64,000 nucleotides of DNA from Oscillospiraceae bacterium (GTDB lineage: Bacteria; Bacillota; Clostridia; Oscillospirales; Oscillospiraceae). Below, one piece after another: positions 1 to 64,000 of the stretch. Both the position numbers and the translations under genes were made by a program. Numbering within the stretch: position 1 is the first letter of the stretch; every line of letters starts with the position of its first letter. The stretch spans positions 27,538 through 91,537 of the forward strand of contig JAFRIV010000024.1 in NCBI GenBank assembly GCA_017432615.1, given 5' to 3'. The notes beneath the pieces are model-generated. The model saw only the letters and a list, made by a program, of their open reading frames with translations, searched no databases and had not been told where the DNA came from.

Positions 1-399
1 GATATTCCCCCCCGGGCAGGGCGGAAGGTGCAGCCAGTAGTAATTCGTTTCATCTTTATCGCCGCGCTTATCATTCCGCTTTTTCAGCGTTTCCTCAGAG
101 CAGGTAAGCGTGAAGGCGATGGTTTCATAATCCCTAGCTGTAATCCCATTCAGGATGTTTTCCCGGATTTTCACGTCCGTCAGCACCACCGACGTAAAGA
201 ACACAAATTCAAAATCTGATTCCAGATAATTGGACAGGACAAAGGACATGCTTCTGTCTCCATTCCGCAGACGCTGGTCCGTCACGGAAAAAGGATGCAC
301 ACACCAGCACCAGTCTCCGTCCAGATACGCGCTGTTGTCATAGTTTTCAAAGAGCCTTGTCGGAAAGCCGCTGAACAACCTTAATAATTTTGCGTTCAT
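1..399 (-). pseudogene. Nucleoside-kinase-like protein, P-loop missing, runs off window edge
   Basis: This reading frame starts at the ATG ending at 399 and continues past base 1, so only about 133 residues are visible. Residues 26-38 (AYLDGDWCW then HPF) and a later stretch resembling FTLTCSEETLKKR match the pattern of small P-loop kinases of Firmicutes that act on unknown substrates. The glycine-rich GxxGxGKT loop expected at residues 7-15 is absent; the N-terminus reads RLFSGFPTRLF instead. A purine-rich AAGAAAG lies just upstream as a possible ribosome site. It may be a 5'-deleted remnant re-using a new start. The family assignment is by eye and moderate. Confidence 0.45.
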
Positions 400-407
400 A
401 ATCTTTC

Positions 408-506
408 TTATCCTGTAGGATTATGGCGATATGCCGCTTCCTCGTCCACCAGAGTTGCTCCAATATCAAAGAAATCCCGATCAATTGAAGACACTATTAT
501 ACCCAT
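408..506 (-). pseudogene. HAD-superfamily hydrolase N-terminal remnant
   Basis: A 32-codon frame whose ATG overlaps the stop of the upstream regulator (TAATG arrangement). It encodes DFFDIGATLVDEEAAYRH, which matches the first catalytic motif of HAD phosphatases (usually DxDGTLxD or the variant FDxGxTLxDE), and then stops. The rest of a HAD enzyme, normally 200 or more residues, is missing. The next frame downstream is a kinase-like fragment, so this spot looks like two decayed genes joined. Function is very unlikely. Confidence 0.5.
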
Positions 507-1837
507 TACATCACTTTCCAGTAACCCGTTTTGTTTGAACCGATCCGCTGTATCAGCTTTCTGTTTTTCAGTGCCGCGAGCAGCCTGGATATGGTTCTCT
601 CAGACTTTCCGGACACATCCGCCAGTTCTGCGTTTGTCATGGACGGTGATTGCTTCAGCAAAGAAAGCAGCATCAGCTCCGCTTCAGTTATCCCGCCATT
701 TATTCCGCCGTCCTTTGGCGGGATATTCCGGTCGTCTCTTGAGAATTCAATCGTAAACGCCGTCTCCTCATTTATGTACGATACTTTGACGCCCGCTTCA
801 TTGCAAAGCGTGTAGATCTTCCTGATCCCCGACCCAAAGGTCTCAACATCCTTGCAGAGATAAAGCGATTTTGCGATCACTTCATTTCTCAGGTACGAAC
901 GGATATCTCTGGTATAAAAGTCTATCGGCTCAAATTCATTGGCAAAGGAACCCGGGTTGCAGATGGAAATACGGTTCGAGAAAACATCTATTTCATGTTG
1001 GACGGAAAGATCATAACGTGCGTGTGCAAAGCTGTTGATTACAGCTTCTCTTATGGCGTCGACCGGGATCTCGGGGATCTCTTTCCGGTGGATGCCGTCC
1101 CCGCTCATCTCGACCCGCCAGCGGATGTTCTTTATGATATAGGTCACCGCCGCGTCGATCAGCTCAAATATATTCCCCTCTGTCCGGTCCATATCCAGAA
1201 AAGTCTCTTTGTGGTTGGTGGCAAAGACGGCCATTTTCAACGCAATGGGTTTTCTGGAAGAGAACAGACAGACCCCGGCGTTTGTCAGATGATTGCCATT
1301 CAGAACACCGAGTTGGTCCAGGATCTTCCGTTTATCGTATTCGATCTCTAGCAGTCTGCCGCAGGAAATGGCGGAATCATAAAATGCTTTGACAGTTTTT
1401 TCATCCGCATCGTCTGAGGTTTGATCCGTGGTTTTGTTCTCCCAGTTCTCTTCGTACTCCCTGCGAATCATGATCTTGCGAAGTTCGGAAGGGGACAGTT
1501 CTCTGTCTTCGTCAGCAATGCGGATATAGTACTTTCCGAAAGCGGAGTAAGGTACGTCTTCTCCGGAAAACGTAAGAGTGATGACCTCGACGCCTTCGAT
1601 TTCTTCAATATCGACGACGGGTATCAACTGCGGTTTTATGGATTCGTAAACTTTCCGGGAAACGTCACGAAGGGTGGAGTCGGTAATGGTAAATGGATTA
1701 GGCGTGCCATCGTTCCTTAGACCGAAATACACTTTTCCCTGCTTATGCTTGTTCAGCATGGCAGAGACAGACACCATAGCCTCATTCAGCTCCCCGGTCG
1801 TTTTCTTAAATTCCCTGTGTTCGTCTTCTCGCATCAT
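506..1837 (-). CDS. AlbA/Schlafen-type ATP-binding transcriptional regulator
   Basis: The 443-residue product has the three-part layout of RecG-like/AlbA_2 regulators. An N-terminal Schlafen AlbA_2 domain (about 1-130) carries EFKK near the start and GKVYFGLRNDG. A middle GHKL-like ATPase region (about 240-375) includes REAVINSFAHARYD and GSGIRKIYTLC. A C-terminal winged helix (about 390-443) has SGKSERTISRLLAAL. Such proteins are probably DNA-binding regulators; targets are unknown. The start has a GGAGG ribosome site eight bases upstream. It stands alone, with gene debris downstream. DNA binding is inferred from the domains only. Confidence 0.8.
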   Translation of the reverse strand: MMREDEHREFKKTTGELNEAMVSVSAMLNKHKQGKVYFGLRNDGTPNPFTITDSTLRDVSRKVYESIKPQLIPVVDIEEIEGVEVITLTFSGEDVPYSAFGKYYIRIADEDRELSPSELRKIMIRREYEENWENKTTDQTSDDADEKTVKAFYDSAISCGRLLEIEYDKRKILDQLGVLNGNHLTNAGVCLFSSRKPIALKMAVFATNHKETFLDMDRTEGNIFELIDAAVTYIIKNIRWRVEMSGDGIHRKEIPEIPVDAIREAVINSFAHARYDLSVQHEIDVFSNRISICNPGSFANEFEPIDFYTRDIRSYLRNEVIAKSLYLCKDVETFGSGIRKIYTLCNEAGVKVSYINEETAFTIEFSRDDRNIPPKDGGINGGITEAELMLLSLLKQSPSMTNAELADVSGKSERTISRLLAALKNRKLIQRIGSNKTGYWKVM

Positions 1838-2434
1838 TTGACAGACCTCCCTTCCGCGTTTTCATTTTATCATGCGTGGCGGAATAAATCAACTATGATG
1901 GCGGGATAAATGGCGGGATAACAAATTTGAAAAAAGCTTTTGATCATTCTTAGCGTTTTGCAAAAACGTGCAGTTCACACGAAGTGAGATCTCCGGGTTT
2001 GGGAGGTGTTCCCAACGATCCCGTGCAGATTTTGCAGGAAGAACCGGATCTGGACACTGCTTGCCAAGTACTGAACAGCCAACTGGTCATGCCGCAAATT
2101 TGCAAAACCTGTATGTGCAGGCCCTGCTTGCCAGGTAGTGAAACACTGGCGAGCAGTTACGTTGACGTGAAAAGCCGTCAACGTGTTTCGGATAAATTGA
2201 CAACAGAGAAGCGTATTGGTACAATAACAGTGGTTCTGAAAAGGATCATTTGGGGAATCAGAATTGCCTCATTCGTTGATCGGTTCCCGGACCTTAAGAT
2301 CTCCGGGTTCCGATATGGTATCTTTCCGATAGGATGGATACGGTAAGTCTGCATCAGGGCGGCCGTCGACTGTTTGACAGCCGGGTTACATAGAAGCATA
2401 TCAGCAAAGGCAGGCTGCTTATTTATATAAAAAA
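1838..2434. other. Gene-free stretch with a 9-bp-arm hairpin
   Basis: No convincing coding region is visible on either strand; the short open frames here have no recognisable protein and no ribosome site. Two items stand out. A perfect inverted repeat with 9-base arms (ACGTTGACG, 2159-2167, and CGTCAACGT, 2176-2184) has an 8-base loop and no T-tract. The 12-base string GATCTCCGGGTT occurs twice, near 1988 and 2298. Imperfect repeats around CTTGCCAAGTA and CTTGCCAGGTA (about 2069 and 2128) suggest decayed repetitive DNA. Confidence 0.5.
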
Positions 2435-2489
2435 CCGGTACAAAATACACGAAACTCCTGATAACAGAATATTGTGTATTTTGTACCGG
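2431..2489 (-). terminator. Long-stem intrinsic terminator of the secreted repeat protein gene
   Basis: Arms of 16 perfectly paired bases (2435-2450 and 2474-2489) flank a 23-base loop. Read on the minus strand the stem is followed by TTTTTT, so it fits a rho-independent terminator for the gene ending at 2550. The stem is longer and the loop larger than is typical. Confidence 0.8.
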
Positions 2490-2549
2490 CAATGGAAAGA
2501 ACAGTTTTCGGATTTTTGGCCGATACGGGACCGGTCTGCTCTTACAGGG

Positions 2550-3290
2550 TCACTGCGGAAGGTCTTCCGGGTCAAAGTGAAAAACAGGAATGTTCGGATT
2601 TCCTTCAAATGTGATGGTGAGAGAGCCATCCTGTGCCCTGTGCATGGCAAAAACCCGCACATCGGCATCTTCCGGCTGCCAAAACAGTTCTCCGTTTTCG
2701 TAGATCAGCTTTATCGTCTTCATTTCCGGCCCGTTTGTTCCGGTAATGATCCCTTCGGAGATGGTTGCTTCATCGCCTTCGATTGCGAGCGAATAGTATT
2801 CTTTCTCGTCCAGCGGGATCATGGTTTCCCCGAAGGAAATGGTTTTACCGACATACTTTCCGGCATAATCTTCCAGCGAGGGGAGCACCGGGTCAAAACG
2901 GAAAACAGGAGCTTCCGGAATCCCGTCAAAGGTCAAGGTCACCAATCCTTCTTCCTGCAGACGCAGGGTGAATACCCGCACATTCTCCTCGGGTGGGACC
3001 CAGTACAGCTCTCCATCCTCAAACTGCAGTTTCTTCGGGTCCGTCCCCAGTTCACTGATCCCGGTGATTACGGCTTCATCCCCGTCGATCGTAAGCGTAT
3101 AGGGTTCTTCCTGCAGAGGCACGACATTGCTGCCGAAAGAAATGGTCGTGCAGGAATAATCCCCGGCGAAATCTTCCGGTGTCGGTGCCGGATCAGACTC
3201 TGCAAAGGCTGTGTGACCGCTGCCGGATACGGAAAGCGCAAGGAATAAAGCAACGCAAAGCCAGGCGAACCGTCTCATCGTTTTTCCCAT
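2550..3290 (-). CDS. Secreted protein with two tandem beta-rich repeats
   Basis: A 246-residue product with a signal peptide (about residues 1-30, ending at an AFA cleavage site). The mature part consists of two homologous units of about 100 residues. Each begins with DFAGDY or DYAGKY, continues with TISFG, then IDGDEA or IEGDEA, then GELYW or GELFW with NVRVF or DVRVF, and ends with PVFRFDP or PVFHFDP. The pattern suggests a lipocalin-like or beta-sandwich fold, but no family is recognised. The start has GGAGG nine bases upstream and a TATAAT -10 at 3334-3339. It lies 99 bases downstream of a membrane kinase gene. Confidence 0.7.
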   Translation of the reverse strand: MGKTMRRFAWLCVALFLALSVSGSGHTAFAESDPAPTPEDFAGDYSCTTISFGSNVVPLQEEPYTLTIDGDEAVITGISELGTDPKKLQFEDGELYWVPPEENVRVFTLRLQEEGLVTLTFDGIPEAPVFRFDPVLPSLEDYAGKYVGKTISFGETMIPLDEKEYYSLAIEGDEATISEGIITGTNGPEMKTIKLIYENGELFWQPEDADVRVFAMHRAQDGSLTITFEGNPNIPVFHFDPEDLPQ

Positions 3291-3333
3291 TTTTATTATC
3301 CTCCCTATTTTTTATTATGAATGCTGTTTGTTT

Positions 3334-3339
3334 ATTATA
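3334..3339 (-). promoter_or_regulatory. Probable -10 box for the secreted repeat protein gene
   Basis: TATAAT on the minus strand, about 45 bases upstream of the start at 3290. No clear -35 is seen at the usual spacing, so the promoter is weak or activated. Confidence 0.45.
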
Positions 3340-3356
3340 GCAGGAATCGAAGAGAA

Positions 3357-3381
3357 ACAGGTGGGCATCATGCCCACCTGT
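3357..3381 (-). terminator. Near-perfect 25-bp palindrome after the kinase gene
   Basis: Arms of 12 bases (ACAGGTGGGCAT and ATGCCCACCTGT) around a single centre base, nine bases beyond the kinase stop codon. On the minus strand it is followed by the T-rich TTCTCTT, so it may terminate the HTH-kinase operon. The compact GC-rich shape also resembles extragenic REP-type palindromes. Confidence 0.55.
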
Positions 3382-3389
3382 CCCTTTGT

Positions 3390-4784
3390 TCAGTTCTGCT
3401 CCGCCTGCTGAAAAGAAAACACTTTATCTGCATTGGCAAATGCGATCGCTGCTTCTCCGCAGGAAACATCTCTCGGCCGATTCACGCCGGTGAGGATCCC
3501 GTGATCTTCACACCACATCAGGGAGACCGTGATGCCGGGGTATTCTTCAGGCGTTCCCCTGATGGAGGACCAGTCGGCAGCGATCTCCGGCCAGTAGGCT
3601 TTTGTCACAAAGTAGGCAAGATAATCCCTGTCGATATACTGCGCATCATCCAGCGACCACGGGAGAAAATGAGCTTCACTTTCCTGCGGAGGTTCCATCG
3701 GGTTGGGAATGCGCACATACTCCTCCTCCATTTCATACAGCTCCAGAAGCGTCTCTTTCATCATCCCTACGGTATAATAAGCAGCTGTATTATCGAAAAG
3801 CTGTGTACCGTACTTTGCCTGGAGATAGGAGACAGCCTCCCGCTGGCGCTCTTCGTCCGGCATTACAAGAGGGATCACAGACCCGTCTGTAAAAGGATTA
3901 TAGGTAACTTTTTCATAGATCTTTATCCCGGCAAACAAAAGAATCACCGCAGCTGCAACAGCGCAGATCGAGATCTTTGCAATCCGCATGGCCTGTGACC
4001 GGGGGTTTGCGGCAAGCAGCGCGCGTCTGACCTGCGTCATATCGGAATAGCGGTTTTCCGGGGCAAAAGCCGTGCACCGGTCAATGATTTTCTTCAACGG
4101 CCGGTAAAGGCGGATCTTGCTGTTTTCCCGTACACTGTCCGTCAGGAGGAAACGGAGCAGTACCCCGAAGGCGTATATATCCGACCTGCAGTCCGTTTGC
4201 GCAAAGCCGTATTGCTCGGGCGGAGCATATCCTTTCGTCCCGAAAAATACGGTATCCGTCTCCTCCGCGGTTTTAAAAGTTCTGGCTATATCAAAATCGA
4301 TCAGGACAGGTTCTTTTTCTTCCGTTATGATGACGTTCTCCGGCTTGATATCCCGATGAATAACCGGAGGCGTCCGGCTGTGAAGATAGATCAATATTTC
4401 GGCAAGCTTTGCACAGAGCCGGATCACCTCCTCCTGAGAAAGTTCCTTCTCTCCGGCATACTCACTGAGCGGAACCCCCTCAATATAGGAGCGCACGATA
4501 ATAAACAGGGAATCATTTCTGTAACTGCCGCAGAAAGACGGGAGCCCTTCATGATGCAGATCGCTCAGAATGCAGTCCGGATCCAGGTTTTTAAACAGGG
4601 CGGTGTCATAGCATTTTGCAACGCACAGGCGCTGCGTCCCTTTTTCTCTCACCAGAAACGTCTCCCTGCCCCGATGGGACGCCAGGCATTCCAGCTGATC
4701 GTAATCCGCCAGAAATGCCTCGGGATAGCCTGCCTGTGAGAATATGGTTTCTATTTCCTGCACGGCAGTCTTTCTGTCAATCAT
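3390..4784 (-). CDS. Membrane-anchored Ser/Thr protein kinase
   Basis: A 464-residue protein. The kinase domain covers about 30-260, with the ATP-binding lysine in VAKCYD (K57), the catalytic loop HRDIKPEN (143-150), and DFD (163-165) instead of the usual DFG, a variant found in some Firmicute kinases. APPEQYG follows at 187-193. One membrane helix (about 270-290) places the C-terminal 170 residues outside the cell. That part is not a PASTA array; its last 75 residues, with DGxxxGV-like spacing, faintly resemble an S-layer-homology unit. The start overlaps the upstream HTH gene by 8 bases, so the two are probably translationally coupled. Confidence 0.85.
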   Translation of the reverse strand: MIDRKTAVQEIETIFSQAGYPEAFLADYDQLECLASHRGRETFLVREKGTQRLCVAKCYDTALFKNLDPDCILSDLHHEGLPSFCGSYRNDSLFIIVRSYIEGVPLSEYAGEKELSQEEVIRLCAKLAEILIYLHSRTPPVIHRDIKPENVIITEEKEPVLIDFDIARTFKTAEETDTVFFGTKGYAPPEQYGFAQTDCRSDIYAFGVLLRFLLTDSVRENSKIRLYRPLKKIIDRCTAFAPENRYSDMTQVRRALLAANPRSQAMRIAKISICAVAAAVILLFAGIKIYEKVTYNPFTDGSVIPLVMPDEERQREAVSYLQAKYGTQLFDNTAAYYTVGMMKETLLELYEMEEEYVRIPNPMEPPQESEAHFLPWSLDDAQYIDRDYLAYFVTKAYWPEIAADWSSIRGTPEEYPGITVSLMWCEDHGILTGVNRPRDVSCGEAAIAFANADKVFSFQQAEQN

Positions 4785-5286
4785 TCTTCCGCCCTCCCCC
4801 CAGAACCGGTAGGTTCAAATCATAGAGAATGATCTGGGCATCCACAAAGGGAATATCGTGATAGAGGCAATAGATGATGGCGGCATCTCTTTTTACCCGG
4901 GGATATAAGGGGCTTTTTCTGGCAATTCTTAAAAGATCCTGCGTTTCCGGCACCGACAGTGAAAAACCGAACGCAAGCTGCAGGACTGTATCCCTGGACG
5001 GGGTGCGCCTGCCGCTGAACAGCTGATGCCCGAATGATTTTTCCAGTCCGGCGCGCTGAATGACATGCTCAGGCACCTCATTCTGCCGGGCACATAAAGA
5101 GGAAATGTATTCATGGAAATTCGGCAGCGTGATATCCGAGGCGCTTCCGTTCAGGAAAAGAGGCAGATTCGTAGTATTGAAAAGAAGGGCAAGAAGCTCT
5201 TCCGTGCCGAGCCCGGGCGCCGCCGCGGCCGGTTCTTTTTCCGCCGCTTCCGGCGGTATCTTTTCTTCGTAAGGCATATGGCTCAT
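4777..5286 (-). CDS. HTH (XRE-like) protein coupled to the Ser/Thr kinase
   Basis: A 169-residue protein starting at MSHMPYEEK, chosen because GGGAG lies seven bases upstream; the longer frame would need a TTG start. Residues 60-130 contain a helix-turn-helix-like stretch: VIQRAGLEKSFGHQLFSGRR, then RDTVLQLAFGF. The C-terminal part (PLYPRVKRDAAIIYCLYHD) is conserved in proteins encoded next to Firmicute kinases. It overlaps the kinase start and shares a promoter upstream. It may be the kinase's phosphorylation target or a scaffold; this is inference from the gene order. Confidence 0.7.
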   Translation of the reverse strand: MSHMPYEEKIPPEAAEKEPAAAAPGLGTEELLALLFNTTNLPLFLNGSASDITLPNFHEYISSLCARQNEVPEHVIQRAGLEKSFGHQLFSGRRTPSRDTVLQLAFGFSLSVPETQDLLRIARKSPLYPRVKRDAAIIYCLYHDIPFVDAQIILYDLNLPVLGGGRKND

Positions 5287-5380
5287 CGTACAGCTCCCGG
5301 GAGAAGAAGTTTCCGGCAACGTCCGCTGTTTCTGACAGGGTCGGTTTGAACAGAGCCGGTTCAGGCAGAATCACACCGCT

Positions 5381-5409
5381 ATTATACATGACAAAAACGA
5401 TTCCATCAA
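5381..5409 (-). promoter_or_regulatory. Sigma-A promoter of the HTH-kinase operon
   Basis: TTGATG (5404-5409) and TATAAT (5381-5386) on the minus strand with a 17-base spacer. It lies about 95 bases upstream of the HTH gene start. Confidence 0.75.
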
Positions 5410-5443
5410 CCGGTACTGCGGAGATTGTATTGAGTAGAAAGAA

Positions 5444-5662
5444 CTACGTAAGCCCTGACCTGTCCCGTGCGTACTGTTCTTCCGTACACAGCGGTTCAAC
5501 CTTATAAGTGCAGAGGCTCGTACCGGTCAAGGATACTGGAAAATCCGGCCTGCGTGAGTCTTTTACCCGATATCGTCGTTCGTAAACTTGCATGTGCGGC
5601 ACTTCTTCGGTATGCTTTTCGGGAGTAGGCAACTTCACAGGCGCGTCACTCCGGTAGCCCAA
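5444..5662 (-). mobile_element. Group II intron 3'-end relic (domain V-like)
   Basis: On the minus strand, 5452-5497 contains GAACCGCTGTGTACGG followed by AGTACGCACGGG. It folds into a short hairpin resembling group II intron domain V, and its chance translation (EPLCTE...YAR) is a string often seen where domain V of Firmicute group II introns is read as protein. No reverse transcriptase frame is present between here and the next gene, so only a 3' fragment would remain. The 72-codon open frame over it is not regarded as a gene. Confidence 0.4.
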
Positions 5663-5693
5663 GTTTTATTGCCCTGTTTTTTCTGGTTCCTAT

Positions 5694-5746
5694 ACAAAAA
5701 GGCTGTAAAGGTCAGGTGAGTTTGTTCTCATCCTTTCTTCACAGCC
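5694..5746 (-). terminator. Terminator of the CPBP/PrsW operon
   Basis: On the minus strand GGCTGTGAAG with GATGAG pairs with CTCACC and TTTACAGCC, and TTTTTGT follows. It lies about 110 bases after the CPBP stop at 5854. Confidence 0.65.
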
Positions 5747-5853
5747 CCAAAGAATACATATTGTTTAACTGGAATTCATCATGGAAGAGCAGCATATTTG
5801 TTGTCCCGATCACCGCACTCGGAGCATGAATTCCCTCATCAATTAAAACGATT

Positions 5854-6828
5854 TTATGCCGGCACAGACGCAAGACTCATAATCATACTATAGGTCACTG
5901 CGGCGGTCATCAGACACATCAGGACAATCGCAATGATCAGCGGGAGGGTGACGAGGCTCGCCGTTCCGCCGCCGCGGACACAGAGGCGCAGTTTTTCCCG
6001 GCTTCCCTCACACCGGGCGATGCCGCGCAGGCACAGCACGACAATCACAAGTCCCACCACTGCTGCCGTGATCGTGACAAGCGCGCTCTTCAGATCGGAA
6101 AGCCCCCGTGAGAACGGGAAGATATATTTCTGTACGAAGTCAGTCCCAAATCGCTCCTCCAGGACCATTGAGATCGGCGCCATGCCATTGTTCAGAAAAT
6201 GGAACAGAATGCCGGGCCAGATGGAGCCTGTGAGCACAAACAGAAGGCCGAGAACGATCCCGATGGCGAAGGCATAAAAGAACTGGGTGGGGTTCATATG
6301 CATCAGGCCGAACAGAAACGCCGTCAGCAGCACGGAGGCGCGCAGCCGCCCGGTGCCGCTGTAACTGTTGAGCATCCCTCCGCGGAGGACAAATTCCTCA
6401 AAGAAGGCCGGGATAATCGCCACACCGATAAAGTTTACAAAAAAGCTGCCGCCAAGCATCTTTCTGCTGGCAGACTCAAAAAAGCTGGGAAACAGGAGGT
6501 TGGTCAGGGAAGAAATCAGATGTGAGATTGAATGCGTTGCCATGCAGAGCACAATGGTCAAGAGGATCGTGAGCGGCTTTACTCTGTGGAATCCATAGGC
6601 TGTCAGGATCGTTTTGCCTTCCTTCCGGCACAGCAGAGATGCAACGACCAGCAGCGGAATGTAATAGATCAGAGCCACCCATGTCATGGGCAGTCCGGGA
6701 ATCTTCACAGAGCCAAGGCCGATCATGAGCACAGCGTACCACAAGAAAAAGATGTTCGCGCGTTTAACAGAGAGCGCTCCGCGTGGTGCCTCCGATACGG
6801 ATACGGTTTTTTCGATTTCTTTGCTCAT
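5854..6828 (-). CDS. CPBP family intramembrane glutamic protease
   Basis: A 324-residue, highly hydrophobic protein with about eight membrane segments. The CPBP (Abi/CAAX protease) motifs are present: FEEFVLRGG with the EExxxR signature near residue 145, FGLMHMN with the FxxxH motif, and HFLNN. The family cleaves or processes prenylated proteins or peptides in eukaryotes and in bacteria is linked to peptide and bacteriocin immunity; the substrate here is unknown. Its ATG overlaps the PrsW stop codon (ATGA), and GGAGG lies seven bases upstream. It is the last gene of a protease block. Confidence 0.88.
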   Translation of the reverse strand: MSKEIEKTVSVSEAPRGALSVKRANIFFLWYAVLMIGLGSVKIPGLPMTWVALIYYIPLLVVASLLCRKEGKTILTAYGFHRVKPLTILLTIVLCMATHSISHLISSLTNLLFPSFFESASRKMLGGSFFVNFIGVAIIPAFFEEFVLRGGMLNSYSGTGRLRASVLLTAFLFGLMHMNPTQFFYAFAIGIVLGLLFVLTGSIWPGILFHFLNNGMAPISMVLEERFGTDFVQKYIFPFSRGLSDLKSALVTITAAVVGLVIVVLCLRGIARCEGSREKLRLCVRGGGTASLVTLPLIIAIVLMCLMTAAVTYSMIMSLASVPA

Positions 6829-7631
6829 ATTACTGCCTCCTTTTTATTTGCTGCTTTTTGCAGGACCGGCACGTCCAGCGTCTTGTGTTTCTGCCAGCGC
6901 AGCACAACGATCACTGTCACCACAGTGGCGACCATGTGACTGATGCCTGCAATCGAACCCAAAATGTTGTAAGCCTTGCTCAGCTCTATAGATGCCATGA
7001 GGGCGTTGGTGACTGTGTGGTAGGCAAGCGGCACCACGAAAGAAAGCCATGCGTACTTTTTCTGCCCGGTCACACGATATTTCCCGAAGAAGTACCCCAT
7101 GATCACGCCGAACACGAAATGCGCGCAGCCAAGTGAGCGAACCAATGCGGAAATGAAATCCAGGTCCATCCCGAAAGCAATGTTCTCCAGGAATTCAAAG
7201 GTGATCCCCACGACGGCGAAGCACACCACCGAGTCCATCCAGGTACGGACCATGCCCTTCTTCCGGATGGCGCCCCGGCAGGTCAGGAACTTGAGCCCCT
7301 CTTCCAGCAGACCGGCTGTGAAAAACATGCTGATCAGGTTGAAGAGGAACGTCGGCTGGATGCTGTTCTTGGCATTCTGCACCAGCTCATTGACGGCCGC
7401 AGGGTCGGTTCGGATCGCCGAGAGCCATTCGCCGGGGTTTGTGAAGACGCCGAGCCGGAAAAATGAGACAATAGCCGACAGCGGTACTGTCAGGATAATC
7501 GACAGAACCACGCTGCCCGCCCCTGCGAGCAGCAGCAAGAGCAAGCCGCGCTTGGGAAAGGGAACTTCCTTCCCGGATCGCAGCATCAGCCAATACAAAA
7601 AGGCTGAAAAGGGAATACTGATCAAGCCCAT
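6825..7631 (-). CDS. PrsW family intramembrane metalloprotease
   Basis: About 268 residues from the ATG at 7631, which has GGGAGG ten bases upstream. Membrane helices carry LLEEGLKFLTCR (the EExxK motif), then CAHFVFGVIMGY and AYHTVTNAL, which supply the conserved histidines of the PrsW family. In Bacillus, PrsW cleaves the anti-sigma factor RsiW at site 1, but no sigma/anti-sigma pair is visible here. It sits 45 bases after the M13 peptidase gene and overlaps the CPBP gene by four bases, so the three are likely co-transcribed. Confidence 0.85.
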   Translation of the reverse strand: MGLISIPFSAFLYWLMLRSGKEVPFPKRGLLLLLLAGAGSVVLSIILTVPLSAIVSFFRLGVFTNPGEWLSAIRTDPAAVNELVQNAKNSIQPTFLFNLISMFFTAGLLEEGLKFLTCRGAIRKKGMVRTWMDSVVCFAVVGITFEFLENIAFGMDLDFISALVRSLGCAHFVFGVIMGYFFGKYRVTGQKKYAWLSFVVPLAYHTVTNALMASIELSKAYNILGSIAGISHMVATVVTVIVVLRWQKHKTLDVPVLQKAANKKEAVI

Positions 7632-7676
7632 GATACATTTTCCTCCCTGTATGTCACACTTTTTAACAGGGCCCAA

Positions 7677-9725
7677 TCACCAGATCGCAATCCGGTCCTC
7701 GGGAGCCAGGTACATGCCGTCTCCCTCGGTGATGCCGTAGAAATCCAGAAATTCGTCATACTGCTGCAGTGTGGCGTTGATGCGCAAATAGCCCATGGGG
7801 TGCGTATCGTTGATGCGGGCGTAGGCCATCCCCAGCGTGTCTTTAAGCAGCCAGACATTGGCATAGGTACGGAAGAAAAGGTCATAATCGAAGTCCGGAT
7901 TGTCCGCGGCCAGCCGGAGCATGACCTTGATCCCCGCCATGTCCGCGCAGGCTTCGCCCGTCATGATGCTTCCGTAAAAGTTCTGCCCCTCCCAGGGGTG
8001 CATGGCGTTAAAGTAGGCTGCCATTTTTTCGTTCCGCTCCCGGAAGATCACATAATCCTCCTCTGTCCACCAGTTGATCATATCGCCGTTCTTATCAAAC
8101 TGCGCGCCGGAGGAGTCAAAAGCATGGGAGATCTCATGGCCGATTACAGCGCCGACGGTGCCGTAGAGTTCTTCGTCGCTCATGTCGCTTTGGTACATAT
8201 CGCCGCGTGCAAAGGCACCCATGATATAAATGCTGTTCGTCTGCGGATTATAGAAGCAGTTGACCGTATGCGGGGCCTCGCCCCATTTCTCCTTGTCGAC
8301 CGGCTTTGAGAAATCCGCAACACTTTGGGCTATCGCGAATTTTGCGATTGCCGCCGAAGCATCCAAAAGGGTGCCGCCTTCATCCCGGGACTTGAAGTCC
8401 AGCTTTTCGCAGCTGTATTTCTCCCAGCTGTCCGGATAGAGGATGCGTTTATCGATCGCTTCGAGCTTTTCAATCGCCCGTGCCCGGGTCTCATCCGTGA
8501 AGAAATCCGCTTCTGCCAGAACCCCGTGATAGGCGTCCAGAATTCCCTCGACCATGGCGTAAATGCGATCTTTGTCCTCCTGATGCAGGAAGGTTTCCGT
8601 GTAGAGCTGCGCCACCGGCCAGCTGAGTACCTTTGAGACTGCGCCGGAAAAGACGGTTTCGTCATCCAGGATCCCTGTTGCCCCGCTGATCGCGTTGTCG
8701 CATTCTACTCTCCACTCATAACATTCCCGATCCAGCGTGCCAGCCTGCCCGATCGCGCCGCATACAATGAGCATATCCCGAATCAGGGGGAGGTTTTCCT
8801 CCGTGCAGAGCGCGTTGAGCTTTTCCAGATATTGGGGATTCATCACAATGTATTCCCCGGCGGTCAGATACCCCTCGGTCTGCTCGATAAACTTCAGAAT
8901 GGGCAGATCTCCCTGTGAAGCTTCCAGTTCTTCACGGGAATAGGAGTTATAGATACGACCGAAGTAGTCCGGCCGCTGCTGCTCTTCACTGGTATAGATG
9001 ACCTCAGCCAGCATGGTCTCAAAAGCAAAGCTGTTGTCGATCTTCTGCGCGGCCTCTTCCTTGGAATAGCCGAGCTTGAGAAGCATTTTCTTCGCCAGGT
9101 CTGAATAGGCTTCTCTCTTCATGGCACCGTATGGCGTAAGCGCCCGGTATTCTGCGCTGTCCTCCAGCAGCAGTCCGGCGTCAGATACGACAAGAATATA
9201 CCGGCTCGAATCGGCCAGATCCTGCATTGCGCCCGCGCTCCAGAGAGAGCCGAGCTGCTTTTCGATTGGGGTCTCCACAAAATATGCCATGAGTTCATTC
9301 ACGGTAGAGACTGCCTCCATCGCCTCGGTCCGCTCCTTGAGCGGGGCGACGCCCAGCGCGTTCCGGCTGTCCCAGTCCATCATCAGCCAGAAGAGATCGT
9401 AGGCCAGCTTTGCGTCATGGGATTCCGGCGCCTCCCCGAGGAACATATTCTTCACGTCCTCTGCCTGGAGCATCAGAAGGTCCATGATGGTTCCCCCATA
9501 GGAATAACCCTCCGGGATCTCCAGTTTCAGAATCTTGTCCTTGTTGACGTACAGGGCAAAATTGTCCTTCAATTCTGCAGGCATATCAGGGGTAACGACC
9601 CCTTCCAGATCGATATCCGGCCAGGGCGTTCCGGTGCTGTAGTCCGGGGCGCCGTCCGCAAACGCGGCGGCTCCCTGGGAAAGGAGCATCACAACGGTCA
9701 ATAGAATGCTGATGGCTTTCTTCAT
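7677..9725 (-). CDS. pepO: Secreted M13 (neprilysin/PepO) zinc metallopeptidase
   Basis: The 682-residue product starts at MKKAISI, with GGAG just upstream. A signal peptide occupies about 1-24 (ending AAAFADG). The zinc motif HEISH is at residues 530-534, the third ligand lies in GEACADMAG, and the substrate-binding NxxxN region appears as NCFYNPQTN. Length and motif order fit M13 endopeptidases, which cleave oligopeptides outside the cell. The C-terminus ends in an IAIW form of the family's usual xVW end. It lies between two intramembrane proteases, suggesting a shared role in peptide turnover or processing. Confidence 0.92.
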   Translation of the reverse strand: MKKAISILLTVVMLLSQGAAAFADGAPDYSTGTPWPDIDLEGVVTPDMPAELKDNFALYVNKDKILKLEIPEGYSYGGTIMDLLMLQAEDVKNMFLGEAPESHDAKLAYDLFWLMMDWDSRNALGVAPLKERTEAMEAVSTVNELMAYFVETPIEKQLGSLWSAGAMQDLADSSRYILVVSDAGLLLEDSAEYRALTPYGAMKREAYSDLAKKMLLKLGYSKEEAAQKIDNSFAFETMLAEVIYTSEEQQRPDYFGRIYNSYSREELEASQGDLPILKFIEQTEGYLTAGEYIVMNPQYLEKLNALCTEENLPLIRDMLIVCGAIGQAGTLDRECYEWRVECDNAISGATGILDDETVFSGAVSKVLSWPVAQLYTETFLHQEDKDRIYAMVEGILDAYHGVLAEADFFTDETRARAIEKLEAIDKRILYPDSWEKYSCEKLDFKSRDEGGTLLDASAAIAKFAIAQSVADFSKPVDKEKWGEAPHTVNCFYNPQTNSIYIMGAFARGDMYQSDMSDEELYGTVGAVIGHEISHAFDSSGAQFDKNGDMINWWTEEDYVIFRERNEKMAAYFNAMHPWEGQNFYGSIMTGEACADMAGIKVMLRLAADNPDFDYDLFFRTYANVWLLKDTLGMAYARINDTHPMGYLRINATLQQYDEFLDFYGITEGDGMYLAPEDRIAIW

Positions 9726-9837
9726 GTTTATTCTCCTTCTTTTTGTGCAGGGCACCGCATACGTTTTGAAGTGAAGCGGTACCGATGTAATATTATTTGT
9801 GGGGGCGTGTGTAAGAATACAGCCAATGCTTTCGCGG

Positions 9838-10722
9838 TTATTTCCCGCTCGTCGGATCAGCTTGGTTCCACTTTTTATCCCAAAGAGCGATAATCTCTTT
9901 CCGCTTGGAGGAACGGACCAGATAGAGCGCCGCAGCGAGATAAACGACCAGCGAGACGATCAGCGGAATGAATTCAGCGGGAGAAATCGTTATATCCGCA
10001 CTGTAGCCGCCGCCCTCCTGCAGGACGTCGATAAACATCAACTTGCCGAAATCGTTCAGTGTGTGCAGAACCATGACGGGGATCAGGTTTCCGCTGCGAA
10101 GGTATACCGCGCAAAGCAGCATTCCGATCACCCCGGCGTTGATGACCTGCGGGATGACTATCACAAGGGGCGAACCTCCGGAGAGGTTCACCAGGTGGAT
10201 CAGACCGAATACCGTCGAGGTGATGATCATGGCAGGAAGGATCTTTTTTTCTTCGCGCCACTGCCGCATCAGATAGGAGGTCCCCACCCCGCGGTATATC
10301 GTTTCCTCACAGACACCGGCCATAAGCCCGGCCAGAATATTGACGCTGCCTGGGAAGCCGATCCTGGAAGAGCCATGGTTCTGAATGACGTCCCAAAGCG
10401 TGAACACCAAGGCCGCCGCAACGCCGAATAGTGTCCATTTCCCCACCTGCGAGCCGCCTTTTAGATTGCCCTCAAATTCCGGATAGAAGTGCCGCCAGTA
10501 GAGGGAGAGTACAAGAAACGCGGCAAAAATATTGATAGCCTCGGAGAGTGCGGTCACAGCACTGACGTTTTCCCTGAAGATGATTGCAAAGGGAATCCCC
10601 GCCAGATTGCTCAGCAGGATCTCCACTATGAGGTGCGCGCCCAGCATCAGCAGCAGCACGCCCGGGATCGTGTGTTTGTTGAGGAATCGGTGCTCCCTGA
10701 TCTTTCTTTCTCTCACTTCCAT
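9838..10722 (-). CDS. CPBP family intramembrane protease (second copy in block)
   Basis: About 294 residues from MEVRERKIREH; this start has AAGGAG six bases upstream, whereas the longer frame has none. CPBP motifs are CEETIYRGVG (EExxxR), FGLIHLVN and HTLNDFGK, set among about eight membrane helices. It differs clearly from the other CPBP protein in this block, so it is not a recent duplicate. It has its own promoter at 10853-10881 and is followed after 112 bases by the M13 peptidase gene. Confidence 0.87.
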   Translation of the reverse strand: MEVRERKIREHRFLNKHTIPGVLLLMLGAHLIVEILLSNLAGIPFAIIFRENVSAVTALSEAINIFAAFLVLSLYWRHFYPEFEGNLKGGSQVGKWTLFGVAAALVFTLWDVIQNHGSSRIGFPGSVNILAGLMAGVCEETIYRGVGTSYLMRQWREEKKILPAMIITSTVFGLIHLVNLSGGSPLVIVIPQVINAGVIGMLLCAVYLRSGNLIPVMVLHTLNDFGKLMFIDVLQEGGGYSADITISPAEFIPLIVSLVVYLAAALYLVRSSKRKEIIALWDKKWNQADPTSGK

Positions 10723-10852
10723 TTTCTCCTTTCTTTCTAAGGATGTTTTTCCTGCTTCAATCAAAAAACAGGGATCAGTCTCCCGCGACTTCCCTGCTTT
10801 CATTGTTCGGTTCAAAGCTTTCGCATGTGAACGCAAATGATATAACAAGGCA

Positions 10853-10881
10853 ATTTTATCCTATCATGCCTTGTCCATCAA
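10853..10881 (-). promoter_or_regulatory. Promoter of the protease block
   Basis: TTGATG (10876-10881) and TAAAAT (10853-10858) on the minus strand, 17-base spacer. It lies between the response regulator gene and the first CPBP gene, so this is a likely target of the adjacent two-component system. Confidence 0.65.
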
Positions 10882-10937
10882 ATGCCCATCAAATGCAACC
10901 TGTTATACCGCTGTATTCTGTTTTTTGTGTGGTTGTG

Positions 10938-11759
10938 TCACAAATCAGAGGCACTTCGGAAGACTTGCTCTTTTGACAGCAGGGCTTCCGTGTTGAAAAC
11001 CGCCCAGGTGTATTCCGGCATATATTCCCCGCGGTACGCGTTGACAGCCGCCGGATCGTTATTCAGGAAACGGTACAGATCGCAGTCCAGCAGTTCCGGA
11101 CGTATGCGCAGAAAACCGCTCTTGATTTCCAATATTCCTTCACTTCCGGCTTCCCGGAGCGTTTCCCGCAGAGAGCGGATGATCACGTCCAGATATTTCT
11201 GTCTGGAGCGGTCATACAGTCCCTCTTCCCACAGCGCAGCGAAAATGTCCTGCCGGGTCACACCTTTCCCGCTCCGGTCAATCAAATACGCCAGCAGCTC
11301 CTTGCTTTTGGCGCGGTGAAAAGCGAGGGTCTCTCCGCCCACAAAAATCTCAAAATTTCCAAAAGTCTGCACCACGATATGGCCGGCGGGGCGCTCCCGC
11401 TGATTCAAGCAGGCGTATTCCACTTCTTCCCGCAGCTCTTCCAGGCTGACCGGCTTGAGCAGATAGCCGCTTGTGCGCAGTTTGATGGCCTGTACGGCAT
11501 ACTGCGGGAAAGCCGTCAGGAAGATGACTGCCGCGTCCGGTTTTTTTCGCTTCAGCCTCTCCGCCAGCATCAAGCCATTGATTTCCGGCATATCGATGTC
11601 AAGCAGCGCCAGATCCACCGGATGGCTTTCCAACCACTCCAACGCCTCTCTGGGGCGGGTAAAGCCTGTAACTTCTGTGATCCTCTCCAGTCTTTTACAC
11701 ATCTCCACGGTGTCTTCCATGATCGGCAGCGCGTCGTCCACACACATCACTCTCATCAC
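10938..11759 (-). CDS. Response regulator with SARP-like output domain
   Basis: A 273-residue protein. The receiver domain (1-120) has the acidic pair D8-D9, the phospho-acceptor D54 in LLDIDMPEING, and K102 in LLKPVS. The output part (about 130-273) begins VQTFGNFEIFVGGE, followed by FHRAKSKELLAYL and a winged-helix plus start of a bacterial activator (BTAD/SARP) region, with DVIIRSLRETL. This output is different from the LytTR domain usual with LytS-type kinases. It overlaps the kinase gene by four bases. The neighbouring protease block is the obvious candidate target. Confidence 0.82.
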   Translation of the reverse strand: MMRVMCVDDALPIMEDTVEMCKRLERITEVTGFTRPREALEWLESHPVDLALLDIDMPEINGLMLAERLKRKKPDAAVIFLTAFPQYAVQAIKLRTSGYLLKPVSLEELREEVEYACLNQRERPAGHIVVQTFGNFEIFVGGETLAFHRAKSKELLAYLIDRSGKGVTRQDIFAALWEEGLYDRSRQKYLDVIIRSLRETLREAGSEGILEIKSGFLRIRPELLDCDLYRFLNNDPAAVNAYRGEYMPEYTWAVFNTEALLSKEQVFRSASDL

Positions 11760-13069
11760 ACGGCACCTTCTCTCATTCCTTTATTTTTGTCAACCACTGT
11801 GCGCGGAACGAAAAGTGTTACCACCGTACCCGCTCCCGGTTGGCTTTCCACATGCAGCATGCCGCCGCACTGCTTTTCCAGTCGTTCCCGGACGTTTCGG
11901 ATGCCGATGTGCTTTTCATCTGAGGCTTTGACAACGGCCGGATCAAAGCCCAGCCCGTTGTCCTGGATGGTAATGGTATGCCCCTTTTCGCTCTCCCGGA
12001 CAATGATGTCGATCTGCCCGACCTCTCTGGCTCTCACACCGTGCCGGATGGCGTTTTCCACCAGTGGCTGCACTGACAGGGTCGGCAAAAGGAAGTCCTC
12101 ACCCTTGATATCATAACAGATATGGATATAGGGGAACATCAGCATCTCTATCTCGGTGTAGATCCTGACATGCTCCAGTTCCTGACTGAACGGGATCAGG
12201 CCTACATGATCCAGCATGTCCAGATTCTGCCGCAGAAAGCGGCTGAATTTATCAATAGTCTGCGCAGCCGTCTCCGGTGAACGCAGGCAGAGGCTGCGGA
12301 TAGTGGCAAGAGTGTTGTACAGAAAATGCGGTTGAATCTGTGTCATCATGATCTGAATGCGCTGCTCGGCGGTCAGCGCTCGCTCATGCGCCCGTACGAA
12401 CTGAAAATGCAGCCAGATGTAATACAATACACTGCTGATTACGATGGAGATCGTCAAAAAGCTGACCGGCTGCGGTGTATCTGCCACGGAAGAGTCCAGT
12501 AGCAGCGCAAGGAAAATCGTGAACGCCGCGAAGACCGGAATCCATGCCTCCTTATGTTTTGATGTGAGATGGTCCCGGAATGTGAAATATAAAAGCAGGG
12601 TCAGCAGGATCAGGCTGGCGAGCAGGCAGCTGTCCTTAACCAACGGCCATCCTCCCTGAAACTTATTGTCCGCATCGATCGTAAAGCAAATGTCTGTAAA
12701 GAGCGCCGTCATGTGGATCGCAGCGTTGATTCCGATCAGGACCCAGCACAGTCCAAAGTTTTTCCGATGACTGACGATATACAGGAAGAGCAGAAGAATG
12801 ACAGGCCGGATGGAATAACCATAAATGTCGACCGCTCTTCGGAGCATGACCACCGGCTGGCCGACTGACAAAAGATGATCCAGTTCATTCTGGGTGATCA
12901 GGCTGAACACAAGTGCGCAAATGATCAGCAGGATCCGTTTTTGACGCTTTTGAATATAGGGATCGATTCCGACGGCTATAACCAGGCCGGTAAGCAGAAG
13001 CATCATAGGAAGAATGGCGAGGATCTCTGTATAATGTGCCCGGATAAACTGATATAAGGCTTCATGCAT
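11756..13069 (-). CDS. LytS/YpdA-like sensor histidine kinase
   Basis: A 437-residue membrane kinase. Seven or so hydrophobic segments fill residues 15-225. The His_kinase domain has QPHFLYNTLA with the phospho-acceptor H248, and the HATPase domain has VENAIRHGV, DNGLGFD and IGIRNVRERL. The multi-helix N-terminus with no extracellular domain suggests sensing in or near the membrane. It is first in the operon with the response regulator, from a promoter at 13108-13136. Confidence 0.88.
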   Translation of the reverse strand: MHEALYQFIRAHYTEILAILPMMLLLTGLVIAVGIDPYIQKRQKRILLIICALVFSLITQNELDHLLSVGQPVVMLRRAVDIYGYSIRPVILLLFLYIVSHRKNFGLCWVLIGINAAIHMTALFTDICFTIDADNKFQGGWPLVKDSCLLASLILLTLLLYFTFRDHLTSKHKEAWIPVFAAFTIFLALLLDSSVADTPQPVSFLTISIVISSVLYYIWLHFQFVRAHERALTAEQRIQIMMTQIQPHFLYNTLATIRSLCLRSPETAAQTIDKFSRFLRQNLDMLDHVGLIPFSQELEHVRIYTEIEMLMFPYIHICYDIKGEDFLLPTLSVQPLVENAIRHGVRAREVGQIDIIVRESEKGHTITIQDNGLGFDPAVVKASDEKHIGIRNVRERLEKQCGGMLHVESQPGAGTVVTLFVPRTVVDKNKGMREGAV

Positions 13070-13107
13070 ATTTCGTCATCCCTCTCCTGTGTCCTTTACG
13101 AAAAGAT

Positions 13108-13136
13108 ATTATATTCGTTTTTCCAATCGAACTCAA
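13108..13136 (-). promoter_or_regulatory. Promoter of the two-component operon
   Basis: TTGAGT (13131-13136) and TATAAT (13108-13113) on the minus strand, 17-base spacer, about 40 bases before the kinase start. Confidence 0.75.
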
Positions 13137-13231
13137 GAGTCCAAGTGTTTTTTGAGAAATGCTCTCAACGGTTAACTCTGCGTCAGTGTTCCCCCTCCGA
13201 CACTGCTCTCTCCACAGCCTTCAAAGGAAAC

Positions 13232-13260
13232 AGGGAGGGTGCAGTATCAGCGCCCTCCCC
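13232..13260 (-). terminator. Terminator after the CofE-like gene
   Basis: On the minus strand GGGAGGG (complement of 13253-13259) pairs with CCCTCCC (complement of 13233-13239) across a 13-base loop and is followed by TGTTTCCTTT. It lies about 20 bases after the stop at 13281. Confidence 0.7.
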
Positions 13261-13280
13261 GGTAAGTTATATCTGTGTTT

Positions 13281-14480
13281 TTACTCTGTGGTGTAGTTGT
13301 CGAAATAGCCCTGGATGTAGACGATCGGCGTGCCCTTGTCTCCCGAGCCGGATGTCAGATCGCACAGGGATCCGATCAGATCGGTGAGGCGGCGCGGCGT
13401 TGTGCCTTCGGAAGCCATCTTGCCCACAAGGTTGGCATCCTTCTTTTCGATTTCACCTTTAATAGCCTCTCTCAGGGCCTCCCCTTCCAGCTCGGAGAAA
13501 TCATTATCGGCAAGATATTTGATCTTGAGCTCATTCGGGGTCCCCTCAAGGCCGGCAGTGTAGAACGGAGCGACGACGGGATCGGCAAACTCCCAGATCT
13601 CGCCGACGGGGTCTTTAAAAGCGCCGTCCCCGTAAACGAGGACCTCCACATGTTTTCCCGTTGCTTCCAGGATATTCTTTTGAATCTTCTCGACCAGGAA
13701 CTGGCTGTCTCGGGGGAAGAGTTTTACAGTGTCTTCATTCGCTTTGTTTGAACCGAGAAGGCCGTATTTTTCATTATATCCCGAACCGTTGACAGGCGCA
13801 TTCAGGATCTCATCGACTCCCAGAACGATCTCCGCCCCCGCATTTTTCAAAATGCGCTTTGTACGGGGCAGCGTATGGATATCGCAGCAGAGCACTTTTT
13901 TCGTGTAGTTCAGAATTTTTGCCGGATGATTGGCAAAAACGATCTCACATTCCGCGCCGGCATCCCGGATCAGTTCCCCGTAATATTCCACATAATCCAC
14001 ACCCGTAAAACGGTGCTTGCGGTAGCCGAAAAGCTCTCTGTATTTCTCCAGGGAGAGCACATCCTGATACGGGTCGAGCCCGAGCTTTTCCACTTCCTCC
14101 AGATCTACCAGATGGTTGCCCACCTCATCTGCCGGATAGGAGAGCATCAGGACGATCTTTTTTGCGCCTTTTGCAATGCCGCGCAGGCAGACGGCAAAAC
14201 GGTTTCTGCTGAGGATCGGGAAGACCACTCCGACGGTCTCTCCGCCGAATTTCTGCTTCACATCGGCTGCAATATCCTCAACAGAGGCATAATTGCCCTG
14301 GGCACGCGCCACGATTGCCTCCGTCATCGCAATGATATCTCTGTCACGGACGGGAAAGCCCCACACTTCATCCTGTGATGCATTCAGCACGGATTCTGTC
14401 ACGATTTTTGCAATATCATCCCCCTCCCGGATAATGGGAGCGCGGATGCCGCGGGATACAGTTCCAACCAGACGGCTCAT
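13281..14480 (-). CDS. Coenzyme F420-0:L-glutamate ligase-like protein
   Basis: A 399-residue protein starting at MSRLVGTVSRG; GGAGGG lies seven bases upstream, while the longer frame would need a GTG start inside that site. The N-terminal half matches the CofE fold: RGIRAPIIREGDDI, DRDIIAMTEAIVARAQG, and the long DEILNAPVNGSGY and VLVYGDGAFKDPVGE stretches. CofE adds glutamate to F420-0, yet Clostridia generally do not make F420, and no other F420 gene is in the window. The substrate is therefore open; a gamma-glutamyl-type ligase is plausible. It is transcribed alone. Confidence 0.75.
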   Translation of the reverse strand: MSRLVGTVSRGIRAPIIREGDDIAKIVTESVLNASQDEVWGFPVRDRDIIAMTEAIVARAQGNYASVEDIAADVKQKFGGETVGVVFPILSRNRFAVCLRGIAKGAKKIVLMLSYPADEVGNHLVDLEEVEKLGLDPYQDVLSLEKYRELFGYRKHRFTGVDYVEYYGELIRDAGAECEIVFANHPAKILNYTKKVLCCDIHTLPRTKRILKNAGAEIVLGVDEILNAPVNGSGYNEKYGLLGSNKANEDTVKLFPRDSQFLVEKIQKNILEATGKHVEVLVYGDGAFKDPVGEIWEFADPVVAPFYTAGLEGTPNELKIKYLADNDFSELEGEALREAIKGEIEKKDANLVGKMASEGTTPRRLTDLIGSLCDLTSGSGDKGTPIVYIQGYFDNYTTE

Positions 14481-14579
14481 AAATAATCCCTCCACCTTTC
14501 GATCCTTCCGCTTTTATTGCGGAAAAACATATGCCGGGCACCGCTGCCGCGGCAATCGGTCTTGAAAAACAACGGAAAA

Positions 14580-14608
14580 AATATACACCAATTTTCTCAG
14601 GATGTAAA
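14580..14608 (-). promoter_or_regulatory. Promoter of the CofE-like gene
   Basis: TTTACA (14603-14608) and TATATT (14580-14585) on the minus strand with a 17-base spacer, leaving a leader of about 90 bases. Confidence 0.7.
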
Positions 14609-14620
14609 TAAATTTTTTGA

Positions 14621-14647
14621 TAAAAAACCCCCGGCACAAAGCCGGGG
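14621..14647 (-). terminator. Terminator of the mini-enolase/lipoprotein operon
   Basis: On the minus strand CCCCGGC, a five-base loop and GCCGGGG are followed by GTTTTTTA, 28 bases after the lipoprotein stop. Confidence 0.9.
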
Positions 14648-14674
14648 AAGCATGGGAAAAAACCATCGCAGCCG

Positions 14675-15802
14675 TTACGAATACCGATACAGTTCAATAT
14701 ACCCCGGCCGTTTGAGGGCCGGTTCATAAAAGAGCATCTTCTCGATGCGGCCTTCTTTGTCATAATCGTAAAAGATTTCAAACTCTTCCGCCACATACTG
14801 GCAGGCTGCCGTATACCCGACCTCCCAGGCATCGTCGGAAAGGGATTGCCACTGGGAAAGCGGCGCACTTTTATAGTTGGAGGCATTGATATGCTCCCCG
14901 TTCAGGCAAAAGCGCGGGCCCATGACCTCGGGAGAGGTTTCCACTTCAAAGGCGAAGGCTGCATTCGGTGCAGCGAGCGGATCAAACTGAGAAAGGAAAT
15001 CATTGAGATCCGTGCGGCAAAGGCGGCACTTTTCCCCTTCCCGCTCTTCACATCGCAGAAAATACAGCTCCGACCCCTGCAAAACAAAGCCGAACACCCG
15101 CCCCGGGGCAATGCGCAGATCAAACCCTGTGGGCAGATAGCGCAGATGAAGGCTCTCTCCATCCGCATCATCCTGATACAGAAGCAGGTCCGCCGTCAGC
15201 AGATACGGATAATAGATCTCCTTATCGGCAAGCAGCACTTTTTTATCGGTGCCGTCCGGTGCCAGGGAACAGAGATGATGGACTTCGTCGGTAAAATAGA
15301 GGCGGCCGTCCCGGATGCTCAGGAAATCGCAGGGGGCATCATAGAGCGTTTCGGGCTTGAGGGCAGCCCCGGAAGCGACGGAGAGGCGGGCAAGCGAGGT
15401 CTTCCCGTCCATTTCCTCCCGCAGATAATAGAGGAAGGAATCGGAGATCGTGAGATACTGGGCATCGACCCGGGTCTCAATTGCTTCTGTTTCCCGCACG
15501 TACATGCCGTTCTGCCCGGCGGTATATTTCATGCGGCAGAGGTACGGCAGCCCCAGCTCGTCATGGCGTGAGCCGTAAAGCGTTTTCCCCGTATGCGCAA
15601 AACGGTTGGCGATCATCATGTTGGACATGGCGCGGCTCTCCGCCGGGGTAAAACGCACGGTATAGCCGCCCTTTGTCTCCACCCTGCCGGAAGTGACGTA
15701 GGAAGCCTTCACCTTCGTGACTCCGCAGCCTGACAGCAACAGCAGCGCTGCGAGGATCGCCGGAAGAAAACGGATTTTACTCTTCCGGATATTCCGGCAC
15801 AT
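14675..15802 (-). CDS. Lipoprotein, probable beta-propeller
   Basis: A 375-residue lipoprotein. The start at MCRNIRKSKIRF is chosen because GAGGAG lies eight bases upstream, inside the preceding gene. A signal peptide ends in the lipobox LLSGC (about residue 26). The rest has repeated short strands typical of a propeller, for example SDSFLYYLREE, DGRLYFTDEV and GSELYFLRCEE, reminiscent of DUF5050-type proteins. It overlaps the mini-enolase gene by 26 bases, so the two are translationally coupled. Function is unknown; the coupling to an enolase-like protein is unusual. Confidence 0.65.
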   Translation of the reverse strand: MCRNIRKSKIRFLPAILAALLLLSGCGVTKVKASYVTSGRVETKGGYTVRFTPAESRAMSNMMIANRFAHTGKTLYGSRHDELGLPYLCRMKYTAGQNGMYVRETEAIETRVDAQYLTISDSFLYYLREEMDGKTSLARLSVASGAALKPETLYDAPCDFLSIRDGRLYFTDEVHHLCSLAPDGTDKKVLLADKEIYYPYLLTADLLLYQDDADGESLHLRYLPTGFDLRIAPGRVFGFVLQGSELYFLRCEEREGEKCRLCRTDLNDFLSQFDPLAAPNAAFAFEVETSPEVMGPRFCLNGEHINASNYKSAPLSQWQSLSDDAWEVGYTAACQYVAEEFEIFYDYDKEGRIEKMLFYEPALKRPGYIELYRYS

Positions 15803-16424
15803 CGAACAGCTCCTCTTCAATCCGGACGAGTTCATTGCATACAGCGGAAGAGGCCGTTACAACACCTTCCGCATTCATGGCCACCGCCAGATCAGCCAAA
15901 ACCGGGTCTTCCGTCTCTCCCTGCCCTGCAGAGAGAACGAGTTTCTTTCCCTCCCGGCGCAGTCTGCCGCATGCCGTGACAAAATCGGTAAGTGTGGGGT
16001 AGTCCGTCAGTGCGGTCGTGTTTTCTGCCTTCACCACATTCGGGATCATTTTGGCGTTGACACCCCCCACATAATTGTATAGGGCAAGGCCGGAGGAAAG
16101 AGCCGCCGCCTTCGCGCAGGCGAGGGAAACCGCGAGAAGCGCGTTTGCCCCCAGTCGGCTGCCTTCCGCGCCGTCCAGCTCCAGCAGCACCTTGTCGATG
16201 GACGGCTGGTCCAGGGCATTCATGGCAAGCAGTGCTTCGGAGATCTCAATATTCACATTATCCACTGCAACGGAAGCCTCTTTTGCATGCAGCATCCCCG
16301 TCGGTACGGAAGCGCGGCCGACGGTCTCGTCATCCAGGGTGACTTCCACCTCGACAGTGGGCTCAAAGGCGAGGTTCACGACCTCCCGGGCTGTGATATC
16401 CACAATTTCAAAATACTGTTTCAT
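15777..16424 (-). CDS. Enolase-like protein lacking the catalytic barrel
   Basis: A 215-residue protein starting at MKQYFEIVDI with a GGAGG site. Residues 10-130 follow the N-terminal domain of enolase: AREVVNLAFEPTVEVEV in place of the usual ARQILDSRGNPTVEVEV, then VDNVNIEISEALL, DQPSIDKVLLELDG and LGANALLAVSLACAKAAA. The text then jumps to the enolase C-terminus: GQGETEDPVLADLAVAMNA at about 167-185 and ELVRIEEEL. The roughly 230-residue part with the metal-binding acids and the catalytic lysine is missing, as is the SRG loop. It is probably not a glycolytic enzyme. It is either a degraded copy or a repurposed scaffold or regulator; a strong promoter and good ribosome site favour expression. 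Confidence 0.8.
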   Translation of the reverse strand: MKQYFEIVDITAREVVNLAFEPTVEVEVTLDDETVGRASVPTGMLHAKEASVAVDNVNIEISEALLAMNALDQPSIDKVLLELDGAEGSRLGANALLAVSLACAKAAALSSGLALYNYVGGVNAKMIPNVVKAENTTALTDYPTLTDFVTACGRLRREGKKLVLSAGQGETEDPVLADLAVAMNAEGVVTASSAVCNELVRIEEELFDVPEYPEE

Positions 16425-16638
16425 GTCTACCTCCTTTTTCTTACACCGGATGCCCAGCAAGCTTCTGTCAGCAGCTGGGAAGATCCGGCAAGCCCTCTTC
16501 CTTTTCGTTTCGCACCGGTTCATTGTCGGCGCTTTGAAGCAGATCCTCAGAGAAGATCAGAGGTTTTAAGTCCTTCACGAAATCTCCCTTGGTCATTGTG
16601 CTGAAAACAGCCTGCATTTTCTTGTGAAAAGCACTGTA

Positions 16639-16667
16639 ATTTTACTATATTGTGAAAGAGCTGTCAA
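16639..16667 (-). promoter_or_regulatory. Strong promoter of the mini-enolase operon
   Basis: A perfect -35 TTGACA (16662-16667) and TAAAAT (16639-16644) on the minus strand, 17-base spacer. The leader to the start at 16424 is about 205 bases and contains no recognised riboswitch. Confidence 0.75.
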
Positions 16668-16673
16668 CAAACG

Positions 16674-17852
16674 CTAACCGTCTTCTCCGCGAAAAAGCTT
16701 TTCGATCTCCGCCCTGGATGCCCGGCAGGAGCCCATGATCATCTCCGGTCTGCCGCCGCCCCGCCCCTGAATGGCGGTATTGATCTCCTTTGCCCGGGGG
16801 CGAAGATCAACATTTCTGCTGCCGAGGATATACTGGTATCCGCTCTCGTCATTTCCGGCAAACACCCCGGCGATCCCCTCGTGCTTTTCCGTCAGCAGAT
16901 TGACCAGTTCCCGGCGGGACGCTTCACTCATCTCCGTCTCCGGGAAAAGCAGGATCGTGCCCTTTTCTTCCGCTGCGCGATCCGCCAGGAAAGCAATCAG
17001 CTGCCTTTCCAGGGCGACCTGCCGGAATTTCAGCGCATCCCGCTCTTCCAGCACGTGTTCCGCCGCCTCCAGAACAGCCTCCCGTTTGGCGCTGAGGAGA
17101 TTGGAGATCCCCGTTACACTTTTCTGATACTGCCGGAACAGATCCAGCGCATCCCGGCCGCATACCATTTCCATGCGCACACCGTCTTTGTGTTTTTCAC
17201 AGGAGAGGAGCTTGATGCATCCGATCTCCCCTGTCTGTTTTACATGGGGGGCACAGCACGCGCACCGGTCGATTCCCGGGATCTCCACAATGCGCACCTC
17301 TCCGCTCAGCTCTTTTTTGGAGCGATACGGGAGCACCGCCAGCTCCTCCGCAGTCGGGAAAAACGTGCGGACCGCCAGATTCTCCCGCACGGCGGCATTG
17401 GCGCGCTCTTCCACCTCCAGGCACTGTTCCCGGGTGAGCGGGCCGGAGAAGTCGATCACGACCGACTCCCGTCCCATGTGGAAGCCCACATTGTCATACC
17501 CGGTGAGAGCATGCACCAGCCCGGAGACGATATGCTCACCGGAGTGGTTCTGCATCCGGCGAAAGCGCACTTCCCTGTCCACTTCGCCGAAGACCTCCGC
17601 CCCGCTCTCCGGCGGAAGGCGCTCCCCCTCGGGGGAGAGAAAATGGACGATCTCGCCGTCTTTCTCCTGCACATCCGTCACACGCATCGTGCCGAGATAA
17701 CCGGTATCGGCGCGCTGTCCGCCCCCTTCCGGGAAGAATGCGGTCCTGTCCAGCACGGCAGTGAAAGAGCCTCCCGGCAGGCTTTCCAGGCGGAGCACCC
17801 GGGCGCTGAAGCGCATCAGGTGGCTGTCGGCATAATAAAGCTTTTCCGTCAT
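16674..17852 (-). CDS. alaX: Alanyl-tRNA editing protein (AlaX long form)
   Basis: A 392-residue free-standing editing protein that hydrolyses Ser- or Gly-mischarged tRNA-Ala. The N-terminal domain has FFPEGGGQRADTG. The zinc motif HSGEH is at about 102-106 and CACCAPH at about 200. A coiled-coil stretch (240-290) precedes a C-terminal DHHA1-like domain with GRGGGRPEM near 360. It lacks the aminoacylation domain of AlaRS. It starts one base after the serA stop, so it is the last gene of the mtaB-serC-serA operon; editing serine errors next to serine synthesis genes makes functional sense. Confidence 0.88.
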   Translation of the reverse strand: MTEKLYYADSHLMRFSARVLRLESLPGGSFTAVLDRTAFFPEGGGQRADTGYLGTMRVTDVQEKDGEIVHFLSPEGERLPPESGAEVFGEVDREVRFRRMQNHSGEHIVSGLVHALTGYDNVGFHMGRESVVIDFSGPLTREQCLEVEERANAAVRENLAVRTFFPTAEELAVLPYRSKKELSGEVRIVEIPGIDRCACCAPHVKQTGEIGCIKLLSCEKHKDGVRMEMVCGRDALDLFRQYQKSVTGISNLLSAKREAVLEAAEHVLEERDALKFRQVALERQLIAFLADRAAEEKGTILLFPETEMSEASRRELVNLLTEKHEGIAGVFAGNDESGYQYILGSRNVDLRPRAKEINTAIQGRGGGRPEMIMGSCRASRAEIEKLFRGEDG

Positions 17853-17853
17853 A

Positions 17854-19026
17854 TCAGTCGGTATAGATCACGCGCACGCGAAGGATATCCGGCATAGCGC
17901 GGATGGCATCGGCCGTCTTCGGGCTGATCTTTTTTCCCAGGTCGATGATCGTATAGGCGTATTTGTCACGAGGTTTGTTGATCATATGTTCCACGTTGAT
18001 GTTCCGGTCGGAAATAAAGTCCAGGATCTTCGTCAGCATGCGCGGCACATTGCGATGGAACACACACAGCCGGCATACCCCCATGCGGGAAAGGGATGCG
18101 TCCGGCAGATTGACGCTGTGGCGCACGTTGCCGTTTTCCAGATAGTCGATCAGCTCCTGCGCCGCCATTTCCGCGCACCGCTCCTCGCTCTCCGGCGTCA
18201 CGGCCCCGATATGCGGCAGGGCGATCACGTTCGGCGCTTTGAGGATCGTTTCATTCGGGAAGTCCGTCACATACTTGCTGACCTTTCCGGAGTCCAGTGC
18301 CCGGGTCATTGCCTCGTCGTCCACCACTTCCGCACGGCTTTCGTTGATAATGCGCACCCCCGTCTTCATGCGGGAAAACGCCTCCGCATTGAGCATGTGA
18401 TGGGTCGACTGGGTATACGGCACGTTGATGCTGATATAATCGCTGTACAGAAAGATCTCATCCAGGTTTTCGGCGTGCTTCACCTCACGGCTCAGCTTCC
18501 AGGCCGCATCCACAGACATGAAGGGGTCGTATCCGTAGACAGTCATTCCGAATTCCAGTGCAATGTTGGCCACCAGCGCGCCGATCGCCCCCAGCCCGAT
18601 GACGCCAAGCGTCTTGCCGAGAAGTTCGGGCCCGGAGAATGCACTCTTCCCCTTTTCCACCAGCGAGGGGATCTCCGCCCCTTTGTCAGCGATGGACCGC
18701 ACATAGTCGATGGCGCCCAGTACATCGCGGCTGGCCATGATCAGCTCCATCATTTCCTGTTCTTTGACCGCCTGTGCGTTAGCCCCGGGAGTGTTGAATA
18801 CGACAATGCCTTCCTCCGCGCACTCCTCGATGGGAATATTATTGAAACCGGCACCGGCACGGGCAATCGCCAGCAGTTCCGGGTTTCGCGGCATTTCATG
18901 CAGGTCGGCACTGCGGATCAGCATGGCCTCCGGCGCGCTGACATCCGGCCCGACTTCATACCCGCGGCCGGCGAGCACCCCGATCCCTCTTTCCGAAATG
19001 GTGTTCATCGTTTTGATTTTAAACAT
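17854..19026 (-). CDS. serA: D-3-phosphoglycerate dehydrogenase
   Basis: The 390-residue enzyme oxidises 3-phosphoglycerate with NAD, the first step of serine synthesis. The Rossmann motif GLGAIGALVANIA is near 145, catalytic-domain motifs INESRAEVVDD near 230 and the histidine region LPHIGAVTPESEE near 285. A C-terminal ACT domain (about 320-390) suggests allosteric control by serine. The start at MFKIK overlaps the end of serC by eight bases; the longer frame would use TTG too close to AAGGAG. Confidence 0.93.
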   Translation of the reverse strand: MFKIKTMNTISERGIGVLAGRGYEVGPDVSAPEAMLIRSADLHEMPRNPELLAIARAGAGFNNIPIEECAEEGIVVFNTPGANAQAVKEQEMMELIMASRDVLGAIDYVRSIADKGAEIPSLVEKGKSAFSGPELLGKTLGVIGLGAIGALVANIALEFGMTVYGYDPFMSVDAAWKLSREVKHAENLDEIFLYSDYISINVPYTQSTHHMLNAEAFSRMKTGVRIINESRAEVVDDEAMTRALDSGKVSKYVTDFPNETILKAPNVIALPHIGAVTPESEERCAEMAAQELIDYLENGNVRHSVNLPDASLSRMGVCRLCVFHRNVPRMLTKILDFISDRNINVEHMINKPRDKYAYTIIDLGKKISPKTADAIRAMPDILRVRVIYTD

Positions 19027-20095
19027 GGTTTCTTTCAAACTCCTTCATAAAGCTCACAAGGGCGTCCACGCCTTCCATCGGCATGGCATTGTAAAGCGAC
19101 GCCCGCATCCCTCCTGCGATCTTATGGCCTTTCAGGTTGCAAAGGCCGTGCTGTGCAGCCTCCCTGACAAAAGCGGCATCCAGTTCGGCGCTTTCCGTGC
19201 GAAACGTCACGTTCATGTCGCTGCGGGAATCTCTTTGGGCATGGGGTTTATAAAATGTGCTGTTGTCCAGCATCTCATAGACTTTCCGGGCACGCTCTTT
19301 CTTGATCTGTTCCATTCCCACCACCCCGCCGACGGACTGCAGCCAGTCCAGGGTCAGGCCAAGCATATAAATGCACCAACAGGGAGGCGTATTGAGCATA
19401 GACCCGGCTTTGATCATTTCCTGATAGCTCATGACAAGCGGGGTGACGGGCAGTTCCTGCCCGGCGAGGTCCTTTTTAACGATCACTACCGTCAGCCCGG
19501 CGGGCGCCATATTCTTCTGTGCCCCCGCATAGATCAGGCCGTAGCGCGATACATCCACCGGTCGGGAAAGGATATCGGAAGACATGTCGCACACGAGGGG
19601 AGACGCCGTCTCCGGCACATAATGCCACTCGGTACCGTAAATGGTATTGTTTGCACAATAGTAAAAATACGAGGCTTCGGGAGACAGATCCAGTTCCGCC
19701 TGTGCGGGGATCCTGTCGTGGGCTGGCACCGTGGAAGCGGCAAGATGCACCCTGCAGTACTTCTCCGCCTCTTTGGCCGCCTTGTTGGCAAAATTCCCCG
19801 TCACGGCATAGTCCGCCGTTTCCCCGCGGGAAAGATTCATGGGGATGGCGGCAAACTGCAGCGTCGCACCGCCCTGGAGGAACAGGATCTCATGGGTATC
19901 CGGTACGGAAAGGATCTCCCGCAGTTTCTGCCGGGTGCTTTCAAAGATCTCCGCAAAGACCGGAGACCGGTGGCTCATCTCCATGACGGACATCCCGCTG
20001 TTTCCGTAGTTGAGCATTTCTTTCTGTGCTCTCAGCAGCGCCTCTTCCGGCATCACAGACGGCCCCGCACTGAAATTATATACTCTGTCGAACAT
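19019..20095 (-). CDS. serC: Phosphoserine aminotransferase
   Basis: A 358-residue PLP enzyme converting 3-phosphohydroxypyruvate and glutamate to phosphoserine. It starts MFDRVYNFSAGPS, the family signature, and the PLP lysine lies in YAGAQKNMAPAG near 195. FLQGGATLQFAAIPMNL is also typical. The ATG overlaps the mtaB stop (TGATG) and has GGAGG eight bases upstream. No phosphoserine phosphatase (serB) is in the window. Confidence 0.95.
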   Translation of the reverse strand: MFDRVYNFSAGPSVMPEEALLRAQKEMLNYGNSGMSVMEMSHRSPVFAEIFESTRQKLREILSVPDTHEILFLQGGATLQFAAIPMNLSRGETADYAVTGNFANKAAKEAEKYCRVHLAASTVPAHDRIPAQAELDLSPEASYFYYCANNTIYGTEWHYVPETASPLVCDMSSDILSRPVDVSRYGLIYAGAQKNMAPAGLTVVIVKKDLAGQELPVTPLVMSYQEMIKAGSMLNTPPCWCIYMLGLTLDWLQSVGGVVGMEQIKKERARKVYEMLDNSTFYKPHAQRDSRSDMNVTFRTESAELDAAFVREAAQHGLCNLKGHKIAGGMRASLYNAMPMEGVDALVSFMKEFERNHV

Positions 20096-21384
20096 CACTG
20101 TTCCTCCTCTATGATCCCGGAGAGACTCTCTCCGTCTGTATTGGTGATCCTGACCGGGCAGACCCGGTTGCGAAGCCCCTCCCCCGGTGCGCGCACCAGC
20201 ACGTAGGTATCGCTGTGGCCCGTGCTGACACCATCCTTTTCCGTTTCAAACAGCACCGGCAGCGTCTGTCCCACACACGCCTCCAGAAAGCTGCGGTGCA
20301 TCTCATTGCACACGGAAAGTGCGTCTGCCGCCCTGCGCTGTTTAACGGCATTGGTACACTGCCCTGGCATTTTATCCGCCGGTGTACCCGGCCTGCGGGA
20401 ATACGGGAAGATGTGCATATCGGAAAAAGCGCACTTTTGCAAAAACGCCAGTGTCTCCGCAAAATCCTGCTCCGTTTCTCCCGGGAAGCCCGTAATCAGA
20501 TCACAGGTAATGCCGCAGCCCGGAAAAGCCTGGCGCAGGAGCTGTACGGAGTGATAAAAGCGGGCGGTATCATATTTTCGATTCATTGCTTTGAGCGTCC
20601 TGTCACAGCCGGACTGCAAACTCAGGTGGAAATGCCGGCAGAGATGCTCCACAGAGGAAAGTGCTCTGCAAAAGTCCTCCGTCACGACGGTCGGCTCCAG
20701 AGAGCCGAGATGGACCCGCATGGGCCCTGCCTGCTCTCCGATGGCACAGACGGCTTCCGCAAGGCCCGGTTTTCCGGGCAGATCCACCCCGTAGGAAGCG
20801 ATCTCGATCCCGGTGAGCACGATCTCCCGATATCCTTCTTCCCGCAGGCGGGCAGTTTCCTCCGCACACTTTTCGATCGGCAGGCTGCGAAGCCGCCCCC
20901 TGGTATACGGGATGATACAGTAGGTACAGAAATTTACGCAGCCGTCCTGGATCTTCAGCAGTGCCCTCGTCCTGCCGGCGACGGCGCCGGCCGGGAGCTC
21001 TTCGTAGACGAAACGTCGAAACGGATCATCCACACAGACGGTGGCTTCCTCCGCGGCCTTTTCCAGCGCCTGCAGAAAAGCGGCGTGGTCCCCTGTGCCG
21101 AAGATGACGGTGCCTCCGCTCATCTGTGCTTCTTCGGGGCTCAGCTGGGAGTAACAGCCGCACACCCCGATCACCGCCTCCGGGTTTTCCTCCCGAAGAC
21201 GCCGGATCAGTTGGCGCGACTTGCGCCCGCTCTCGGCAGTGACCGCACAGGTATTCACAATAACAACATCCGCCCGTTCCCCGGAGGGTGCGGGCATGTG
21301 CCCGCGAGAGAGCAGGATCGTTTCCATCGCCTGCGTTTCATACTGATTTACTTTACATCCAAGTGTTGAAATTCGATATTTCAT
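20095..21384 (-). CDS. mtaB: tRNA t6A37 methylthiotransferase
   Basis: A 429-residue radical SAM enzyme that converts t6A37 to ms2t6A in tRNAs reading ANN codons. The UPF0004 domain has cysteines C10 (STLGCKVNQYET), C46 (NTCAV) and one in GVCGC (75-77). The radical SAM cluster is C149-x3-C153-x2-C156 (GCVNFCTYC). The short C-terminal region is a TRAM domain (about 365-425). It is the first gene of the operon with serC, serA and alaX, divergent from the cysteine desulfurase gene 44 bases away. Confidence 0.93.
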   Translation of the reverse strand: MKYRISTLGCKVNQYETQAMETILLSRGHMPAPSGERADVVIVNTCAVTAESGRKSRQLIRRLREENPEAVIGVCGCYSQLSPEEAQMSGGTVIFGTGDHAAFLQALEKAAEEATVCVDDPFRRFVYEELPAGAVAGRTRALLKIQDGCVNFCTYCIIPYTRGRLRSLPIEKCAEETARLREEGYREIVLTGIEIASYGVDLPGKPGLAEAVCAIGEQAGPMRVHLGSLEPTVVTEDFCRALSSVEHLCRHFHLSLQSGCDRTLKAMNRKYDTARFYHSVQLLRQAFPGCGITCDLITGFPGETEQDFAETLAFLQKCAFSDMHIFPYSRRPGTPADKMPGQCTNAVKQRRAADALSVCNEMHRSFLEACVGQTLPVLFETEKDGVSTGHSDTYVLVRAPGEGLRNRVCPVRITNTDGESLSGIIEEEQ

Positions 21385-21394
21385 CCGTTATAAT
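21366..21394 (+). promoter_or_regulatory. Promoter of the cysteine desulfurase gene
   Basis: TTGAAA (21366-21371) and TATAAT (21389-21394), 17-base spacer. The -35 lies inside the 5' coding end of mtaB on the other strand. Confidence 0.75.
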
Positions 21395-21428
21395 AACACC
21401 CTGCCACTTTATGATAATGAGGTTCAAG

Positions 21429-22559
21429 ATGGAACACTATCTGGATAATTCCGCTACAACAAAAGTCTGCCCGGAAGCGGCCGAAGCCGCTCTGAAGGCC
21501 ATGACGGAGACTTTCGGCAACCCGAGTTCCACCCACACCATGGGGCGGAACGCAAAAAAACTGCTGGAGAGCAGCCGAAAAAAAGTCGCTGCGGCACTGG
21601 GTTGCCTGCCCGAGGAGCTTGTATTCACCTCCTGCGGTTCAGAAAGCGACAACTGGGCCCTGCTTCGGGGCGCGGAAGCCATGAGGCGAAAAGGCAGCCA
21701 TATCATCTCTTCCGCGGTGGAGCACGATGCCGTGCGAAAAAGCCTTGACCTTCTGGAGCAGGCCGGTTTTTCCGTGACGCGTCTTTCCCCCGATGCCACC
21801 GGGGCCATTCCGGCGGAGAGCGTACGAAATGCCCTGCGGGATGACACGATCCTGGTTTCCCTGATGATGGTGAACAATGAGACCGGCGCCCTGACCGACA
21901 TTTCCGCGATCTCCCGGATGCTCAAAAGTGCCGGCTCCGGCGCGCTGCTGCACACCGATGCCGTACAGGCATTTACCAAAATCCCCTTTTCGGCAAAAAC
22001 TCTGGGGGCGGACATGATCAGTATCGGCGGCCATAAGATCCATGCGCCGAAAGGGATCGGTGCACTCTACATCCGGAAAGGCCTGCATCTGAAACCGCTG
22101 ATTGTCGGCGGCGGGCAGGAAGACGGCCGCCGTGCCGGGACAGAGCCTCTGCCGCAAATCGCAGCTTTCGCCGAAGCTGCCGCCATTGCCTATGCCCGCC
22201 GGGAAGAGGCAATCGCCCACATGCAGGCGCTGAAGCAAAGCGCCATAGCACAGCTCACCGCTGCCATTCCCGAGCTTACCTATCTGGACACCCCCGCCCC
22301 TCATATCCTCAGCATCTCTCTGCCCGGATGGCGCAGCGAAGTGCTGATGAATCTGCTGGAAGCGCATCAGGTCTACGTATCAAAAAGCTCCGCCTGCAAA
22401 AAAGGCGGGCGGAGCCATGTGCTCGAAGCCATCGGCCTGAGGAGCGATGTGATAGACGGCGCTTTGCGTATCGGCATCTCCCGTTATAACACCGGGGAAG
22501 ATATTGCCGCGCTCGTCTCCGGCCTGACGGAGGCGAGAAACACACTGGCGCACCGGTAA
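21429..22559 (+). CDS. nifS: NifS/IscS-like cysteine desulfurase
   Basis: A 376-residue PLP enzyme that releases sulfur from cysteine for Fe-S clusters or tRNA thiolation. It begins MEHYLDNSATTKVCPEA. The PLP lysine lies in SIGGHKIHAPKGIG near 200 and the persulfide cysteine in SSACKKGG near 322. The start has GAGG nine bases upstream. It is divergent from mtaB, itself an Fe-S and sulfur-inserting enzyme, so the sulfur supply may serve it. No iscU or thiI follows. Confidence 0.9.
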   Translation: MEHYLDNSATTKVCPEAAEAALKAMTETFGNPSSTHTMGRNAKKLLESSRKKVAAALGCLPEELVFTSCGSESDNWALLRGAEAMRRKGSHIISSAVEHDAVRKSLDLLEQAGFSVTRLSPDATGAIPAESVRNALRDDTILVSLMMVNNETGALTDISAISRMLKSAGSGALLHTDAVQAFTKIPFSAKTLGADMISIGGHKIHAPKGIGALYIRKGLHLKPLIVGGGQEDGRRAGTEPLPQIAAFAEAAAIAYARREEAIAHMQALKQSAIAQLTAAIPELTYLDTPAPHILSISLPGWRSEVLMNLLEAHQVYVSKSSACKKGGRSHVLEAIGLRSDVIDGALRIGISRYNTGEDIAALVSGLTEARNTLAHR

Positions 22560-22573
22560 CCGGTGCGCTTTTT
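22548..22573 (+). terminator. Terminator overlapping the nifS stop codon
   Basis: A 21-base near-perfect palindrome (GCGCACCGGT, one base, ACCGGTGCGC) contains the stop codon and is followed by TTTTT. The following gene is convergent. Confidence 0.75.
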
Positions 22574-22578
22574 CATGT

Positions 22579-23814
22579 CTATTTTTTCAGATAAACTTCT
22601 CTTGTGGCAGGATCGACATAGTCCAGTTTGATATAGGTGTCGAAATCCTGCGGCAAATCGTTGCCCTTCAGCCTGCGATCCACCAGCTTGCCGACTGCGG
22701 TATAGATCACCACAAAAACCGGCACGCCGAGGATCATGCCTATGGGCCCGAACAGCCCGCCGCCCACAATGATGGAAAAGAGGATCCAGAAACCGTTGAT
22801 GCCGACGCTCGAACCCAGGATCTTCGGCCCGATGATATTGCCGTCCACCTGCTGCAGGATCACGATAAAGATCACAAAGACCAGCGCCTTCAGCGGGTTG
22901 ACCAGCAGGATAATAAAAGCGGAGGGAACCGCCCCGATAAACGGCCCGAAAAACGGGATGATGTTCGTCACCCCCACAATTACACTGATCAGCAGCGTAT
23001 AGGGCATTTTCAAAATCAGGCACACAATATAGCAGATCAGACCGATAATGGCGGAATCCAGCAGCTTCCCGGAAAGGAATCCCATAAAGGTCCTGTCAAC
23101 AAAAGAGAGGCCTGCGCGCAGCTTTTCCGCCGTCTCGATGGAAAAAACACTGTACAGGAACTTGCGAAATCCCGCCAGGGCGATCTCCCGGTTGCTGAGC
23201 AGATAAATGGACACGATAATGCCGATAATCAGATTATAGACCCATTTTACTGCCGCAAACACACCGGAGGTCACACTGCTGAGCAGATTGCCCATAGAGG
23301 GCAGCAGCTGGTTTTTCAGCATATCCATCAGCTGGCTGCTGACAGTGTCCAGCCCCTGTGCCACATAGTCCTCCAGTTCGGGATGGTCTTCCAGTTTGAG
23401 TTCCACCCAAGCAGTCACTTTGTTGTAATAATCCGGGCTGTTGACCACGATCGTCTCCACACTGGAATACAGCTGAGGCAGGATCAGCAGCACAAAGGCC
23501 GTCAGGATCACCAGAAGCACGATCTCGCTGAGGATCACCGCCGTGATGCGGGCAAACTTGCCTTTGATCAGGGCATTTTTCATGCGTTTTGAGGAGAGGA
23601 TGCGCTCAAAAAGCTTCGTCATCGGGGTGAGCAGATAGGTGAGCACCGCCCCCAGCACAAACGGGGAGAGGATCAGCATAAACCTGTTCCAGCCGCTGCT
23701 CACATCGGGAAAATACCGCAGAAGCGTATAAAACAGCAGGCCTCCCGCAATCACGAGAAAAGCCGTAATTCCCCAGTACAGATATTTTTTATCCCATCTG
23801 AAGCGGCGCCTCAT
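22579..23814 (-). CDS. AI-2E family transporter (PerM/UPF0118)
   Basis: A 411-residue membrane protein from MRRRFRWDKK, with GGAGG eight bases upstream. Hydrophobic segments near 15-35, 50-70, 85-110, and a C-terminal bundle (about 200-350) frame an extracytoplasmic-like loop (about 110-200). GVTNIIPFFGPFIGAVP is the family signature near 285 and GPIGMILGVPVFVV is also typical. Members export signalling molecules or act as Na+(Li+)/H+ antiporters; the substrate here cannot be told. Single gene with its own promoter. Confidence 0.88.
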   Translation of the reverse strand: MRRRFRWDKKYLYWGITAFLVIAGGLLFYTLLRYFPDVSSGWNRFMLILSPFVLGAVLTYLLTPMTKLFERILSSKRMKNALIKGKFARITAVILSEIVLLVILTAFVLLILPQLYSSVETIVVNSPDYYNKVTAWVELKLEDHPELEDYVAQGLDTVSSQLMDMLKNQLLPSMGNLLSSVTSGVFAAVKWVYNLIIGIIVSIYLLSNREIALAGFRKFLYSVFSIETAEKLRAGLSFVDRTFMGFLSGKLLDSAIIGLICYIVCLILKMPYTLLISVIVGVTNIIPFFGPFIGAVPSAFIILLVNPLKALVFVIFIVILQQVDGNIIGPKILGSSVGINGFWILFSIIVGGGLFGPIGMILGVPVFVVIYTAVGKLVDRRLKGNDLPQDFDTYIKLDYVDPATREVYLKK

Positions 23815-23856
23815 ATAACCAGCCTCCATTTTTTACGGTCTGTCGCCTGATGGCTT

Positions 23857-23885
23857 ATTTTACTATTTCCCGGAAAAACCGTCAA
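23857..23885 (-). promoter_or_regulatory. Promoter of the AI-2E transporter gene
   Basis: TTGACG (23880-23885) and TAAAAT (23857-23862) on the minus strand, 17-base spacer. The 240 bases upstream, to the pgi promoter, show only AT-rich DNA and no gene. Confidence 0.75.
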
Positions 23886-24151
23886 TACCATTTGCCGGCG
23901 GAAGAGAAAATTTTCATTTGTCCAAAAGGATATTTTGGTTTACCGGTCATTATGGGGAATAAATTACAAATTTCTACGTTTATTACAAAAGAATGACAGC
24001 CTTTCCGTTTCGACTTTCTCAGGTTTTTGCACATTTTCAACAGATTTTTCAACATTTTTTTCGGAATCATGCTCTCGTCTCCTTATTTTAGTTTACATAA
24101 TATTGTTTTAGGCCTATTCACGTAAAAAAACAGCCTTGAATCATTTTTCAA

Positions 24152-24180
24152 TTGATTCTTCACCGATTCCGCTTTATAAT
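24152..24180 (+). promoter_or_regulatory. Promoter of pgi
   Basis: TTGATT (24152-24157) and TATAAT (24175-24180) with a 17-base spacer, 32 bases before the pgi start. Confidence 0.85.
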
Positions 24181-24211
24181 AGTGCTATCCTTAAAAAATA
24201 TGGAGGTTCTT

Positions 24212-25489
24212 ATGGTTAGAGTAGATCTGTCCGGCGCAAAACAGTTTTTCAAAGGGTCCGGCCCCGATTTTGAGCTTGCCCGCCAGGCGCATGAAACGCT
24301 GGCATCCGGTACCGGAGCAGGTTCCGATTTCACCGGCTGGATGGCTTTCCCCCGGTATATGAAAGAGCATGAACTTGACAGGATCGTCGCTGCAGCGGAG
24401 ACTATCCGTTCCCGCTCCAAGGCTCTGGTGGTCATCGGCATCGGCGGGTCTTATCTCGGGGCACGCGGCGCCATCGAACTGCTCCGCCCCATCCCGGCAA
24501 AAGAGGATCCTCAGATCTTCTTCGTCGGAAACGGCCTGTCTGCCGACTATCTCTGCGATACCCTCGACCGGCTGGGGGATGCCGACTTTGATGTGAATGT
24601 GATCTCCAAATCCGGTACAACGCTGGAACCGGCCGTCGCTTTCCGCATCTTCCGGGAAAAGCTGGCGCAAAAATACGGCGCCGATGCCGACAAGCACATT
24701 TTTGCCACTACCGATGCCGCGCGCGGGGTCCTGAAAGGCCTTGCCAACGAAAACGGCTGGGAGAGCTTTGTCATCCCCGATGACATCGGCGGACGGTTCA
24801 GCGTCCTCACCGCGGTAGGCCTGCTCCCGATGGCTGTCGCCGGTATCGACGTGCGCAAGGTGATCGACTGCGCGATTGAAGAGATGGAAGCGCTGGATCT
24901 GCGCTCTCCGGAAAACCCCGCCTGGCAGTATGCCGCCGCGCGTCAGCATCTCTACCGCAGCGGTTACGGCGTGGAGATCCTCGGCTGCTATGAGCCCTCC
25001 TTCCGCTTCATGGCAGAGTGGTGGAAACAGCTGTACGGCGAGAGCGAAGGCAAAGACGGGATCGGCATCTTCCCGGCCTCCGTGGAGTTTACCGCAGACC
25101 TGCATTCCATGGGCCAGTATATTCAGGAAGGCGCCCGGATCATTTACGAGAGCATCGTCCGTTTCGACCGCTCTCTCAGAAGCTATGCCATCCCCTTTGA
25201 GCAGGCCAATGCCGACGGGCTGAACTATGTGGCCGGCCGCAACATGAGCGAAGTTTCCTCCATCGCCGCGGATGCCGTCAAGGAAGCCCATATCTCCGGC
25301 GGCGTGCCCAACATCCAGATCAATGTTCCCCGCCGCGACGAAGCAGGCTTTGCCGCGCTTGTGTGCTTCTTTGAGATGGCCTGCGGCATCTCGGGCTACA
25401 TCAGCGGTGTCAACCCCTTCAACCAGCCCGGTGTGGAAGCCTACAAGAAGAATATGTTCCGCATGCTCGGCAAACCCGGTGCTGTCTGA
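24212..25489 (+). CDS. pgi: Glucose-6-phosphate isomerase
   Basis: A 425-residue cytoplasmic enzyme of glycolysis interconverting glucose-6-P and fructose-6-P. The SIS-domain motif VVIGIGGSYLGARGAIELL is near 72, the sugar-phosphate loop VISKSGTTLEPA near 135, and GGRFSVLTAVGLLP near 195. The start at MVRVDLSGAKQFF has GGAGG. The size is typical of the short Firmicute form. It is monocistronic, with its own promoter and terminator. Confidence 0.96.
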   Translation: MVRVDLSGAKQFFKGSGPDFELARQAHETLASGTGAGSDFTGWMAFPRYMKEHELDRIVAAAETIRSRSKALVVIGIGGSYLGARGAIELLRPIPAKEDPQIFFVGNGLSADYLCDTLDRLGDADFDVNVISKSGTTLEPAVAFRIFREKLAQKYGADADKHIFATTDAARGVLKGLANENGWESFVIPDDIGGRFSVLTAVGLLPMAVAGIDVRKVIDCAIEEMEALDLRSPENPAWQYAAARQHLYRSGYGVEILGCYEPSFRFMAEWWKQLYGESEGKDGIGIFPASVEFTADLHSMGQYIQEGARIIYESIVRFDRSLRSYAIPFEQANADGLNYVAGRNMSEVSSIAADAVKEAHISGGVPNIQINVPRRDEAGFAALVCFFEMACGISGYISGVNPFNQPGVEAYKKNMFRMLGKPGAV

Positions 25490-25509
25490 TTTTTCTCCGA
25501 TAACCGTTC

Positions 25510-25565
25510 GACCCCTTTCGGCGTATCGAAACGATATCCCGAAAGGGGTCTTCCTTTATTCTATT
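25510..25565 (+). terminator. Terminator of pgi
   Basis: GACCCCTTTCGG (25510-25521) pairs with CCGAAAGGGGTC (25539-25550), followed by TTCCTTTATTC. Confidence 0.85.
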
Positions 25566-25609
25566 CTTTTTTGCCCGCTCACCGGGGGGATTCCCTACAG
25601 CGAAGCTCT

Positions 25610-26884
25610 TTACGGGCAGTACTTCAGGCAGCACTTTTTCAGCTTTTTCCCGCTGCCGCAGGGGCAGGGATCATTTCTGGAAAGGCCTTTGAAGCGCGCC
25701 CTCTCCTGCAAGGTCAGTTCTTCCATGATCTGCTGCCTGCTCCGCCCCAGGGCGGAGAGGCGCATGGCTTCCTTCAGGCGCGGCACCGCGTAGGCAAAAA
25801 AGTCTTTCAATCCCTCGCAGAGAAAATACTGCTTCTCCGTCTCCCCCTCCGTGGGGAGAAAGCGATCCTTCGGGCAGCCGCCATGGCAGAACATTCGCCA
25901 TTCACATTCCCGGCAAGCCCTGGGTTGACCGGTTTTTTTCCGCATTCCGAACTCCCGCTGGGCAGGGGAATCCACCAGATCACGCAGGCTTGTATCCTGA
26001 AGGGAGCCGATACGGTACTGCGGTTTTACAAAGTGGTCACAGGAATAGACGCTGCCGTCTTTTTCCGCCACGGGCACATCGCCGCACTCCTCCCGCATCC
26101 AGCAAAGATTTGCCGGCGTACCGCTGAGCACCAGCGCCATCTCGCTGAAAAGCTGGACTTCCGTCCGGTCCAGGTCGTGAAACAGCCACTCCGAAAACAC
26201 TTCTTTTAAAAAAGTGCCGTATTTTTCGGGGAGCACGGATTCCTCCGTGACGGATGTTTCCCCGTTTCGCACCACGACGGGGATGAACTGCATCCATCCC
26301 GTTTGGAATTCCCGCAGGGCACGGTAGATCTGTTTTCCGTTTTTTGATGCGGCGGCCGTCACCGTGCAGAGCAGATCCGCCTCGATGCCGTGCTGCTGCA
26401 GCAGGCGGATGGATGCCGCGATACGTTCATACGTCGGTCGCTGCGCCGTATCCTTCCGGAACAGGTCATGGTTCGCCCGGTCCCCGTCGATGCTGAGGCT
26501 CACATCAAAATGCTCCTGCCGCAAAAAGGCGCACCATTCTTTGTCAAGGGCAAGGCCGTTAGTCTGCAGATTGTTCCAGCATTCCCACCCGGCCGGCAGC
26601 ATTTTTTTCTGCAGCGCCACAGCCTCCCGGTAAAAGGGCAGCCCCGCCAGGGTAGGCTCCCCGCCGTGCCAGGTAAAAGAGACCACCGGCCCCGGAGAGG
26701 ATGTGATCGCATCCCGGATCAGTCTTTCCAGCACTTCTCGGGACATGCGGCCCTTGTCATTGCTTCCCTCCGTGTGCAGATAATAGCAATAGGTACAGCG
26801 CATATTGCAGGCGGAGCCCACAGGCTTCGCCATCACGGCAAATGGCCTCCGTTCCTTCTCCGGAGGTTCCTTTCCGACAGGCAT
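25610..26884 (-). CDS. Anaerobic sulfatase-maturase-like radical SAM/SPASM enzyme with SEC-C tail
   Basis: A 424-residue enzyme. The radical SAM cluster is C26-x3-C30-x2-C33 in SACNMRCTYCYY. SPASM cysteines for auxiliary Fe-S clusters lie at about 240-345 (NLCWMREECGDVPV, YSCDHF, CRECEWRMFCHGGCP). The final 25 residues form a SEC-C zinc motif (NDPCPCGSGKKLKKCC). Family members oxidise an active-site Cys or Ser of sulfatases to formylglycine. No sulfatase gene is in this window, so the substrate is inferred from family only. GGAGG precedes the start by eight bases. It follows the dienelactone hydrolase gene by 15 bases. Confidence 0.87.
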   Translation of the reverse strand: MPVGKEPPEKERRPFAVMAKPVGSACNMRCTYCYYLHTEGSNDKGRMSREVLERLIRDAITSSPGPVVSFTWHGGEPTLAGLPFYREAVALQKKMLPAGWECWNNLQTNGLALDKEWCAFLRQEHFDVSLSIDGDRANHDLFRKDTAQRPTYERIAASIRLLQQHGIEADLLCTVTAAASKNGKQIYRALREFQTGWMQFIPVVVRNGETSVTEESVLPEKYGTFLKEVFSEWLFHDLDRTEVQLFSEMALVLSGTPANLCWMREECGDVPVAEKDGSVYSCDHFVKPQYRIGSLQDTSLRDLVDSPAQREFGMRKKTGQPRACRECEWRMFCHGGCPKDRFLPTEGETEKQYFLCEGLKDFFAYAVPRLKEAMRLSALGRSRQQIMEELTLQERARFKGLSRNDPCPCGSGKKLKKCCLKYCP

Positions 26885-26899
26885 CCGGCTGACCTCCGC

Positions 26900-27667
26900 C
26901 TATTCTTTCAGATGTCTGTCAAGGAAGGCCAGTGTCGCATTCCAGGAATCCATGGCCGCTTCCTGCCGATACATCGGCCTGTGATAATACCAGATGCCGT
27001 GCCCGGCGCCGTCATAGCGGCGGAATTCATACTCCTTTCCGCACGCTTTCAGGCGGTCTTCCAGAATATCCACCTGTTCCCTGTCCGGATTTGCATCGTC
27101 ATTTCCGAAAATGCCCAGCAGCGGGATCTGCAGGCGGTCCGTATAGTCTACGGGTGCCACCGGGCGGGCTTCGGAAAGCCTCTCGGCGCCCGCCACCACG
27201 TCTCCGCCCCAGCAGTCTACAACCGCATCAAATCCGTCCACCGTACAGGCGGCCAGAAACGCATGCCGCCCGCCGGAGCACATGCCGATCACGCCGACTT
27301 TTCCGTTTGTCAGGGGCTGGGATTTCAGAAAGGCAAGACAGCCTTTGGCGTCTTCCATCACACTGCTGTCTTTCACCAGGCCCATCGTCTGCATCCTTCC
27401 CGCAACCTCCGCGGGCTTTCCGGAGCCGTAATCCTGATAAATATCGGGGCAGAGCACGCTGAAACCGTGGTTGGCAAAGCGAAAGCTCGTCTCCCGGCAC
27501 CATTCATCCCACCCCGGCATATGGGGGATCAGCACCAGCCCGGGGTGTTTGCCTGCGGAAAGGGGGCGTGCCCAGTAGCAGTTGATGTGCTTTCCTTCGT
27601 GCCCGTTAAGCGCAACGGTCTCCGCGATCACGCCGGAATAGGCATCCGTCTGAAAATCATTCCACAT
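26900..27667 (-). CDS. Dienelactone hydrolase family protein
   Basis: A 255-residue alpha/beta hydrolase. The nucleophile elbow reads GMCSGG (about residues 122-127), with cysteine as the nucleophile, as in classical dienelactone hydrolases. The acid is in FGNDDANPD and the histidine in GAGHGIWYYH. Substrates of the family range from dienelactones to unknown esters. It lies between the diguanylate cyclase and the radical SAM gene with very short gaps, so the three probably form one operon. Confidence 0.87.
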   Translation of the reverse strand: MWNDFQTDAYSGVIAETVALNGHEGKHINCYWARPLSAGKHPGLVLIPHMPGWDEWCRETSFRFANHGFSVLCPDIYQDYGSGKPAEVAGRMQTMGLVKDSSVMEDAKGCLAFLKSQPLTNGKVGVIGMCSGGRHAFLAACTVDGFDAVVDCWGGDVVAGAERLSEARPVAPVDYTDRLQIPLLGIFGNDDANPDREQVDILEDRLKACGKEYEFRRYDGAGHGIWYYHRPMYRQEAAMDSWNATLAFLDRHLKE

Positions 27668-27672
27668 AATTG

Positions 27673-28809
27673 TTACCTCCCAGCTTTGTGTCTCCGTTTT
27701 TCCTCATAGAGTGCGCTGTCGGCACGCTCTACCAGCTGCTCAAAACTCTCATCCGGCATGTAAACGGCACTTCCGATGCTGAAGCGCAGCACATAAGGCG
27801 GCTGCTTTTCACGGTTGAAGGCCGTGCACCGGTCCTCGAGCATCTGCATATACGCCCGGATCTCCGTCTCGTCGGGAAAGAAACCCATGATCAGAAATTC
27901 ATCTCCGCCGTAGCGGGCAACAAATGCCTGCAGGGAGCCCAACGATCCTGTCAGAACCTTCGCCGCTGCAACGAGGGCCTGGTCTCCCGTGGGATGGCCC
28001 TGGGTATCATTGATGGTTTTAAAGTTATCCAGGTCGATCATGAACAGGCACAGCAGTTTTTGCGGCGAGGCCTGTTTGACATACTCCGCAAAGACCTTTT
28101 TCAGCGTCTTCCGGTTGTTGAGCCCGGTGAGGCTGTCCCGCACGATCTCCCCGTCCTGATCATCCATATAGATCAGTATGATGGACACGGCCGCACAGGT
28201 CCATGTCCCCGGCATGCCCGAAAAAGGCAGGGCTGCAAAAGTCCCGATCACCGGGATGATATAAAACCCCAGAAGTTTTCGGATCACCGCCAGATCCGTT
28301 CTTTCTCTCTGAAACAGCAGGGTAAAGAGAATATGCACCAGGGAGATCAGCAGCAGCGACAAAGACCCGACGATCTGCACCCAGAAATACTGACCCCTGA
28401 CATAGACGTTTTTATCATCGATGTAGAAGATCCACTCGGTTTTAACGGACAGAAGATTCAGCGCAATGAAAAACATCACCGACAGCAGCATCAAGCGAAA
28501 CAGCTTCTTCGTGATATGATGGCCCAGCGTCTCCAGTACATAAAGATACCACAGCACGCCCAGCACCTCCGCGCCACTTAAAAACACCGCATTGACGACG
28601 GCATTCAGCAGTCTGCCGCCCGGGAACTGCCTGCCGTCGATCAGCATCCACAGAATATCCAGCGCAAGCGTGAGCATGATCCCGTAGACCGTATTCCGAA
28701 ACAGAATGCGGCTCATCTGCTGGCTGATGTTGTTTTTGCTCTGATAGGCAATAAAGCAGAGGATCAGAAGAAACAGCACATCGATTTCAACATGAATTGC
28801 CGTCGCCAT
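27673..28809 (-). CDS. Membrane diguanylate cyclase (GGDEF)
   Basis: A 378-residue protein. Six or seven membrane helices occupy about 1-210. The GGDEF domain (about 215-378) has DSLTGLNNRKTLKKVF, DLDNFKTINDTQGHPTGD and the active-site RYGGDEF. The intact GGDEF predicts synthesis of cyclic di-GMP. The inhibitory RxxD site normally five residues upstream is not seen. It is followed five bases later by the hydrolase gene and preceded by a small membrane protein gene. Confidence 0.9.
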   Translation of the reverse strand: MATAIHVEIDVLFLLILCFIAYQSKNNISQQMSRILFRNTVYGIMLTLALDILWMLIDGRQFPGGRLLNAVVNAVFLSGAEVLGVLWYLYVLETLGHHITKKLFRLMLLSVMFFIALNLLSVKTEWIFYIDDKNVYVRGQYFWVQIVGSLSLLLISLVHILFTLLFQRERTDLAVIRKLLGFYIIPVIGTFAALPFSGMPGTWTCAAVSIILIYMDDQDGEIVRDSLTGLNNRKTLKKVFAEYVKQASPQKLLCLFMIDLDNFKTINDTQGHPTGDQALVAAAKVLTGSLGSLQAFVARYGGDEFLIMGFFPDETEIRAYMQMLEDRCTAFNREKQPPYVLRFSIGSAVYMPDESFEQLVERADSALYEEKRRHKAGR

Positions 28810-28813
28810 AAGA

Positions 28814-29536
28814 TCATCTTCTCTCCTTCCCTATATAATAGGAGTATTTTACAGGATTTTCCCCGGGTTGTAAAGTATCCCCGGAGCGTTTTATCCGGCA
28901 TTTTTTAGACCGCCGTCTCACGATCGCCTGCAAAACCCATCCGACCGCCAGAAACAGCGCCAGCAGCATCAATATTGCATAGAATACCCCGATCCCCAGG
29001 GTAGTATACCCCTTGGTGTCCGGCCGAAAGCCGAACCACCCCGCCGGGGCATTGTAATTCAGAAAAGGATAGGGTGCGGTCATCTGCCTTGCCCCCCAGC
29101 GCACGCCCGCCTGCCCAAGGGTCAGGATGAAGAGCAGATACGCTACGGGCGGAAACAGGGCGATCCCAAGGTGCTTTCTTTCCCAGGGATAATCCGCATC
29201 ATGCAACAGAAAGTCCGCCGTGGCGGCAAACGGGGTAATGAGATGCAGGCACAAGCTGGCATAATGGTCCTGCCGGTAGGCCGCCGCGATCCCCTTCGGC
29301 TCCATCGGGGCGAGCACGAACAGATATACGAGAAACGTGATCAGGATCGAAACCACTGCCGTATACTTCCAGAGCCGAAAGGGCCTCCCGCTCACTATCT
29401 GGCAGAATACCACCGCCGCCACATACAGGTTGGAAAGCTGGGTAAAAAACGTAAATCCCATCGGCCAGTGGAGCATCCGCACAACGGCATATCCCGTTGA
29501 ACACAGTATGATCAGTTTTAAGATGTTTTTTCTCAT
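28814..29536 (-). CDS. Pr6Pr-like integral membrane protein
   Basis: A 240-residue protein with six predicted membrane helices. It has the pattern of Pr6Pr/FAR-17a-type proteins: FFTQLSNLYVAAVVF in the second helix, LHLITPFAATADFLLHD in the middle, and YPFLNY near the end. No catalytic function is established for the bacterial forms. Its stop is four bases upstream of the diguanylate cyclase stop-side neighbour, so it heads a probable four-gene operon (this gene, GGDEF, hydrolase, radical SAM). Confidence 0.65.
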   Translation of the reverse strand: MRKNILKLIILCSTGYAVVRMLHWPMGFTFFTQLSNLYVAAVVFCQIVSGRPFRLWKYTAVVSILITFLVYLFVLAPMEPKGIAAAYRQDHYASLCLHLITPFAATADFLLHDADYPWERKHLGIALFPPVAYLLFILTLGQAGVRWGARQMTAPYPFLNYNAPAGWFGFRPDTKGYTTLGIGVFYAILMLLALFLAVGWVLQAIVRRRSKKCRIKRSGDTLQPGENPVKYSYYIGKERR

Positions 29537-29897
29537 TTGCGCATTCCGTTCTTCCGCCGCTGACAGTTTTTTATTTAGACAGTATTTTACAAAAACTCTC
29601 CCGGTTTGTAAATAAAAAACTCAGAACAACAGCCTCTCCGCAGAGAATCTCTTTTAACTATTATCGATGTTTCTCCGGATCTTTTCGTTTGATCGTATGC
29701 TGCTCTTTCAAACAGCCTCGACAGGATACTGAAAAGAAAATCCTGTATCGGTCAGTTTATTATTGACCCCGGTTTGTTCAGGCAGTATACTTCCTATGAG
29801 CTCTCCGCGTTTTCCGTCTCGCATTCATGATAGCGGCAGGAAAAAAAGACTGTTTGCCGTATAATACAAGATCCACAAATCTTTCGGAGGAAAAACT
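29537..29897. other. Divergent intergenic region with a promoter for the zinc-ribbon gene
   Basis: No gene is seen. TTGACC (29763-29768) and TATACT (29786-29791) form a plus-strand promoter with a 17-base spacer. A second TATAAT at 29860-29865 has no matching -35. Confidence 0.6.
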
Positions 29898-30407
29898 ATG
29901 CCCTATTGTCCATCCTGCGGCACCCGTTTGCCTGACAATGCAAATTTCTGCTCATCCTGCGGTGCCCGTGTTCATTCTGTGCAGAGAAATACATCTGTAT
30001 ACGACTTCAATAAAGAGAAAAGAGAGGCCATAGACGCCGGGAAGCGTGCCCTTGATTCCCTTTATGCGGCAAGAAATGAATTAAATAAAGCCAGAAACTG
30101 GGGTATCGCGGATATTCTCGGCGGCGGGGCCATCACGAGCATGATCAAGCGTTCCAAGATGAAGGATGCGCAGAAATACATCGAGCTGGCAAAAAGAGAT
30201 CTGCGCAAGTTCAGCAATGAACTGAGCGATGTGGCCGGCCTCATGTTTCTTGATTTTGACGCAAATGATTTTCTTTCCTTCGCCGACTGGTTTTTTGACG
30301 GCTTTGCAGTGGATTTCCTCGTCCAGGACCGCATCAACAAAGCAAAGAATCAGGTGGAAGAGGCTATTTCCCGTGTAGAACACGTTTTACGCCAGCTGAA
30401 TGCATAA
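29898..30407 (+). CDS. Zinc-ribbon domain protein
   Basis: A 169-residue protein. Residues 1-25 form a zinc ribbon with two CxxC pairs, CPSCGTRLPDNANFCSSCG. The remainder is helical and charged, with a central ILGGGAITSMIKRSKMKDA stretch, a WFFDGFAVDF segment and a C-terminal coiled coil (KAKNQVEEAISRVEHVL). GGAGG precedes the start. It appears soluble; role unknown. It is the last gene before a 790-base gene-free region. Confidence 0.75.
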   Translation: MPYCPSCGTRLPDNANFCSSCGARVHSVQRNTSVYDFNKEKREAIDAGKRALDSLYAARNELNKARNWGIADILGGGAITSMIKRSKMKDAQKYIELAKRDLRKFSNELSDVAGLMFLDFDANDFLSFADWFFDGFAVDFLVQDRINKAKNQVEEAISRVEHVLRQLNA

Positions 30408-30465
30408 TACTTGAAAAGCCGATCCGTCCTGAAAAGCCGGGATGGTAAAAAGCAAAGCTGATGGG

Positions 30466-30586
30466 GCGTCGGGCGCATTTTGGCTGACACACAGTACCTT
30501 TAGGTACTGTGCAACTCTGTCTCTGTATCTTACTCTTACTCTGTATCTTACTCTTAATCTGTATCTGTATCTTACTCTTTATCTTG
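30466..30586 (+). repeat. Hairpin-microsatellite element A
   Basis: A conserved left part (30466-30489, GCGTCGGGCGCATTTTGGCT...) leads into a perfect hairpin with 10-base arms CACAGTACCT/AGGTACTGTG (30490-30511). Three bases later there are twelve head-to-tail hexamers of the form [CA]TCT[GT][TA] (30515-30586). The left part and hairpin recur at 34550-34596, but there they are followed by different repeat units. A 70-codon open frame across it only translates the repeat (LYLTL...) and is not considered a gene. Confidence 0.85.
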
Positions 30587-30714
30587 GTTACAAATTAACA
30601 CAACACAGGGTAAAAATTACCACTCTCCCCTCTGCAGGCGAGTTCCCTGCGTGACACACCTTGTCCTCTTCTGTGTGGTCTGGAAGGGCAATTTGAAGCA
30701 ATGGTTTAAGATTG

Positions 30715-30822
30715 TGTGCCGGTCGGTGCCGGTCTATTCCTAAACTTTCCTCGCGCGCGAGAAAAAGAAAAAAAATATTGTCTATAGAAAAGTTTTGTTT
30801 TTGACCGGCATCGACCGGCACA
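30715..30822. repeat. 108-bp inverted repeat with internally repeated arms
   Basis: Arms 30715-30734 and 30803-30822 match over 19 of 20 bases. Each arm is itself two copies of TGCCGGTC. The 68-base interior contains the palindrome TCGCGCGCGA and an A-rich tract. There is no protein in it. It may be a miniature mobile element, or encode a structured RNA; no target-site duplication is obvious. Confidence 0.7.
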
Positions 30823-31012
30823 TCATTCAAAATGCTGAGTCAAAAACCAATACAAAAAGCAGGTGTGAAACCATCACCGGCCGGAGTACGGATGAAGAGC
30901 CGAAGAAGGTGATTTTGTCTGCTCCTTTTAGGCGCGTCAGAATGCGCTGTACGGCGTTTTGGGCTTTTACCATGTATTTCATGTCGAAGGGCTCTATGCG
31001 CTGAGAGTGCCG

Positions 31013-31038
31013 TTAAAATGCGTCTGAGAGCATTTTAA
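31013..31038. repeat. Inverted repeat TTAAAATGC
   Basis: Arms TTAAAATGC (31013-31021) and GCATTTTAA (31030-31038) with an 8-base loop; no T-tract. It lies just before the nested palindrome. Confidence 0.55.
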
Positions 31039-31051
31039 GCGAAGAGGTCTG

Positions 31052-31091
31052 CAATATATAGTGTTTCAAGCCGCTTGAATGCTATATATTG
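31052..31091. repeat. Nested palindrome
   Basis: Outer arms CAATATATAG and CTATATATTG (10 bases, perfect) enclose an inner perfect repeat TTCAAGC-C-GCTTGAA. It lies between the ABC operon terminator and the 108-bp inverted repeat. It could be a cruciform, an operator or part of a decayed element. Confidence 0.65.
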
Positions 31092-31115
31092 TGTTTTCTG
31101 CTGCTTGAAGAATTA

Positions 31116-31155
31116 TTAAAAAAGGTGCCGGGAACTATCCCTGACACCTTTTCGT
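31116..31155 (-). terminator. Terminator of the sugar ABC operon
   Basis: On the minus strand GGTGTCAGGG and CCCGGCACC pair, followed by TTTTTTAATAATTC, 46 bases after the last permease stop. Confidence 0.85.
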
Positions 31156-31200
31156 TTTAATTTGAGAAACAGATACCACTGAGCCAATCCTGAGACCGTC

Positions 31201-32037
31201 TCAACCTTTGACGGAACCGGCAGTCATGCCTTTTACCAGTGACTTTTGAGCGATGAAGATAAACAGCGCAGTCGGAATCGTGGAAAGTGTGATAGCAGCT
31301 GCCATATTTCCCCATTCCACAGCATAACTGGTAATGAAGAAAGATGTCCCGACCGTTGCTGTGATCGAATTTTTGAATGACAGGATCCCGCTGAAAAGAT
31401 ACTCATTCCAGCTGGTGATAAATCCCAAAATAGCAGTGGAGCCGATTCCGGGAAGCAGCACCGGAATTAATACACGAGTCAGGATCTGAATCGTATTGGC
31501 CCCGTCAATCGAAGCAGCCTCCTCTATTTCCTTCGGCAGATCCTGAATATAGCCGATGAACAGCAGAAGTGACGTTGGTGTGATAAAAAGAGTATGCATA
31601 AAGATGATCGCTATTTTTGTGTCCAGCAGCTTGAATCTGTTGAAGATCAGAAAAACGGGTATCGCGAAAGCCAGGGCAGGAGCCAGACGCAGCAGCATGG
31701 TTGACCCAAGGATCACATCCCCAACGCCGTGATAGCGTACAATGGAATATGCCGCCGGAATGGTTAAAACAATAGCGATAGCTGAAGAAATCACCGCAAT
31801 GATAAAGGAGTTCCACAGATAAAGGCGAAAGTCAAAGCTGCCCTTCCCAAGTACGTTGCGAAAATTATCGAGGGTCGGTTTGAATATCCACTTTGGAGGA
31901 GTGGAAGAGATCGTAAACGGACTTTTGAAAGCAGTCAGGACGTTGGTAATCAAACCGATATCCAGAACAATAACGATAAGAATGACAGCAATCACAGTAA
32001 AGATCGTGCTAAGACGTTTTTTCTGTTTTCTGCTCAT
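31201..32037 (-). CDS. Carbohydrate ABC transporter permease (MalG-type)
   Basis: A 278-residue protein with six membrane helices. The EAA loop reads EEAASIDGANTIQILTRVLIP near 180, the contact site for the ATPase. The first helix is followed by a periplasm-facing segment with FKPTLDNFRNVLG, as in MalG-family inner-membrane subunits. It is the last gene of the operon. No ATPase gene is linked, so it probably uses a shared ATPase encoded elsewhere, as is common for sugar importers in Firmicutes. Confidence 0.92.
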   Translation of the reverse strand: MSRKQKKRLSTIFTVIAVILIVIVLDIGLITNVLTAFKSPFTISSTPPKWIFKPTLDNFRNVLGKGSFDFRLYLWNSFIIAVISSAIAIVLTIPAAYSIVRYHGVGDVILGSTMLLRLAPALAFAIPVFLIFNRFKLLDTKIAIIFMHTLFITPTSLLLFIGYIQDLPKEIEEAASIDGANTIQILTRVLIPVLLPGIGSTAILGFITSWNEYLFSGILSFKNSITATVGTSFFITSYAVEWGNMAAAITLSTIPTALFIFIAQKSLVKGMTAGSVKG

Positions 32038-32038
32038 C

Positions 32039-32899
32039 TTATTTATCTCCTTTTGTCGTTCGCCTTACCAGATAGAGAGAAGGAACCAGCAGAATCAGTG
32101 CTAGTGCAAAGGATGCAGCACAGGCCATACCATAATCCGAACGCTGGAAAGCCCTGCGGTAAATGAAAATAGAGACAGATTGTGTAAATGTTCCGGGGCC
32201 GCCTGCAGTCATGGCAAAGATCAGTTCAAATATCAGGAAAGACTGCAATAATTTTTCAAGAAAAGTGATGCCGAAAATAGCGGAAATCGTCGGGATCGTG
32301 ACATGGATCAGCTTTTGAAAAGCATTGGCACCGTCCATTGTCGCCGCCTCCAGCAGTTCCTGCGGAACACCCTGCATGGCAGAATACATATTAATGAACA
32401 CAAACGGCATACGGTTGATTGTATCTGCACCGATAATCGTTGGATTCACCCAAGCCATTCCCAACAAAGCTGTGGTCCCGGTCAGGCCTGAAAGCAGATA
32501 TGCAATCGGTCCAACAGATTCGTTGAAGAGCAGGCGGAACATAGTGCCCATCAGGAAAGGTGCAACAACCATCGGCATCAGGATCAACGTTGTTGCCAGT
32601 CCCTTCCCTGGAAAATCGCGCTGAAAAAGCCAGGAGATCAAAATACCGAGGACCATCTGGATAAAGGTACAGATGATTGCAAACTTCAGGCTCCATAATA
32701 AAGCCTGCCCAAATTCGGAATTACTGAAGAGTTTGATATAATTTTGCAGCCCGATAAAAGTCGGATTTTCAATATTATTGATCCTGGCATTGAACAAACT
32801 CAGCCGAAGCCCATACAGAATCGGATAAAGTGCAAATGCCACCAGCCAAATCGTCAGAGGCAGGAGAAGCAATAAACTGATTATTTTTTTCTTTTTCAT
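32039..32899 (-). CDS. Sugar ABC transporter permease (MalF/UgpA-type)
   Basis: A 286-residue protein with six membrane helices and the EAA loop LLEAATMDGANAFQKLIHVTIP near 190. The N-terminus LPLTIWLVAFALYPILYGLRLSLF and the following NARINNIENPTFIGLQNY are typical of the UgpA/MalF group. It is one base from the second permease gene and pairs with it to form the channel. Confidence 0.92.
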   Translation of the reverse strand: MKKKKIISLLLLLPLTIWLVAFALYPILYGLRLSLFNARINNIENPTFIGLQNYIKLFSNSEFGQALLWSLKFAIICTFIQMVLGILISWLFQRDFPGKGLATTLILMPMVVAPFLMGTMFRLLFNESVGPIAYLLSGLTGTTALLGMAWVNPTIIGADTINRMPFVFINMYSAMQGVPQELLEAATMDGANAFQKLIHVTIPTISAIFGITFLEKLLQSFLIFELIFAMTAGGPGTFTQSVSIFIYRRAFQRSDYGMACAASFALALILLVPSLYLVRRTTKGDK

Positions 32900-32935
32900 A
32901 GAATCCGCATAACCTCTGGTCTTTAAATGATAAAA

Positions 32936-32960
32936 GGACGGAACTATTTGCTCCGTCCTA
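32936..32960 (-). terminator. Hairpin between the binding-protein and permease genes
   Basis: AGGACGGA and TCCGTCCT (arms of eight) with a nine-base loop, followed on the minus strand by TTTATC. It lies 21 bases after the binding-protein stop and probably lets part of transcription through, giving more binding protein than permease. Confidence 0.7.
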
Positions 32961-32980
32961 TTATTAGATTCACTCAGATC

Positions 32981-34330
32981 TTACTGCCAGTAAGACATTT
33001 CTTCGGTGGCTTCCGCCTGCAGCTGGGCCAGAGCAGTATCGAAATCGATCACACCGTTCCAGGCATCCGCGAGCAGACCGCAAGCCATATCTTCGATAAT
33101 ACCGGCGGTTGGGGGCAGGTTCCTACCACAGTCATTCAGGACGTCAACCATGTAGCCATAGACCGGGAACTGGTCGGACATATCTGCCAGAACCGCCTTG
33201 GACGGAGCAATGCCGCCGGCTTCGGCGTAAAGCTTCGCTGCTTCATCGGTATACAGCCAGGCAGCCCAGCGGGCAGCTTCTTCCTTATGCTCGGAATACT
33301 TGCTGATACCAACACCAAGGGTATGGTTATAAGCGAAGTGGCCTTCCGGACCGGCAGGAGGTGCACAGACCTTGATCTTGCCGTGAACCGGGGATTCTTC
33401 CGCATTAATGGTAGCGTAACCTGCATTCCAATGAACGGTCATGGCACACTGACCGGCAATCATTGCTTCGTTGTCTTCTGCGAACTCACCATTCACAGAG
33501 GATTCCGGTGTCAGACCCTTTTCAAAAGAGGTTTTCCAAACTGCCAGTGCCTGACGGGCGGCATCGTTATCAAAAGCAACATTGCCGTCAGCATCAAACC
33601 AGTCACCCCCGAAGGACCAGTAGCAGTTGGTCCACAGGAAAGCAGTCGGGCCCATAACTTTACCATGGGTGAAGTTGCCGTATTCCGTCGGGGAATCGGG
33701 GTTATAAGCTTTGGTAAAGAAAAAGGATGCTGCAAGATAATCGTCCCAGGTCCAGTCAGCCGGATCTTTCGGTTCCAGTTCCTTCCCCAGCTGTTCAGAA
33801 GCAATCTTCTTGTAGGTTGCCTGCCACTCCTCATTGCTGAGAAGCTCATCGATCAGGTCGCTGCGATAATACAGGAAGTGGTTGGAGAGATCCATCGGCA
33901 CGCCATAGAGAGTTCCGTCCAGCCAGCGGAAACCATCAACCGTGGCGGGGATGCGGCCTTCTGTGTCAGCTCCATAGATGTTGATTTCCGGATTGTCCAG
34001 ATACTGCTGCAGCGGTTCCATATGCATCCAGTACTTTCCAAGCCAGCGGGAAGCCGTGAAGAAGAGATCCACATCAGGAGACTTCGCTGCCATCAGTGCT
34101 TCTTCTTTCAGCAAGATGTTGTCACGGCCAAATAATTCCTGTTCCACATAGAAGCCGGCTTCCTGCGCCTTGTTTTCATTCCAGTAGTTCAGGACGACGT
34201 CCATGGCATCGGACTCCGGGCCCGGCCAATAGACCATACGGACGGTATACAGATCGTCCGCAGCAAAGGCCATCGGGGCGCTGCAGAGCAACACAGCCAC
34301 GATCAAGAGTGCTACCAATACTTTCTTCAT
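32981..34330 (-). CDS. Extracellular sugar-binding protein
   Basis: A 449-residue secreted protein of the SBP family 1 type. The signal peptide ends at APMAFAADD (about 23), with no lipobox cysteine at the cleavage site, which is unusual for a Firmicute. Family features include LTPESSVNGEFAEDNEAMIAGQCAM near 280 and EEAARWAAWLYTDEAAKLYAEAGG near 350. The substrate is presumably an oligosaccharide; it cannot be read from the sequence. It is the first gene of the operon, from a consensus promoter. Confidence 0.92.
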   Translation of the reverse strand: MKKVLVALLIVAVLLCSAPMAFAADDLYTVRMVYWPGPESDAMDVVLNYWNENKAQEAGFYVEQELFGRDNILLKEEALMAAKSPDVDLFFTASRWLGKYWMHMEPLQQYLDNPEINIYGADTEGRIPATVDGFRWLDGTLYGVPMDLSNHFLYYRSDLIDELLSNEEWQATYKKIASEQLGKELEPKDPADWTWDDYLAASFFFTKAYNPDSPTEYGNFTHGKVMGPTAFLWTNCYWSFGGDWFDADGNVAFDNDAARQALAVWKTSFEKGLTPESSVNGEFAEDNEAMIAGQCAMTVHWNAGYATINAEESPVHGKIKVCAPPAGPEGHFAYNHTLGVGISKYSEHKEEAARWAAWLYTDEAAKLYAEAGGIAPSKAVLADMSDQFPVYGYMVDVLNDCGRNLPPTAGIIEDMACGLLADAWNGVIDFDTALAQLQAEATEEMSYWQ

Positions 34331-34371
34331 TTTTGCCTCCTTTTTTTCCCGGTCTGATCATTCGGATCGGG

Positions 34372-34404
34372 TTGGTTCCTTAAAAATTTTTGTTTTTGAA
34401 CCAA
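34372..34404. promoter_or_regulatory. Candidate operator for the sugar ABC operon
   Basis: Inverted repeat TTGGTTC (34372-34378) and GAACCAA (34398-34404), 19 bases apart, covering the expected transcription start. It is placed to act as a repressor site. No regulator gene is adjacent. Confidence 0.45.
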
Positions 34405-34414
34405 TCTGTTTTGG

Positions 34415-34443
34415 ATTATATCATCCATGTTTTTTCGTGTCAA
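34415..34443 (-). promoter_or_regulatory. Consensus promoter of the sugar ABC operon
   Basis: Perfect TTGACA (34438-34443) and TATAAT (34415-34420) with a 17-base spacer on the minus strand. Confidence 0.9.
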
Positions 34444-34549
34444 TCATTTTATCCTGCCGGCATATTTGCTGCCGTTATTCTGTCCCTCCCAATCCAACAG
34501 GATAAAAGATTTTTCCTTCTGCGTGCCCTGCCGGCGGGGTTTGCCTGCG

Positions 34550-34735
34550 GCGTCGGACGCATTTCGTCAGACATACAGTACCTTCAGGTACTGTATAACC
34601 CTCTTTGGTTTGGATTGGTTTGGATTGGATTGGTTTGGTTGGGATTGGATTGGTTTGGTATTACCTTCTCGGGTATTCTCGGGTATTCTCGGGTATTCTC
34701 GGGTATTCTCGGGTATGCTTGGGTATGCCCGGGCA
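34550..34735 (+). repeat. Hairpin-microsatellite element B
   Basis: The same conserved left part as element A (GCGTCGGACGCATTTCGTCA...) and a perfect hairpin with 11-base arms, ATACAGTACCT/AGGTACTGTAT (34573-34596). Eleven pentamers [TA]TTGG follow (34604-34658, one of them altered). After a short spacer come five perfect TTCTCGGGTA decamers (34666-34715) and two diverged copies (to 34735). A long open frame across it only translates the repeats (GLDWFGLDWFG...) and is not considered a gene. Confidence 0.88.
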
Positions 34736-34861
34736 TGCGGCACCGTGATCTTTTCATGCCAAAAGTGCCGTTCCAGCAACTTTGCAGCGAAATATCATGC
34801 AATTACAGGAATGAAGCTGGAGCGAATGCCCCGGATCTTCTTGTGTTCAGCCGGAATGCCA

Positions 34862-35728
34862 TCATTCAGAAGTAAGATGATTCGTGATGGACTGGAAGAA
34901 CTCTTTACTCCACATATCAAGAGACGCCGGATTATGGATAAACGGCAATACATCCTCTTTCGCCTGCGAATAATCCATGCTCTCAAATCGGCTGAAAAGG
35001 ATCTGTTTGATTTCTTCCAATGTCAAATCTTCTCTGGCACCAGCAAATTCTGAATCCATCAGCCTTGCGTTCAAATGCTTCAAATTTACCGGTGTTCCAT
35101 TGGCTAGATAGAACACAAAATCATAAAGGTCCCGGCCTTTGATCCTGCTTTTCCAAGCACGGCAGATTACAGCATGGAGCTTTCCGGCAAAGAGTGATGG
35201 CATATCATACAGGTTGATCTCATAAGGAATCGGGAGTAATCTGAACCGGCGTTCAAACCCGGCATAAGGAGGAGGCGCAGTATCCACTTCAAACTTGACC
35301 TTAATCAGTTCAGAGCCAACGACTGTCCGTGCAAGATTCTCATCCGCATAGCAGAGCAGAATATGCTCCCGGGTGTTCCCTTTCACAAATGCAGACTGCA
35401 CATCGGAATCGTTGGCTTTTACCTTTGCTTCCGCTTTGAAGTGAAACCCATATGCGCCGAGTTCTCTTTCCAGTACCGGCAAATACTTTTCCAGATGAAA
35501 ATCAGAATCCGGAGTTAGCAGGGAAAAATCCAAAGCTTCCGAAAAACGGTCAAGTCCATGAAAGATCCGCAATGCGGTGCCGCCATAAAACGCTGCCATC
35601 TGAAAAAAACCCGCTCGGGAAAGTCCGCACAAGATGATCTCCTGAACGATTTCTTTGATGCTGTTCTTCTTGTCTCCCAGCGTTTCAGACTTACGTTGAG
35701 ACAGCATTTGTTCAATAATGGTATTCAT
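34862..35728 (-). CDS. AbiEii-family nucleotidyltransferase toxin, DxD motif altered
   Basis: A 288-residue protein. The nucleotidyltransferase core has FYGGTALRIFHGLDRFSEALDFSL at about 48-71. In active AbiEii/AbiGii toxins the last part reads SEDLDF; here the first metal-binding aspartate is alanine (GCT at codon 67 or so), which would be expected to weaken or abolish activity. The later lysine-rich motifs LFAGKLHAVICR and KGRDLYDFVFYL are intact. AbiE toxins transfer nucleotides, typically GTP-dependent, and cause phage abortive infection. The gene overlaps the AbiEi-type antitoxin gene by 17 bases. Confidence 0.85.
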   Translation of the reverse strand: MNTIIEQMLSQRKSETLGDKKNSIKEIVQEIILCGLSRAGFFQMAAFYGGTALRIFHGLDRFSEALDFSLLTPDSDFHLEKYLPVLERELGAYGFHFKAEAKVKANDSDVQSAFVKGNTREHILLCYADENLARTVVGSELIKVKFEVDTAPPPYAGFERRFRLLPIPYEINLYDMPSLFAGKLHAVICRAWKSRIKGRDLYDFVFYLANGTPVNLKHLNARLMDSEFAGAREDLTLEEIKQILFSRFESMDYSQAKEDVLPFIHNPASLDMWSKEFFQSITNHLTSE

Positions 35729-36314
35729 GTCGCTTTATCTCCTTGATCATAGATATCAGCAGATGGTGATTTGTTGTCTGATAGAGTCCTGCAAGCTCTG
35801 CCATCTTCTCCATGTCCGCATTATGAAAAGCTGTTTCATCAATTCGCAGATCATCAAACAAAAGTGTTTTTAGCTCCATCCTGTTAGAGCACGGTGAACA
35901 CGTATATAATTGGTCACACACCGCCTTTTCTGCCGATGCAATCACATAGCCGTATCCATTTTCTTCATGGAGTTCGGTTCCGTAAGGGAAAGCGGCAACG
36001 GGTACATCCCGGTATGTGTATACTCCGAACGGCGTCTCATATTGCTTCTTTTTCTTCTTGCCGCAGGTTGCAGATGTATATGTGTATACTGCTTCGGGAA
36101 TCAAATCATGCCATGCCAGTGCAAATTCAAAAGACAGATAGGACGGACCGTAAATAATCCCTGCCAGATAATGGCAAGGAACAGTACAGTCTGTTTCATA
36201 AAGTCCCTTGATGATCGGTATCAGGTTCCCGTTTCTGGCCATCCTTCCGATCTTTGCAGCGGGATTCGCATACGAATTATATTGCTGAAGCAACATAGCT
36301 GTCGAATTAACCAT
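35712..36314 (-). CDS. AbiEi-family antitoxin-like protein
   Basis: About 200 residues from MVNSTAMLLQQYNSY; GGTGGTGAT lies just upstream. The family features are GRMARNGNLIPIIKGLYE at about 23-40 (the end of the winged-helix region), then YLAGIIYGPSYLSFEFALAWHDLIPEA, GVYTYRDVP and ASAEKAVCDQLY. Antitoxins of this type IV system bind the operon promoter and counteract the toxin without direct contact. The N-terminal helix-turn-helix is short compared with streptococcal AbiEi. Confidence 0.8.
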   Translation of the reverse strand: MVNSTAMLLQQYNSYANPAAKIGRMARNGNLIPIIKGLYETDCTVPCHYLAGIIYGPSYLSFEFALAWHDLIPEAVYTYTSATCGKKKKKQYETPFGVYTYRDVPVAAFPYGTELHEENGYGYVIASAEKAVCDQLYTCSPCSNRMELKTLLFDDLRIDETAFHNADMEKMAELAGLYQTTNHHLLISMIKEIKRHEYHY

Positions 36315-36454
36315 ATTATCACCACCAACTGCAATATTACTGCATTTACCGGTGAAAATCAAAAAAAATCCAACGTTATCCTGCTTTTCTTATTCAGCAG
36401 AATAAATGGTTCTTATATCTGAGTGCTCTGCTGAAAGCCTGCCGATGGGAACAA

Positions 36455-36505
36455 CGGACGCGTTTCGTCCGGCACACAGACATTTTGCCGCTGTTTGATG
36501 TCTGT
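36455..36505 (+). repeat. Hairpin element C, related to the left part of A and B
   Basis: GGACG-CGTTT-CGTCC (36456-36470) matches the left part of elements A and B, then GGCACACAG parallels their GACACACAG/GACATACAG. The following hairpin is different: ACAGACAT (36476-36483) with ATGTCTGT (36498-36505). No microsatellite follows. Confidence 0.55.
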
Positions 36506-36547
36506 CTTCGGAAAATATGAAGATTTTGAAAAGTTGTAATCTGTGTA

Positions 36548-36590
36548 TTGACAGCTGAGTTGTAAAGTGATATGTTACAACCATCAGCTG
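36548..36590 (+). promoter_or_regulatory. Promoter and nested operator of the Rrf2 gene
   Basis: TTGACA (36548-36553) and TATGTT (36571-36576), 17-base spacer. Overlapping them is an inverted repeat GTTGTAA (36559-36565) and TTACAAC (36575-36581), nested in a larger one, CAGCTGA (36552-36558) and TCAGCTG (36584-36590). The position over the -10 fits autorepression by the Rrf2 protein. Confidence 0.7.
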
Positions 36591-36613
36591 ACAAACTTGT
36601 GCGGAGGCGGAAA

Positions 36614-37093
36614 ATGCAGATCGGAAGCAAATTTACAATCGGGGTTCACATCCTCACGGCTATTGACTACTTCAAGGATAGGGATCGTGTGAACAGTGAA
36701 TTCCTTGCCGGGAGCATCGGGGTAAACCCTGTCATCGTCCGCACAGTCATTTCACAGTTACGGGAAGCCGGTATCGTGCAGACACAGCGCGGCAGCAGCG
36801 GCGCAGAACTCGCAAAGCGGCTTGACGAGATCACGCTTTACGACATCTACAAAGCCGTTGGCAGTGTGGATACGGAGGAAGGCCTCTTCCATTTCCATGA
36901 GCAGCCGAATCCGGACTGCCCCGTGGGGAGAAACATCCATAAGGTTTTGGATCAGCGTCTCATCGATGCGCAGAGAGCTATGGAAGAGAAACTCAGATCC
37001 GCAACGCTTGCCGATATCGCGGAAGACACGAGGCAGGCAGTCAGCAATGAATCGAATACAGAAGCGGAAACTGTGTCTCCGTGTGTCCGGTAG
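36614..37093 (+). CDS. Rrf2 family transcriptional regulator
   Basis: A 159-residue regulator from MQIGSKFTIGVHIL, with GGAGG upstream. The winged helix covers 1-80: GSIGVNPVIVRTVISQL is the recognition region and TQRGSSGAELAKRLDEITL the wing. The three clustered cysteines that bind a [2Fe-2S] cluster in IscR are absent; only CPVG near 107 and one at the C-terminus remain. This resembles the cysteine-poor YwnA-like group. It precedes the macrodomain gene by 24 bases, so it probably controls the ADP-ribose module. Confidence 0.88.
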   Translation: MQIGSKFTIGVHILTAIDYFKDRDRVNSEFLAGSIGVNPVIVRTVISQLREAGIVQTQRGSSGAELAKRLDEITLYDIYKAVGSVDTEEGLFHFHEQPNPDCPVGRNIHKVLDQRLIDAQRAMEEKLRSATLADIAEDTRQAVSNESNTEAETVSPCVR

Positions 37094-37117
37094 TCGCAGC
37101 AGAAAGGAGGCAACAGC

Positions 37118-37924
37118 ATGAATGAGAAAAAAACGCAGGATCAACGGCTGAATTATCTCGTTGAGGAATTCAAAGCAGATTCTGTTCAGTATAAAGATTT
37201 GCAGACGCCAAACGACGACGAGGGTAAACGCCGTATCCTGCGATCCCTTATGAACATCCGAATGCCTCGAAAGATGGATGAGGCTGTTCTTGCCGTGCAG
37301 GACGAGTATCTGCAGGAGCGCATCCGTGAAAACGGAATTGTGGAACCTGCCGACATCCCCGTGATTCGGGATCGAATGTCCGTCTGGCAGGGCGACATCA
37401 CGAGGCTGGCTGTAGACGCCATCGTGAATGCCGCCAACTCGCAAATGCTGGGCTGCTTTGTTCCGATGCACACCTGCATTGACAACTGCATCCATACCTT
37501 TGCGGGCGTGCAGCTTCGAGCGGAATGCAATCGGCAGATGAACGCGCTCCGTATGCGGTATGGCAGGGATTATGAGCAGCCGACGGCCGTACCCATGCTG
37601 ACGGACGCGTATAACCTCCCTGCGAAAAAGGTGGTTCATATCGTTGGGCCTATTGTCGAAAATGGATTGACAAAGGAACTGGAGGAACAGCTGGCAGCCT
37701 GTTACCGCAACACGCTGGATATGTGTCTGGAAAACGGTCTCAAAACAGTCGCTTTCTGCTGTATTTCTACAGGCGTCTTTCATTTTCCGAACAGGAGGGC
37801 GGCCCAGATCGCGGTGCAGACAGTATCAGAGTGGCTGTTGAACCATGACGGTCGGATGGATCGGGTAATCTTCAATGTTTTTAAAGATGAGGATAAAGAA
37901 TATTATGAACGGCTTTTACAATAA
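37118..37924 (+). CDS. Zinc-dependent macrodomain protein-ADP-ribose hydrolase
   Basis: A 268-residue protein. An N-terminal helical extension (1-85) precedes the macrodomain (about 88-268). Ligand-binding motifs are WQGDITRLAVDAIVNAANS and the substrate loop CCISTGVFHFPNRRAAQIA. The insertion GCFVPMHTCIDNCIHTFAGVQLR holds the Cys and His residues that bind zinc in the SirTM-linked class. These hydrolases remove mono-ADP-ribose placed by the partner sirtuin (known for the family). It is co-directional with the sirtuin gene 189 bases downstream. Confidence 0.93.
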   Translation: MNEKKTQDQRLNYLVEEFKADSVQYKDLQTPNDDEGKRRILRSLMNIRMPRKMDEAVLAVQDEYLQERIRENGIVEPADIPVIRDRMSVWQGDITRLAVDAIVNAANSQMLGCFVPMHTCIDNCIHTFAGVQLRAECNRQMNALRMRYGRDYEQPTAVPMLTDAYNLPAKKVVHIVGPIVENGLTKELEEQLAACYRNTLDMCLENGLKTVAFCCISTGVFHFPNRRAAQIAVQTVSEWLLNHDGRMDRVIFNVFKDEDKEYYERLLQ

Positions 37925-38114
37925 CAGACCGGACGGACATCAGGAGATCAATCAAAAAGGGCTCTCTGCTGTCCGTGCCCTGCGATCCGGCCTGTTCTGC
38001 AAAGCCGGGCGCCGGAGGAAGGATTTTCGGAGACTGAAATCAGAGCTTGAAAAAGCGTATCTCACTCATTTTTCTCATAACCCTGCGAGGATGTCATTCA
38101 GGAGGTGTGCGTGA
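37905..38114 (+). CDS. Possible small basic protein bridging macro and sirtuin genes
   Basis: A 69-codon frame. It begins 20 bases before the macrodomain stop and its TGA overlaps the sirtuin ATG (TGATG), so it would couple translation across the gap. GAGG lies 12 bases before its ATG, which is far. The product is rich in Arg and Lys (AGRRRKDFRRLKSELEK) with no known domain. The gapless fit is suggestive, but chance cannot be excluded. Confidence 0.3.
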   Translation: MNGFYNNRPDGHQEINQKGLSAVRALRSGLFCKAGRRRKDFRRLKSELEKAYLTHFSHNPARMSFRRCA

Positions 38115-39031
38115 TGTTCGGACGCAGAATACCAAGGTCTCAGGATACCCCTGACGGGATCAATCTCCTGAAAAAAACTCTGGATGAAGCGGAATCCGTC
38201 ATTATCGGAGCCGGTGCGGGACTCTCCACTTCCGCCGGTTTTATTTATACAGGAGAGCGTCTCGAGAAGTACTTCTCAGATTTCATTGGCAGGTATCATT
38301 TCGAGGACATGTATTCCGGCGGCTTTTATGCGATGCAGTGGCCTGCTGAAGAGCTTTGGGCTTACTGGAGCCGTTATATTTATATCAATCGCTTTATGGA
38401 TCCGCCAAAACCGGTCTACGAGGATCTTTTCGAGCTCGTAAAGGATAAAGACTACTTTGTCCTGACAACCAATGTGGACCATTGTTTCCAGAAGGCCGGG
38501 TTCGACAGGCACAGGTTATTTTATACGCAGGGAGATTACGGCCTCTGGCAGTGCAGCAGGCCCTGTCATGATAAGACTTACGACAATGAAGAGACCGTGC
38601 GAAAGATGGTTCTTGCCCAGGGCTTTACCATTGCGGAAGACGGCACACTGACTGTTCCGGAAGGATCGGCCCTCAAGATGAAGGTTCCCTCAGAGCTTCT
38701 CCCGCGCTGTCCGGTCTGTGGTGAGCCGATGAGCATGAACCTTCGGGCGGATGATACGTTTGTGGAGGACGAGGGCTGGCACAAAGCATCTCAGCGCTAT
38801 TCTGATTTTCTCCGCAGGCATAAGAACAGAAAGGTTCTCTTCCTGGAGGCAGCCGTGGGATGGAATACGCCCGGCATCATCAAATTTGCTTTCTGGCAGA
38901 TGACAGACGAATGGCCTGATGCCACCTATGCCTGCCTGAACTACAATGAGGCTTATGTCCCGGACGAGATCAAAGCAAAGTCGATCTGCATTAACGGCGA
39001 CATAGGAGACATCCTGAACAGGATGAAATAA
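38114..39031 (+). CDS. SirTM-class sirtuin, probable protein ADP-ribosyltransferase
   Basis: A 305-residue sirtuin starting at MFGRRIP, with GGAGG seven bases upstream. The NAD-binding motif is GAGAGLSTSAG (32-42) and TTNVD at 118-122. The catalytic histidine found in deacylases (xxHG) is replaced by glutamine in TQGDYG (138-143), the mark of class M sirtuins, which ADP-ribosylate proteins rather than deacylate them. Zinc cysteines lie in QCSRPC and RCPVCGEP. Known SirTM operons also encode a macrodomain (present), a GcvH-like carrier and an LplA2 ligase (both absent here), so the target protein is an open question. Confidence 0.9.
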   Translation: MFGRRIPRSQDTPDGINLLKKTLDEAESVIIGAGAGLSTSAGFIYTGERLEKYFSDFIGRYHFEDMYSGGFYAMQWPAEELWAYWSRYIYINRFMDPPKPVYEDLFELVKDKDYFVLTTNVDHCFQKAGFDRHRLFYTQGDYGLWQCSRPCHDKTYDNEETVRKMVLAQGFTIAEDGTLTVPEGSALKMKVPSELLPRCPVCGEPMSMNLRADDTFVEDEGWHKASQRYSDFLRRHKNRKVLFLEAAVGWNTPGIIKFAFWQMTDEWPDATYACLNYNEAYVPDEIKAKSICINGDIGDILNRMK

Positions 39032-39057
39032 AAAACAGGATTCCGATACAGTACGCG

Positions 39058-39102
39058 TCTGAGAAACGTCCAATGGGGGTGAAAGCCCGGGCGTTTTCTT
39101 GA
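39058..39102 (+). terminator. Probable terminator of the macro-sirtuin operon
   Basis: AGAAACGTCC pairs with GGGCGTTTTCT, with an extra inner GGG/CCC pair, followed by TGAG; the T-run (TTTTCTT) overlaps the 3' arm. It lies about 30 bases after the sirtuin stop. Confidence 0.5.
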
Positions 39103-39228
39103 GATCATATGCCGCCTTTGTGGCTGCTATTTAAAAGCCGGATGATCAGGAAACAGATAAGTCGATTTAATCAGAATATGTTCCCCAATTTAACTTACAG
39201 AATCAGCATGTGAGGCGCAAGCAACAAC

Positions 39229-39396
39229 ATGAGAAAGGTACTGGATGAACAGCTCATTTACGAAATTCTGTCAGTCGTGAATGAAATCCCTTGCGGTAAA
39301 GTCGCCTCCTACGGGCAGATCGCGCGCCTGATCGGCAGAAGAGCACCGCTGATTCTTTCAGAAAGACCCGGTGCGGTCAGTTTCACAGGGAGGTGA
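39229..39396 (+). pseudogene. MGMT/alkyltransferase-like fragment
   Basis: A 55-codon frame starts with EILSVVNEIPCGKVASYGQIARLIG, matching the DNA-binding start of O6-alkylguanine transferase-like (MGMT/Atl) proteins (consensus IPxGxVxTYGxIA). After GRR the match ends and 20 unrelated residues lead to a stop inside the ribosome site of the next gene. The active-site region (PCHR) is missing. It is a truncated remnant. Confidence 0.65.
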
Positions 39397-39400
39397 AAAA

Positions 39401-39766
39401 ATGCCTGATGACGCGATGCAAAAACCGGATAAACGAACAAAAAACCTTGCCAAAACCATGCGGCGGCGCATGACGAAGTATGAATACCGCCTGTATGCCG
39501 GGTTTTTAAGCGCTCTGCCCATGACGGTCTGCCGGCAGAAGGTCATCGGCAGCTATATTGTCGACTTTTTTCTGCCCTCGGAGAAGCTGATCATCGAAGT
39601 AGACGGCTCCCAGCACTATACGGAAAAGGGGCTGGAGGCTGACAGGCTGAGGGATCAGCGGCTAAAGGGTGAAGGCTATACAGTTCTCCGTTACAGCAAT
39701 CTTGAGGTTTGGGAAAATCTGGAGGGCGTTTCCGAGGATATTCTGGATAAACTCGGTCTCCTTTAG
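39401..39766 (+). CDS. DUF559 endonuclease-like protein
   Basis: A 121-residue protein from MPDDAMQKPD, with GGGAGGTG upstream. The DUF559 (Vsr/PD-(D/E)XK-like) pattern is clear: KTMRRRMTKYEYRLYAGFL, CRQKVIGSYIVDFFLPSEKLIIEVDGSQH (D and E-x-D of the nuclease core) and DQRLKGEGYTVLRYSNLEVWEN. Such genes are frequent hitchhikers in clostridial genomes and their role is not known. It is followed after 20 bases by the Smr protein gene. Confidence 0.85.
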   Translation: MPDDAMQKPDKRTKNLAKTMRRRMTKYEYRLYAGFLSALPMTVCRQKVIGSYIVDFFLPSEKLIIEVDGSQHYTEKGLEADRLRDQRLKGEGYTVLRYSNLEVWENLEGVSEDILDKLGLL

Positions 39767-39786
39767 GAAGCAGAAAGGATGAAGCT

Positions 39787-40032
39787 ATGGTCGAGGCATT
39801 TCAGGAAATCGATGTGCACGGGATGAACAAAGTAACGGCTTTTGCCGCCATTGACGCCAAGTTGAAGCGCGCTTCCGGCGCAGTCTACCAGCTGAAAGTG
39901 ATCCACGGCTACCATGGCGGAACGGTTTTGCGGGACGCCATCCGGGCGCATTATAAAAACCATCCGAAGGTGAAACGGATCGAACTCGGGCTGAACCCCG
40001 GGGAAACCGATCTGATTTTACGGGATCTTTGA
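39787..40032 (+). CDS. Small Smr-domain protein
   Basis: An 81-residue stand-alone Smr domain, as at the C-terminus of MutS2. The LDLHG-type motif appears as EIDVHGMNKVTA and the second as VIHGYHGGTVLRDAIR, ending LNPGETDLIL. Smr domains can nick DNA or cleave RNA; the HGxxGG-type motif is preserved in altered form (HGYHGG). It follows the DUF559 gene and is likely co-transcribed. Confidence 0.85.
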   Translation: MVEAFQEIDVHGMNKVTAFAAIDAKLKRASGAVYQLKVIHGYHGGTVLRDAIRAHYKNHPKVKRIELGLNPGETDLILRDL

Positions 40033-40198
40033 AAAAAATGAAAAATCCCTCCTGCGTCAGGGCTTGCATGTGACGCTGCGTCATGATATGTATTTGCCGT
40101 AAAGGAGATGGAACGCAATGCGTGATCGTCTCTTTCCCTTAGTCAGGCGCATGTCTACAGTTTCTATTATACGATGATTACAGTCCCATTATACGGGC

Positions 40199-40504
40199 TT
40201 ACAGTTTCAGGCTGTTCTCATCCAGCAGGAAGTTTCGGATGCCGATGGTCACGATTCCCATATCGTTTCTGCGCACCTTGATGTTATCCCGCACGACGAT
40301 GATCTTTTTGAAGGAATCGCCAATGGCGTTCAACGGACGCTCTTCCTGCTCCTGCTTGCTCTCGGAATTCATAGCAAAGGCAGACTGAATATAATACTTT
40401 TCACTGCCGCGAGTTACGACGAAGTCCACCTCAAGCTGCTTTTTTGTTGTTTTGTTCTCGCGCCGGATCAGCCGCTCCAGATAGATATCCCGTTTGATCT
40501 CCAT
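40199..40504 (-). pseudogene. DUF4143/AAA_14 ATPase, internally deleted
   Basis: A 101-codon frame with AGGAGG before MEIKRDIYLERLIRREN. This N-terminus is that of AAA_14/DUF4143 ATPases of about 400 residues, but it is joined directly to their C-terminal end: QLEVDFVVTRGSEKYYIQSAFAM and GDSFKKIIVVRDNIK, ending IGIRNFLLDENSL. The Walker ATPase and about 300 residues are missing with the frame kept. It may be translated, but the ATPase cannot work. Confidence 0.8.
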
Positions 40505-40603
40505 ATTGTCCTCCTGCTTCCGAAATAAAATGTGCTCACACCTTTTTTCGTAATTACTATGCCCGATACCTCCGTAAAAGTCAAATGTTCCCTGCAAGAT
40601 CAT

Positions 40604-40647
40604 AAAAAAGTAACGAGCCAACCCGAAGATTGACTCGTTGCTTTCAT
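40604..40647 (-). terminator. Terminator of the TRAP-uxaC operon
   Basis: On the minus strand AACGAGTCAA pairs with TTGGCTCGTT around a short loop containing TCTTCGGG, followed by ACTTTTTTATG, about 110 bases after the uxaC stop. Confidence 0.8.
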
Positions 40648-40752
40648 TTTCTGTTTGCTTTTCGTACCGGCTTGCCGACCTGTCAAATAGTCGCCCTATG
40701 GGACGGTGGCTTCATCGGAATCTCTCTTTTTTCTGTTTCTCCGGAGGGCGGC

Positions 40753-42174
40753 TTACAGCGCAACGTTGAACGCAAAGAAGTCGTTCACGTTCCGGACGCA
40801 GACATCTTCAATGATCTCTTTGAGGTTTTCCTCCGAGGAGAAGTATTCTCCCTTCTCCACAAGTTCCCCGAGATAGTTGCAGAATACACGGCGGTAAAGC
40901 TCATGGCGCGGATAGCTGATGAAGCTGCGGCTGTCTGTCAGCATTCCCACGGAAAGGGAGACCGGATAGAGGTTTGCGCAGGCTTCAAACTGGCGCTTGA
41001 TGCCGTAAGGCTGGTCGTTGAACCACCAGGGAGCACCGAGCTGTACCTTTCCCCGTACCCCGCTGTCACAGAAGCCTGCCGCCAGGATAGCCCAGGTTTC
41101 GATCTTCGTGCCGTCAAGCGGATAGAGGATCGTTTTTGGCAGTTCCTCGATCTCTGTCAGGGCATTGAGGAGCTTGCCGACACTGATGACTGCCGTGGCG
41201 TCATCGCAGCAGTCAAACCCGGTAGACTGGCCGATGCGTGCCACACGGGATGTATTTGCATCCAGGTACGTGCCGATGTGAAGCTGCATCACAAAGCCGT
41301 TGCGGGCATAGATCTTGCCCATATGGTAAAGGAAAGCGCTCTGATATTTATTCTTTTCTTTCTTCTTCAGCTTTTCCCCGGCAAGTGCCTTCTGGAAGAT
41401 CTCCTCCACTTCCCTCTCTGTCCAGTTTTCCCAGGCAAAGAAGGGGATGCCGTCATCGCTGACGGTGGTACCCGTCACTTCCTTGAAGTACTGCAAGCGT
41501 CTCTCCAGCGCGATCAGAAGGTCCGGGAAGGAGGTGATCGGCGTCTCCGCCGCAAGTGCCAGGCGGCCCACATAGGAAGCGAAATCCTTATTGGTAAGGA
41601 ACATTGCCTTGTCCGGGCGAAATGCCGTGATCACCCGCGTGGAGCAGCCGCTCTGCGCGATCTGCTTATGATAGCGCAGATCATCGACAGGGTCTTCCGT
41701 GGTGGAGACAAGCTTCACGTTGGAGTGCTCCATGCACCAGCGGCGCGTCATATGCTTTTCCCGGATCAACGCTTTGGTGCGGGCATAGATCTCTTCCGCG
41801 TTTTTCCCGGAAAGCGGCTCATCGATGCCAAAGTAACGCTTCAGTTCCAGGGCACACCAGATGTAAATGGGGTTGCCTACCAGCTTCGGCAGGATGGAAG
41901 CAAAGGCCATATATTTGTCATGGTAGCTCGCATCCCCTGTGATCAGCCTTTCCTCAATGCCGAAGGTGCGCATGCACCGCCATTTATAATGATCCCCGCT
42001 GAGCCACATCTCGCCGAGGTCTTCAAATTCCCTGTCTTCCGCGATCTCCTGCGGATTCAGGTGGCAGTGATAGTCGATAATGGGAAGATGCTCTGCATAT
42101 TTGTGATAAAGGCAGCGCCCCGTCTCCGAGGTGAGGTAGAGCTCCTCATCAAATTTGCGTTCTATGGCTATCAT
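40753..42174 (-). CDS. uxaC: Glucuronate isomerase
   Basis: A 473-residue enzyme converting glucuronate to fructuronate, or galacturonate to tagaturonate. The metal motif DYHCHLNP holds H36 and H38. Other family landmarks are RTFGIEERLITGDAS, LVSTTEDPVDDLRYHK and AWILAAGFCDSGVRGKVQLGAPWWFND (in part AILAAGFCDSG). Length is typical. It is the last gene of the TRAP operon, three bases after the SDR gene. Confidence 0.95.
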   Translation of the reverse strand: MIAIERKFDEELYLTSETGRCLYHKYAEHLPIIDYHCHLNPQEIAEDREFEDLGEMWLSGDHYKWRCMRTFGIEERLITGDASYHDKYMAFASILPKLVGNPIYIWCALELKRYFGIDEPLSGKNAEEIYARTKALIREKHMTRRWCMEHSNVKLVSTTEDPVDDLRYHKQIAQSGCSTRVITAFRPDKAMFLTNKDFASYVGRLALAAETPITSFPDLLIALERRLQYFKEVTGTTVSDDGIPFFAWENWTEREVEEIFQKALAGEKLKKKEKNKYQSAFLYHMGKIYARNGFVMQLHIGTYLDANTSRVARIGQSTGFDCCDDATAVISVGKLLNALTEIEELPKTILYPLDGTKIETWAILAAGFCDSGVRGKVQLGAPWWFNDQPYGIKRQFEACANLYPVSLSVGMLTDSRSFISYPRHELYRRVFCNYLGELVEKGEYFSSEENLKEIIEDVCVRNVNDFFAFNVAL

Positions 42175-42177
42175 ATC

Positions 42178-42975
42178 TCAGAACCCTATCAGTGCACCGC
42201 CGTCCACCGGGATGCAGCAGCCGCTGATATACCGTGCCGCATCACTGCACAGGAAAGCGGCACACATGCCCACATCCATCGGATCCCCTACCGACTTTGC
42301 CGGGATCCTGCCCATGATCTTGGCAAGGCGCGGCGGATCGTTGTCCGTTGCCTTGTGGAACATCGGGGTATCGATCCAGCCCGGGGCAATGGCATTGACT
42401 GTAATACCGTACTCCGCCAACTCAGCCGTGAGAGTATGGATCAGGCCGAGATAGCCCGCCTTTGCGGTGGAGTATCCTGCCACCATTGGCTGGCCGATAT
42501 AGCTTGTCATGCTGGCTTCGAAAAGGATCCTGCCATGGCCGCGCTCCTTCATCTGGGGCACTACCGCCTTCGTAAGGGCAAAAGCCCCTACCAGATGCAC
42601 ATCCAGCACCTTCTGATAGTCTTCCACCGTCATATCCCAGATAAACTTTTTGCAGTGGTTGCCGGCATTGTTTACCAGGATATCGATCTTGCCCTGGTCG
42701 GCGAGGATCGTATCCACAAGAGCCTGCGTCTTGTCTGTATCTGTAATATTGAACTGGTAGTAGGCAATCTTTTCGCCGAATTCCTTCAGCGTCTCCAAAG
42801 CGGTCTCCGGTGCACGGGATCCGATCACACATACCTTTGCGCCGGCGCTGACCAGGCAGCGCGTGATCGCCAGCCCAAGCCCGGATGCGCCGCCTGTGAC
42901 GACGGCGACCTGCCCGGATAGATCATACCATTTCTGCATGGAGAACTGTTCCATCTGTTCCTCAGTAAACTTCAT
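42178..42975 (-). CDS. SDR-family oxidoreductase (hexuronate pathway)
   Basis: A 265-residue short-chain dehydrogenase. The NAD(P) motif TGGASGLGLAI is near 25, NNAG near 105, and the catalytic tetrad includes YSTAK near 170. The C-terminus ISGCCIPVDGGALIGF is standard for SDRs. In this position next to uxaC it probably reduces fructuronate or tagaturonate, or acts as a gluconate-type 5-dehydrogenase; the sequence alone does not decide. It lies 11 bases after the RraA-like gene. Confidence 0.9.
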   Translation of the reverse strand: MKFTEEQMEQFSMQKWYDLSGQVAVVTGGASGLGLAITRCLVSAGAKVCVIGSRAPETALETLKEFGEKIAYYQFNITDTDKTQALVDTILADQGKIDILVNNAGNHCKKFIWDMTVEDYQKVLDVHLVGAFALTKAVVPQMKERGHGRILFEASMTSYIGQPMVAGYSTAKAGYLGLIHTLTAELAEYGITVNAIAPGWIDTPMFHKATDNDPPRLAKIMGRIPAKSVGDPMDVGMCAAFLCSDAARYISGCCIPVDGGALIGF

Positions 42976-42986
42976 TTTTCTCTCCT

Positions 42987-43694
42987 TTATAACACACCGA
43001 ATTTGGCAAATGCGTCGGTGACAAACATGCCGCCTTCTACCGCCTTGCGCATGGTTTTTTCCGTACTGGCTTTCTCCAGCGCACGTTCGATCACTTCATT
43101 CATGATTTCCTTCGGAATGATCAGCACACCGTCTACATCCCCGAAAACGATATCCCCGTTGTGCACCGTCACCTGCCCGATCTCGATATCGCACCGATAG
43201 TCAAACACGTAGGTACGCACGGAGGAATCCTGAGCCCACGTCCCCGTACAGAATACCGGGAAGTTCTGTTCCAGCACCATGGGGGTATCCCGGGTATAGC
43301 CGTCCAGAACGGCACCCGCGGCACCGCGGGCTTTGGCACTGGCCGTCAGCAGTTCACCCCAGAGCGCACTGTGGTGGGCGCCGGTGGCAATGTAGATCTC
43401 ATTCGGTTTGAGATCATCCAGCGCTTCCGTCATGTATCCGAAAGGCTTTTCCGGTTCCCCGTAAACATCGTTTTCCAGTACAGGGCAGGCATACCCGGCC
43501 AATTTCAGCCGGTTATTGACTTCTCCTGGCTGCACGTAATAGGACATGGGGACCTGCGATACCAGCGGGCGGATCTCCGCTGGAAGGAACTGATGGCGAT
43601 ATCCCATCTGATCCAGAATGTCGCCCACAACGGGAGTATAAAGCTTCTCCTTCATCAGGGCAAACATTTCTTCATCGTTTTTCCAGAGGCTCAT
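42987..43694 (-). CDS. RraA-like aldolase/demethylmenaquinone methyltransferase-fold protein
   Basis: A 235-residue protein of the RraA/HMG-aldolase family. The start LYTPVVGDILDQMGYRHQFLP and the middle VLDGYTRDTPMVLEQNFPVFCTGTWAQDS match 4-hydroxy-4-methyl-2-oxoglutarate/4-carboxy-HMG aldolases, with the metal-binding GDVDGVLIIPKE. In sugar-acid clusters such proteins probably cleave a 2-oxo acid to pyruvate or oxaloacetate plus an aldehyde. No RNase E partner is expected in Firmicutes, so an RNase-inhibitor role is unlikely. Confidence 0.85.
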   Translation of the reverse strand: MSLWKNDEEMFALMKEKLYTPVVGDILDQMGYRHQFLPAEIRPLVSQVPMSYYVQPGEVNNRLKLAGYACPVLENDVYGEPEKPFGYMTEALDDLKPNEIYIATGAHHSALWGELLTASAKARGAAGAVLDGYTRDTPMVLEQNFPVFCTGTWAQDSSVRTYVFDYRCDIEIGQVTVHNGDIVFGDVDGVLIIPKEIMNEVIERALEKASTEKTMRKAVEGGMFVTDAFAKFGVL

Positions 43695-43711
43695 TTTTCA
43701 TTCCCCTTTTC

Positions 43712-45016
43712 TTAGTTATAGAGCATTGCCGGCAGCCACATAAAGCTCTGCGGGAAGTACGTCAGGATCAGCAGGGCAACGGCCATTGTGATATAAAACG
43801 GAACCATCTTCTTTGACAGCGATTCAATTTTGATGCCGGAAATTGCTGAACCGATGAACAGCGTGGAACCGACCGGCGGCGTGAGCAGACCGATGCCGAG
43901 GTTGAGCACCATAACAACACCGAGATGGATCGGCGACAGGCCCATCTGTATCCAGATGGGAAGGATGACCGGCGTCAGCATCAGGATCAGGCACGCCATT
44001 TCGATCAGGCAGCCGAGGAACAGCATCAGGATGTTAAGCATAATCAGGATCAGGTACTTGTTGCTCGTAATGGTGAAAAGCGCGGTAGCGACTTTTCCGG
44101 GGATCTTCAGGTAGGTCAGCAGATAGGTGAAAGCGCCGGAAACGCCAAGCAGGATCAGCACTTTGCCGAGGGTCGTGACCACATTGATGAAGATATTCGG
44201 AATATCTTCAAACCGGAATCCTCTGTAGATAAAGAGACCGACGACAAGAGACCAGACCACAGCGCAGGCTGCGGATTCCGTTGTGGTGAACACACCGGCA
44301 ATCACGCCCACGACCACGATCAGCACCGCCAGCATGCCCCAGATGGCTCTGCCGAAAGACTTGACGGTCCTGATCAGGCTGAAACGCCCGGTCGTCGGGA
44401 TGTTCATTTTCTTGGCATAGAAATACGAATAGATCATCAGCGCAATCGACAGCACTGCACCCGGCACATAACCGGCCACAAAGAGCTGACCGATGGAAAC
44501 CGTGGTAACACCGGATGCCGCCAGCGTGTAGATGACCATATTCTGCGAAGGCGGAACCAGGATCCCTTCCACGGAAGAAGCCATGGTAAGGCAGGTAGAA
44601 AACGGCCTGTCATAGCCCTGCTCTTCCATCATTTTGATCTCAATGGGCCCGAGTGAGGCACAGTCTGCCGAAGAGGAACCGGAAATGCCGCCAAAGAAGA
44701 AGGAGGCAACCACGTTGACCATGGCCGCACCTCCGCGGAACCACCCGACAAGCTCTTTGGAAAAGTCGATCAGCGTGTCGGTAATGCCGCCGGCGCTCAT
44801 CAGTTCCCCCATCAGGATAAAGAAAGGCACCGCCAGAAGCGTGTAGGAATTCAGATTGCTGACGAACTTCAGTGCCATCTGCATCGGGTTGATGCCGAGA
44901 TAGAAGAAGTCGATCAGAGAGGCAATGCCGATGGAATAGACGATCGGCACGCGCAGAAACACCAGCAGCAGGAAAACACCCACCAGGATGATCGTGGCTA
45001 TTGTTGCAGTTGTCAC
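43712..45016 (-). CDS. dctM: TRAP transporter large permease
   Basis: A 434-residue protein with about twelve hydrophobic segments. DctM motifs include VPFFILMGELMSAGGI, FFFGGISGSSSADCASLGPIEIKMM, ILVPPSQNMVIY and LNLGIGLLTPPVGSTLF. It carries the substrate with sodium. The start overlaps the small-permease gene by four bases. Confidence 0.96.
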   Translation of the reverse strand: MTTATIATIILVGVFLLLVFLRVPIVYSIGIASLIDFFYLGINPMQMALKFVSNLNSYTLLAVPFFILMGELMSAGGITDTLIDFSKELVGWFRGGAAMVNVVASFFFGGISGSSSADCASLGPIEIKMMEEQGYDRPFSTCLTMASSVEGILVPPSQNMVIYTLAASGVTTVSIGQLFVAGYVPGAVLSIALMIYSYFYAKKMNIPTTGRFSLIRTVKSFGRAIWGMLAVLIVVVGVIAGVFTTTESAACAVVWSLVVGLFIYRGFRFEDIPNIFINVVTTLGKVLILLGVSGAFTYLLTYLKIPGKVATALFTITSNKYLILIMLNILMLFLGCLIEMACLILMLTPVILPIWIQMGLSPIHLGVVMVLNLGIGLLTPPVGSTLFIGSAISGIKIESLSKKMVPFYITMAVALLILTYFPQSFMWLPAMLYN

Positions 45017-45498
45017 TTCTTCTCACCTCTTTCCAACCATTCGCCGATCAGGGCGAAGAGATTCAGCACACCCGTCACCGGCACCGAAATATACATGACG
45101 CTGTAGGGCACATTCAGCCCGGCCATGTTGTTGCGGGCGCCTTTCTGGGTCAGTTTCCCGCCGTAATAGATCATGAAAACAGAGAAGGCCACAATGCAGA
45201 GGGTGCTCAGGATCTCCGTTGCAAGCACGCCCTTTTCCCCGAGTTTCTCATCAAACATGGTGACGCGCAGATGCTCATTGCGCCTCACAACCAGCGCCGA
45301 GCCGAGAAGGCTCATCCACACAAGACACAGCAGAGAGAACGGTTCGCCCCAGATAGGGGATCTGCTCAAAACATAACGCCCGAAAAAGATGGAAAAAACA
45401 ACGGCCACAAGAGCTGCCAGGATCACCACGCAGGCGTACTTGACTGCGGTAAAGACCACAGCATCCACCTTTTTCCAGGCTGAGCGAAAACCAGCCAA
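45013..45498 (-). CDS. dctQ: TRAP transporter small permease
   Basis: A 161-residue protein with four membrane helices. The DctQ pattern WGEPFSLLCLVWMSLLGSALVVRRNEHLRV is present. It pairs with DctM to form the membrane part of the transporter. It lies 118 bases after the dctP stop, across a hairpin. Confidence 0.94.
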   Translation of the reverse strand: MAGFRSAWKKVDAVVFTAVKYACVVILAALVAVVFSIFFGRYVLSRSPIWGEPFSLLCLVWMSLLGSALVVRRNEHLRVTMFDEKLGEKGVLATEILSTLCIVAFSVFMIYYGGKLTQKGARNNMAGLNVPYSVMYISVPVTGVLNLFALIGEWLERGEKK

Positions 45499-45516
45499 AA
45501 TAAAGCTCCTTTCTTT

Positions 45517-45552
45517 GAAAAAACTCTCCGCCCTTCTTTTCCAGGCGGAGAG
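45517..45552 (-). terminator. Hairpin between dctP and dctQ
   Basis: Arms CTCTCCGCC (45524-45532) and GGCGGAGAG (45544-45552), followed on the minus strand by TTTTTTC. Strong enough to stop part of transcription, leaving more binding protein than permease. Confidence 0.8.
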
Positions 45553-45616
45553 CTTTCCCAGGTAAATTTTTTACAGGTTCTTAACGGTTCGCAATGCGAT
45601 CAGGGCGTTATAAAAC

Positions 45617-46624
45617 TCAGTATTCGCCGCCCTGAATGCGAGCGATGATTCCCTGAACCTCTTCGCTCTGCTGAGCATAGAGAGGTGCGCATGCTTCCTG
45701 CCACTTCTCAATATCGGTGACTTCCAGAAGCTTGATGCCCTTCTCTTCGAAGGCGTCAAAGCAGGCCTGCTCCTGCTTCATGTTGTAGTCGAAGCAGACA
45801 GTGCGTGCCTCGAGAGCAGCTTCCTTCATCCAACCCTGCTCTTCTTCGGAGAGGGAATTCCAGGTGTCGGCAGAGACAAGAATCACACCGCAGCCGAAAG
45901 TATGTGCATCGGTGATGTAGTAGGGAGCGACTTCGTTGAAGGAGTTGTCCATATAGGAGGTAACACCGTTCTCAGCGCCGTCCACAACGCCGGACTGGAG
46001 AGAGGTGTAGAGTTCCGCATAAGCGATCGGGGTAGCGGAAGCATTGAGTGCCTTCATGGTGTTGACCATCAGGTCGGTTTCAGGAACGCGGATCTTGAGG
46101 CCGTTCATCATATCGAAAGAGAAGCTGTCGGGCTCGCCGAGCTTCTTGTAGACGTCGGGGGTGATGAAGAGGGAACGGGGGCCTTCGACCAGCCAGCCGA
46201 GTGCGATGTAACCGCAGTCAGCATCAGCAACACTCTGGAGAAGCTCATCGCCGAGTTCACTCACAGCGACATCCTGGAACTGCTGCATGTCTTTGAAGAC
46301 ATAGGGCAGGCCGGTGGATCCGATAACTTCTGCACCGTAGTTGGGCAGAGAAGAGGCATTGCCGCGGAAGATGTCGAGGGTGCCCATCTGGATTCCCTGC
46401 ATAGACTCTGCTTCGGAACCGAGCGTGCCGTTGGTGTAGAGCTCGATCTTGAGAGCGCCGTTGGAGATCTCTTCAATCTTTTCCTGGAAAGCTTTTGCAG
46501 CAACTGTTGCGCCGTAGGTGTCGCCGTTGACTTCATTCCAGGTGAGGGTGCGGTCAGCAAAGGCTGTGCAGCCAAGTGCCAGAACCATAACGAGTGCCAG
46601 GATCAGGGACACTGCTTTTTTCAT
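45617..46624 (-). CDS. dctP: TRAP transporter substrate-binding protein
   Basis: A 335-residue secreted protein from MKKAVSLILALVM, with GGAGG upstream. The signal peptide ends at CTAFAD (about 22); an ALGC string resembles a lipobox but the -3 position is not fitting, so SPase I cleavage is likelier. DctP landmarks are ELYTNGTLGSEAESMQGIQMG and the substrate-binding arginine in LKIRVPETDLMVNTMKALNASATPI, with YTSLQSGVVDGAENG. The cluster suggests a hexuronate or aldarate ligand. First gene of a six-gene operon. Confidence 0.95.
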   Translation of the reverse strand: MKKAVSLILALVMVLALGCTAFADRTLTWNEVNGDTYGATVAAKAFQEKIEEISNGALKIELYTNGTLGSEAESMQGIQMGTLDIFRGNASSLPNYGAEVIGSTGLPYVFKDMQQFQDVAVSELGDELLQSVADADCGYIALGWLVEGPRSLFITPDVYKKLGEPDSFSFDMMNGLKIRVPETDLMVNTMKALNASATPIAYAELYTSLQSGVVDGAENGVTSYMDNSFNEVAPYYITDAHTFGCGVILVSADTWNSLSEEEQGWMKEAALEARTVCFDYNMKQEQACFDAFEEKGIKLLEVTDIEKWQEACAPLYAQQSEEVQGIIARIQGGEY

Positions 46625-46688
46625 TATTTTTTCCTCCATTTAAAAAAGTAATAAACTGTTCGGGTCTCGAAAAACGCCTTTTCTTGCT

Positions 46689-46704
46689 GAAAAAACGTTT
46701 CGCT
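46689..46704 (-). promoter_or_regulatory. LacI-type operator before dctP
   Basis: AGCGAAACGTTTTTTC on the minus strand, with the palindromic core AAACGTTT, just downstream of the expected transcription start. The same 15-base string AGCGAAACGTTTTTT lies before the dehydratase gene at 46890-46904. Confidence 0.7.
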
Positions 46705-46718
46705 AAACCACTGTGGAA

Positions 46719-46747
46719 AAAATAACATATTCCGGATTTTAAGTCAA
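46719..46747 (-). promoter_or_regulatory. Promoter of the TRAP-uxaC operon
   Basis: TTGACT (46742-46747) and TATTTT (46719-46724) on the minus strand with a 17-base spacer. Confidence 0.7.
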
Positions 46748-46858
46748 GGATTTTGAGCTTGTTTGCCTGTTCGGTAATATTTTTTCAGCAAAGTGCACAA
46801 TTTCAGTATTTGTTTTTATTGCACTTTGACGAATTTCCTTTTCTGTTTTGTTTTTATC

Positions 46859-46904
46859 TTGCCTTTTTCGCTTCTTCATTTATAATAGCAGCGAAACGTT
46901 TTTT
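46859..46904 (+). promoter_or_regulatory. Promoter and operator of the MR/MLE gene
   Basis: TTGCCT (46859-46864), a 16-base spacer and TATAAT (46881-46886) on the plus strand, then the operator AGCGAAACGTTTTTT (46890-46904). The sharing of this string with the dctP promoter points to one regulator, most likely the LacI protein encoded at 48082. Confidence 0.75.
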
Positions 46905-46966
46905 ATTTTTCATTTTTTCGTTATTTTTCGCGTCCTAACAAAAACAGTGAGCAGAAAGGAAGAAAT

Positions 46967-48085
46967 ATGATCATTACAAAATTTGAGACCTGGTGGGTCG
47001 AACGCGGACGCTGTCTGTTTGACGAGAAGCGTCAGGGCGGTGCAAAAATGGGTTGGGATGTGCTGGTTATCAAGCTTACCACCGACACCGGCATTGAGGG
47101 CATTGCCACCTGCATGGCTGCAAGAAGCGGTGCTTTGAGTGAAGCATATCTGCAGGAAAGCATCGGCCCTGTCGTGCTGGGCCGTGACCCGCATGACCGC
47201 GAAGCGATCTTTCAGCAATTGTGGGTTGTAGACCGCCATGAGGCTTTCTTTCCCGTGTTCCTGCCCGGCCCGGTAGATGTGGCACTGTGGGACATCTGCG
47301 CCAAGGAGGCAGGGCTGCCTCTTTATAAATATATCGGTGCCTACCGTGACAGCCTGCCCGTCTATGCAAGCAGCAATTTCTATCCGGATGTACAGACCTA
47401 TGTGGACGAGGCTCTTTACTATAAAAGCAAGGGTATCAAGGGGTATAAGCCGCATCCCGGCGGACCGGTAAGTTTTGACATGGAAGTGCACCAGGCCGTA
47501 CGCGATGCCGTCGGTCCGGATTATATCCTGATGTCAGACCCGGTCGGGGATTACACGCTGGATGAAGCCGTGCGCGTAGGGCGTCAGCTGGAAAGGCTCA
47601 ACTACCGCTGGTTTGAAGAACCCTTCCGCGATTTTGAAACCTATAAGTACACGGAACTTTGCCGCACACTGGATATCCCCATCGCCGCTACCGAAACAAC
47701 CCGCGGCTGCCACTGGGGCGTGGCGCAGGTAATTGCGCAAAGAGCCGCCGATATCGTACGTGCCGATGTCAGCTGGAAAGACGGCATCACCGGCACATTA
47801 AAAATAGCCCATCTGGCCGAAGCCTTCGGGCTGAACTGTGAAGTGCACACAACTACCATGAACTATATGGATCTGGTGAACCTGCATGTGAGCTGTGCCA
47901 TCAAAAATTGTGAATTCTTCGAGTATTTCGTTCCGGAAGACAATTATCGCCTGCCGATGAAGGGCGATCTGCCCATCGATGAAGACGGCATTATCCATGT
48001 GCCGAACAAGCCCGGCGTCGGTGCCGAACTGGACTGGGATCTGATCCGGTCTTCCTGCAGAAGCTATAAGTGCCTTGCCCTTTAA
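46967..48085 (+). CDS. Mandelate racemase-family sugar-acid dehydratase
   Basis: A 372-residue enolase-superfamily enzyme. The catalytic residues are complete: K161-x-H163 in GYKPHP, metal ligands D191 (SDPVGD), E217 (FEEP) and E243 (AATET), then the D267-H294 dyad (VRADVS, EVHTT). This arrangement fits acid-sugar dehydratases acting on galactarate, talarate, galactonate or similar. The substrate is not fixed by sequence. AAAGGAAG precedes the start. It is transcribed alone; its stop codon overlaps the LacI stop on the other strand. Confidence 0.92.
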   Translation: MIITKFETWWVERGRCLFDEKRQGGAKMGWDVLVIKLTTDTGIEGIATCMAARSGALSEAYLQESIGPVVLGRDPHDREAIFQQLWVVDRHEAFFPVFLPGPVDVALWDICAKEAGLPLYKYIGAYRDSLPVYASSNFYPDVQTYVDEALYYKSKGIKGYKPHPGGPVSFDMEVHQAVRDAVGPDYILMSDPVGDYTLDEAVRVGRQLERLNYRWFEEPFRDFETYKYTELCRTLDIPIAATETTRGCHWGVAQVIAQRAADIVRADVSWKDGITGTLKIAHLAEAFGLNCEVHTTTMNYMDLVNLHVSCAIKNCEFFEYFVPEDNYRLPMKGDLPIDEDGIIHVPNKPGVGAELDWDLIRSSCRSYKCLAL

Positions 48086-49143
48086 GCCAGCAGTGAGCGA
48101 TAATTGCGGGTCTCATACATGGTAATATTGCTGCGGAAGACCACTTCACTGCCGACAAACACTTTATCGGATTCCGGCTGCCGGCCGAGCATCAGGTATT
48201 CCACAAGGCTCTTTACCCCCAGATATCCCTGGGCATAGGGGTTCTTTTCTATCAGATTGTTGAAGACCCCGTTTTGCAAAAACGAGATGTTTTCCGGCGA
48301 CAGGTCGCTGCCCACGGCAAAAATCCTTCCCGCTTTCCCCGTTTCCTGCAGTGCCCGGCCGAGCAGCACGCTGCTCTGGGACAGTACGCTGCAGCAGGCA
48401 GCCACATCCGGCTGTGAGATCATGCGGATGATGTCGATAAGGCTGTCCTCCCGCTTATCCCAGGAGGTGTTGCGGTAGATACGGTTCGGGGCGTTTGCCT
48501 GGTTGAGATAGGCTTCAAATCCCTCGACCACCTTTGCATGCGGCTCCCATTTCGGGTTTCCGGCACACAGCGCAATGCTGCCGAAGGGCGGGATGCGGCT
48601 TAAGAGCAATTCCGCCATCGTCCTCCCGATGATCTCATAATCCGGCAGCACACAGAAGATGCGACGGCTCATGGGCTGATCCGATCCGATCAGAGACACT
48701 GCTGTTTTTCGTGCGGAGATCTCCTCCCAGTCAGCCCGGGAAAAGATGTCAGAATGCCCGGTGATCAGGATGCCGTCGACAGGGTGATCCTCCAGCATGG
48801 CAAAGAAGGAATTCCGAACGTTCTCCGTCTCCTTCCCCTCCCCAAACGGCATCTCGGTGCATTCGATATTTACATTGGGAGACTGATCCAAATAGTCTCT
48901 GGTTCCCTTCCACACGGTTTTGTAGTATGCGGAACGGGGAAAGAGAACGGCAATGTGCCTGGTCTTTCGCTTCAGGCTTGATGCCATCGGATTTGGCTGG
49001 TACCCGAGAGATCCCGCCACTTCCTGAATGCGGCGGCGTGTCTCATCTCCCACGCCTTTCTTCCCATTCAGCGCCTGATGGACAGTGCTGATGGAAACAC
49101 CGGCCTTTTCAGCCACGTCACGGATCGTAATTCTGCTCGCCAT
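48082..49143 (-). CDS. LacI family transcriptional regulator
   Basis: A 353-residue repressor from MASRITIRDVAEKAG, with GGGAG eight bases upstream. The helix-turn-helix is TIRDVAEKAGVSISTVHQAL, the hinge NPMASSLKRKTRHIAV, and the rest a periplasmic-binding-like sensor for a sugar or acid inducer. It is convergent with the dehydratase gene and divergent from the SDR-UxaA operon. The AAACGTTT-core sites before dctP and the dehydratase are its probable operators. Confidence 0.93.
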   Translation of the reverse strand: MASRITIRDVAEKAGVSISTVHQALNGKKGVGDETRRRIQEVAGSLGYQPNPMASSLKRKTRHIAVLFPRSAYYKTVWKGTRDYLDQSPNVNIECTEMPFGEGKETENVRNSFFAMLEDHPVDGILITGHSDIFSRADWEEISARKTAVSLIGSDQPMSRRIFCVLPDYEIIGRTMAELLLSRIPPFGSIALCAGNPKWEPHAKVVEGFEAYLNQANAPNRIYRNTSWDKREDSLIDIIRMISQPDVAACCSVLSQSSVLLGRALQETGKAGRIFAVGSDLSPENISFLQNGVFNNLIEKNPYAQGYLGVKSLVEYLMLGRQPESDKVFVGSEVVFRSNITMYETRNYRSLLA

Positions 49144-49180
49144 AATACTGCTCCCTGCATTTGTATTCTCGTTTTCTTTC

Positions 49181-49209
49181 AATATATCATCTCCTATCAT
49201 TGAATTCAA
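49181..49209 (-). promoter_or_regulatory. Promoter of the LacI-type gene
   Basis: TTGAAT (49204-49209) and TATATT (49181-49186) on the minus strand, 17-base spacer. The -35 is part of the palindrome TTGAATTCAA (49200-49209). The divergent SDR gene starts 24 bases beyond. Confidence 0.65.
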
Positions 49210-49232
49210 GCAAAGAAAGGACGGATCTTTTT

Positions 49233-49988
49233 ATGAATTATCCAACACTCGCCGGAAAAGCCGGTATCGTCACCGGCGGCAGCAGCGGCATCGGTTTTCA
49301 GGTTGCCAATGTGCTGGCCGAGTCTGGCGCAACAGTCTATGTGATCAGCAGAACCGGTGCCCCGAAAAAGGATGCCGGTGTCAGCGCAGAAGGGGTTATC
49401 CATCTCAAAGGGGATATTTCCGACAAGGAAGCCATGAAGCCGCTTCTGGCAGAACTGGCCGCAAAACACGACGGACATCTTGACTTTCTCATTAACAATG
49501 CCGGTGTGAGCTATAAGTGCCGTGCAGAAGATTTCCCGGAGGACCGTTTTGATGCCATTATGGCCACCAACGTGAAATATGTCTTCCAGATGAGTGTTCT
49601 CTGCTATCCTTACCTGAAAGCCAGCCCCACGAAAGGCAGGATCATCAACATTACCAGTATGAGTGCTCACCTCGGCTTTTCGGAGGTTGTCCCCTACTGC
49701 ACCAGCAAAGGGGCCGTGCTGGCTATGACGAGAGCGCTTTCCGTAGAGTGGGCCAACGACAATCTCTGCGTCAACAGCATTGCTCCCGGGTGGTTCCGCA
49801 GCAAGATGACGGAACAGGTAGTCGATGCCGAACGTGAGAAGAAGATCCTGGCACGCATGCCGCTGCATGCCTACGGTGATACCCGGGATCTGGGTGCTAT
49901 GGCGGCTTTCCTCTGTGGAGACGGAGCAACCTATATCACCGGGCAGGACTTTGCTGTAGACGGTGGTGCGCTTGCATTTGGGTATTAA
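49233..49988 (+). CDS. SDR-family oxidoreductase beside the UxaA-type dehydratase
   Basis: A 251-residue short-chain dehydrogenase from MNYPTLAGKAG. Motifs are TGGSSGIGFQV, NNAG and YCTSK, with serine in NITSMSA, so the tetrad is intact. The C-terminus ITGQDFAVDGGALAFGY is standard. It resembles gluconate or 2-keto-3-deoxy-acid dehydrogenases. The ribosome site is weak (AAAGGA, 14 bases away). It is followed one base later by the small UxaA subunit, so the three genes form an operon. Confidence 0.9.
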   Translation: MNYPTLAGKAGIVTGGSSGIGFQVANVLAESGATVYVISRTGAPKKDAGVSAEGVIHLKGDISDKEAMKPLLAELAAKHDGHLDFLINNAGVSYKCRAEDFPEDRFDAIMATNVKYVFQMSVLCYPYLKASPTKGRIINITSMSAHLGFSEVVPYCTSKGAVLAMTRALSVEWANDNLCVNSIAPGWFRSKMTEQVVDAEREKKILARMPLHAYGDTRDLGAMAAFLCGDGATYITGQDFAVDGGALAFGY

Positions 49989-49989
49989 G

Positions 49990-50328
49990 ATGACAGCAGA
50001 TAACCAGACCGCTTTCGTCATCGACGGGCGTGATAATGTGGCAACTGCCCTCACCCCTGTCTTCCCCGGCACAGTGTACCTTCTGGGGGAAACGCCTTTC
50101 CGGGAGATAGCCGCTGTAACAGAAGTGCCCAAGGGCCACAAAATAGCCCTGTGCGATATAGCCCGGGGCGACCAGATCATAAAATACGGGATCCCCATTG
50201 GAAGCGCTACAGCCTCCATATCTGCGGGGAGCTGGGTTCATCTGCATGTAATGAAAAGCAATTACGACGAGCGCAGCAGCCACCTGGATGCAAAAACCGG
50301 TGTGCCGAAGGATACGAAATATGAATGA
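49990..50328 (+). CDS. UxaA-type dehydratase small subunit (SAF domain)
   Basis: A 112-residue SAF domain. VPKGHKIALCDIARGDQIIKYGIPIG is the signature of the N-terminal part of altronate and galactarate dehydratases (UxaA/GarD). In many genomes this domain is fused to the large part; here it is a separate gene. The start directly follows the SDR stop. It overlaps the large-subunit gene by eight bases. Confidence 0.88.
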   Translation: MTADNQTAFVIDGRDNVATALTPVFPGTVYLLGETPFREIAAVTEVPKGHKIALCDIARGDQIIKYGIPIGSATASISAGSWVHLHVMKSNYDERSSHLDAKTGVPKDTKYE

Positions 50329-51532
50329 AAACTATTCTCACACCTGGCTGGGCTATGCCAGGAAAAACGGAAAAAAAGGGATCCGCAACCGTCTGTTGAT
50401 CGTTTATACCGTGAAATGTGCCGAGCATGTTGCCCGGGAGATCATGCTGCGCAGCGCCAGTCCTGAAGTGGAACTGATCGGCTTTGACGGCTGCACCGAC
50501 AACCAGTATGCCGTCAACCAGATCATCAGCCTGATCCGTCATCCGAATATCGGGGCTGTGCTGGCCGTCGGCCTCGGATGCGAGTATATGCAGCCGGAGT
50601 GGCTTGCCGGGATCGCTGCGGAGGAAGGAAAACCGGCGCAGTGGTTTTTCATCCAGGAGAAGGGCGGAACCCTCCCCGCCATTGAAGCGGGGCTGGCCTG
50701 GGTATCAGAAACCCTGAATATTCTGAAGACAGCGAAGCGTGTGGAAATGGGGTTTGCCGATCTGATCATCGGCGCAGAGTGCGGCGGGAGTGACTATACC
50801 AGCGGACTTGCCGGAAATGTTGTGGTCGGCCGCTTTTTCGACCGCCTGGTGGAGACCGGCGGGACCGCAGTTTTTGAGGAGATCGTTGAGGCGATCGGTC
50901 TGGACTGGTTCCTTACCTCCCGCGCCGCAAATGAGCAGGCCCGGCAGGAACTCCAGCATACCTACGACAAGGCACTGGACTATTGCCGGCATGCCCGGCA
51001 GTATTCCATCAGTCCCGGCAATTTTGCCGGTGGGCTTTCCACCATCGAAGAAAAAAGCATGGGCGCCGTTGTAAAAAGCGGCACGCAGCCGATCCAGGGC
51101 GTGATCAAAGTTTCTGTGACGCCTCCACACCCCGGTCTGTGGCTGCTGGATTCCACCCCGGATCCGTATTTTATGGACTTCGGGATCACCAACCCGAGCG
51201 ACAACGAAGGCCTGACGGATCTGGCAAGCACCGGTGCACACCTTGTTTTCCTCGTGACAGGCAGAGGAAACGTCGTCGGCAATGCTGTTGCCCCCTGCAT
51301 CAAGATCACCGGAAATGCCGACACTTATGCCCGCATGGCCGGCGATATGGATTTCAATGCCGGGACGACACTCAGCGGGGAACGCACGCTGGAGGAAAGC
51401 GCCGCGGATCTCGCCGCGCTGGTTGCCTCTGTAGCCTCGGGTACACCGACGAAAAGCGAAGCCCTCGGGCACAAGGAGTTCCATATCCTTTACAAGTATC
51501 AGGAAAAGCAGGTGCTGCCCTGTAAGCAATAA
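50321..51532 (+). CDS. uxaA: UxaA-type dehydratase large subunit
   Basis: A 403-residue protein with the catalytic domain of altronate/galactarate dehydratases. Landmarks are GRKNGKKGIRNRLLIVYTV (as ARKNGKKGIRNR), ECGGSDYTSGLAGN, and the C-terminal VVGNAVAPCIKITGNADTYARM with metal-binding residues. It forms a complex with the SAF protein encoded just upstream. Related proteins act on altronate, galactarate or sulfolactate; the neighbours favour altronate or another aldarate. Confidence 0.9.
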   Translation: MNENYSHTWLGYARKNGKKGIRNRLLIVYTVKCAEHVAREIMLRSASPEVELIGFDGCTDNQYAVNQIISLIRHPNIGAVLAVGLGCEYMQPEWLAGIAAEEGKPAQWFFIQEKGGTLPAIEAGLAWVSETLNILKTAKRVEMGFADLIIGAECGGSDYTSGLAGNVVVGRFFDRLVETGGTAVFEEIVEAIGLDWFLTSRAANEQARQELQHTYDKALDYCRHARQYSISPGNFAGGLSTIEEKSMGAVVKSGTQPIQGVIKVSVTPPHPGLWLLDSTPDPYFMDFGITNPSDNEGLTDLASTGAHLVFLVTGRGNVVGNAVAPCIKITGNADTYARMAGDMDFNAGTTLSGERTLEESAADLAALVASVASGTPTKSEALGHKEFHILYKYQEKQVLPCKQ

Positions 51533-51550
51533 TCGGCAGCAGAACAAATA

Positions 51551-51612
51551 TGGCTGTGAAGAATGCAGGAGATCTTTAAATATTCTCCCGCTCTCTTCAC
51601 AGCCGTTCTTTT
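51551..51612 (+). terminator. Terminator of the SDR-uxaA operon
   Basis: GGCTGTGAAGA pairs with TCTTCACAGCC, with an inner GGAGA/TCTCC pair, followed by GTTCTTTTGCC. Confidence 0.8.
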
Positions 51613-51632
51613 GCCTGTGCTGTATGCCTGGT

Positions 51633-52187
51633 TTACTGCATTTGCTCTTCAAAGATCTTTTTGAATTTCTCCGGCTCCGGAATGGCGTAGAAAACAGCCT
51701 GTTCACAGATTCCCTCGTCGTCCGTAAATACGGTTCCTGCCCCCATCGTACGCCACTTTCTGCTCTTTTTTCGAACGGCATCCCGTCCTACGAGCAGTGT
51801 GGTATGCCCATCCTCATCCATGCTGAAAAGATATTCCTTAATGGCAGAAAACGGGATTTCGCGGATGCTTTCGCTTTTCCAGAGCAGGCGCTCACTGGTA
51901 ATGACAAAGGTCTGCCGGCGGATCCTTCTGGCATCCATCAGAGGGGTTGCCATCACCAGCACCCCCAAAAGCAGGATGCCGATGGGAATCCCGATTTTAA
52001 ATTCCGACGTTGACCTCATGCTGGAGTAATAAGCTATTACTGCCGCTATACAAACTGCCGCTGTAACAATTACCCTGATGAGAATCGATTTTTTATTGGT
52101 TTTATCCAATAAGGAAAACGCCTCCGGGGTCCCCTGCCATAAAACCTGTTCGTCTGTATGAAGAATCTCTGTAATTGAATCGCCCAT
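51633..52187 (-). CDS. Membrane PH-domain protein
   Basis: A 184-residue protein from MGDSITEIL, with GGAGG five bases upstream. Two membrane helices (about 30-55 and 65-85) are followed by a bacterial pleckstrin-homology domain: RRIRRQTFVITSERLLWKS, IPFSAIKEYLF, and the final helix PEKFKKIFEEQM. The family is widespread and poorly defined. It stands alone, convergent with the uxaA operon. Confidence 0.75.
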   Translation of the reverse strand: MGDSITEILHTDEQVLWQGTPEAFSLLDKTNKKSILIRVIVTAAVCIAAVIAYYSSMRSTSEFKIGIPIGILLLGVLVMATPLMDARRIRRQTFVITSERLLWKSESIREIPFSAIKEYLFSMDEDGHTTLLVGRDAVRKKSRKWRTMGAGTVFTDDEGICEQAVFYAIPEPEKFKKIFEEQMQ

Positions 52188-52436
52188 GGTGTCCTCCGAT
52201 AAAATAAATATCTTACGGAAAAAGTATATCATCGGAAGCCATAAAGACAGTGCTAAGAACAGCGCTGTATTCTTCAGTCCCTGTTAACAAATACCTCTTT
52301 TCCGTTCAGTTCCTGCCAAGGAGATAATTACCAGTGTAATGCGGCCATATTTCGCGGTTACCGCGTATGCGGCGAGCAAAACGGTATTTATATTTTATGA
52401 TGAATTTGGTTATTTTAAATTCCGCATAAATTATTT

Positions 52437-52471
52437 CTTAACGCCTACTTAACAGGAAGCTGTGATATAGT
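52437..52471 (+). promoter_or_regulatory. kdpDE promoter with 11-bp direct repeat
   Basis: Two CTTAAC hexamers (52437-52442 and 52448-52453) with 11-base spacing lie 12 bases upstream of TATAGT (52466-52471), covering the position of the poor -35. This is the arrangement expected for an OmpR/KdpE-type activator. The 250 bases upstream hold no gene. Confidence 0.55.
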
Positions 52472-52497
52472 ACACTTAGGTTATTATGGAGAAGCAC

Positions 52498-53589
52498 ATG
52501 AAGACGTTTTTAAAAAAAATACGGTCTCTGTTCCCTCTCTCATGGAAAGACTGCCTGATCCTTGTGCTGGTAATGGCGGCAGGCTCCGGCATCTGCACTC
52601 TTCTGCAGACGATCAGCACTTCAGATGTTCACGTCCCGATGATTTTTGTGCTGATGGTGCTGATCATCTCCATGCTGACAGATGGCTATTTCTACGGCAT
52701 TCTTGCCGCAGTGGCAAGCGTTTTTGCGGTGAATTGGGCCTTTACCTATCCCTATATGAAGCTGGATTTCTCCGTATACGGCTACCCTCTCACCTTTATC
52801 ACGATGCTGGCCGTTGGGATCGCCTCTTCTGCACTCGCTACGCGGCTGAAGGAACAGCAGAAGCTCCGCCTTGAAGCCGAGCGGGAAAAGACACGCGCCA
52901 ATCTGCTGCGCTCAGTGTCTCACGATCTCCGCACGCCCCTGACCACCATCAGCGGCTCCATCTCGGCCGTACTGGAAAACGGCAATACCATGGAGGAAGA
53001 AGAGAAACGGGAACTGCTTGTCAATGCCCGTGAAGATGCCCAATGGCTGAACCGCCTGGTGGAGAATCTCCTTTCCATTACACGCATCAGCGGCAGCAGC
53101 GCGATCCATAAAACCGATGAGCTTCTGGAAGAAGTGATCAGTGAAGCCGTAGTCAGCTTTCAGAAGCGAAACCCCGATGTAAAAGTATCCGTCTCTCTGC
53201 CGGAAGAACCTCTGTTTGTACCCATGGATGCCATGCTTATAGAACAGGTGCTGCGAAACCTGATGGAAAATGCGGTTGTACACGGACAGACAACCGACCG
53301 GATCCAGATTGCTGCCGTCCGGGAAGGGACTCATATCGCCGTTTCGGTTGCCGACAACGGGCGCGGGATCTCCCAGCAGATGCTTCCGCATCTGTTTGAC
53401 GGGATGATTCCCATGGAGAAAAAAAATTCTGACGGAAACCGTTTTATGGGGATCGGCCTTGCGGTATGCCGTACGATCATTGAAGCGCACGGCGGGACGA
53501 TTTCCGCCGCCAACCGGAAAGAAGGCGGCGCAGTATTCCGCTTTACACTGGAAACAGGAGGGAACACCCGTTATGAATATTCGGGATAA
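52498..53589 (+). CDS. KdpD-like sensor histidine kinase without N-terminal KdpD domain
   Basis: A 363-residue protein. The start at MKTFLKKIRS has GGAG six bases upstream; an ATG four codons earlier is also possible. Four membrane helices (about 18-112) form a DUF4118 region as in KdpD. The kinase has SVSHDLRTPLTT (H142), NLMENAVVHG, VADNGRGIS and GIGLAVCRTI. The universal-stress and sensor-kinase domains that make up the first 400 residues of KdpD are missing. It overlaps kdpE by 17 bases and probably responds to potassium or turgor. Confidence 0.9.
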   Translation: MKTFLKKIRSLFPLSWKDCLILVLVMAAGSGICTLLQTISTSDVHVPMIFVLMVLIISMLTDGYFYGILAAVASVFAVNWAFTYPYMKLDFSVYGYPLTFITMLAVGIASSALATRLKEQQKLRLEAEREKTRANLLRSVSHDLRTPLTTISGSISAVLENGNTMEEEEKRELLVNAREDAQWLNRLVENLLSITRISGSSAIHKTDELLEEVISEAVVSFQKRNPDVKVSVSLPEEPLFVPMDAMLIEQVLRNLMENAVVHGQTTDRIQIAAVREGTHIAVSVADNGRGISQQMLPHLFDGMIPMEKKNSDGNRFMGIGLAVCRTIIEAHGGTISAANRKEGGAVFRFTLETGGNTRYEYSG

Positions 53590-54274
53590 AATACTGGTCG
53601 TGGAAGACGAAAAAAGCATCTCCGGGTTTATCCGCACCGTCCTTGCCGGCGCCGGATATGATGTGATTTCCGCACACAATGCTGCAGAGGCTTTTTTGAT
53701 GATCAGTTCACACTGTCCCGATCTTGTGCTGCTGGATCTCGGGCTGCCGGATCTGGACGGCACAGCCGTGATTGAAGCCGTCCGGCAGTGGACACAGCTT
53801 CCCATCATTGTGGTGTCTGCCCGCTCGTTTGAAAAAGACAAGATCGATGCGCTGGACCTGGGTGCAGATGATTACATCACCAAACCCTTTTCCGCCCCGG
53901 AACTTCTCGCGAGAGTGCGCGTAGCCATCCGCCACACAAGGCTTTCCGGGATGATGACCAGCAGCGGAAAATTTATCTCCGGCGATCTCACGGTAGACTA
54001 TGACAAACACATGGTCACCGTAAAAGGTGAAAACTGCCACCTGACACAGAATGAATTCAAGATTGTCTCCCTGCTCAGCCGCTGTGCGGGGAAGGTACTG
54101 ACCTACGATTTTATCATGAAAGAGCTGTGGGGGCCGCAAAGCCGCGGCACCAACCAGATCCTCCGCGTCAATATGGCAAATATCCGCCGCAAGATCGAGC
54201 ACAATCCCGCCGAGCCGAAATATATTTTCACCGAGGTCGGCGTCGGTTACCGCATGATCGAGCCGGATGCCTGA
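53573..54274 (+). CDS. kdpE: KdpE-like response regulator
   Basis: A 233-residue OmpR-class regulator. The receiver has the acidic pair E11-D12, the phospho-acceptor D55 (LLDLGLPDLDG) and K104 (ITKPFSAPELLARV). The winged helix (about 135-230) has LTQNEFKIVSLLSRCAGKVLTYDFIMKELWG and the wing FTEVGVGYRM, typical for KdpE. GGAGG precedes the ATG. kup lies directly downstream on the other strand. Confidence 0.93.
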   Translation: MNIRDKILVVEDEKSISGFIRTVLAGAGYDVISAHNAAEAFLMISSHCPDLVLLDLGLPDLDGTAVIEAVRQWTQLPIIVVSARSFEKDKIDALDLGADDYITKPFSAPELLARVRVAIRHTRLSGMMTSSGKFISGDLTVDYDKHMVTVKGENCHLTQNEFKIVSLLSRCAGKVLTYDFIMKELWGPQSRGTNQILRVNMANIRRKIEHNPAEPKYIFTEVGVGYRMIEPDA

Positions 54275-54303
54275 CCTGTACTCTCCTGGTAATTCTCTCT
54301 TTG

Positions 54304-54348
54304 AAAAGGCAGAAGAACAGCCTGAACCGACTGCTCTTCTGCCTTTTT
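54304..54348. terminator. Bidirectional terminator between kdpE and kup
   Basis: AAAAGGCAGAAGA (54304-54316) pairs with TCTTCTGCCTTTTT (54335-54348); both strands end in T-runs. Confidence 0.85.
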
Positions 54349-54357
54349 CATCCTTTG

Positions 54358-56427
54358 TCAGCTCTCCTGCCTGTTTTCCCGGAGGAGCTTTTCTCTTTTA
54401 TGGACACTGTCAGTAATCAGCGGCACCCTCTCCACGATCTGAGAAGAGGTATCCAGCCCGTACCATTTGGCCCGCGATCCCGCCAGAGAACGGATCGCAT
54501 ACTTGGAATTGAGTATCACAACATCCGCGGCAGACAGTTCAGCGGCGGAGGGAACCGCTTTTTTCAGGATGCAGAATTTAAAACTGCCGACGCTGGACTT
54601 GCCGTATATGGAGTATTTTCTCTCCTGCGGGGGCATTTCACCGCTTGCCAGCAGATCTCCGATGATCTGCCGGATATAGACATTCACGCACTGTTCCATT
54701 TTATACCCGAGATTCAGCCGCACTCGGAAGATGAAATCCGTCCCGTAAGTTTCTACCGTATACGTCATGGTATTCGGATCGTCCATGACATTGACGCTGA
54801 TAAACCAGTAGGCGGATGCACGCTTCGGATCCTTGTCGAGGATCGAATAGAGGATGTCGCGGTCCATTCCCTCTTCCACGGAATTTTCAATGAATACAAT
54901 GTTCTCTGCGATGCGGGGGATCGAGTCATCCTCGCGGAGCATACGCAGATTTTCAATATAGTTTTTCGGCTGCAGACGCACGCTGTACCGGTTTTCCAGC
55001 TCTGTGCCCCTGTGCCAGATGACCATGATCGCCAGGATCAGCAGGGCAATCAGCACTGTTATATAGCCGCCGATCATAAATTTGCTCAAACTGGAAAGGA
55101 AAAACACTGCTTCGATCGAGCCGAAAACGGTCAGCATCAGCACTGCGGAGAACCGGTGGCTGCGGATCCTGCCAAGATATACCGAAAGCAAAAGAGTGGT
55201 CATCAGCATCGTTACCGTTATCGCAAGACCGTAGGCAGCCTCCATGCGGGCACTGGTTTTAAAATACAGTACCACCAGCGTGCATCCGGCCCACAGCACC
55301 AGATTGACCGTGCTGATATAGATCTGTCCTTTTGTATCAGAGGGGTATTCCACCTTCAGATGAGGCATCAGATCCAGCCGAATAGCCTCTGAAACCAGAG
55401 TATACGAGCCTGTAATCAGTGCCTGAGAGGCTATGATTGCCGCGGAAGTACTCAGCAGAATGGCAAACGGGCGAAGAAATTCCGGCAGCATCATAAAGAA
55501 AGGATTCATGTCTTCCAGCAGGGCAAGGGCCGTATTGCCCCGGTTGCAGATGATCCATGCGCCCTGTCCCAGATAATTCAGGATCAGGCAGAGCTTCACA
55601 AACGGCCAGCTGAAATAGATATTTTCCCGGCCGACATGCCCCATATCGGAATAGAGTGCTTCTGCACCCGTCGCCGCAAGGAAGACGCTGCCGAGGATCA
55701 TAAACCCTTTTTTATTTGTCGGGCTAAACAGAAGACGGACGGCGTAGAGCGGGTTGAAGGCTTTCAGGACGGAAAGATCCAATGCAATATTCCGCAGCCC
55801 GTTGACGCCAAGGAAAAGAAACCAGATCAGCATGACCGGCCCGAAAAAACGTCCGATCTTGCTGGTGCCGGCACGCTGGACGACAAACAGGATGAGAATG
55901 ATCATCAGAGTGATCAGGATCACCTTCTGCTCTTTCTCTCCGAGGAAGGCATTCATCACCGGGATGCTGCGCAATCCTTCAATAGCTGTCGTAACGGTAA
56001 CGGCAGGCGTCAGTACACCGTCTGCCAGCAGTGCCGCACCGCCGAGCATGGCGGGGAAAATCAACCATTTTCCACATCTCTTTACCAGAGAATACAGGGC
56101 AAAAATACCCCCTTCTCCCCGGTTGTCGGCTTTCATGGCTATGACGACATACTTGATCGTTGTGAGCAGAGTGATCGTCCAGATCACCAGAGAGAGGGAG
56201 CCGATGATCAGTTCGGAAGAAACGGTTGTGAATCCGCCGTTTCCTTCGATGATCGACTTCATCACGTACATGGGAGAAGTCCCAATGTCCCCGTATACGA
56301 TCCCGATGGTTACCAGGAACATTGCAAAAGAAAACCGTTTTTTTCCCTTCAATCGTCTACCCGCTTTCTTTGAAGAAAGATATGGACCGGAATCCAGGAT
56401 TCCTCCAGATTGTAAGGAATATACCAT
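54358..56427 (-). CDS. kup: Kup potassium uptake protein
   Basis: Up to 689 residues. Twelve membrane helices follow the family pattern: VTIGIVYGDIGTSPMYV near 40, ADNRGEGGIFALYSL near 97, GVLTPAVTVTTAIEGL and GQGAWI, then a cytoplasmic C-terminal domain. The start is uncertain: the ATG at 56427 has no ribosome site, whereas GGAGG lies about 22 bases inside the frame, so a rarer start codon a few residues later is possible. Faces the kdpDE operon and shares a direct-repeat motif with it. Confidence 0.93.
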   Translation of the reverse strand: MVYSLQSGGILDSGPYLSSKKAGRRLKGKKRFSFAMFLVTIGIVYGDIGTSPMYVMKSIIEGNGGFTTVSSELIIGSLSLVIWTITLLTTIKYVVIAMKADNRGEGGIFALYSLVKRCGKWLIFPAMLGGAALLADGVLTPAVTVTTAIEGLRSIPVMNAFLGEKEQKVILITLMIILILFVVQRAGTSKIGRFFGPVMLIWFLFLGVNGLRNIALDLSVLKAFNPLYAVRLLFSPTNKKGFMILGSVFLAATGAEALYSDMGHVGRENIYFSWPFVKLCLILNYLGQGAWIICNRGNTALALLEDMNPFFMMLPEFLRPFAILLSTSAAIIASQALITGSYTLVSEAIRLDLMPHLKVEYPSDTKGQIYISTVNLVLWAGCTLVVLYFKTSARMEAAYGLAITVTMLMTTLLLSVYLGRIRSHRFSAVLMLTVFGSIEAVFFLSSLSKFMIGGYITVLIALLILAIMVIWHRGTELENRYSVRLQPKNYIENLRMLREDDSIPRIAENIVFIENSVEEGMDRDILYSILDKDPKRASAYWFISVNVMDDPNTMTYTVETYGTDFIFRVRLNLGYKMEQCVNVYIRQIIGDLLASGEMPPQERKYSIYGKSSVGSFKFCILKKAVPSAAELSAADVVILNSKYAIRSLAGSRAKWYGLDTSSQIVERVPLITDSVHKREKLLRENRQES

Positions 56428-56450
56428 ATTTAAACTGAGGCAGCAGATTT

Positions 56451-56467
56451 CTTAGCGTATTCTTAGC
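56451..56467. promoter_or_regulatory. 11-bp direct repeat before kup
   Basis: Two CTTAGC hexamers (56451-56456 and 56462-56467), spaced 11 bases, about 25 bases before the first possible kup start. Same form as CTTAAC-N5-CTTAAC before kdpD, but in the opposite orientation relative to the gene. Confidence 0.5.
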
Positions 56468-56531
56468 CGAAATCAGCCTATTCTTTATGGTTTCTTGGCG
56501 TTCTCCCGTGACGTATCTCATCTCTCTGTAT

Positions 56532-56578
56532 AAAGCAAAGAGCTGCCGGCCTTCCTCTGGCCTGCAGCTCTTTGCTTT
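56532..56578 (-). terminator. Terminator of mgtC
   Basis: AAAGCAAAGAGCTGC (from 56532) pairs with GCAGCTCTTTGCTTT (to 56578), with an inner GGCC/GGCC pair; on the minus strand the 3' arm ends TTTGCTTTATAC. Confidence 0.8.
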
Positions 56579-56594
56579 GCTTGTCCGGCTTCCC

Positions 56595-57314
56595 TCAGAT
56601 ATTTACAACGGCAACTTCTTTTACATTTGTAAACTGGGAAAGCTTTTTATTCACATCATCTGCCGTAATCAGGGTTTTGCTTTTCAGGGTGGCGTTATAG
56701 CGGATAAATCCTTCCTCGCGGGTGATGCGGCATTCAATAACCGTGGCATTATACTGTTTCATCAGCTCATTAAAGCTCTGCTGAAACCCGTCGGTGTTTT
56801 CTGCCGTAATATCAATATTACAGCTTCTGTAGCTGTCTGCACCGACTGTCACGATATGCATCAGCATCTGGATAAATGCAATGATGACCGTGCCCACGAT
56901 TCCAATCATATACATTCCGGAGCCAATGGCCAGCCCAATGGCAGCTGTAGCCCAGATTCCTGCAGCAGTAGTCAGGCCGGTAACACTGCCGCCGTTTTTA
57001 AAGATCATTCCGGCGCCGAGAAAGCTCACGCCGCTGACCACCTGTGCGGCGACACGGGCAGGGTCTGCGCCTCTGGTTCCGTTGTACAGGGTTCCATCCG
57101 CCGCAGTGAGGTCCGCAAAGCCATACTTGGATACGATCATAATCAGGCATGCCGCACAGCAGACGATCATATGCGTGCGTACGCCAGCTTCTTTGAATCT
57201 CCTGGAGCGTTCAATACCAAGGCCAAACCCACAGGCCCCGGACATCAGAATCCTCAGGATAAAATCAAGATTCTGCAGCAGAGAAAACTGTGAATTGAGA
57301 TATGTAGAGAGCAT
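56595..57314 (-). CDS. mgtC: MgtC/SapB family membrane protein
   Basis: A 239-residue protein from MLSTYLNSQFSLL, with GGAGG ten bases upstream. Membrane helices carry the signatures FGLGIERSRRFKEAGVRTHMIVC and RVAAQVVSGVSFLGAGMIFKNGGSVTGLTTAAGIW. The C-terminal 85 residues form an ACT-like domain. MgtC proteins influence magnesium homeostasis and membrane potential. No magnesium riboswitch is apparent in the 50-base leader. It lies next to kup but has its own promoter. Confidence 0.92.
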   Translation of the reverse strand: MLSTYLNSQFSLLQNLDFILRILMSGACGFGLGIERSRRFKEAGVRTHMIVCCAACLIMIVSKYGFADLTAADGTLYNGTRGADPARVAAQVVSGVSFLGAGMIFKNGGSVTGLTTAAGIWATAAIGLAIGSGMYMIGIVGTVIIAFIQMLMHIVTVGADSYRSCNIDITAENTDGFQQSFNELMKQYNATVIECRITREEGFIRYNATLKSKTLITADDVNKKLSQFTNVKEVAVVNI

Positions 57315-57371
57315 CTCATCGCTTCCTCCTTTCCTTCTGTTTGAGGGCAATCGCCTCTGAAAGATGCAGAA

Positions 57372-57400
57372 ATTGTACTCCTTTCTCGTCATAAAGTCAA
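57372..57400 (-). promoter_or_regulatory. Promoter of mgtC
   Basis: TTGACT (57395-57400) and TACAAT (57372-57377) on the minus strand with a 17-base spacer. Confidence 0.8.
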
Positions 57401-57486
57401 ACAAAAAACAGGATTTTTTCCTATTATTTTTGTAGATTTTTTTCTATTATTTTTTCGTTCTCTTAACTTTCGGCTCTTTATCCTTA

Positions 57487-57517
57487 GCAGATATTTTATC
57501 TGCTGTAATAGTACAAT
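57487..57517 (+). promoter_or_regulatory. Promoter region of the oadG-tctB pair with palindrome
   Basis: GCAGATA-TTT-TATCTGC (57487-57503) is a perfect inverted repeat over the -35 position; TACAAT (57512-57517) is the -10. A good -35 is missing, so a regulator probably binds the palindrome. Confidence 0.5.
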
Positions 57518-57554
57518 ATTTCAGAAAATCTGATACTCGGAGGTCCTACAGCAA

Positions 57555-57902
57555 ATGGATATGGTTAACATTTCCGTCGGAACAGCAGCTACCATTGTCA
57601 TTCTTGGTATGGCCGTTGTTTTCCTGGGGCTCATTATGCTGATGCTCGTGATTCAGCTGATGAGTAAATTCTTTATCCGCAAACAGGCGAAAGCAAGAGC
57701 AGAAGCAGAAGAGAAAGCGGCATCCCCCGCTGATGTGCCTGCACCGGTCAAAGCTGATCTGGCACCCGGCACAGCTGGAGAATGCAAACTCTATGACACA
57801 GATCCCCGTACTGCAGCCATTATTATGGCAATTGTTGCAGACGAGTTGAAAACGCCGTTGAATGAGCTCCGCTTTAAATCCATAAAAGAAGTCAGGGAGT
57901 AA
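57555..57902 (+). CDS. OadG-family small membrane subunit
   Basis: A 115-residue protein. One membrane helix (about 12-36, ATIVILGMAVVFLGLIMLMLVI) matches the gamma subunit of oxaloacetate decarboxylase-type sodium pumps, followed by a charged linker rich in Ala, Lys, Glu and Pro (45-75) and a C-terminal TDPRTAAIIMAIVADEL helix. OadG normally stabilises the OadA-OadB complex; neither subunit is present here. GGAGG lies eleven bases upstream. It is six bases before a TctB gene. Confidence 0.8.
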   Translation: MDMVNISVGTAATIVILGMAVVFLGLIMLMLVIQLMSKFFIRKQAKARAEAEEKAASPADVPAPVKADLAPGTAGECKLYDTDPRTAAIIMAIVADELKTPLNELRFKSIKEVRE

Positions 57903-57908
57903 TCAATC

Positions 57909-58442
57909 ATGGGCAACAAGAAAATGCAATCCAAAGCTTTTGCCAATCTGGTTGCTTCCATTGTGCTCATTCTTTTTGAATTATGGGCATGGATACAGAC
58001 AGATTCCATCAAAAAAGCAAAAAATGCTGTCGTCCAGCCTTCTGTCTTCCCCCGCATTATGATTGCCGGGATGGCAGTTTTTACCACAGCGCTGCTGATT
58101 CAGTCTCTTCTGGCGCTCAGCGGCAGGCGTACAAGCAGCGATACGAAAGAACAGGCGGAATCTCTTAATCCATTCAGGGACAAAGGGGTACTGGCTGCCT
58201 TATTTGTTATTGCATTGTGCGCTTTGTATGTGCTTCCCTTCAAAATTGTCGGTTTTCTGGCTGCAAGTTTTCTGCTTTCTGCCATCATTATGTGGCTTAT
58301 AGGATTAAGAAATCCTCTGAAACTGCTCCTTGTTTCTTTCCTGGTCCCTTTTGGCATGTGGCTGATCTTTTACAAGTTTCTCTCCGTTAACATTCCAATG
58401 GGGGTGTTTCAGTTTCTGAAAGATCTGGTAGACAAGCTATAA
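57909..58442 (+). CDS. Orphan TctB-family transporter subunit
   Basis: A 177-residue protein with four membrane helices in the TctB (DUF1468) pattern. The first helix starts FANLVASIVLILFELWAW, the last ends WLIFYKFLSVNIPMGVF, where PMGVF is a family hallmark. It lies apart from the complete TctCBA set on the opposite strand, which has its own TctB, so this copy is an extra. Its partner may be the OadG protein encoded just upstream. Confidence 0.8.
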   Translation: MGNKKMQSKAFANLVASIVLILFELWAWIQTDSIKKAKNAVVQPSVFPRIMIAGMAVFTTALLIQSLLALSGRRTSSDTKEQAESLNPFRDKGVLAALFVIALCALYVLPFKIVGFLAASFLLSAIIMWLIGLRNPLKLLLVSFLVPFGMWLIFYKFLSVNIPMGVFQFLKDLVDKL

Positions 58443-58459
58443 AAAGATGCCCTTCCAAT

Positions 58460-58513
58460 GCAAATCAGGCTGTGATGGATCCCATCACAGCCTGATTTGC
58501 TTGTCTTTTTTTT
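58460..58513. terminator. Strong terminator between the convergent tct units
   Basis: GCAAATCAGGCTGTGATGG pairs perfectly with its complement around a short ATCC-type centre (58460-58500). TTGTCTTTTTTTTA follows on the plus strand. Confidence 0.92.
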
Positions 58514-58585
58514 ACGATATTTATTCCGCTTTTCTCATGCCGTTTTCCGTCACTGTCGGCAAACTGCATCGGGATCATTCCATAA

Positions 58586-60136
58586 TCAGACGGAATCTTC
58601 CTCCGTGAGTTTTTCCAGATCCTCCCCGGTGCCGGAGATTGCCTCTTTCTCTGCTTTTTTCTCCAGACGGTTCATGAATATCGGGGAGAGGATCCCGATC
58701 ACGCACAATATAATCAGCACCCAGCAGACAACAGAGGAGAACAGCACCCTGAAATCACCCTGTGAACCACGGAGGGCATTTCTCAGCCCTTTTTCGCCGA
58801 TCGGTCCAAGGATCAGTGCGAGGACAACGGCTGCTGTATTCAGATCAAACTTGCGCATCAGATAGCCCAGCACGCCGAAGGAGAGCATTACGACGATATC
58901 CATAATGTTCTTGTGGATCGCATAGGAACCGACAAAGCAAAGCACCGTCACGCAGGGGATCAGGATCGCATCGCTCAGGCGGGAGATCTGCGCAAAACCG
59001 CGGCAGCCCAGCAGGCCGATGCCGAGCATAAAGAACTGCACCAGCACAAAGCCTGCGAAGAACGTATACGTCATCGGAGCGTACTTTCCGAAGAGTTCCG
59101 GCCCCGGCGTCAGCCCCTGGATGATCAGACCGCCCATCAGCACAGCCGTAACAGACTCACCGGGAATGCCCAGCGTCAGCGTCGGGATCAGGGAGCCGCC
59201 TGTCACGGCGTTGTTTGCCGCTTCGGACCCTGCAACCCCTTCAATCGAACCGTTTCCGAACAGTTCCTTATGTTTGCTGAACTGTTTGGACGTGTTATAG
59301 CCCAGGAAGCAGGCGATGGAGGCCCCGGCCCCGGGCAGGATCCCGATCAGGTTGCCGATGATCCATGACCGGATGATCGTCGGGCGTATTGTCCGTCTCT
59401 CCTCGCGTGTCAGGCTCATTTTGTCAGAGAACTTGGTTGCTCTTGCACGCTCTTTGATCTTCTTCTCAGCGAGGATGAACACCTGGCTCATGGAGAACAG
59501 CCCGATCAGTGCGCAGGTGGTGTTGATGCCTTCCGCGAAGTAGCTGGTCGGCATAAAACGTTTGACGCCGGAAATCGGATCCAGGCCGACGGTGGAGAGC
59601 AGAAGCCCCAGCGCACCGGACATCAGACCTTTTATGACCGATTTGGATGAAACACCGGCGATGATCGTCAGCCCGAAAAGACTCAGCCAGAAATATTCCG
59701 CGCTCATGAACTTCAGCGTAAGCTTGGCCAGCAGAGGCGAGAAGAAGTAAAGCGAAATGCAGCTCAGCAGGCCGCCCCAGAAGGAGGAATAGCACGCTGT
59801 AAACAGCGCTTTGCCCGCTTTGCCCTGCAGCGTCATCTGATAGCCTTCAATCGCCGTAGCCGCTGAGGCAGGGGTGCCGGGAGTATGGATCAGGATCGCG
59901 GAAATCGATCCGCCGAAGATGGCGCCGCAGTATATGGCTCCGAGCACGATCAGCCCGGTTTCCGCCTTCATGGTAAACGTCATCGGCAGCATCAGCGCAA
60001 CGCCCATTGCCGCAGAAAGGCCCGGCATACAGCCGATGACAATGCCCATTGCCACGCCGGCCGCCATCATCAGGAGGTTGATTGGGGAAAGGGCGTTCAG
60101 GAAGCCGGCTCCCATCAAAGATAAAGTATCAAGCAT
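58586..60136 (-). CDS. tctA: Tripartite tricarboxylate transporter large permease
   Basis: A 516-residue protein with about twelve membrane helices. TctA landmarks are GMPGLSAAMGVALMLPMTF near 38, YCGAIFGGSISAILIHTPGTPASAATAIEGY near 70, and FNTSKQF-like YNTSKQFSKHKELFGNGSIEGVAGSEAANNA near 280. It moves carboxylates with protons or sodium. It follows the tctB gene by 12 bases. Confidence 0.95.
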   Translation of the reverse strand: MLDTLSLMGAGFLNALSPINLLMMAAGVAMGIVIGCMPGLSAAMGVALMLPMTFTMKAETGLIVLGAIYCGAIFGGSISAILIHTPGTPASAATAIEGYQMTLQGKAGKALFTACYSSFWGGLLSCISLYFFSPLLAKLTLKFMSAEYFWLSLFGLTIIAGVSSKSVIKGLMSGALGLLLSTVGLDPISGVKRFMPTSYFAEGINTTCALIGLFSMSQVFILAEKKIKERARATKFSDKMSLTREERRTIRPTIIRSWIIGNLIGILPGAGASIACFLGYNTSKQFSKHKELFGNGSIEGVAGSEAANNAVTGGSLIPTLTLGIPGESVTAVLMGGLIIQGLTPGPELFGKYAPMTYTFFAGFVLVQFFMLGIGLLGCRGFAQISRLSDAILIPCVTVLCFVGSYAIHKNIMDIVVMLSFGVLGYLMRKFDLNTAAVVLALILGPIGEKGLRNALRGSQGDFRVLFSSVVCWVLIILCVIGILSPIFMNRLEKKAEKEAISGTGEDLEKLTEEDSV

Positions 60137-60148
60137 TCTTCTCCCTCC

Positions 60149-60613
60149 TTACTTATTCAGCGCCTTCATAATCGTACCGACCGGGAGCTTTACTCCCAGG
60201 AACTTCTGGAAAGCAAAGTAGATCAGTGCGATGATCACAACAATCGTAATGCAGATATACAGCGGCGGGACTTTCAGGTACAGCATAATCGCCGCCATAA
60301 AAATGACCGTCGGAATATAGAATCCGAAAAGGTGGATGCAGATCAGATAAAGGACCGTCGCGCAGAGACATACAAAAAACTGTGCCGTTTGAAAATCTTT
60401 AAAAACAGAGTCCACGCCACTCTCAACACCATATTTCTTTGCGGCAATAACCATCTGGATGAGATAGAGCGTCGTCAGGCCGAATAATAGAACGATGGTG
60501 AAACGCGGATAGGTCTGGCTCGACGCCTTCAGCTTTACCATATGGTAATAGAAAAAGCCGCAGACGAAGTACATGAAAAGGACAACACCGATGTCCGTTT
60601 TTTTCATTTTCAA
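60149..60613 (-). CDS. tctB: Tripartite tricarboxylate transporter small permease
   Basis: A 154-residue protein with four membrane helices. The last ends YFAFQKFLGVKLPVGTI, the TctB hallmark. The first helix runs GVVLFMYFVCGFFYYHM. It is the middle gene of tctC-tctB-tctA. Confidence 0.88.
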   Translation of the reverse strand: MKMKKTDIGVVLFMYFVCGFFYYHMVKLKASSQTYPRFTIVLLFGLTTLYLIQMVIAAKKYGVESGVDSVFKDFQTAQFFVCLCATVLYLICIHLFGFYIPTVIFMAAIMLYLKVPPLYICITIVVIIALIYFAFQKFLGVKLPVGTIMKALNK

Positions 60614-60645
60614 GGAAAAATCAGCTCCTTTCAGCCCTTTTAGGG

Positions 60646-60670
60646 AAAGGGCAGGATAATCCTGCCCTTT
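60646..60670 (-). terminator. Hairpin between tctC and tctB
   Basis: AAAGGGCAGGA and TCCTGCCCTTT (11-base arms, 3-base loop), 31 bases after the tctC stop. The T-run after it is short, so it may stabilise the upstream mRNA end rather than terminate fully. Confidence 0.75.
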
Positions 60671-60701
60671 TCAGAGAACTATGCTAAGAAAACGCTAAAA
60701 A

Positions 60702-61661
60702 TCAGTAATCGATATCAGGCCAGAAGCCTTCGGAAAGGCTCTCGGTGAATTCCTGCTGCTGAGCGAAGAGTGCTGCAGAAGCTTCGGGATCTTTGTAGTC
60801 GGTCGTAAAGGATGCGGATGCTTCCAGATACTCGGGATCTTCCATTGCCTGCTTGAATGCATTGGCATAGAAGTCAACCACTTCCTGGGAAACACCTGCC
60901 GGCGCTGCGATCATACGGGAAGAGCCGAGCCAGTCGGGATAGTATCCGAGATCCTTCAGCAGAGGAACATCTTCAAAGCCTTCCTCTTTCAGCGGCTCGG
61001 TGGCAAAAGCAGCCAGAACTTTTACTTCCGTCATCATGGAAGCAATATCAGCGACCTTTACAACGCACCAGTCAGCATCTCCTCCGCGGAGCCAGAGCAG
61101 TTCGTCAGCGGTATTGCCCTGCGGGATGTCAATGTACTCAAAGCCTGCAGAATTTGCAAAAGCCTGTGCGCCGATATGGTTGGATGCCTGAGGACCGTTG
61201 GTGGAAGCCTTTGTCATATTCTCCTTGCAGTATGCAACAAGATCCTCCAGGGTATTGAATCTGTCGTCATCTGCGCGGACAACAATGATGGACGTCTCCG
61301 TAACATGGTTGCAGATCGGGGTGAAATTTGCGGTTGTATACGTACCGAGTTCCTTTACGATGGTGCTGTTGAAGTTCGGCAGGTTGATGAAACCTATTGT
61401 CATCCCGTCCGGGTCGGAATCTGCCAGCTTGGACCAGCCGATAGAACCGGAACCGCCGTCAACATTATCGATTACGATCGTCTGGCCGATATACTTTTCA
61501 GCATATTTTGCCAGGATACGGGCGGTATTGTCAGTCCCGTTTCCCGCTTTGTAAGCGACGATCATGGAAACCGGGCCGTCCGGTGCCCAATCAGCTGCGG
61601 CGACGGCCGCAAGCGCGAAGACAAGGCAAAGTGCAAGTGCGAGTGCAAGAATTTTTTTCAT
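60702..61661 (-). CDS. tctC: Tripartite tricarboxylate transporter substrate-binding protein
   Basis: A 319-residue secreted protein of the Bug/TctC family. The signal peptide ends near AAVAAADWAPDG (about 22). Family landmarks are PVSMIVAYKAGNGTDNTARILAKYAEKYIGQTIVIDNVDGGSGSIGWSKLADSDPDG, in which the first loop has VAYKAG instead of the usual VPFAAG, and ASNHIGAQAFANSAG. The ligand is a carboxylate of unknown type. First gene of the operon. Confidence 0.93.
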   Translation of the reverse strand: MKKILALALALCLVFALAAVAAADWAPDGPVSMIVAYKAGNGTDNTARILAKYAEKYIGQTIVIDNVDGGSGSIGWSKLADSDPDGMTIGFINLPNFNSTIVKELGTYTTANFTPICNHVTETSIIVVRADDDRFNTLEDLVAYCKENMTKASTNGPQASNHIGAQAFANSAGFEYIDIPQGNTADELLWLRGGDADWCVVKVADIASMMTEVKVLAAFATEPLKEEGFEDVPLLKDLGYYPDWLGSSRMIAAPAGVSQEVVDFYANAFKQAMEDPEYLEASASFTTDYKDPEASAALFAQQQEFTESLSEGFWPDIDY

Positions 61662-61708
61662 TTTTGTTCCTTCCTTTCTTTATTTTGTCTGCTTTCAGAC
61701 GTGTCTTT

Positions 61709-61737
61709 ATCATATCATTTTCAGGGAGATATGACAA
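61709..61737 (-). promoter_or_regulatory. Promoter of tctCBA
   Basis: TTGTCA (61732-61737) and TATGAT (61709-61714) on the minus strand with a 17-base spacer. A small inverted repeat GTCTG/CAGAC lies at 61687-61700, near the transcription start. Confidence 0.7.
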
Positions 61738-61769
61738 GAGTGTAAATTCTCAATTTATGAATTTTTGGT

Positions 61770-61798
61770 TTGCTTTCTTCTCTTGCTTCCTATATAAT
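61770..61798 (+). promoter_or_regulatory. Promoter of the ABC exporter gene
   Basis: TTGCTT (61770-61775) and TATAAT (61793-61798) with a 17-base spacer. Confidence 0.75.
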
Positions 61799-61829
61799 TG
61801 CATCAAATATTTACGAAGGAGTGGTGTTT

Positions 61830-63701
61830 ATGCCCGCACCCGGCATGGGCTTGGGCCCCCGCGGAGCACGCGGCTTTCTTACGGAAGAGGAAAAGCAGAA
61901 TATGCCGAAAGTGACCTGGCCGCTGATCCGCCGAATCCTCAGCTATCTCAGGCCGTACTGGCTGCAGTTTCTGTTTGTCTTCGGTGCGATCCTTCTCTCC
62001 GCCGTGATTGGGCTGTATCCGTCCATCATCACCGGAAAAATCGTGGATGCGCTGGGGAGTGAAAGCACAACCCTGAAAACGCTGATCCAGCTCATTCTGC
62101 TCGCCTTCGCTGCGCTGACGGTCTCGCAGGTCATCGGCGTGCTGGAGAGCTATATCAACGCGTGGATCTCGCAGCGGATCATCTTTGACATGAAGAACCA
62201 GATGTTTGATCATCTGCAGCATATGCCTCATGCCTTTTTCACCAGTGAAAAGCAGGGGGACATCATCACGCGCATGAATACCGACATCAGCGGTGTGAGC
62301 ACGGTGATCTCTTCCACTCTCTCCAACATCGTAAGCAACATTGCCACCGTCGTCACAACACTGGTGGCTCTCTTTACAATGAGCTGGCAGCTGGCCATTG
62401 TGGGCATTCTTGTGCTTCCTTTGCTGATTCTCCCCACAAAACTGGTCGGCAAGACCCGTTATCAGCTTCTTACGGAAAGCCAGGCAAAAAACGATGAGAT
62501 GAACCAGCTGATCAACGAAACACTCTCCGTCAGCGGATCGCTGCTGGTAAAGCTGTTCACCCGGGAAAAGCAGGAGTATGACCGCTTCGTTGCCGTCAAT
62601 GAAGAAGCCACCCGGATTGCCATGCGGGAACAGCGCAGCGGCCAGTGGTTCCGGGTGATCATGGGGATGTTCACGCAGATCGGCCCGCTGCTGATCTATT
62701 TTGCAGGCGGTTACTTTATTATCCGCGGGCTCGATCCTGCCCTGCGAATTGGGACCATTACGGCAACGGTGGCTTTGATCAACCGACTTTATCGCCCGGT
62801 GGAATCGCTCCTGAACATTCAGGTGGATTTTACCCGCTCTCTTGCTCTTTTCACCCGCATCTTCGATTATTTTGACCGGGTGAATCCAATCCGCAGTCCG
62901 AAAAACGGCTACAAGCCCGATGTACAGAATCTGGACATCCGCTACCAGCACGTCTCTTTCTCTTACGACCCGGAGAAGCCTCTGCTGACAGACATCAACT
63001 TTACCGTACCCCACGGGCAGATGTACGCCATCGTCGGGAAATCGGGCTCGGGGAAATCGTCCGTCGTCAATCTCCTGCCCCGTCTCTATGACGTTACCGG
63101 CGGAGCCGTCAGGATCGGCAACTATAATGTGAAATCCATCGATCTGGAATACCTGCGGGACTGTATCGGTGTCGTAACACAGGAAACCTATCTATTTAAC
63201 GGCACGATCAAGGAAAACCTCCTTTATGCCCGGGAAGATGCAACCGATGAAGAGATCGAGCAGGCCTGCAAAATTGCCAGCATTCACGATTTTATTGTCA
63301 ATCAGCCGGACGGATACAATACCCAGGTCGGCAACCGCGGGTTAAAACTTTCCGGCGGTGAGAAACAGCGTCTCTCCATCGCCCGTGTAATTCTGAAAGA
63401 CCCGAAGATTCTGATCCTGGACGAGGCAACCTCTGCCCTCGACTCGATCTCTGAAAGTGCCATTCAGGAGGCGCTGGATCATCTGATGGAAGGGCGCACC
63501 AGCATCGTAATCGCCCATCGACTCACGACCATTCTGAAAGCAGATAAGATCCTTGTTGTAGACAGCGGCGTTATTGCCGAGCAGGGAACTCATGAGGAGC
63601 TTCTCGCACTCGGTGGGATCTATAAAGAACTCTATGAGACGCAGTTCCGCCTTGTTCTGAACATGGAAAACAATTCAGACGGGATAAAGGAAATCGTTTA
63701 A
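61830..63701 (+). CDS. ABC exporter, fused membrane and ATPase domains
   Basis: A 623-residue protein from MPAPGMGLG, with AAGGAG upstream. Six membrane helices span about 45-340. The ATPase domain has Walker A GKSGSGKSS near 410, the Q-loop in VVTQETYLFNG, the signature LSGGEKQR, Walker B ILILDEATSALD and the H-loop in VIAHRLTT. The glycine-rich N-terminus GPRGARGF is typical of Firmicute lipid or multidrug exporters (MsbA/BmrA group). A single gene could act as homodimer; no partner gene is adjacent. Confidence 0.93.
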   Translation: MPAPGMGLGPRGARGFLTEEEKQNMPKVTWPLIRRILSYLRPYWLQFLFVFGAILLSAVIGLYPSIITGKIVDALGSESTTLKTLIQLILLAFAALTVSQVIGVLESYINAWISQRIIFDMKNQMFDHLQHMPHAFFTSEKQGDIITRMNTDISGVSTVISSTLSNIVSNIATVVTTLVALFTMSWQLAIVGILVLPLLILPTKLVGKTRYQLLTESQAKNDEMNQLINETLSVSGSLLVKLFTREKQEYDRFVAVNEEATRIAMREQRSGQWFRVIMGMFTQIGPLLIYFAGGYFIIRGLDPALRIGTITATVALINRLYRPVESLLNIQVDFTRSLALFTRIFDYFDRVNPIRSPKNGYKPDVQNLDIRYQHVSFSYDPEKPLLTDINFTVPHGQMYAIVGKSGSGKSSVVNLLPRLYDVTGGAVRIGNYNVKSIDLEYLRDCIGVVTQETYLFNGTIKENLLYAREDATDEEIEQACKIASIHDFIVNQPDGYNTQVGNRGLKLSGGEKQRLSIARVILKDPKILILDEATSALDSISESAIQEALDHLMEGRTSIVIAHRLTTILKADKILVVDSGVIAEQGTHEELLALGGIYKELYETQFRLVLNMENNSDGIKEIV

Positions 63702-63718
63702 AAACAGAATATTTTTTC

Positions 63719-63748
63719 TTGACAAACAGCGCCCGGCAGTGGTATAGT
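63719..63748 (+). promoter_or_regulatory. Promoter of tRNA-Leu
   Basis: TTGACA (63719-63724) and TATAGT (63743-63748) with an 18-base spacer, about 20 bases before the tRNA. Confidence 0.85.
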
Positions 63749-63767
63749 ATCTAAGCCTTACAGAGAT

Positions 63768-63855
63768 GCGCGAGTGGTGGAATTGGCAGACTCGCTAGAT
63801 TCAGGTTCTAGTGCTCACTCCGGGCGTGCGGGTTCAAGTCCCGCCTCGCGCACCA
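63768..63855 (+). tRNA. tRNA-Leu(CAG)
   Basis: An 88-base tRNA with a long variable arm, as in leucine tRNAs. The acceptor stem is GCGCGAG/CTCGCGC, the anticodon loop TTCAGGT with anticodon CAG (codon CUG), the T-loop TTCAAGT and the CCA end is encoded. An intrinsic terminator follows. Confidence 0.95.
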
Positions 63856-63860
63856 CATTT

Positions 63861-63903
63861 AAGGAGCTGTAGCAAAATAAGAATTTTGCACAGCTCCTTT
63901 TCT
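63861..63903 (+). terminator. Terminator of tRNA-Leu
   Basis: AAGGAGCTGT (63861-63870) pairs with ACAGCTCCTT (63890-63899) and an inner AAAAT/ATTTT pair, followed by TTCT. The last 100 bases of the window show no recognised gene. Confidence 0.85.
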
Positions 63904-64000
63904 ACGGCCAAAAACGTGAAAAAAGCGATAGAATTCGCGCTTTCAGCGAAAACTACCGCGACTTTACCCAGAGCACGCTAAAACCAGCCTGCCCCTGAAC

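Follow-up and report, generated by a model that had tools for sequence, protein, structure and literature searches.

Hairpin-linked repeat arrays in an Oscillospiraceae genome as probable decayed remnants of a phage origin of replication

Two repeat-bearing elements, A and B, in the 64-kb stretch of DNA analysed here (the window) are probably what is left, after decay, of a phage replication origin located inside an initiator (replisome-organiser) gene; for descent and origin nature taken jointly, we put the probability at about 0.65. Origins within initiator genes are already known from the phages lambda and SPP1. The double hairpin found here in the linker of a replisome-organiser gene is apparently new to the literature.

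Results

Elements A, B and C share a double hairpin

Both elements are present at the positions given in an earlier sequence-only reading, which described a common leader and hairpin running into different microsatellites. Folding revealed that the leader itself forms a hairpin (hairpin 1), missed in that reading, and the unit shared by A and B is a double hairpin of 43 nt. The features are as follows:

30467..30651, minus strand: element A, probably a decayed piece of the linker part of a phage replisome-organiser gene, carrying origin-like sequence (tblastn, alignment)
30468..30488, minus strand: hairpin 1 of A, the former leader (folding)
30491..30510, minus strand: hairpin 2 of A, gene-strand loop CTAAAG (folding, loop scan)
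30515..30586, minus strand: hexamer tract of A, which holds five TAA stops when read in the same phase as the intact genes
30608..30621, no strand: iteron-like inverted repeat of A, GGGTAAAAATTACC (read from the sequence)
34550..34800, minus strand: element B, probable decayed fragment of the same kind as A, right end approximate
34552..34572, minus strand: hairpin 1 of B (folding)
34575..34594, minus strand: hairpin 2 of B, gene-strand loop CTGAAG, stem extending to 34573-34596 (folding, loop scan)
34604..34658, minus strand: pentamer tract of B (Tandem Repeats Finder)
34666..34735, minus strand: seven decamers of B (Tandem Repeats Finder)

Taking hairpins 1 and 2 jointly, 13 of 16 pairs are Watson-Crick in A and 15 of 16 in B, and the 26 bases preceding the hairpin-2 arm are identical between A and B at 21/26 positions. 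Perfect stems of at least 9 bp with loops of 2-6 occur at seven places in the window, two of which are A and B, and these two alone show a perfect stem of at least 8 bp with a CT...G or C...AG tetraloop; based on these counts, the hairpins of A and B are more than chance. A third copy of the double hairpin, C, also missed before, lies in the same genome close to the end of contig C30, with no tandem array in the following 69 bases. The hairpin-2 arms are identical across A, B and C, while other parts diverge, and the unit occurs in few copies per genome. The exact hairpin-2 pattern was found in eight stretches of the genome contig collection, and the three that were read (L006, L007, L010) look unrelated to the element. 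An Rfam search gave three chance-level matches only, all below gathering scores.

Tandem Repeats Finder detects the arrays of both elements. The pattern [CA]TCT[GT][TA] is matched by 11/12 hexamers of A, and [TA]TTGG by 10/11 pentamers of B; five of the seven B decamers are exactly TTCTCGGGTA and two are altered. On the gene strand these decamers are TACCCGAGAA-like and resemble TACCCGAGAGAAAG, where iteron and tract meet in the G079 gene, and the inverted repeat GGGTAAAAATTACC of A is comparable to GGGGTAAAATTTACCCC of G024.

Probable descent from a phage replisome-organiser gene

A covariance model was built from A, B and C and used to search other genomes. It detected the unit in further species of this genus. 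Most of these copies lie within replisome-organiser genes of phages (Pfam PF09681), where the linker is encoded. Five of the seven relative copies that were read lie in frames of 292-310 residues with PF09681, annotated in PHROG as replisome organizer or DnaD-like helicase loader, and two further long frames were found in G062 and G116. In intact genes, the palindromic site comes first, followed by codon-phased hexamers rich in purines, then by hairpin 2, hairpin 1 and the C-terminal domain.

For A and C, sequence kinship with the PF09681-type gene extends beyond the hairpins. Residues 128-216 of the G020 protein match A at 30651-30367 (tblastn, E 5e-6), convincingly only up to the hairpins (about residues 128-187), and C matches residues 173-213 at 71% identity (tblastn). 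The coding capacity of A has been lost through a frameshift and the five in-frame stops in its repeat. B retains the same parts as A, with the tract rebuilt; its hairpin part matches G020 residues 170-187, a match that is short and weak by itself (tblastn), and reading of the alignment indicates an AKLL-like stretch near 34771-34789. As its own protein match is weak, the kinship of B with the gene is drawn from the hairpins and the alignment. All five intact genes scanned have the PF09681 N-terminal domain; none of A, B and C has it, and they are therefore remnants and not genes. Judging from these sequence matches, A, B and C very likely descend from the linker part of a phage replisome-organiser gene.

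Ten weak R1 matches (G073, G085, G021, G101, G083, G084, G012, G062:C105, G030 and G000:C14:63990) were dropped on reading, not being of the double-hairpin kind. In a class sample of 391 genomes, with 16 candidates scored per genome, the R2 search matched no other genome at E≤1e-4, and in 394 genomes of the order its matches were only weak. None of 59 relatives showed the hairpin with up to three mismatches, because the hairpin arms differ between relatives, and a hairpin pattern search of viral contigs found none.

Origin of the different repeats

The conservation of leader and hairpin, as opposed to the repeat units, was borne out for A versus B, as was the proposal that the tract is a variable spacer. 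The sequence-only reading had further suggested that the repeats were made or exchanged at the hairpin and not inherited with it, which is not supported, since intact relatives carry a codon-phased tract at this place. In the intact genes, this TCT-rich tract is a codon-phased linker sequence; relatives with the same gene-embedded tract thus indicate that leader and repeats were inherited together and that the repeats changed later, probably by slippage. The leader does lie near repeats in related genomes. Whether the same units recur elsewhere has a divided answer: for A, 7/7 read relatives have a TCT-rich tract after the hairpins (irregular in G088), and for the pentamers and decamers of B no such recurrence was seen, neither of the two B repeat patterns being found in the viral collection. 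Nothing pointed to the associated polymerase once suggested, and ordinary slippage in an already repetitive tract would suffice. Some intergenic sequences of the type "microsatellite beside hairpin" could thereby be explained as scraps of phage origins.

The double hairpin is constrained as nucleic acid

In many of these phages, the double hairpin is constrained as nucleic acid. A perfect stem of at least 7 bp at the linker site was found in 53 of 72 distinct viral contig loci, most commonly with the loop CTRAMG, and was missing in 19. Hairpin 2 went beyond synonymous-codon shuffles (p≤0.05) in 37/57 clusters and hairpin 1 in 24/57, and the arms covary, with 54 double-change cells compared to 14.8 after shuffling. 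Palindromes lie at the expected place, a modest signal that is significant (p≤0.05) in only 10/55 clusters; the purine fraction of the tract averages 0.71 across 55 clusters. Within the annotated phage collection, only three of the ten members with this C-domain have a perfect stem of at least 7 bp and a CT...G loop, which speaks against a wide spread; none of the three R. gnavus phages and the Roseburia phage has such a stem.

The trinucleotide at which DnaG of Firmicutes initiates is CTA. Among 54 viral loops (stem of at least 6 bp), 36 start with CTA, 13 with CTG, two with CTT and three otherwise, and among the nine genus elements of alignment A5 only A has a CTA loop. Since the genus loops vary, we rejected the idea that the loop stands for CTA priming and nothing else. 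A strict loop scan found nothing in L205-L207, three intact genes of the genus whose loop letters differ or whose stem is imperfect, nor in the C-domain relatives L212 and L218, the N-domain relatives L213, L214, L217, L219, L223 and L224, or in L215 and L220-L222.

A candidate origin and its alternatives

We consider it fairly probable that the hairpins are part of a candidate origin, and a role in priming is a more tentative suggestion. In such an origin, the N-terminal domain of the initiator would bind the palindromes, the purine-rich tract would open, and the hairpins, once single-stranded, may aid helicase loading or priming. After decay in the chromosome, the tract would be freed of coding constraint and altered by slippage, which would result in the same leader with different repeats. 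Given the same descent, the hairpins could instead function in the initiator mRNA, influencing its translation, processing or stability. Both lie within the transcribed gene, and constraint on nucleic acid cannot tell RNA from DNA; however, they adjoin palindromes and a purine-rich tract in a layout like that of known in-gene origins, and by this analogy a purely mRNA-based role appears unlikely. It is very improbable that the element is a small mobile repeat, REP-like or otherwise, that has no relation to phage genes and at whose end microsatellites arise. The genome does contain one REP-associated tyrosine transposase gene (Y1; NCBIfam score 74.3, cut-off 80), but the repeats flanking it (L085, read by eye) are unlike the element, copy number per genome is low, and diverged copies share a single position in the gene and a similar type of tract. 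This location within phage genes largely refutes the mobile-repeat explanation.

The layout favouring a phage origin can be compared with described systems. According to the parts of the literature consulted, the lambda origin lies in the middle of the initiator gene O and comprises repeats bound by the initiator and a tract that melts easily (PMC7466680, PMC3349717, PMC4488673). Here, the palindromes and the purine-rich tract inside the gene would be the counterparts; lambda is described there with iterons and an AT-rich region, not with a conserved double hairpin, and has iterons of 18-19 bp, in contrast to the short palindromes here. The initiator here is of the PF09681 type, unlike that of lambda. 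SPP1 oriL, within gene 38, has a similar layout and is described without a double hairpin in the portions consulted; the comparison with gene 38 is one of layout. In the complementary-strand origin of phage G4 (G4ori), hairpins are reported to position primase on single-stranded DNA (PMC6783573, consulted in part). However, G4 is a single-stranded DNA phage whose origin is served by E. coli primase at CTG, whereas priming here is only proposed. A double hairpin whose arms covary and whose loop is nearly constant would offer a searchable mark for origins in phages not yet cultured, as well as a direct target for testing binding and priming.

Solitary fragments in host chromosomes

No recognised phage gene for replication, structural proteins or an integrase lies beside elements A and B or the copies G079:C4 and G024:C50, which come from two other species; ordinary genes adjoin them. 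All four retain just the origin-like part of the gene, and A, B and C have the same hairpin-2 arms but differ elsewhere, as would be expected if selection kept such fragments as decoys by which the initiator of an incoming phage is titrated or misdirected. In the extracts consulted, lambda is arrested by ectopic copies of its origin (PMC4488673), and phage Sfi21 has an origin-like element of 302 bp that confers copy-number-dependent resistance (PMC6356513); a bare phage origin in a host resembles this phage-encoded resistance (PER). PER, as described there, depends on copy number, whereas the copies here are single, chromosomal and partly decayed, hairpin 2 of G024 being broken. Furthermore, hairpin-based detection favours fragments that keep the hairpin, and an N-domain remnant without it also exists (G064). 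We therefore regard selection for decoys as improbable. The same low standing applies to the broader proposal that chromosomes of the genus keep palindromic site, tract and double hairpin to divert the initiator or helicase-loading machinery of phages entering the cell, with the double hairpin as the recognised signal in origin and decoy alike.

An ABC operon lies between A and B. The idea that it travels with them was rejected, as the operon stands in other contexts in G096 and G069; the loop scan of the operon stretch found no such hairpin in G096 and one 14-bp terminator-like stem in G069.

Elements A, B and C share a double hairpin

The sequence-only reading had reported two elements in the window, A and B, each a hairpin followed by repeats, and both are present as described:

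30466-30586: element A, hairpins and repeat tract
30668-30862: 195-bp intergenic repeat directly after A
31201-34330: operon of a sugar ABC transporter, lying between the two elements
34550-34735: element B, hairpins and repeat tract
34862-36362: AbiEii-type toxin gene (PF08843) and its upstream partner frame
36572-39031: row of Rrf2 regulator, Macro-domain protein and Sir2-like protein

Folding showed that the 24-base leader is a separate hairpin, and that A and B have in common a double hairpin of 43 nt, consisting of hairpin 1 (8 bp, 5-nt loop), 2 nt and hairpin 2 (8-10 bp, 4-nt loop). When the window's genome was searched by pattern, one additional perfect copy (C) turned up close to the end of contig C30. 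No array follows C; 69 GC-rich bases, which may belong to a sugar-kinase gene, lead to the contig end. This tail may be an assembly join, and the contig end beyond C may thus be chimeric.

The double hairpin lies within phage replisome organiser genes

Pattern searches of 59 relatives, allowing up to 3 mismatches, yielded no copy; a covariance model built from A, B and C (R1) detected diverged versions in other congeneric species. Twenty R1 matches were read with their flanks, comprising A, B, C, seven further copies of one kind (in the relatives G020, G015, G088, G024 and G096, and two in G079) and ten that were not of that kind. In all seven, a TCT-rich tract resembling that of A comes after the element (irregular in G088), with short inverted or direct repeats beyond it, e.g. 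GGGGTAAAATTTACCCC in G024.

On the opposite strand, five of the seven copies fall within open frames of 292-310 residues, which contain the phage replisome-organiser N-terminal domain (PF09681) and match the PHROG families replisome organizer and DnaD-like helicase loader. A profile of these five frames revealed two further long frames in the genus that contain the element (G062, G116). In the intact genes, hexamers in codon phase make up the tract, for example GAGAAA, GATACA and GAGATA. Copy C lies within a truncated organiser frame that stops soon after RGKML (L084 9312-10001, end of G000:C30) and adjoins a DUF1492/sigma-like regulator, which itself matches phage PHROGs.

A wider covariance model (R2) identified 12 elements at E <= 1e-5 in 9/102 genus genomes, the window's own included, leaving out 11 weaker rows (three of them hits to A, B and C on the opposite strand). 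Seven of the 12 are in long frames and five in remnants (A, B, C, G079:C4 and G024:C50). R2, which covers the 5-nt-loop form only and was run with few candidates scored per genome in the wider searches, gave no other match at E <= 1e-4 in the class sample (391 genomes); in the order sample (394 genomes), 5 other genomes had matches, all of them weak.

Constraint on the hairpins acts on nucleic acid

The constraint on these hairpins acts on the nucleic acid. Among the best 80 of 98 viral contig loci from a protein-alignment search (72 distinct), a perfect stem of at least 7 bp with a tetraloop was present in 53/72 distinct loci within the 105 nt ahead of the C-terminal domain's conserved tryptophan; it was missing in 19, including a cluster of seven near-identical ones. 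The arms vary among these phages and the loops are near-constant, with CTRAMG in 47/54 stems of at least 6 bp (CTAACG 17, CTAAAG 17, CTGACG 12, CTGAAG 1). Under random synonymous-codon replacement, hairpin 2 reached p <= 0.05 in 37/57 clusters and hairpin 1 in 24/57, where about 3 were expected in each case. Changes on both sides of the stems occupied 54 cells in 19 distinct aligned double hairpins, compared to 14.8 after shuffling and at most 13 with slid partners. The synonymous-codon test is the fairer of the two, because the viral rows in the covariation set were selected for the presence of both hairpins.

In an annotated phage collection, the C-domain was matched by 10/50,697 records. 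Three of these carry a perfect 7-8 bp stem with a CTAAAG or CTGACG loop (MT835520 and two that resemble each other, MT838892 and Bacteroides phage BS-TP2), and the other seven, among which are three phages of R. gnavus and one of Roseburia, have no stem of that kind.

A putative phage origin within the initiator gene

Palindromic sites, tract and hairpins occupy a mid-initiator-gene position. Passages in earlier reports describe a like layout for the origin that lambda carries in gene O (PMC7466680, PMC3349717, PMC4488673) and for SPP1 oriL in gene 38 (PMC6316719), and by this analogy we read the region as a putative phage origin. Taken by themselves, the palindromes are modest (p <= 0.05 in 10/55 clusters), several sharing an ACAATGT centre by eye. 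Priming is one candidate role of the hairpins, resembling the positioning of primase by hairpins at G4ori as outlined in part of PMC6783573. Sections of the literature on DnaG give initiation at CTA in several Firmicutes (PMC5429622, PMC5204125) and CCC for C. difficile (PMC5204125). The genus-element loops are CTNNNG, with CTA in A only among nine, which counts against priming. A fair rival is that the hairpins act in the mRNA of the initiator gene. In titles and abstract openings on replisome organisers and initiator-gene stem-loops, a scope lying mostly outside subscription journals, we found no description of this double hairpin.

Elements A and B are decayed gene remnants

In themselves A and B are ordinary, decayed sequences, and the interest lies in the conserved structure from which they derive. 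A matches the G020 protein over residues 128-216 (E = 5e-6), convincingly only as far as the hairpins. Read in the codon phase of the intact gene, the tract of A contains five TAA stops, and its hairpin is in a different frame from the tract; therefore, the stop-bearing units probably spread after coding constraint was lost. B, whose protein match is weak by itself, retains the hairpins, the pentamer tract, the decamers and an AKLL-like stretch from the N-domain end. Its 5- and 10-base units keep no single codon phase, which would fit change after decay, and the B decamer is similar to the iteron/tract junction of the G079 gene. A and B probably derive from one lineage, since they alone share their hairpin-1 loop letters in the element alignment.

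Among the ORFs scanned beside A, B, G079:C4 and G024:C50, no phage replication, structural or integrase genes were found. For A and B, eight flanking ORFs of the window were compared with PHROGs; four had no match, and the matches of the other four were weak or of an auxiliary kind (zinc ribbon, Rrf2-like, Sir2-like, DUF559/HNH endonuclease). Pfam named ordinary genes and the AbiEii toxin. Eight proteins near the other two fragments include D-Ala-D-Ala carboxypeptidase, glutamyl/glutaminyl-tRNA synthetase, regulators and transporter parts. All four fragments preserve just the hairpin-bearing part of the gene. Their retention as decoys appears improbable to us; that the same part was kept four times could be chance, or could reflect detection through the hairpin.

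Other features of the window and its genome

The 195-bp repeat has a second copy at G000:C48:8749-8941 (87% identical). Its inverted ends are of the GTGCCGGTC type and its core is CTCGCGCGCGAG; a pattern for the core had no match in the viral contigs. The ABC operon has matching DNA in G096 (86.5% identical stretch), G069 (83%) and G024:C29 (299-base piece), and probably moved horizontally, since its surroundings differ in G096 and G069. The AbiEii-type locus, with an upstream partner frame lacking a Pfam match, has homologous DNA in G075 and G102. Elsewhere in the genome, a single REP-associated tyrosine transposase-like gene (L085 1129-1866, G000:C46) has GTTGTCAGGAGAACCGTCCC-like repeats on either side by eye, and Tandem Repeats Finder detected long, perhaps coding, tandem repeats of 27-42 bases, divisible by three, at L079 1361-2823 (G000:C48).
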